A DNA stretch of 10,575 nucleotides from positions 1-10,575 of the forward strand of contig CAKREJ010000052.1 of NCBI GenBank assembly GCA_934317185.1. Direction: 5' to 3'. The DNA is from an uncultured Anaerobutyricum sp. (GTDB taxonomy: Bacteria; Bacillota; Clostridia; Lachnospirales; Lachnospiraceae). The translations under genes were made by a program, and so were the position numbers. Shown here in pieces: positions 1 through 10,575 of this stretch (its first letter is position 1; every line of letters starts with the position of its first letter). The notes under the pieces were generated by a model. That model saw nothing but the letters and a program-made list of their open reading frames with translations, had not been told where the DNA came from and ran no database searches.

Positions 1-9
1 AGAAATCAC

Positions 10-38
10 TTGATTATAGGTAGTAAATATGGTAAATT
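10..38 (+). promoter_or_regulatory. Candidate promoter upstream of gatC
   Basis: TTGATT (10-15) and TAAATT (33-38) are separated by 17 bp, a plausible but imperfect sigma-A type promoter. It would start transcription near position 45, about 35 nt before the gatC start. The window begins only 9 bp upstream, so an upstream gene reading into gatC cannot be excluded. Confidence 0.3.
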
Positions 39-79
39 CAAGAATTAGAGATAGTTGTAAAATGATAAGGAGAATAAGT

Positions 80-373
80 ATGGCAAATATAATTTCAGAT
101 GAAACGATTGAATATGTCGGCATTCTTGCCAAACTGGAGCTTTCTGCAGAGGAAAAAGAACAGGCAAAGAAAGATATGGCAAATATGCTTGATTATATTG
201 ATACATTGAATGAACTCGATACTAGTGGAGTAGAGCCAATGAGCCATGTATTTCCGATAAATAACGTATTTAGAGAGGACGTTGTAACAAACGGAGACGA
301 CAGAGTGGAGATTCTGGCGAATGCACCGGAAGCGAAAGAGGGAGCTTTTGTAGTTCCTAAGACTTTTGATTAG
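80..373 (+). CDS. gatC: Glutamyl/aspartyl-tRNA amidotransferase subunit C
   Basis: Small non-catalytic subunit of the GatCAB amidotransferase, which turns Glu-tRNA(Gln) or Asp-tRNA(Asn) into the correctly amidated tRNA in the cytoplasm; GatC wraps around and stabilises GatA. The product is 97 aa, the usual family length, beginning [10 protein letters not shown], with an N-terminal helical hairpin (about 1-45) and the typical GatC stretch [13 protein letters not shown] (about 47-59) and FREDVV (64-69). I chose the ATG at 80 rather than the in-frame ATG at 29: AAGGAG at 67-72 sits correctly before 80, and the extra 17 residues are not GatC-like. It is first in gatC-gatA-gatB; its stop codon overlaps the gatA ribosome binding site. 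Family assignment is secure from sequence and context. Confidence 0.95.
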
Positions 374-383
374 GAGGAAAAAC

Positions 384-1859
384 ATGGGTTTAATGGATTA
401 TACGGCTGTTGAGCTGGGTAAGAAGATTAAAGCGGGTGAAGTATCTGTTTTGGAAGCTGCGAATGCAGCTATGGATGCGATTGTTGCTTTAGAAGATAAA
501 TTTAACTGTTATGTAACAGTACAGGAAAGAGAAGCTGTGCAGGCAAAGGCTGAAGAACTCCAGAAGAAGATTGATGATGGGATTCTCACAGGACCGCTTG
601 CGGGTGTTCCTGTCGCAGTGAAGGATAATATGTGTACAAAGGGAACTCGTACAACGTGCAGTTCTAAAATTCTTGAGAATTTTGAACCGACCTATACGGC
701 AGAGGCGGTTCTAAATCTTGAAAAAGCAGGAGCACTTATTATTGGTAAGACCAATATGGATGAGTTTGCTATGGGTAGTACAACAGAGACTTCTCATTAT
801 GGAGTGACAAAGAATCCGTGGAATGAAGAGCATGTGCCAGGCGGGTCTTCCGGTGGTTCTGCGGCAGCAGTTGCGGCAGGAGAGTGTAGTTATGCATTAG
901 GTTCTGATACGGGTGGATCTATTCGTCAGCCAGCCTCCTATTGTGGTATTGTAGGAATGAAGCCTACTTATGGTACGGTTTCTCGTTACGGTCTTATTGC
1001 ATATGGTTCTTCTCTTGATCAGATTGGACCAATGGCGAAGGATGTGACAGATTGTGCGACAATTCTTGAGGCGATCGCCTCTCATGACCCTAAAGATTCT
1101 ACATCTGTAAAGAGGGAAGATTATGATTTTACTTCTGCTTTAACAGACGATGTAAAGGGAATGCGTATCGGTATCCCCAGAGATTATATGGGAGAAGGAC
1201 TTGATGAAGAAGTGAAGGCTGCAGTTCTTTTGGCAGCGAAGAAGTTAGAAGAAAAAGGTGCGATCGTAGAAGAATTTGATCTTAGCCTTGTTGAATATGC
1301 GATACCGGCATACTATGTTATTGCTTCTGCGGAGGCAAGTTCTAACCTTGCCCGTTTTGATGGTGTAAAATACGGATATCGTACAGAAGACTATGAAGGA
1401 CTTCATAATATGTATAAAAAGACTCGTTCTGAAGGTTTTGGACCTGAAGTAAAGAGAAGAATCATGCTTGGTTCTTTCGTATTAAGTTCTGGTTACTACG
1501 ACGCCTATTATTTAAAGGCACTTCGTACAAAGGCATTGATCAAACAGGCATTTGATAAAGCATTCGAAAAATATGATGTCATTTTAGGACCGGCAGCTCC
1601 AACAACAGCACCAAAGCTTGGTGAGAGTTTAAGTGATCCGATTAAAATGTATCTTGGAGATATTTATACTATTTCCGTAAATCTTGCCGGTCTTCCGGGA
1701 ATTAGTGTTCCGGGAAGTCTTGACAGCAAGGGCCTTCCGATTGGTATTCAGTTTATCGGTGATTGTTTTAAAGAGAAGAATATTATTCGTGCAGCCTATG
1801 CATTTGAGCAGAGCCGTGAATTTAAGAACTGGAGCTTAAGCGGAAAGGAGGAGAAATAG
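384..1859 (+). CDS. gatA: Glutamyl/aspartyl-tRNA amidotransferase subunit A (glutaminase/amidase)
   Basis: Amidase subunit that hydrolyses glutamine and passes ammonia through the complex to GatB. The 491-aa product carries the amidase signature: Lys80 in VAVKDN, the Gly/Ser-rich segment GGSSGGSAA (153-161) with cis-Ser155, and GSDTGGSIRQP (173-183) with nucleophile Ser179. These form the Ser-cisSer-Lys triad and match the spacing known for Staphylococcus aureus GatA (K79/S154/S178). The start at 384 follows an ideal AGGAGG (372-377) with 6-nt spacing; an in-frame ATG at 366 lies inside the end of gatC and has no ribosome binding site. It is intact and of normal length, 10 bp after gatC and 1 bp before gatB, so the three are probably cotranscribed. 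No oddity seen. Confidence 0.97.
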   Translation: MGLMDYTAVELGKKIKAGEVSVLEAANAAMDAIVALEDKFNCYVTVQEREAVQAKAEELQKKIDDGILTGPLAGVPVAVKDNMCTKGTRTTCSSKILENFEPTYTAEAVLNLEKAGALIIGKTNMDEFAMGSTTETSHYGVTKNPWNEEHVPGGSSGGSAAAVAAGECSYALGSDTGGSIRQPASYCGIVGMKPTYGTVSRYGLIAYGSSLDQIGPMAKDVTDCATILEAIASHDPKDSTSVKREDYDFTSALTDDVKGMRIGIPRDYMGEGLDEEVKAAVLLAAKKLEEKGAIVEEFDLSLVEYAIPAYYVIASAEASSNLARFDGVKYGYRTEDYEGLHNMYKKTRSEGFGPEVKRRIMLGSFVLSSGYYDAYYLKALRTKALIKQAFDKAFEKYDVILGPAAPTTAPKLGESLSDPIKMYLGDIYTISVNLAGLPGISVPGSLDSKGLPIGIQFIGDCFKEKNIIRAAYAFEQSREFKNWSLSGKEEK

Positions 1860-1860
1860 A

Positions 1861-3294
1861 ATGAGTAAACAATACGAAACAGTCATTGGTCTGGAAGTTC
1901 ATGTAGAGCTTGCTACGAAGACAAAGATTTTCTGTGGATGCAGTACAGCTTTCGGTGGTGCACCTAATACACATACCTGTCCGGTTTGTACAGGTATGCC
2001 GGGATCTCTTCCTGTACTGAATAAGCAGGTCGTAGAATATGCGGCAGCCGTAGGTCTTGCAACTAACTGTACGATTACTCAATACTGTAAGTTCGATCGT
2101 AAGAATTACTTTTATCCGGATAATCCACAGAATTATCAGATCTCCCAGCTATATCTTCCAATCTGCCGTAATGGATATGTAGAGATTGATGTAGATGGCA
2201 GAAAGAAAAATGTGCGAATCCATGAGATTCATATGGAAGAGGATGCAGGAAAGTTAGTACATGATCCGTCTACAGGTAACTCTTTGGTAGATTTTAACCG
2301 AAGTGGTGTACCATTGATCGAAATCGTGTCGGAGCCGGATATGCGTTCTGCCGAAGAAGTTATTGCTTACCTCGAAAAGCTTCGTATGATTATTCAGTAT
2401 CTCGGAGCATCTGACTGTAAGCTTCAGGAAGGTTCCATGAGAGCAGACGTTAACTTATCTGTTCGTGAAGTTGGAGCAGAGGAATTCGGAACAAGAACAG
2501 AGATGAAGAATTTGAACTCCTTTAGTGCGATCGCAAGAGCAATTGAGGGAGAGATGGAACGTCAGATTGATTTGATCGAAGATGGCAAGAAGGTTGTGCA
2601 GGAGACAAGAAGATGGGATGATGATAAAGAATATTCTTATCCAATGCGTTCAAAAGAAGATGCACAGGACTATCGTTATTTCCCAGAGCCAGATCTTACC
2701 CCGATTGTAATTTCCGATGAATGGTTAGACGAGATTCGCAGCCGTCAGCCGGAGTTCAGGGATGAGAAGCAGGCACGTTATAAAGAACAGTTTGGTCTTC
2801 CGGAATATGATATTAATATTATTACAGAAGATAAAACACTGACAGATTTATTTGAATCCTGTATTGAACTGGGTGCAGCCGCAAAAGAAGTATCTAACTG
2901 GATTATGGGAGATATTATGCGTCTCTTAAAAGAAAAAGAAATGGAAGCGGCTGATATTGATTTTAGTCCAAAGAATCTTGTAAAAATGATTCAGATGATC
3001 GAAGCTGGGGCAATTAACCGTAAGGTAGCTAAAAAGGTATTTGAGGCAATCTTTGATAAAGATGTGGACCCGGAAGTTTATGTAGAAGAGAATGGCTTAA
3101 AGACTGTAAACGATGAAGGTGCATTACGAAAAGTCATTGAAGAGATTGTTGCCAATAATCCGAAGTCTGTAGAAGATTATAAAGCTGGTAAGAAAAAAGC
3201 TATGGGATTCTTTGTAGGACAGACTATGAGAGCTATGAAGGGGAAAGCAGACCCGGCGATGGTTAATCAGATTCTTAAAGAAATATTAGATTAA
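1861..3294 (+). CDS. gatB: Glutamyl/aspartyl-tRNA amidotransferase subunit B
   Basis: tRNA-binding kinase subunit: it phosphorylates the misacylated Glu or Asp on the tRNA with ATP and then amidates it with ammonia from GatA. The 477-aa product has the family hallmarks: GLEVHVEL (10-17), a four-cysteine zinc site (C25, C27, C40, C43, in FCGCS and HTCPVCTGMPG), EGSMRADVN in the cradle domain, and a C-terminal helical/YqeY-like tail (about 330-477) that recognises the tRNA. AGGAGG at 1846-1851 precedes the ATG, and the gatA stop lies 1 bp upstream, consistent with coupled translation. Full length and intact. Directly after its stop codon begins the first hairpin element, which probably ends the transcript. 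Confidence 0.97.
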   Translation: MSKQYETVIGLEVHVELATKTKIFCGCSTAFGGAPNTHTCPVCTGMPGSLPVLNKQVVEYAAAVGLATNCTITQYCKFDRKNYFYPDNPQNYQISQLYLPICRNGYVEIDVDGRKKNVRIHEIHMEEDAGKLVHDPSTGNSLVDFNRSGVPLIEIVSEPDMRSAEEVIAYLEKLRMIIQYLGASDCKLQEGSMRADVNLSVREVGAEEFGTRTEMKNLNSFSAIARAIEGEMERQIDLIEDGKKVVQETRRWDDDKEYSYPMRSKEDAQDYRYFPEPDLTPIVISDEWLDEIRSRQPEFRDEKQARYKEQFGLPEYDINIITEDKTLTDLFESCIELGAAAKEVSNWIMGDIMRLLKEKEMEAADIDFSPKNLVKMIQMIEAGAINRKVAKKVFEAIFDKDVDPEVYVEENGLKTVNDEGALRKVIEEIVANNPKSVEDYKAGKKKAMGFFVGQTMRAMKGKADPAMVNQILKEILD

Positions 3295-3473
3295 TACTAA
3301 TTTGTTTAAGTGACGGACGAAAAATAAAAAAGAAGCAGGTAGCATCTGTGCCAGTAGTCGCTTCGTGTTGAATGCTCGCTTATAGCCTGCATTCAATACT
3401 CACTCCGAGGTCACATCTGCTAACCTGCTTCTTTTTTATTTTTCTGTCTGCCTGCTCCGGAAGTAAATTAGTA
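3295..3473 (-). repeat. Structured hairpin element, copy 1 (inverted relative to copy 2)
   Basis: A 179-bp element beginning at the base after the gatB stop codon. Its ends are a perfect 9-bp inverted repeat, TACTAATTT (3295-3303) and AAATTAGTA (3465-3473). Inside is a long stem: AAAAATAAAAAAGAAGCAGG pairs with CCTGCTTCTTTTTTATTTTT. Next come TAGCA/TGCTA, a 2+2 nt mismatch, TGTG/CACA, a large asymmetric internal loop, and an apical stem (3365-3375 with 3389-3399, one G-U). The reverse complement matches copy 2 almost exactly in the internal-loop strands, while the outer and apical stems differ but remain paired. I assign it to the minus strand, taking copy 2 as reference. It may be a structured RNA, a miniature mobile element or both. 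Confidence 0.8.
3319..3444. terminator. Probable bidirectional rho-independent terminator formed by copy 1
   Basis: The inner stem of copy 1 is flanked by A-rich sequence on the left and CTTCTTTTTTATTTTTC on the right, so either strand gives a stable stem followed by a U-rich run. Lying 25 bp after the gatB stop, it is the only candidate terminator for gatCAB. The stem is much longer and more ornate than a simple terminator needs, so termination may be only part of its role. Confidence 0.6.
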
Positions 3474-3635
3474 TTTTATGTTGGGGGAAAGAAGTGGGAG
3501 AGCACGGAAGTGTGTGCTTTATTTCGCATATTTTCTTTCCACTACTGATTTAGCGAAAAGAGTAGACATTTTGTCTACTGGAGATTTTCAATGATTAATT
3601 TTCACAATCTTATGGAGATTCCCCATGCCTCCCTC
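3474..3635. other. Non-coding spacer between the two hairpin elements
   Basis: These 162 bp hold no credible ORF. GGAAAGAA (3486-3493) can pair with TTCTTTCC (3533-3540), enclosing a small hairpin AGCAC/GTGCT (3501-3505 with 3514-3518). A perfect 8-bp inverted repeat follows at 3561-3579. GGAGATT occurs twice (3580-3586 and 3614-3620). Any promoter for the NUDIX gene that is independent of gatCAB most likely lies here, because only 17 bp separate copy 2 from that gene's start codon. Confidence 0.5.
3561..3579. promoter_or_regulatory. Perfect inverted repeat, candidate operator
   Basis: AGTAGACA (3561-3568) and TGTCTACT (3572-3579) are perfect reverse complements separated by TTT. There is no T-run after it, so it is not a terminator. 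Both -35-like hexamers I can find here fall inside it (TAGACA 3563-3568 and TTGTCT 3571-3576). Their possible -10 partners are weak: TTCAAT at 3587-3592 and ATTAAT at 3594-3599. The site could therefore be a repressor operator over a promoter for the downstream gene. The binding protein is unknown. Confidence 0.35.
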
Positions 3636-3818
3636 AACTAATTTAATTCTCATCTACAATTTAGCAACAAACAGAAAAATAAAAAAGTATCAAGTAGCAG
3701 ATGTGACCTCGGAGCAAGTAAAGAATGCCATCAGGCATTCTTCACGAAGCGACTACGGGCACAGATGCTACTTGATACTTTTTTATTTTTCGTCTGTTTC
3801 TAATGAATTAAATTAGTA
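3636..3818 (+). repeat. Structured hairpin element, copy 2 (in the probable NUDIX 5' leader)
   Basis: Second copy of the element, inverted relative to copy 1. Outer ends ACTAATTTAATT (3637-3648) and AATTAAATTAGT (3806-3817) are perfectly complementary. The inner stem runs from AAAAATAAAAAAGTATCAAG into TAGCA, opposite TGCTA and CTTGATACTTTTTTATTTTT. Then come a tandem GA/GA mismatch, TGTG/CACA, an internal loop (ACCTCGGAG on one side, CACGAAGCGACTAC on the other) and an apical hairpin AAGAATGCC/GGCATTCTT with loop ATCA (3721-3742). The loop strands match copy 1; the stems differ by compensating changes. It also ends in a T-rich tract (3779-3790), so it could terminate or attenuate transcription into the NUDIX gene. 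I do not recognise it as a named riboswitch or ribozyme class. Confidence 0.8.
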
Positions 3819-3835
3819 TTTAGAAAGGATTATTT

Positions 3836-4420
3836 ATGTGTGAAAAAAAAGTACCTGTATTGAATTCTATGACTAAGAATCGTGATACGCATTTTCTTAA
3901 AAGTTATACATTAAATTATACAAACGCAGAGGGTAATGAAAAGCTTTATGAAATGGTAAGTAATTTTAATTATGAAAGACCGGAGGAAATAGGGCAGAAA
4001 GCTTCTGGTGTAGTAATCGTAGGGTTTTGTGCACAAGAGCTTCTTCTTTTAAGGGAGTTTCGTATGGGTGTAAATCAGTTTATTTATAATATGCCGGCAG
4101 GACATCTGGAAGAAGGAGAAGTGGTAGAAGAGTGTGCAAGGCGAGAACTTATAGAAGAAACAGGTCTTCATATTAAAAGAATCTGCAAAATACTTCCTCC
4201 TGCATATGCTGCCCCTGATTTGAGTGATTCCTCTGCGTGGGTTGTTATGGCAGAGGTTGAGGGCAGATTTAATCCGCAGACAGAAGCGGATGAGTATATT
4301 CAGCCTTTATTTGCAGATAAAAAGCAGCTTGAAAAAATGTTGGAAACGGAAAGGTTTTCAGGAAGAGCACAATTAATAGCATACCTTTTTTGCAAGCTGG
4401 GAAATAAGATTTTTGCATGA
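3836..4420 (+). CDS. NUDIX hydrolase, probable ADP-ribose/nucleotide-sugar pyrophosphatase type
   Basis: Cytoplasmic hydrolase of nucleoside diphosphates linked to another moiety. The 194-aa product has a complete NUDIX box at residues 89-111 (G-x5-E-x7-REL-IEE-TGL; all catalytic Glu present), preceded by REFRMGVNQFIYNMPAGHL. The NMPAG-H-L-E-EGE context and a C-terminal helical region resemble the ADP-ribose pyrophosphatase (NudF-like) group, but substrate cannot be fixed from sequence. ATG at 3836 has AAGGA (3825-3829) 6 nt upstream. It appears monocistronic: hairpin copy 2 ends 17 bp before the start and a terminator follows the stop. Expression may be controlled by the structured element in the leader. 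The family is sure; the specific reaction is inferred. Confidence 0.88.
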   Translation: MCEKKVPVLNSMTKNRDTHFLKSYTLNYTNAEGNEKLYEMVSNFNYERPEEIGQKASGVVIVGFCAQELLLLREFRMGVNQFIYNMPAGHLEEGEVVEECARRELIEETGLHIKRICKILPPAYAAPDLSDSSAWVVMAEVEGRFNPQTEADEYIQPLFADKKQLEKMLETERFSGRAQLIAYLFCKLGNKIFA

Positions 4421-4469
4421 GATAATTTTAAAAGAATTACTGGCGATGGATTAAACAATTTGGTAAAAG

Positions 4470-4517
4470 AACTCAGGAAACAAGAGAGGAGTATTTTGTT
4501 TTCTGAGTTTATTTTTG
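4470..4517 (+). terminator. Rho-independent terminator after the NUDIX gene
   Basis: AACTCAGGAAACAA (4470-4483) pairs with TTGTTTTCTGAGTT (4496-4509), giving a 14-bp stem with a single G-U pair and a 12-nt loop, followed by TATTTTTG. It lies 50 bp after the NUDIX stop and separates that gene from the ltaS-type transcription unit. Confidence 0.85.
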
Positions 4518-4535
4518 TTATAAATTAAAAAGCCT

Positions 4536-4564
4536 TTGTTTTCATTCCCAATTTGTGCTATCAT
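4536..4564 (+). promoter_or_regulatory. Promoter for the ltaS-type gene (extended -10)
   Basis: TTGTTT (4536-4541), a 17-bp spacer and TATCAT (4559-4564) with an extended-10 TGC immediately before it. Transcription would start near 4571, only about 18 nt before the ATG of the first leader ORF and about 80 nt before the large gene. Confidence 0.6.
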
Positions 4565-4588
4565 GTGGATTGTCATTAAGGAGATTAG

Positions 4589-4630
4589 ATGAAAAAAGTT
4601 TTTCTTCAGGGACGAGGGGAAGAAAAATGA
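4589..4630 (+). CDS. Putative 13-aa leader peptide ORF
   Basis: ATG at 4589 reads MKKVFLQGRGEEK and stops with TGA at 4628-4630. It has a strong ribosome binding site, AAGGAG at 4578-4583, with 5-nt spacing, better than that of the large gene downstream. It follows directly on the predicted promoter. Its stop overlaps the ATG of a second mini-ORF in an ATGA junction. Too short for homology; the case for translation is the ribosome binding site and the chain of overlaps. It may only deliver ribosomes to the downstream ORFs. Confidence 0.4.
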   Translation: MKKVFLQGRGEEK

Positions 4631-4653
4631 AAGGTTGGAATGAATTAAGATGA
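4627..4653 (+). CDS. Putative 8-aa leader peptide ORF linking to the ltaS-type gene
   Basis: ATG at 4627 reads MKGWNELR and stops with TGA at 4651-4653. Both ends are ATGA overlaps: its start overlaps the stop of the 13-aa ORF, and its stop overlaps the start of the 698-aa gene. AGGGGAAG (4615-4622) lies just before it. Such overlaps are typical of translational coupling by termination-reinitiation. With so few codons, chance is a real alternative. Confidence 0.35.
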   Translation: MKGWNELR

Positions 4654-6746
4654 ATAAAATAAAAAAGAGAAAGGCGGGAATCAGAGATTTCTTTAAGGGA
4701 AAGCATGGAAGAAATTTCCTGTTAGTTTTGGATGTTTTGCTGGCAGTTGCCTTTTTTGCAAAGCCTGACTTATATTATAATCCGGAAATCTCGAATTTTT
4801 TTGATCGCTTTTATGCAGACTCTCTGATTATCTGTGGAGGTTTATGGGCAGTCCTTATTTTCCTCACTGTTAAAAAGATTCATTTTTCGGCAGAGGTGAA
4901 TAAGATTTTAACTTATATTGCGGGAATCGCCACACCATTTATGGCATTTTTATGGTTGGAGTTTTATAATGATGCACAGTTCTGGGTACCGATTTTTAGT
5001 ATTCCATTTTTATATCTGATATTAGATATTATCGTGTATTATGTGATTTATGCACTATTTCTGCTGATTTTTAATAGCATACGAGGTGCATCAATTTGTA
5101 TGATTATCGTAACAGCGGTATTCGGGATTTTTAATTATGAACTGACATTATTTCGAAGTATGTCATTTATTGCCTCAGATATTTACTCATTTTTGACAGC
5201 GGTTTCGGTAGCAAATACTTATCAGGTACAGATTGATGTAGATACGGCTGAATTTTTTATGATGGCAGTTGTGCTGGTTGCCCTTTTATTAAAGCTTGAT
5301 AAAGTAAAGCTTTTTAAGTGGAAGGGGCGGATTGTGTATACGTTAGTATGCTGCATGATTTTTGCCGGCTTTACACAGGTTTATGTATACAGTGATTATC
5401 TTGAAAATATCGGTGTTGATTTTCGTGTATATCGTCCGCAATATAAATACCGTTATTATGGAACGCTGCTTACAACATTGCGAACATTCGGCTATCTTCA
5501 TGTGACACAGCCGGAAGATTATTCAGTAAGTGCAGTTAAAAAGATTACGAAACAGTATAAGGAAAGTGATACTGCCGGGGAACAGGGAAATAATACAACT
5601 GCAGAGACACAAAATAAAACAGTCAAAAAGCCAAATGTAATTGCGATCATGAATGAATCCTTTGCCGATTTAAAAGCAGTGGGTGATCTGCAGGTTTCTC
5701 AGGATTATATGCCTTTCTTTCGCAAATTAAAAGAGAATACGATTAAAGGTTATACATATTCTTCGGTATTCGGTGGCAATACTGCCAATTCAGAATTTGA
5801 GTTTATGACGGGAAATACTCTGGCATTTCTTCCGGATAACTCTGTTCCTTATCAGCTTTTCCTGCGAAGTAAAACAGCAGGATTGACATATACTTTAAAG
5901 GATCAGGGCTATAGTCCATGTTATGCATTGCATCCATTTTATAAGACTGGCTATAGCAGATACAAAGTATATCCGTTGATGGGATTTGATAAATTTTATA
6001 CCTCTGATAATTTTTCTGTGTTTACGGATACAGTAAATTACCATATTACTGATTCGGAAGATTATAAAAAGCTTATCAGTCTTTACGAGAATCGTACAGA
6101 TAAAGATAAACCATTTTACCTGTTTAATGTAACAATGCAAAATCACGGAAGTTACGATGGAAGTACATTGGAAACAGGTGACTCAGTACAGATAGAGGGT
6201 GATCTGCAGTCCTACTCCAAAGCAGAACAGTATTTGAATATGATAAAAATGTCGGATAATGCATTAAAAGAACTCGTTCATTATTTTGAAAAAGTAGAAG
6301 AGCCGACAGTTATCGTATTTTTTGGAGATCATCAGCCGGATTTAGAGGAAAGCTTCTATAACCGTCTGCTTCACAGTGATATTCAGAAGTTAGAAGGAGA
6401 GGAATTAGAACAGCTTTATAAAGTCCCATTTTTAATCTGGGCCAATTATGACATTAAAGAAGAAACAGTAGAACGCACCAGCAATAATTATCTTTCTACT
6501 TATCTTGCAGAAGTAGCAGGAATCGAAAAAACAGGTTACCTTGAATATCTGACAAAGCTCAGAGAGGAGATTCCGGCAATTAATGCGATTGGATACTGGG
6601 ATAAAAACGGAAAGTTTTATGAAATAAATGATGAAAAATCTCCATATTATGAATTGATACATGAGTATAATCTGCTTGAATATAATAATCTCTTTGGAAA
6701 AGATGATCAGCAAAAAGACTTCTTTTACCTGAAAAAACAGAGGTAA
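4650..6746 (+). CDS. LTA synthase family (LtaS-type) membrane phosphoglycerol transferase
   Basis: Polytopic membrane enzyme with an extracellular sulfatase-fold domain that transfers phosphoglycerol from phosphatidylglycerol onto lipoteichoic acid or another surface glycan. The 698-aa product has a basic N-terminus, several hydrophobic segments between about 22 and 247 (more than the five of S. aureus LtaS), a linker, and a catalytic domain at about 327-625. Active-site residues are visible: Glu336 in IMNESF, Thr378 in GGNTANSEFEF (catalytic Thr), His499 in MQNHG, and Asp560-His561 in FFGDHQPD, equivalent to S. aureus LtaS E255, T300, H416, D475 and H476. An in-frame stop just upstream (4641-4643) rules out a longer ATG start. 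The gene lacks a good ribosome binding site of its own; its ATG overlaps a leader ORF stop. Whether the product is true LTA or a glycan modification is unknown. Confidence 0.9.
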   Translation: MNKIKKRKAGIRDFFKGKHGRNFLLVLDVLLAVAFFAKPDLYYNPEISNFFDRFYADSLIICGGLWAVLIFLTVKKIHFSAEVNKILTYIAGIATPFMAFLWLEFYNDAQFWVPIFSIPFLYLILDIIVYYVIYALFLLIFNSIRGASICMIIVTAVFGIFNYELTLFRSMSFIASDIYSFLTAVSVANTYQVQIDVDTAEFFMMAVVLVALLLKLDKVKLFKWKGRIVYTLVCCMIFAGFTQVYVYSDYLENIGVDFRVYRPQYKYRYYGTLLTTLRTFGYLHVTQPEDYSVSAVKKITKQYKESDTAGEQGNNTTAETQNKTVKKPNVIAIMNESFADLKAVGDLQVSQDYMPFFRKLKENTIKGYTYSSVFGGNTANSEFEFMTGNTLAFLPDNSVPYQLFLRSKTAGLTYTLKDQGYSPCYALHPFYKTGYSRYKVYPLMGFDKFYTSDNFSVFTDTVNYHITDSEDYKKLISLYENRTDKDKPFYLFNVTMQNHGSYDGSTLETGDSVQIEGDLQSYSKAEQYLNMIKMSDNALKELVHYFEKVEEPTVIVFFGDHQPDLEESFYNRLLHSDIQKLEGEELEQLYKVPFLIWANYDIKEETVERTSNNYLSTYLAEVAGIEKTGYLEYLTKLREEIPAINAIGYWDKNGKFYEINDEKSPYYELIHEYNLLEYNNLFGKDDQQKDFFYLKKQR

Positions 6747-6794
6747 ATTGTTGGAAAATGAATTATCAGAAAATAAAAAAGTATTTATTGTTTT

Positions 6795-6826
6795 TTGTAG
6801 AAAAATCTTGTTTTTTTCAGTATAAT
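6795..6826 (+). promoter_or_regulatory. Candidate promoter for the FN3 gene
   Basis: A perfect TATAAT at 6821-6826 lies in the 171-bp gap after the ltaS-type gene. The best -35-like hexamer, TTGTAG (6795-6800), is 20 bp away, which is longer than ideal. No convincing terminator precedes it, so readthrough from the upstream gene is also possible. The start site would be about 85 nt before the FN3 ATG. Confidence 0.4.
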
Positions 6827-6917
6827 AATTATATGTAGTTTGTAAACCTGTAAAATGTGTATTCTCAAGTTAAAAAGCTTTCAGGAGTACATATAAAAAG
6901 AAAAGGAGAAGGATTAT

Positions 6918-7895
6918 ATGAAGGGGAAAAAAGCAAGACAGTTTTTGGGAGTATTATTATTACTTGTAATTTGTGGATTTTTTGCAACGAAAAAAGTAGA
7001 TGTAATGGCCTATAGTAGTACATTGCAAAAAGGTCAGACACAGAATAGTATTACTGTTTCCTGGGAGAAACCAACATACTATAATGTTACAGGATATAAG
7101 CTGTATCTTGGCAAAGATTATTCAGATGTAAGTAAGAGAACACCGATTAGTCTGAATGCCGGTGCTACGTCCTATACGTTTCAGAGGTTATCCGCCGGAA
7201 CGCAATATTATGTTCAAATTCAGTATGAATATACGACCTCTTACGGAGGACCTTATACAAGTACGTTAAGAAGTGGCTATGTGACCACACTTCCGGGTAA
7301 GGTTACAGGAGTAAAGCAGGATCGCTGGTGGAGATATGCGTTATCCGTAGATGCTACCTGGACAAAGCAATCAGGGGTTTCCGGATATCAATATATAATA
7401 CGAGACAGCAGAAATAAGATAAAGAAAAATGAAAAGTCTACATATGGAACAAGAGCAGACTGCAAGATAAAGAATAATATGTTGTATACATTAACAGTTC
7501 GTGCGTATACAGATATTAACGGAAAGAAATATTATGGAGCGTGGTCTGACAAAGCATATCTTTTTACACAGCCGGAAATTTCAAAGCTTAGCATCAAGGG
7601 AAAGAAGCTTATAGTAAAATGGAAGAAGATCAGCGGAGTGACGGGATATGACGTTTATGTTTCCACTAAGAAAAATAAGGGCTATAAAAAAGTAAAAGCG
7701 GTAAATGCTAAGAAGAGTTCTGTAACAGTAACTAAGGTTAAAAAGGCTAAAATTAATAAAAAGAAGACATACTATGTATATGTTGTAGCTAAGAAAAAGG
7801 TTGGTAAAAGAATTTACGGTTCGGGAGTGAATTATATTTCCATCATTAAAAAAGGAAAATTTACAGCCGGAGATTTGAATTATATTCAAAAGTAA
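6918..7895 (+). CDS. Secreted fibronectin type III repeat protein with a Lys-rich C-terminal domain
   Basis: A 325-aa exported protein of unknown function. Residues 1-31 form a Sec signal peptide (basic MKGKKARQ, hydrophobic FLGVLLLLVICGFF, likely cleavage near VMA/YSS). Three FN3-like beta-sandwich units follow: about 34-125, 126-217 and 218-311. Each shows the ITVSW/ATWTK/VKWKK tryptophan strand, a G-Y-x-L/Y-Y motif (VTGYKLYL, VSGYQYII, VTGYDVYV) and a Y-Y/Y-T strand. There is no LPXTG, SLH or other recognised anchor. The third unit is extraordinarily basic: residues 223-314 hold 29 lysines and one acidic residue. That suggests electrostatic retention on anionic wall polymer, made perhaps by the LtaS-type enzyme upstream (inference). 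AAGGAGAAGGA (6903-6913) gives the ribosome binding site. Confidence 0.75.
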   Translation: MKGKKARQFLGVLLLLVICGFFATKKVDVMAYSSTLQKGQTQNSITVSWEKPTYYNVTGYKLYLGKDYSDVSKRTPISLNAGATSYTFQRLSAGTQYYVQIQYEYTTSYGGPYTSTLRSGYVTTLPGKVTGVKQDRWWRYALSVDATWTKQSGVSGYQYIIRDSRNKIKKNEKSTYGTRADCKIKNNMLYTLTVRAYTDINGKKYYGAWSDKAYLFTQPEISKLSIKGKKLIVKWKKISGVTGYDVYVSTKKNKGYKKVKAVNAKKSSVTVTKVKKAKINKKKTYYVYVVAKKKVGKRIYGSGVNYISIIKKGKFTAGDLNYIQK

Positions 7896-7939
7896 GTGAA
7901 TAAAGTAATAACATATTGAGTTTTGCATTATAAACTATC

Positions 7940-8005
7940 AAAAGGTGGTATCAGCAGGAACAGTTGCCTGAACGTTTCTGCTGATACCACCTTTTTGTGT
8001 TTTTA
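7940..8005. terminator. Strong hairpin terminator between convergent genes
   Basis: An 18-bp perfect stem (7940-7957 with 7978-7995), extended by a G-U and three further pairs to 22 bp, closes a 12-nt loop. On the plus strand it runs into CTTTTTGTGTTTTT, a good terminator for the FN3 gene. On the minus strand the stem ends in only CCTTTTG, so it would terminate mtlR more weakly, although it is placed 60-120 bp past the mtlR stop. Confidence 0.9.
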
Positions 8006-8056
8006 GTAAATCCATTTATCTTTACAGTAGTTATAGTAGCGGTACTGATGAAGAAA

Positions 8057-10195
8057 TCATACCTTTTTGCTGACGGAGTTTGTTAGATGCAGGCGTGTTT
8101 GTACCGTTGATTTATAAAACTTCAGTAATACATCTTCTAGTTGTTTAGTGAAAGATTCTTTATTCAGACATTGTAATGCTTTTAAAAGTTTGGAATCTTC
8201 CAATAAGGCACCGATTACTTCGCTGGTTACCGGAGCGGCAACTTCACTTGCAGGTCCGGAAGGAATGAGAGAAACAATGGCACCACGAATGATATGCCCT
8301 TTTTCATAAATCGGTGGTTCAAGCCGGACATAACCAAAGCAGGATCTGGAGAGCTTTTCGCTTCTGCCGTGTAAGAGCAGGGCATGAAAAGGTTTTATAT
8401 ATGTATCTGCTAAGTTATCCCGGTCTTTTAATATTTTATATAAGTGTTCCTGCATTTCGGAGGAATCCGCATAAAGAGAAGCAGAGTAAGCAATAAGCTC
8501 TGTTCGGTTTTTCAGGATTGGTGCCTGATTAATATAAATATTGCCGAGGAGTTCATAAATTTCTTTTCCGATATTGGAGAGAAATTCAACATCTTTTCGA
8601 GTGATAGAAGAATCCGAGACTGGAGCGGATGCATTCACTTCCTCCTCCTGTGTCTGCCGTTTTTGTGCCTGAAGAACTTTGATACGGGAATCCAGTAATA
8701 TTTTATCCTGCCGTGTTAAAATAGGATTTACATGAAGGTATGGATAAGCAATCTCAAGCTTTGCAGTAGAGATGATTAAATCAATTCCTTCTTCCTGTAA
8801 TCGTATATTGTTTAGTTCAAAAGCAGATGTAATCCCCCGGATATCAAGATTGGGATATTCTTTTTTCAGACTTTCGGTGAGTAGCCGGGAACTTCCAATT
8901 CCGGTAGGACAGACGATGATAACAGAAATTTGCTTCAGTTCCTTTTCAATTCGTTCCATAGCCATTGTGAAATAAAGGGTGATGAAGCCGATTTCACTTG
9001 CTGGAATTTTATCGATGCCAAGAACCGGACAAAGCAAGGATAATCCATCTTCACAAGCTCTGTATACGGAAGGATAACTTTCCTGAAATTCCTTTAAAAG
9101 AGGATTTTCTACAGGAATCCCGGCACGAAGTCTTGCGATAGCTGGCTGGATATGACCACTTAGTTCCGTGAGAAGCCGGCTGTCTCTTAAAAAATTTATA
9201 TGTAGGATTTCGCTGACTTTTTTTATAACAGACAGAGTAAGCTGATGTATATCCAAATTGCGGATATCGGTAAGATCTGTACTGTCGGAGGGCCAGATAC
9301 GCTGACCGGAAATAAAGACAGCCATATATAAAGTTTCTTCTACAGAAATAGACAAATGAAAACATTGTCTAAGTTCCTTCATAATATATTCAGAAACGGC
9401 ATATTCCGGCTGGATGGATATTTCATCATACGATTGTTTCAGTTCTTTAATAAATTGCCCTTTTTGCATTCTCTGTACACAGAGAGAGGCGTATACAAGC
9501 AAATGTAAATAGCCGTTGTCGGAAAGCTGCATACCGAGCTGTTTCTGGCAGCCACCAAGGATATGGTTAACCTGTGCCATTACCTCACCATCAATCTCAT
9601 CGATAAAATTCCGATTTAACAGAAACTTTTTATCCTGAAGATTACCGATGGAATGCTGCTCATTGACCTGCTTGCATATAAAAGATGTCAATGCCTGTCT
9701 TCTTGCAATCTCCGTTCCTTTTATAAATATACCAAGACCGGGACGGCGGATGAGCTTTAGCTCATACTTTGTAAACCAGGTTTTGAGTTGGTTAAGGTCA
9801 GCAGTAAGTGTTCCTTCGGAAATTTCAAACTTTTCTGTGAAGTAGTAAGATTTAATCGGTTCTTCCGCAAGAAGAAGGTCATGGCATAAGATAGTCAGCC
9901 GTTCTGGGCGGTTATCTGCGGGTGCAGAGCTGTTTGTGTTTTTTTCATCTAAAAGAGTGGCTAATTCTTCTAATCGTTCGGGTGTCTCATTGATCAAAAG
10001 TCCGATACTTCGTTTGCGCAAGAAGCAAAAACCGTTATGCTTCATCCATTTTTCAACGGTTGGAAGTTCTCGTTGAACAGAACGGTCACTGATGCCTAGT
10101 TCTTCTGAAATAATACCGATTGTTACGGGATCGTTCGGTGAAAAGCGAAGAAGAATACGGATTATTTTTTCTGCTCGTGGTGTAAGCTGCATCAT
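8057..10195 (-). CDS. mtlR: MtlR-type PTS-regulated transcriptional activator (PRD, EIIB- and EIIA-like domains)
   Basis: DNA-binding activator of a mannitol operon, controlled by PTS phosphorylation. Domains of the 712-aa product: HTH (about 5-60, recognition segment LGISDRSVQREL), second HTH (about 112-162), PRD1 (about 195-305), PRD2 (about 310-418), EIIB-like (422-510, Cys429 in VIIVCPTGIGSS) and EIIA-like (about 533-700, His609 in ALLLHGRSE). Cys429 and His609 are 180 residues apart, as are C419 and H599 of Bacillus subtilis MtlR. By my hand alignment only one of the four classical PRD histidines remains (His348 in PRD2); the others are Tyr235, Phe294 and Tyr408. The ATG at 10195 is followed by a second ATG and preceded by AGGAAAGGAAG. 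It is divergent from mtlA, a direct indication of its target. No clear minus-strand promoter was found beyond an AT-rich stretch at 10231-10250. Confidence 0.88.
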   Translation of the reverse strand: MMQLTPRAEKIIRILLRFSPNDPVTIGIISEELGISDRSVQRELPTVEKWMKHNGFCFLRKRSIGLLINETPERLEELATLLDEKNTNSSAPADNRPERLTILCHDLLLAEEPIKSYYFTEKFEISEGTLTADLNQLKTWFTKYELKLIRRPGLGIFIKGTEIARRQALTSFICKQVNEQHSIGNLQDKKFLLNRNFIDEIDGEVMAQVNHILGGCQKQLGMQLSDNGYLHLLVYASLCVQRMQKGQFIKELKQSYDEISIQPEYAVSEYIMKELRQCFHLSISVEETLYMAVFISGQRIWPSDSTDLTDIRNLDIHQLTLSVIKKVSEILHINFLRDSRLLTELSGHIQPAIARLRAGIPVENPLLKEFQESYPSVYRACEDGLSLLCPVLGIDKIPASEIGFITLYFTMAMERIEKELKQISVIIVCPTGIGSSRLLTESLKKEYPNLDIRGITSAFELNNIRLQEEGIDLIISTAKLEIAYPYLHVNPILTRQDKILLDSRIKVLQAQKRQTQEEEVNASAPVSDSSITRKDVEFLSNIGKEIYELLGNIYINQAPILKNRTELIAYSASLYADSSEMQEHLYKILKDRDNLADTYIKPFHALLLHGRSEKLSRSCFGYVRLEPPIYEKGHIIRGAIVSLIPSGPASEVAAPVTSEVIGALLEDSKLLKALQCLNKESFTKQLEDVLLKFYKSTVQTRLHLTNSVSKKV

Positions 10196-10321
10196 TTTTC
10201 TTCCTTTCCTGTTTTATGTATTCTTAGATAATAGTATACAATATTTTACTGATGAATGCTTCTTGTAAAAATGCACAAAAGGACGGCAAAAAAATTGGAG
10301 ATATTGATGATAAAGTGATAG

Positions 10322-10346
10322 TTTGTCGGGAAGTCTTACCGACAAA
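10322..10346. promoter_or_regulatory. 25-bp palindrome, candidate MtlR operator
   Basis: TTTGTCGG (10322-10329) is the perfect reverse complement of CCGACAAA (10339-10346), and AAG/CTT within the centre also match, so 22 of 25 positions are symmetrical about 10334. No T-run follows, so it is not a terminator. Its centre is about 65 bp upstream of the predicted mtlA start site, the usual place for an activator. MtlR binding is inferred from position and from the neighbouring gene. Confidence 0.55.
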
Positions 10347-10363
10347 GTTGCGGTATCATTCCT

Positions 10364-10392
10364 TTGAATTTTGGCATTTTGTGCTTTACAAT
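10364..10392 (+). promoter_or_regulatory. mtlA promoter
   Basis: TTGAAT (10364-10369), 17-bp spacer, TACAAT (10387-10392). Predicted start near 10399 leaves a leader of about 124 nt before mtlA. I see no terminator/antiterminator pair in that leader. The 327-bp gap from mtlR to mtlA otherwise holds only the 25-bp palindrome and AT-rich sequence near mtlR. Confidence 0.6.
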
Positions 10393-10522
10393 AGAGACAT
10401 AGAAAACAAGGGCAGTGCAAAAAAAACACAGTGTCAAATATCCCAAAGCCGGAGGCAAGCGTAAGAACGGAGACAGGTATTAAGCCAAAGGGGAGGGGCA
10501 AAAAAGAGAGGAGATATGTAAC

Positions 10523-10575
10523 ATGAAAAACGCAGTACAACGTTTTGGTAAGTTCCTTAGTTCAATGGTAATGCC
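10523..10575 (+). CDS. mtlA: PTS mannitol transporter EIICB/EIICBA subunit, N-terminal fragment
   Basis: Only 17 codons and part of the next are inside the window; the gene runs off the right edge. The visible start, MKNAVQRFGKFLSSMVM, matches the well-conserved N-terminus of mannitol-specific enzyme II (EIIC membrane part), which imports and phosphorylates mannitol. GAGGAG (10508-10513) lies 9 nt before the ATG. The divergent mtlR gene supports the call. Whether the protein carries EIIB only or also EIIA cannot be seen. Confidence 0.8.
   Translation, partial: MKNAVQRFGKFLSSMVM

Follow-up and report, generated by a model that had tools for sequence, protein, structure and literature searches.

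An inverted pair of palindromic intergenic elements after gatB, possibly MITE-like two-way terminators

Two inverted palindromes between gatB and a NUDIX gene

The window analyzed here, meaning the whole stretch of 10,575 nt, holds gatA, gatB, a NUDIX gene and the genes for a sulfatase-domain protein, an fn3 protein, and a PRD/PTS-type regulator, as identified from open reading frames (ORFs) and Pfam domains (for gatA and gatB: Amidase, GatB_N, and GatB_Yqey). Position and sequence indicate that gatC probably lies before gatA and gatB. The NUDIX protein has 267 relatives; among the 120 of these matches that were listed, the closest named one belongs to a Eubacterium sp. MAG (74%), and the other named ones belong to Clostridiales, Hespellia, and Lachnospiraceae. 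No transposase was present among the six window proteins run against Pfam. The interval from the gatB stop (3294) to the NUDIX start (3836) is occupied by an inverted pair of related elements. Copy 1 follows the gatB stop directly, with its end overlapping the stop codon (3292-3294), while copy 2 lies 5' of the unrelated NUDIX gene, and a spacer of 161 bases separates them (Table 1).

Almost the whole length of each copy, ~180 bp, is palindromic, and terminal inverted repeats, ACTAATTT..AAATTAGT, bound it. These repeats, which the first-pass annotation of this DNA had missed, are perfect over 11 bp in copy 1 and 13 bp in copy 2, and because they pair too, the whole element is a single palindrome. 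On the strand read by that annotation (minus for copy 1 and plus for copy 2; here, the reading strand), the 5' side runs from the ACTAATTT terminal repeat through a flank of 20 (copy 1) or 29 (copy 2) bases, GAAAAATAAAAAAG, and a 7-bp variable stem to TAGCAGATGTGACCTCGGAG. There follow an apical hairpin, part of which is variable, then CACGAAGCGACTACNGGCACAGATGCTA, the complementary stem, and CTTTTTTATTTTTC, and finally a flank of 15 or 18 bases and AAATTAGT. Tracts of A6 and T6ATTTTT flank the stem on both sides, and the 22-nt arms of the copy 1 hairpin are 100% complementary.

Several further features describe the elements as units. The string ACTAATTTA occurs three times in the window (0.30 expected), at three of the four element ends, both ends of copy 2 among them. 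The ends of copy 1 can be read as TA..TA; the left end of copy 2 carries CA, without a terminal TA, and no target-site duplication was clear by eye at the ends of either copy. The elements are shorter than ~200 bp, and their coding capacity is limited to ORFs that run through them. The G+C content of the copies (39.9% and 33.7%) compares with 37.9% for the window and 30% for the flanks outside the hairpins.

Table 1 Features of the gatB-NUDIX interval and its two elements
Feature	Position	Strand	Description and basis
gatB	1861..3294	+	Pfam PF02934, PF02637; stop codon touches copy 1
NUDIX hydrolase gene	3836..4420	+	Pfam PF00293; downstream of copy 2
Copy 1, whole element	3293..3475	-	11-bp terminal inverted repeats 3293-3303 and 3465-3475; blastn, sequence
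Copy 2, whole element	3637..3817	+	13-bp perfect terminal inverted repeats 3637-3649 and 3805-3817; sequence, fold
Copy 1 hairpin	3319..3444	-	Base GAAAAATAAAAAAG / CTTTTTTATTTTTC, 7-bp variable stem, asymmetric core, apical stem; fold
Copy 2 hairpin	3674..3791	+	Plan as in copy 1, variable stems differ; fold
Copy 1 core, 5' half	3403..3422	-	TAGCAGATGTGACCTCGGAG; pattern match
Copy 2 core, 5' half	3695..3714	+	TAGCAGATGTGACCTCGGAG; pattern match
Copy 1 core, 3' half	3340..3367	-	CACGAAGCGACTACTGGCACAGATGCTA, of the form CACGAAGCGACTAC-N-GGCACAGATGCTA; sequence, alignment
Copy 2 core, 3' half	3743..3770	+	CACGAAGCGACTACGGGCACAGATGCTA, of the form CACGAAGCGACTAC-N-GGCACAGATGCTA; sequence, alignment
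Copy 1 variable outer stem	3333-3339 and 3424-3430 (plus-strand numbering)		AAGCAGG/CCTGCTT
Copy 2 variable outer stem	3688..3694 (TATCAAG) / 3771-3777	+	Three two-sided changes
Copy 1 apical stem	3368-3375 and 3389-3396 (plus-strand numbering)		TTGAATGC..GCATTCAA
Copy 2 apical stem-loop	3721..3742	+	AAGAATGCC..GGCATTCTT; two two-sided changes

Smaller hairpins and repeats lie nearby. In the spacer between the copies is a small hairpin, AGTAGACAAAATGTCTACT (3561-3579), with a T-rich tail on the minus strand. A terminator-like hairpin with a T-tract (17 pairs, 4 of them G-C) is located 3' of the NUDIX gene at 4469-4510. An inverted repeat at 7940-7995 (22 bp, 95% complementary, 12-base loop, AAAA/TTTT ends), with the fn3 gene on one side and the convergent PRD regulator gene on the other, resembles an ordinary bidirectional terminator; some microRNA models in Rfam match it weakly. 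The right terminal repeat of copy 2 stands immediately 5' of the putative NUDIX ribosome-binding site AGAAAGGA (3805-3836), and this end of the element may contribute part of the NUDIX promoter or leader.

Likeness, folding, and paired changes of the two copies

To compare the copies, we used copy 1 (184 bases) as a blastn query against the window, which recovered copy 2 with 79.5% likeness across 161 positions (E 5e-35). This likeness takes in the hairpin and the terminal repeat on the right, and the MAFFT alignment shows likeness at the left terminal repeat too; in the flanks between hairpin and ends, 38 of 66 columns agree. When up to three mismatches were allowed, TAGCAGATGTGACCTCGGAG was found twice in the window, exact both times, where 0.00 were expected from 200 shuffles. 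With both halves of the core located in each copy, the first-pass description of two inverted copies with common core motifs holds.

Both copies fold with unusual stability. The stretches 3292-3475 and 3638-3821 (184 nt each) gave z scores of -10.4 and -12.9, with 0 of 200 shuffles as stable in each case, and minimum energies of -76.9 and -77.5 kcal/mol when folded alone. For a 530-nt transcript over both copies, the computed minimum pairs copy with copy at -240.8 kcal/mol, a value that includes the spacer left out of the two single-copy values. Local and inter-copy folds could therefore compete, and we infer that local hairpins would form first while transcription proceeds. The fold is not peculiar to one strand: the two hairpins have energies of -58.6 and -62.2 kcal/mol on the other strand versus -61.2 and -62.3 on the reading strand, and copy 2 with its flanks folds better on the other strand (-90.5 versus -81.7 kcal/mol).

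The first-pass fold, drawn here for both copies, has 45 and 46 pairs, all of them standard. Among the 44 shared pairs, 39 are identical and five have changed on both sides and still pair, with no one-sided change. The stems are thus different yet paired, as had been claimed, and the two-sided changes agree with the view that this is no plain duplication. Sliding the partners by one to three columns lowered the two-sided changes to between zero and one, and a rough estimate under independence put their coincidence at 4e-9. In a column-shuffle control the observed level was reached by 18 of 500, a weak result because only two sequences are compared. The minimum-energy fold of copy 2 gave a more mixed count (n = 47), with 39 pairs the same, six two-sided (one broken in copy 1), and two one-sided (one broken). 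Internal-loop columns were identical at 21 of 25 positions between the two copies and differed at four. Stems that vary in step around a mostly unchanged non-complementary core fit selection on a fold.

Such changes have another possible source. Template switching during replication can produce multibase compensatory changes in one event, as described in passages of one report (PMC8794818), and covarying stems in a palindrome are for this reason no sure mark of RNA selection. The five changes lie in two short blocks (three within 7 bp and two adjacent). The first-pass claim that covarying stems mark a selected RNA fold is accordingly retained in part, since the changes fit selection and, by the same passages (PMC8794818), fit template switching as well.

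Database searches and relatives in run-through ORFs

Rfam gave no match overlapping 3292-3821 at E values up to 1, so that a known RNA family was rejected for the element and the view that it has no named class stands as far as Rfam. Four weak Rfam matches, all below gathering scores, fall at 7533-8003, three lying within an ordinary palindrome; they are to eukaryotic microRNA or lncRNA models. A terminator scan did not list the hairpins, which its loop limit of 8 excludes by design. In a scan for sigma-70-like sites at 3100-4700, none was found on the plus strand and two on the minus strand, other promoter types lying outside the scan.

One possibility is that further copies lie elsewhere, and several searches bear on it. 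Genome contigs were scanned with the exact string GACCTCGGAG.., which would miss even P0121, the nearest of the relatives described below, because an isoleucine codon in P0121 breaks the string. Exact-pattern scans returned 18 matches, two in genome contigs and 6, 0, 1, 3, 6, and 0 in viral contigs. All 18 were rejected as chance because none matches both core halves; the best (L011) agrees at 18 of 20 positions in one half, 16 of them fixed by the scan itself, and at 14 of 27 in the other. Viral contigs searched with the NUDIX protein yielded six stretches and no confirmed relative. Blastn of both copies against plasmids and phages gave no match or weak partial ones (E 0.2 to 0.5), and three core strings of 14 to 16 letters did not occur in the open-licence literature searched. 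The exact-pattern scans, the plasmid and phage blastn, and the ORF searches yielded no copy proven to lie at a second locus.

Relatives came from ORFs that run through the elements. Two database proteins, P0121 and P0122, are accidental ORFs through related elements; the search gave one relative per ORF, with one candidate each. P0121 (63 aa; 6 member sequences, 3 contigs) is 89% alike to the copy 2 ORF over its whole length and has in common with it the copy 2 flanks and the four residues before the left terminal repeat, which most likely makes it the copy 2 ortholog. P0122 (60 aa; 3 member sequences, 11 contigs) is a relative of copy 1. Within the element, up to the end of the terminal repeat, P0122 and copy 1 differ by 16 forced mismatches in 128 positions. 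Beyond the terminal repeat, 28 of 52 positions are mismatched, and 2000 random window stretches average 29.8 (sd 3.1). A likeness that stops at the terminal repeat would be expected of a mobile element residing elsewhere, or of an orthologous site whose spacer is saturated. For the stretch 3625-3816, P0121 reads RSDYWHRCYLLLFYFSSV in its 3' half, exactly as copy 1 does and unlike copy 2, which hints at gene conversion between the inverted copies.

These proteins also allow the fold to be examined in relatives, through counts that accept every synonymous codon and are lenient because the bases at synonymous positions are unknown. In P0121, 45 of 46 pairs can form (43 without a forced change and two with one), and a single outer-stem pair cannot. 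In P0122, all 18 testable pairs can form (15 without and three with a forced change), the alignment being ungapped, so that an indel could explain part of a cluster of differences at 3417-3421. When partners were slid by one to three positions, 31 to 36 of 46 pairs could still form in P0121, and the counts for P0122 were 11/19, 16/19, 11/19, 12/17, 12/16, and 13/15. Of the six pairs with forced changes, three pair on the reading strand only (as G-U), none on the other strand only, two on both, and one on neither. The other strand's own fold allows 21 of 23 testable P0122 pairs; the forced change at 3402, where P0122 has the base already present in copy 2, is G-U there. The first-pass interpretation gains from the three pairs specific to the reading strand and loses from the folding of the opposite strand, which is nearly equal and, for copy 2 with its flanks, better.

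The relatives bear on the loops as well. Forced new bases fall in loop columns that are identical in both copies at 1 of 19 (P0121) and 3 of 17 (P0122) positions, and in identical paired positions at 2 of 79 and 7 of 55. In these small numbers the loops are not slower than the stems. In P0122 the loop changes affect the tandem G-A at its G, the GAAG loop, and an A-C mismatch that can now pair. Loops described as invariant are hence largely constant between the two copies and change no less than stems in the relatives, and the core loses its standing as a special invariant feature.

Possible MITE-like terminators and the competing accounts

A discrete palindrome of ~180 bp that is bounded by terminal repeats suggests a repeat of the MITE-like sort, which is a known kind of element. 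Bacterial MITEs are usually AT-rich, and the element departs from them in its ordinary G+C content. The intrinsic terminators of Firmicutes, including bidirectional ones, consist of an A-tract, a stem, and a T-tract placed after a gene's stop codon. The A-tract/stem/T-tract base of the element is that of an intrinsic terminator, whereas the Firmicutes terminators have a short loop and the element has a long structured core common to both copies. This core is more elaborate than a terminator requires, a point against the terminator reading.

Known repeats offer parallels. In size, terminal repeats, and long stem-loop transcripts the element agrees with the features that two reports give for bacterial MITEs (PMC2229807, PMC10969869). 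ERIC (IRU/RU-1) and RUP, both bacterial MITEs, resemble the element in the description there (<200 bp, short terminal inverted repeats, long stem-loop transcripts; PMC2229807), a likeness of description and not of sequence, with the element's own dispersal, target duplication, and mobility being putative. The nearest known repeat in style is SPRITE of pneumococcus, which the cited passages describe as terminator-like and enriched near gene 3' ends, with a target-site duplication that could not be established (PMC3049150). Like the element, SPRITE is a small intergenic repeat with an A-tract and a T-tract around a long stem (PMC3049150). SPRITE itself is AT-rich, a duplex of 18 bp that ends in AAAA/TTTT, and is again likened by description, not by sequence; in the element, by contrast, the tracts lie inside inverted repeats of 11 to 13 bp, the asymmetric core is long, and the G+C content is ordinary. 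From 40 genomes, 92 families of stem-loop repeats were reported, of which 67 had not been described before (PMC2267715), and a new repeat in a little-studied lineage would thus be unsurprising.

We give about an even chance to the reading of the two copies as non-autonomous, MITE-like intergenic palindromes in which the stem and its A- and T-tracts serve as an intrinsic terminator in both directions. Each copy carries terminal inverted repeats; between them a long stem, whose core is asymmetric, runs from an A-tract to a matching T-tract. In favor of this reading are the two inverted copies and their stable, nearly whole-element palindromes, their placement at the gatB stop and before an unrelated gene, and the P0122 likeness that ends with the terminal repeat. 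Against it count the ordinary G+C content, the lack of a target-site duplication visible by eye and of a proven second locus in the searches above, and the six Pfam-run proteins without a transposase. By sequence and fold, the stem is followed directly by a T-tract in both orientations. Transcription from either side would yield a long hairpin and then U-rich sequence, and a hairpin with a U-rich tail in both directions is most likely a two-way intrinsic terminator; termination would also be the simplest working role. Copy 1 would then terminate the gatB transcript, and copy 2 may shield the NUDIX gene from readthrough. Past mobility may have been supplied by a transposase in trans, and stem pairing may be maintained by selection, by template-switch repair of the arms, or by both.

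The competing accounts differ mainly in what they make of the core and the paired changes. A local inverted duplication without RNA function, in which gene conversion keeps the copies alike and template switching between the arms keeps the stems perfect, strikes us as somewhat unlikely. The clustering of the two-sided changes in two short blocks is what template-switch events could make, going by the cited passages (PMC8794818), and the common core varies in relatives; the reading of RSDYWHRCYLLLFYFSSV in the most likely copy 2 ortholog hints at exchange between copies, but these two W/L residues may be alike by ancestry. The asymmetric loops, moreover, ought to have been erased by repeated template switching. 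A dedicated structured RNA or single-stranded DNA family would have covarying stems under selection and a core (tandem G-A, single A bulge, CUACN bulge, GAGYRA/GAAG loop) selected for its three-dimensional fold, to which a protein or ligand binds; it would explain why the shared pairs show two-sided changes only, why 21 of 25 loop columns are identical where arm correction is expected to give fully complementary arms, why the relatives' pairs exceed the slid controls (11 to 16 of 15 to 19 in P0122), and why half of the forced-change pairs favor the reading strand. Against it stand the loops' lack of extra constancy in relatives, the outer pair that is impossible in P0121, the comparable fold of the other strand and the P0122 pairs it allows, and a lenient pair count beside two DNA sequences only. 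We consider such a family unlikely.

Two further accounts assign the core or copy 2 a regulatory role. In one, which we think quite unlikely, an undescribed RNA module rides on a palindromic mobile element, and its asymmetric core binds a protein or ligand and tunes termination in both directions; the tandem G-A, A bulge, CUACN bulge, and purine-rich loop of this module's core are held in the terminator stem. In the other, copy 2 would serve the NUDIX gene as an attenuator or riboswitch in its leader, and copy 1 would be a displaced duplicate of copy 2. Copy 2 does lie on the NUDIX strand, with its T-tract ending ~45 bases before the start codon. This arrangement is nonetheless highly improbable: copy 1, being inverted, faces the end of gatB, and a leader would be useless there, the scan described above gave no plus-strand sigma-70-like site (among the promoter types it covers), and there is no Rfam match.

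If the MITE-like element is dispersed, its copies would serve as natural replicates in which selection for paired RNA can be told from the repair of palindromes by template switching, since template switching can keep the stems and cannot keep the asymmetric core. With dispersal, the annotation of Eubacterium- and Lachnospiraceae-like genomes would gain a repeat family that is so far unlisted.
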